A stretch of 6,745 bases of DNA, taken from a bacterium. Its GTDB lineage: Bacteria > JALSQH01. The translations under genes and the position numbers were made by a program. Below the pieces are notes generated by a model, which saw only the letters and a program-made list of their open reading frames with translations, was not told where the DNA came from and ran no database searches. The DNA is taken from positions 1 through 6,745 of the forward strand of contig JALSQH010000245.1 of the NCBI GenBank assembly GCA_026985515.1, given 5' to 3'. Positions 1 through 6,745 of the stretch are shown piece by piece (positions within the stretch are counted from its first letter, which is position 1; every line of letters begins with the position of its first letter).

Positions 1-78
1 GTTCTCTTTCTTTCATCACCACAGGCAGAGATGATAACAGGTGAAACGATCGTTATAGATGGAGGAGGGCTGGCCTGA
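1..78 (+). CDS. Short-chain dehydrogenase/reductase, C-terminal end (FabG-like)
   Basis: Only the last 25 residues are present; the gene enters from the left edge in frame 1 and stops at TGA 76-78. The visible tail contains a FLSSPQAEMITGE stretch followed by VIDGGG. This matches the C-terminus of the classical SDR family, where F-L-x-S-x-x-A-x-x-I-T-G is followed by a (V/I)-D-G-G ending, as in 3-oxoacyl-ACP reductase FabG. The active-site and cofactor-binding parts lie outside the window, so the exact substrate cannot be told; FabG, an enoyl reductase or another SDR oxidoreductase all remain possible. The last codons also carry the ribosome-binding site of the following mlaE gene, and the stop codon overlaps its proposed CTG start, which suggests translational coupling and a shared transcript. 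Confidence 0.8.
   Translation, partial: VLFLSSPQAEMITGETIVIDGGGLA
61..69 (+). promoter_or_regulatory. Shine-Dalgarno sequence that decides the mlaE start
   Basis: The purine run GGAGGAGGG sits inside the last codons of the SDR gene and ends 5 bases before the CTG at 75-77. This is a strong, well-spaced ribosome-binding site. It points to initiation at CTG 75, because no ATG, GTG or TTG codon in that frame lies between the upstream in-frame stop (42-44) and position 252. The run also encodes the Gly-Gly-Gly of the SDR tail, so part of its composition may be constrained by that protein. Confidence 0.6.
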
Positions 79-830
79 ACTGGGTCATCAATATTTTCAG
101 AGAAACGGGAAGGATTTTTTTCTTTACTGTCAGGACCCTTAACCGTTTCTGGAAGGTAAGAAACATATACTTTGAAGAAACTGTAAAGGCAATCTACAAA
201 CTTGGATACGGTGCCATTCTTCCCATTTTCTTCATAGCCTTTCCCTTTGGAATGATGATAGCTCTTCAGGCACTGGCAATCGTCAGGGAGTATGGCGTGA
301 CTGCACAGGTGAGCGGAGTTCTCAGTCATCTGCTCGTAAGGGAACTTGGCCCTGTTACAACTGGTATGATGATTGCAGCTCAATCGGGAGGATCGGTTGC
401 GGCCGAAGTTTCCATAATGAAAATAAAAAGGCAGATAGACGCCCTTGAGACTTTCGGGGTTGACCCATACAACTTTGTGGTTGTACCCAGAATGATTGCC
501 ATAACAGTTGTAACACCAGTCATGGAGATCTTCTCTATACTCTTTGGGGTTGCTGGAGGATATTTAGTGGCAGTTTACCTTGGAAAAATCAGTCCAGGTG
601 CTTTTATTCACAACCTTAACGAATTCACAACAACCACAGATATTCTGATAGGAGTAATAAAGGCGCTTATTTTCGGCATGATCATAGGAGGAGTGAGCAC
701 CTACAGCGGATTCACATCCCGAATGGGTATCAAAGAGGTGGGAATGGCTGCAAACAACGCAGTGGTGAGGGCAACAATTTTCTTTATTCTTCTCAATTAC
801 ATTATCACAAGTTTCGTTTACAATGCCTGA
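75..830 (+). CDS. mlaE: MlaE/YrbE-family ABC transporter permease (phospholipid transport)
   Basis: This is an integral inner-membrane permease of the MlaE family, which works with an MlaF ATPase and an MlaD MCE protein to move phospholipids between the membranes of diderm bacteria. With the CTG start the protein is 251 residues, close to the family's usual 245-265. Visible marks are an N-terminal amphipathic segment with a conserved-looking FW (residues 25-26), a first hydrophobic segment around 42-65, the RELGPV motif at 89-94, the AAE motif near 109-111, the family signature RQIDALETFGVDP at 119-131, a long hydrophobic region around 137-170, TYSGF at 209-213 and a last hydrophobic helix at 234-250. 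The first ATG (252) would remove about 59 residues, including the region leading into the first membrane segment, so it is unlikely to be the start. The Arg usual in the family's AGR(V/S)G motif is Gln here (residue 103). The gene overlaps the SDR stop, and no mlaF or mlaD follows: the next gene is convergent. The start codon is the uncertain part. Confidence 0.88.
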   Translation: MNWVINIFRETGRIFFFTVRTLNRFWKVRNIYFEETVKAIYKLGYGAILPIFFIAFPFGMMIALQALAIVREYGVTAQVSGVLSHLLVRELGPVTTGMMIAAQSGGSVAAEVSIMKIKRQIDALETFGVDPYNFVVVPRMIAITVVTPVMEIFSILFGVAGGYLVAVYLGKISPGAFIHNLNEFTTTTDILIGVIKALIFGMIIGGVSTYSGFTSRMGIKEVGMAANNAVVRATIFFILLNYIITSFVYNA

Positions 831-835
831 ATTTT

Positions 836-3220
836 TTATTGACTGATATCAACTATCCTGTACCTTATATCTGTTTTCCCATTCTCAATCTGCTCCCATG
901 CCACAATCAGTTTATCTTCACCCATAAATTTAACGGCGGGTCTGCTGGCCTGCGTCATTCTTGAAATTCTGATTCTTTCTCCAAATCCGTCATTTTCTCT
1001 GACTTTCATATAGATCACCCTCTCACCCTCAAAGTAACCCTGCCACACCACAGCGACCCTCCTTCCAGAGGGTGAAAAATCAATATCGGGAAACCAGGCG
1101 GGTCCATCATCCACAACTTCAGAAGTTTTAATCACACCATTTTCATACGAAGTAAATCTTATGGCAGGCATTGGATATTTCCCTCTGCCCCTGACATCTG
1201 CCCACGCAAAGTAAAATCTTCTTCCACCACCATACCTTACCACCGGGTCAGAGTGCAATCGTTCAATTTTATCCCCCGCATCATCAACTCTGAAATTTTT
1301 CCCCGCAATTTCCGTCACAAAATCTGCGTAAATATCCCAGGAAAAGTTTCTGAAATCTATCCAGGAAACCATGTAACCATCATCCCCCACTGCCACAGAA
1401 GGGGAAAAACTGCTGTCCATGTGATCCGAAGAAGGTCCTTCCTCATCCACCCTCAACCACATAGAAAAATCATTCCCTCCATCCTCACTTACAGAGAGAT
1501 AGATCCTCTCCTCACCCGTACCATAACCTACCCACGCAACGGCTACTCTATTCCCTCTACCATCAATTGAAGGAATCCATTGATGAGCATCTTCACCGGC
1601 AGGGCTACCTACATCAACTTTCCTGAATTTCTTCCCATCCACACTGAATGAGACAACGGTACTGTAGCTACTTCCCCTCTTTTCTTCCCACACAATAAAC
1701 AACCTTCCAGCAGTGAAAACAATTCCTGGTCTTCTGCCCCCATACCCCGATACAGGAAGCACATCTTCCACTTTTCCATTTTTAACAACTGTTAGATAAA
1801 CCCTCTCTCCTTCACTCTCCCTGCCGGAAAAAGCGATAAAAACCCTACCATCAGGGGAAGTTGCCAGTGCGGGAAACCTCTCATAATCCACCACATCTAT
1901 CTTTTCTCCAGAAGGAATGGAAGAATCAACAAGTGCCTCTGAAGGAGAGGGCAATTTAAAAGTCAGATCAGCAATCAGAATACCTTCTTTATACCTGTTC
2001 TCGTAAGAGCTTCCAGAACCCGGGGCAAGCTCTTCTGCATACTTATTTAAAATTGCCCTCCTCTCATCAAGACTCAACTCAGGGTCAGTGACGCCCGGAT
2101 CAGGGAAAGCCCATGGAGACACATAGTAAAAACCATAATCCTTCTCCTGTCCCACAAATGAATTCAGAGTATCGGAGTGAGATGACTTTTTGACAATATG
2201 CGTTTGCCCATCAAAGACAATATCAAAAAAATTCCCGTTGAGCATGGGAACACCAGAGTAAAGGATTGATGGAAACTTCTGAACATCATTCCATGAAGAT
2301 AATTTCACCACCGTTGGATACCATCCCCCATAGGGATCATAACCCCAGCCCTGAAAAGCTTCAGGTTGAAGAAGAAGATTCACCCCCTCAATATCAAGCC
2401 TTTCCAGGACATCAGGCATCCAGGCATCTTTGCTTATAACAATCCCGACAGTGGCAAAGGGCAGCGAAACAGGCTGGATTTTTGATATTTCTCCGGGGGT
2501 CATCTGGAGCGTCTCATATTCATCTGGAACAAGGTAAATTTTCGGCCTCACAGCAATAATTTTTCCATGAGGGTCAAAAACCACAGCCATGTTGTAAACC
2601 TTTTCTAATGCCGCTGTAAATACATATCCATACGACTCCCTTCCAAACAACTTCACAATATCTGGTGAATCAGTTTTCTTCACATCTCCCGACACATTTA
2701 CAGTGGCAACAACATACACCCCGTACCTCTTTGCAATGTAACCAAAGGTCTCAACCAGACTCCTCCACGCATTATCAGTTAGAGAAAGTAAAAGCAGTCT
2801 CTGAAAAGGAGCATCAGGATAGATGGATCTGTAAAAATTTATCTCGTCAGAATAGGCTGCGGACAGTTTCAGCATTGCAGAGGTAGAATCCCCAGACTCC
2901 CTGGCATCTTTACCCTTATCTCCTATGAAGGCAGCCACAAGGGAGGTGTCTTCGGGAAAGACAAGAAGATTTGGGACTTTTTTCGATAAGCATCCCTTAA
3001 TTTTTTCTACTTCAGAAACATATGCCTTTTTAAAACTATCAAAGGATTGTGCCTCATCCATGGAAAATTTGTGACCAATGGTAAATAACCTGACCTTTGT
3101 ATCCGCCTTCCTTGAAAAATGGATGGGACAGGCTGCCTTCTCTTTCCCTTTACTGCATGAGGAGAAAAGAAAAAGTAAACCGAGAAAAAAGATAAAAAGA
3201 AAATGGGTAATCTTTCTCAT
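836..3220 (-). CDS. Lipoprotein: nitrilase-like domain (catalytic Cys replaced by Ser) fused to a seven-repeat beta-propeller
   Basis: This 794-residue protein begins with a lipoprotein signal: Lys/Arg near the start, a hydrophobic stretch at 7-19 and a lipobox-like LFSSC ending at Cys22. Ser23 follows, so outer-membrane sorting is possible in a diderm. Residues about 42-425 resemble a carbon-nitrogen hydrolase (nitrilase) fold: VFPE with Glu90, VRPKIYLVPDE with Lys227, and the strand GIVISKD where the family has G-x-x-(I)-C-Y-D. The nucleophile position is Ser263 (AGC at 2434-2432), and no Cys occurs after residue 77, so ordinary thiol amidase chemistry looks lost. The domain is longer than the usual 260-300 residues, with extra sequence around 95-150 and 290-410. 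Residues about 446-794 contain seven repeats, each with a Pro then a Trp/Phe about 13-15 residues later; one repeat carries an Asp-box (578-585), as in BNR/sialidase-type propellers. I infer a ligand-binding envelope protein rather than an enzyme. ATG 3220 is preceded by GGGGAGG 5 bases upstream. It follows the TPR gene by 56 bases and is probably co-transcribed with it. Confidence 0.85.
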   Translation of the reverse strand: MRKITHFLFIFFLGLLFLFSSCSKGKEKAACPIHFSRKADTKVRLFTIGHKFSMDEAQSFDSFKKAYVSEVEKIKGCLSKKVPNLLVFPEDTSLVAAFIGDKGKDARESGDSTSAMLKLSAAYSDEINFYRSIYPDAPFQRLLLLSLTDNAWRSLVETFGYIAKRYGVYVVATVNVSGDVKKTDSPDIVKLFGRESYGYVFTAALEKVYNMAVVFDPHGKIIAVRPKIYLVPDEYETLQMTPGEISKIQPVSLPFATVGIVISKDAWMPDVLERLDIEGVNLLLQPEAFQGWGYDPYGGWYPTVVKLSSWNDVQKFPSILYSGVPMLNGNFFDIVFDGQTHIVKKSSHSDTLNSFVGQEKDYGFYYVSPWAFPDPGVTDPELSLDERRAILNKYAEELAPGSGSSYENRYKEGILIADLTFKLPSPSEALVDSSIPSGEKIDVVDYERFPALATSPDGRVFIAFSGRESEGERVYLTVVKNGKVEDVLPVSGYGGRRPGIVFTAGRLFIVWEEKRGSSYSTVVSFSVDGKKFRKVDVGSPAGEDAHQWIPSIDGRGNRVAVAWVGYGTGEERIYLSVSEDGGNDFSMWLRVDEEGPSSDHMDSSFSPSVAVGDDGYMVSWIDFRNFSWDIYADFVTEIAGKNFRVDDAGDKIERLHSDPVVRYGGGRRFYFAWADVRGRGKYPMPAIRFTSYENGVIKTSEVVDDGPAWFPDIDFSPSGRRVAVVWQGYFEGERVIYMKVRENDGFGERIRISRMTQASRPAVKFMGEDKLIVAWEQIENGKTDIRYRIVDISQ

Positions 3221-3225
3221 AAATA

Positions 3226-3261
3226 CCTCCCCGTTAAAGATATCTTACTGGAAGGTAACGG
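3226..3261 (-). promoter_or_regulatory. Possible stem-loop abutting the lipoprotein gene's ribosome-binding site
   Basis: In the 56-base gap between the TPR gene and the lipoprotein gene, CCGTTA (3231-3236) and TAACGG (3256-3261) form a perfect 6-bp inverted repeat with a 19-base loop. The loop side contains the 10-base palindrome AAGATATCTT (3237-3246). Read on the minus strand, the 3' arm runs directly into the Shine-Dalgarno GGGGAGG (3232-3226), sharing its first two G residues. The stem could partly mask the site or act as a processing element. It has no following T-run, so it does not look like an intrinsic terminator. A short chance repeat remains possible. Confidence 0.35.
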
Positions 3262-3276
3262 AAATTACAAGGAGGC

Positions 3277-4110
3277 TTATCTCACTCTCATATGCCTGTG
3301 GGGATCAATAAGAAAATCATAGTTGTACTTATCCCACTTTTCTCTGAGATACTTTCTGGCAATGGGAAGGGTCCTCATGGTCCATCTTTTGATCAGGAGT
3401 TCATACCAGGTCCTGGGATGAATGGATGGTATTTTTGAAAGGAATTCATCAGCAAGTTTGATATTTCCACGTGCTGCCTCAAGTTCGGCCAGGTACATAT
3501 AGATATGGGCAAAATCAGGTGATATGGACATAGCTTCATAGAGGTACTTACTCGCCTTATCCATACTACCAAAACTTAGTGGAAAAGGTGGAAGCTTGAA
3601 GTAAAGGCGTCCCAGTACCTGACACGGCATTGCATAGTAGTATTTCTTATCAATTCTGTAAGCCTTTAAAGCAGCATCTCTCATATCCTTTGCAAGACTG
3701 AGTACATTTAAAACTCCTATGGTGATTCCATATATACCAAGGAAGATGGACTTTCTGATCCACCCATCTGGATGATCAGGAAATTTTTTTATAGTTTCCT
3801 CAGCGTATTTTAACCCTATTTTTGCATACATCGCTTTTCGATCAACAGGAGCAATATCCCAGAGGATATACATGTAACTGTTGCGAAGAATGTAAAGTTC
3901 TCTTGAATCTGGATGGAGTTTTAAAGCCTCATTTATTCTGTGGATAATTCCAAGCACATACTTTTCATCCTCAATTTTTTGCAAATTCACTGCTATCTTT
4001 GAGCCAATGGGCCTGTTTAAATCGTAGAGTTTAAAGCTGACATTTCCACCCCACAAAAGAAAGGGGAAAGTAGCTGAGATAAAAATAAAAACAACTCTTA
4101 TTCCTTTCAT
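3277..4110 (-). CDS. Exported TPR-repeat protein, TatT/RMD1-like
   Basis: The 277-residue product starts with a signal peptide: Lys2 and Arg5, a hydrophobic core at 6-20 and small residues Gly21-Gly22 as a plausible cleavage area, so the mature protein is probably periplasmic. The rest is helical and TPR-like. Examples are ALKLHPDSRELYILR around 62-76, a second helix pair around 97-125, and a clear unit at about 183-225 with KASKYLYEAMSISPD and YLAELEAARGNIKLADEFL. The centre has the pattern VLGRLYFKLPPFPLSFGS (165-182), which resembles the 'LGRLY-x-LP-x-x-P-x-S-x-G(D/S)' region of TPR proteins annotated as TRAP-transporter T-component (TatT) or RMD1-like. No TRAP permease or binding-protein genes are nearby, so a transporter role is not supported; a scaffold or partner for the downstream lipoprotein is an inference. 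The C-terminus is basic (HRHMRVR). No convincing Shine-Dalgarno precedes ATG 4110, and the likely -10 box lies only about 15-20 bases upstream, so the leader may be very short. Confidence 0.82.
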   Translation of the reverse strand: MKGIRVVFIFISATFPFLLWGGNVSFKLYDLNRPIGSKIAVNLQKIEDEKYVLGIIHRINEALKLHPDSRELYILRNSYMYILWDIAPVDRKAMYAKIGLKYAEETIKKFPDHPDGWIRKSIFLGIYGITIGVLNVLSLAKDMRDAALKAYRIDKKYYYAMPCQVLGRLYFKLPPFPLSFGSMDKASKYLYEAMSISPDFAHIYMYLAELEAARGNIKLADEFLSKIPSIHPRTWYELLIKRWTMRTLPIARKYLREKWDKYNYDFLIDPHRHMRVR

Positions 4111-4122
4111 AAACAGGAACCG

Positions 4123-4155
4123 ATTTTATATTATCACTTTTCTGAAGGGAAACAA
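4123..4155 (-). promoter_or_regulatory. Candidate promoter for the TPR-lipoprotein operon
   Basis: Read on the minus strand, TTGTTT (4155-4150) is followed after 16 bases by TAATAT (4133-4128) within the AT-rich run GATAATATAAAAT (4135-4123). The match to the sigma-70 consensus is moderate, and the exact -10 hexamer could be any of several overlapping choices (GATAAT, TAATAT or TATAAA). Its closeness to ATG 4110 implies a leader of roughly ten bases. The region is the only upstream non-coding space for this gene. Confidence 0.35.
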
Positions 4156-4168
4156 GAAAATTGTTGCC

Positions 4169-4196
4169 TTGTCTAAAAACTGGAAAGAAGTAAAAT
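4169..4196 (+). promoter_or_regulatory. Candidate sigma-70 promoter for secA
   Basis: TTGTCT (4169-4174) and TAAAAT (4191-4196) are separated by 16 bases; they match the -35 and -10 consensus at 4 of 6 and 5 of 6 positions. Transcription would begin near 4203, giving a leader of about 25 bases that contains the AAGGAG ribosome-binding site. The surrounding sequence is A-rich, so chance matches are easy to find and the call is tentative. Confidence 0.4.
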
Positions 4197-4208
4197 AAAA
4201 GTCAAATT

Positions 4209-4214
4209 AAGGAG
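4209..4214 (+). promoter_or_regulatory. Shine-Dalgarno sequence of secA (long spacing)
   Basis: AAGGAG ends 12 bases before ATG 4227, a longer gap than the usual 5-9 bases. No alternative ATG, GTG or TTG start lies in frame between the two, and the protein beginning at 4227 has a normal SecA N-terminus, so the start is kept. The spacing may mean modest initiation efficiency. Confidence 0.55.
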
Positions 4215-4226
4215 AAACAGGCGAAA

Positions 4227-6745
4227 ATGATAGGCAAAATCATTCAAAAAATATTTGGAACAAAAAGTGAGAGAGAAATAAGAAAACTCAGGCCCATTGT
4301 GGCAAGAATAAACGAACTGGAGGAGAAGTACTCTAAATTCTCAGATGAAGAGTTAAGGCAAAAGACCATCGAGTGGAAAAATAAGATTGACCAGATAAGA
4401 AGAGAGGCACAATCTGCAGGCAAAAGTGAGGATGAAATTATTAAACTTGAAAACCAGTTTCTGGATGAGATCCTGCCAGATGCTTTTGCAGTGGTGAGGG
4501 AAGCCTCCAAGAGAACGCTGGGGATGAGGCACTTTGACGTTCAGCTAATCGGCGGTATAGTTCTTCATCAGGGTAAAATCGCTGAAATGAAAACGGGTGA
4601 GGGGAAAACCCTCGTGGCTACCCTTCCCGCATATCTCAATGCCTTAACAGGTAGAGGTGTACATGTGGTCACTGTAAACGACTACCTTGCGAAGAGAGAC
4701 GCTGAATGGATGGGAAGGATCTACAAATTTCTTGGACTCTCCGTGGGGGTAATTGTTTCAGACCTCTCAAATCCTGAAAGGAAAAAGGCCTACAATGCAG
4801 ACATAACTTACGGAACCAACAATGAATTCGGCTTTGATTATCTCAGGGATAATATGAAATACAGGCTTGAGGATTATGTTCAGAGGGAACTGAATTATGC
4901 AATCATCGACGAAGTTGACAGTATTTTAATAGATGAAGCAAGAACACCCCTTATCATATCTGGTCCATCTGAGGAATCAACTGAACTCTACTACAAAATA
5001 AATTCTATAATTCCACTTTTGAAAAAAGATGTGGATTACGAGGTTGATGAGGAACACAACACAGCATACCTTACAGAAGAAGGGGTCAAAAAGGTTGAAG
5101 AACTTCTGGGTATAGACAATCTTTATGCCCCTGGCAATGTTGACATTGTTCACCACGTTAACCAGGCTCTAAAAGCCCACACTCTCTTTCAGAGGGATAG
5201 AGACTACATTGTAAAAGATGGTAAGGTCATAATAGTGGATGAATTTACCGGCAGATTGATGCCTGGAAGGAGGTGGAGCGACGGACTACATCAGGCCATT
5301 GAGGCAAAGGAGGGGGTCAGAATAGAAAGTGAAAACCAGACCCTTGCAACCATCACCTTCCAGAATTACTTCAGAATGTACAGAAAAATCGCTGGAATGA
5401 CGGGAACAGCCGCCACCGAAGCAGAGGAATTCTATCAGATTTACAAACTTGAAGTGATAGTCATTCCCACCAACAAACCGATGATAAGAATAGACTACCC
5501 GGATGTAATCTACAAAACAGAAAAGGAAAAATTCAAGGCTGTGGTGGATGAAATAGAACGATTGTACAAAATAGGCAGACCTGTTTTAGTTGGAACAACA
5601 AGTATTGAGAAATCTGAATACCTGAGCAAGCTGCTCAAAAGGAGAAAAATTCCCCACAATGTTCTCAATGCAAAACATCATGAGAGGGAAGCGGAGATAG
5701 TTGCTCAGGCAGGCAGATTGAAAGCAGTAACAATTGCAACCAATATGGCTGGTAGAGGAACTGATATTATTCTGGGTGGCAATCCTGAAATGCTGGCAAA
5801 AGTCGAGTTGAAAAAGAGAGGTATTGATCCAACCCTTGTAAAGACCTATCTTCCGAAAGAAGAGTTAACTGAAGAAGAAAGGGAAGCCACAGAATTATTT
5901 GAAGAACTCTACAGAAAATTCAAAAAGGAAACTGATGAGGAGCACAAAAAAGTTGTGGAGCTGGGGGGTCTTCACATCATCGGAACGGAAAGACATGAAT
6001 CAAGAAGGATAGACAACCAGTTGCGGGGAAGAGCCGGTCGTCAGGGTGACCCGGGGTCCTCCAGATTCTACCTCTCTCTTGAAGATGACCTTCTGAGAAT
6101 ATTTGGAGGAGAAAGAATAGCAAAGATAATGGATAGACTTGGAATCGAAGAGGGAGAACCCATTGAACACAGAATGATCTCCAAAGCAATTGAAAATGCT
6201 CAAAAAAGAGTGGAAGCGCAAAATTTTGAAATCAGGAAAAATCTCCTTGAATACGACGATGTAATGAATGAACAGAGAAAAGTGGTTTATCAGGAGAGAA
6301 GAAAGATACTGGAAGGAAAAGAGGTAATAGATAGCCTCAAATCAAGTGTTGAAGATGTAATAGATGAACTTCTGGATGCATATATTCCACCCAAAAGCAA
6401 GCCACATGAATGGGACATAAAGGGACTCGTTGAAGAGTACAGGAGGATCTTTAACATTGAACTCCCCTTCACAGACTTTGAAGATACTTCCTTCACAAGA
6501 GATGATATAAGAGAAACTCTTCTGAGCCATGCACTTTCAGGTATCGATGAAAAAATCCAGCTGGTTGGCGAGGAAGGGGTAAAGCAACTCGCAAGATACA
6601 TAATGCTCACCACCCTGGATAACCTGTGGAAGGACCACCTTCTCATCATGGATCACTTGAGGGAGGGGATAGGACTGAGAGGGTACGGTCAGAGGGACCC
6701 GCTGGTAGAGTACAAAAAAGAGGGATTTGAACTTTTCCAGCAGAT
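4227..6745 (+). CDS. secA: Preprotein translocase ATPase SecA (3' end beyond window)
   Basis: SecA is the cytosolic motor that binds the SecYEG channel and uses ATP to push unfolded preproteins across the inner membrane. The frame is open from ATG 4227 to the right edge: 839 complete codons without a stop. It shows the family's order of parts. The N-terminal helix is followed by NBD1 with Walker A MKTGEGKT (121-128), DEVD (228-231) and DEFTGR (338-343); the preprotein cross-linking domain lies at about 247-390; MTGTA is at 391-395. NBD2 has GRGTD (509-513) and the arginine-finger motif GRAGRQGD (601-608). In the helical scaffold, YDDVMNEQR lies at 676-684 and LW-KDH around 800-804. The two-helix finger carries His810 where E. 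coli has Tyr794. Numbering runs about 19 residues ahead of E. coli at Walker A and DEVD, a normal difference. The last part of the scaffold and any zinc-binding tail are outside the window. The gene is divergent from the TPR operon and looks intact and vertically inherited. Confidence 0.97.

Follow-up and report, generated by a model that had tools for sequence, protein, structure and literature searches.

A bacterial lipoprotein family of the nitrilase superfamily with serine at the position of the catalytic cysteine

Gene and domain architecture

The window (the whole stretch of 6,745 nucleotides analysed here, contig JALSQH010000245.1) encodes on its minus strand a lipoprotein of 794 amino acids, the Ser-nitrilase (836..3220, (-)). 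Its open reading frame has a ribosome-binding-like site just upstream, a Shine-Dalgarno-like GGGGAGG read from the sequence (3226..3232, (-)). The product begins with a lipoprotein signal peptide and lipobox (LFSSC, residues 18-22, with Cys22; 3155..3220, (-)); the single N-terminal hydrophobic helix, residues 2-20, is this signal peptide, and no transmembrane domain is fused to the nitrilase domain. A lipobox lies at the equivalent place in most homologues and Lgt is encoded in the source genome, by which the protein is predicted to be a bacterial lipoprotein.

The nitrilase-fold domain occupies about residues 40-420 (1961..3103, (-)) and was delimited by a PF00795 match, an AlphaFold domain model, and VIA-align. 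The Pfam CN_hydrolase profile (PF00795) matches residues 205-285 at 25.8 bits, against a gathering cut-off of 23.2. Modelled alone (389 residues), the domain reached a pLDDT of 92.2 and a pTM of 0.92, and it superposes on nitrilase-superfamily amidases with Z 23-26 and an rmsd of 2.4-3.4 A over 230-262 residues at 13-20% identity; the VIA-align match list is filled by nitrilase-superfamily chains. By descent and by its alpha-beta-beta-alpha nitrilase fold, the window protein belongs to the nitrilase superfamily and PF00795. The full-length AlphaFold model (pLDDT 83.9) places a second, C-terminal domain at about residues 436-794 (839..1915, (-)), a beta-propeller of sialidase/lectin type whose fold matches include lectin, integrin, sialidase-type, and CylK propellers and which is missing from short homologues. 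The first-pass annotation had described a nitrilase-fold lipoprotein, a description that the Pfam score, the fold model, and the lipobox bear out, but it had overlooked this separate propeller of about 360 residues.

The active site and its serine

Enzymes of the nitrilase superfamily are described as dependent on a cysteine thiol. In the window protein, the general-base position is held by Glu90 (GAA; 2951..2953, (-)), the position of the oxyanion-hole lysine by Lys227 (AAA; 2540..2542, (-)), and the nucleophile position by Ser263 (AGC; 2432..2434, (-)), as located by alignments, homologues, and the model. The translation, phmmer, and profile alignments agree with the earlier proposal that these residues stand at the Glu-Lys-Cys positions of nitrilases. 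With phmmer, Ser263 aligns with the Cys of GLMVCWDQW in the Helicobacter pylori C-N hydrolase 6mg6 and with the engineered Ser158 of MtCPA C158S (5h8k). In profile-profile alignment it pairs with the catalytic-site Cys in canonical nitrilases (GVLVCWDQW, E 1e-8) and, by hhalign, with that in the nearest Cys-bearing sisters (GVAICLDAF, E 1e-38); a profile search of PDB sequences likewise matches it to the Cys in mouse Nit2 and in the Pyrococcus enzyme. The catalytic Glu and Lys of Glu-Lys-Cys nitrilases are thus present and the Cys nucleophile is not; with Ser at the nucleophile position, the protein is filed as a Ser-bearing homologous branch, outside the Glu-Lys-Cys nitrilases proper. The source genome has three more CN_hydrolase genes, an ordinary Nit-like one, a Lnt-sized one, and one of 583 amino acids with an N-terminal amidase-like domain, and all three keep the Cys.

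In Lnt, a short helix starts at Cys387, the catalytic Glu is hydrogen-bonded by Asn314, and the site is supported by Glu343 and Glu389 (PMC5500890). The structure prediction proposed in the first-pass annotation returned a nitrilase fold with Ser263 (residue 228 of the domain model) opening a helix, 228-232, after a strand, 221-225, as Cys387 does in Lnt; profile alignments and predicted secondary structure put this residue, and no other, at the nucleophile position. By analogy, Asn210 (2591..2593, (-)) may be the counterpart of Lnt Asn314, Glu234 (2519..2521, (-)), at the position called the fourth catalytic residue, that of Glu343, and Asp265 (2426..2428, (-)), the acidic residue two places after the nucleophile, that of Glu389.

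A different cysteine taking the place of Ser263 was also considered. The translation contains Cys only at residues 22, 31, and 77, so none lies near the site and none follows residue 77, as had been noted before. Calescibacterium homologues carry a Cys four residues upstream (IDVCIGIS), which is not present in the other homologues.

Homologues and conservation

A search of 386 genomes yielded homologues at 29-38% identity. The single protein, used as a query of genome contigs, found no relatives; an alignment of homologues as query recovered 20 named loci, from Myxococcales, Sandaracinaceae, Candidatus Calescibacterium, Nitriliruptoraceae, a Nitrospirae-labelled MAG, Deinococcales, Catellatospora, and Fontimonas thermophila. 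The peptide patterns that fetched these loci leave out the nucleophile column, and tabulation of that column gave Ser in 20/20, independently of how the loci were found. Close homologues with Cys, which would have pointed to a strain-specific or sequencing change, had been named in the first-pass annotation as an outcome to look for; the close homologues carry Ser.

The larger comparison comprises 29 non-identical Ser rows, made up of the 20-locus set plus surveys of Myxococcota and Deinococcota, with Ser itself a selection criterion. These rows come from at least six phyla and have a median pairwise identity of 31%. E90, K227, and S263 are kept in 29/29, E234 and N210 in 28/29, and D265 in 24/29; the relaxed conservation by which a pseudoenzyme would be recognised is not seen at the remaining catalytic residues. 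Residues R44, R107, Q285, W292, D337, and Q339 are also invariant; they are specific to the family and atypical of canonical nitrilases.

A second census with a family profile, over 386 genomes mostly of different families, was bimodal: seven genomes had hits at 299-527 bits and three at 83-112 bits, with none between. Ser was read in 7/7 of the strong-hit genomes and Cys in both of the weaker hits that were read (two of the three). A search of plasmid records returned one weak ordinary match, and a search of predicted viral proteins returned nothing useful. No description of a bacterial Ser nitrilase family was found in the open-access literature.

Evolution of the serine position

Within Deinococcota, Ser members (L088/L094, L093) are outnumbered by a sister group with Cys (L095-L112, L036, L008). 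In Myxococcota, one homologue (L069) has Cys at the nucleophile with Glu and Lys intact, no export signal, and a long branch, from which Ser and Cys appear exchangeable in the family. In another (L068), Gly stands at the nucleophile position and the Lys is gone too; this homologue is a candidate true pseudoenzyme for comparison. The homologue L066, a Ser row, keeps Glu and Lys and has lost Glu234 and Asp265.

When the nucleophile column is left out of the tree, the Ser rows, L068, and L069 group together with support (97/84), apart from the Cys sisters. Strict monophyly of the Ser rows is rejected (AU test, p 0.002; 0.03 with the Gly row L068 allowed), a result driven by the long-branch L069, so either this member reverted to Cys or Ser arose more than once. 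The Ser codon belongs to the AGY class in 14 rows and to the TCN class in 15, and on the tree the class has changed at least six times. A switch between the two classes takes two base changes, by way of Cys, Thr, or a double change; Ser has therefore been retained or re-acquired repeatedly at the level of the residue. Homologue pairs, with dN/dS of 0.09-0.28, are under purifying selection. The exchange of Ser for Cys is real, ancient, and conserved.

Export signals (lipobox, signal, or transmembrane anchor, judged by eye) were seen in 23/28 Ser rows versus 3/28 Cys rows, counts that amount to only two independent comparisons on the tree. In the sister genome G001, all that remains is a piece of the C-terminal propeller, interrupted by stops and frame breaks (L009 1440-2620, (-)), apparently the decayed remnant of a Ser-nitrilase gene; the gene is thus dispensable.

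Gene neighbourhood

Upstream of the Ser-nitrilase gene, co-directional and 56 bp away, lies a gene for a TPR protein (3277..4110, (-); Pfam TPR_19), a possible operon partner. This pairing was not seen near other Ser-nitrilase homologues. Five matches to the window TPR protein, at 22-44% identity, were found in G001, so it looks like a member of a lineage-specific TPR family. On the plus strand, the window carries a MlaE permease gene (252-830, (+)); at L079 and L082, two loci of Calescibacterium type, MlaE homologues also occur on the Ser-nitrilase stretch, at a distance of several kb and possibly by coincidence.

A gene neighbourhood conserved around Ser-nitrilase genes was sought across phyla, and none was found. 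In Fontimonas thermophila (L090 6909-10979), a GDPD phosphodiesterase domain is fused before the Ser-nitrilase domain in one lipoprotein, and a flavin amine oxidase gene comes after it. In Nitriliruptoraceae (L083 6625-7995, L084 3232-5277, L086 6334-8061), the gene of an MFS_2-family transporter overlaps the Ser-nitrilase start by a few bases, which suggests co-translation. The GDPD domain and amine oxidase of Fontimonas and the MFS_2 transporter of Nitriliruptoraceae are hints as to the substrate.

Serine enzyme or binding protein

Ser is common to homologues in many phyla and is thus due neither to chance nor to a sequencing error. A strain-specific mutation or an error in sequencing or assembly, for which no supporting point was found, is refuted by 29 independent Ser homologues with two codon classes and has a negligible probability. 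Conservation of the swap across at least six phyla suggests a serine-based branch rather than a dead copy, and the intact Glu-Lys-Glu-Asn set alongside Ser speaks for serine as a functional nucleophile. The window protein would then probably represent a membrane-anchored branch of the nitrilase superfamily whose E-K-S(-E) site forms an ester acyl-enzyme. In such a mechanism, Glu90 would deprotonate Ser263, Ser263 would attack an amide or ester carbonyl, the oxyanion would be held by Lys227 together with the N-terminus of the helix, and the ester acyl-enzyme would be released to water or to an amine. The propeller may serve to bind a partner or ligand. In oxidising compartments outside the cytoplasm, serine may be better suited than a free thiol. 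For the family as a whole, the balance tips slightly towards a natural Ser-nucleophile branch in at least six phyla, mostly extracytoplasmic, that cleaves amides or esters or transfers acyl groups via Glu-Lys-Ser.

Catalysis is only inferred here, because engineered Cys-to-Ser nitrilases are much less reactive. MtCPA C158S keeps binding with strongly diminished reactivity (PMC4812014), which counts against serine catalysis, as do the C-to-S mutants of yeast Nit2 and the Nesterenkonia amidase used for structures, the loss of Asp265 in 5/29 rows, gene neighbourhoods that vary between phyla, and the dispensability of the gene in G001. The same retention of binding with loss of reactivity (PMC4812014) speaks for a conserved pseudoenzyme, a surface receptor or binding lipoprotein whose Glu/Lys/Ser pocket would bind a small amide, amine, or polar ligand and not turn it over, and whose propeller would pass on or present a signal. 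The lipoprotein-plus-propeller layout suits binding, and no metabolic neighbours are conserved. Against this stand the full Glu-Lys-Glu-Asn set kept alongside Ser, the switching of codon class while Ser stays, and the case of true nucleophile loss, L068, in which the Lys is lost as well. Between the two readings offered in the first-pass annotation, pseudoenzyme or serine variant, the intact catalytic set favours the serine variant as the likelier, and the conserved binding pseudoenzyme, although possible, is rather unlikely. It is quite improbable that the scaffold serves a different chemistry, such as a non-covalent hydrolase working through activated water or some other reaction, with Ser263 as a hydrogen-bond donor. 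A weaker nucleophile in the same pocket and the invariant residues atypical of canonical nitrilases would fit such a change, but the presence of Cys in L069 and in the sister group speaks for nucleophiles that can replace one another.

If the serine-nucleophile reading is true, the Ser branch gives a natural serine/cysteine comparison on the nitrilase scaffold. A family that keeps Ser along with the other catalytic residues and has Cys sisters is a natural experiment on an active site using either nucleophile. Any search that relies on the catalytic Cys will overlook these proteins or give them a wrong name; they are candidate targets for activity-based serine-hydrolase probes.

Comparison with known systems

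Canonical nitrilases (Nit2, N-carbamoylputrescine amidohydrolase, beta-ureidopropionase, and the PH0642 amidase) share with the window protein the fold, the Glu, the Lys, a conserved Asn, and a nucleophile at the start of a short helix. The window protein differs from them in its Ser for Cys, in helical insertions (a 389-residue domain versus about 270), in its lipoprotein anchor, and in its C-terminal propeller. The Deinococcota Cys sisters are the closest Cys-bearing relatives in sequence and share QPxAN..W, the Glu, and the Lys, but they have a Cys nucleophile, mostly no export signal, and no propeller that could be seen.

Lnt is alike in having a nitrilase domain that acts outside the cytoplasm, and its E-K-C-E is matched by E90, K227, S263, and E234. 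It differs by a transmembrane domain and a Cys nucleophile, both of which the window protein lacks, and a Lnt-like protein with Cys (C260) is encoded by another gene of the source genome.

Natural E-K-S triads are reported for cephalopod vanin-like proteins, whose authors note that serine could still be the nucleophile (PMC5541922); this is a point in favour of serine catalysis. As described there, the nitrilase domain of these vanin/symplectin-like proteins likewise retains Glu and Lys and naturally has Ser for Cys; they differ in belonging to the eukaryotic pantetheinase family, in that Ser arose several times, and probably in the C-terminal part, a base domain in the vanin-like proteins and a modelled beta-propeller in the window protein (PMC5541922). 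The engineered proteins MtCPA C158S (5h8k), yeast Nit2 C169S (4hgd), and Nesterenkonia amidase C145S (5nz5) bear the same substitution at the same position, but they are laboratory mutants of Cys enzymes, whereas the Ser of the window family is natural and conserved.
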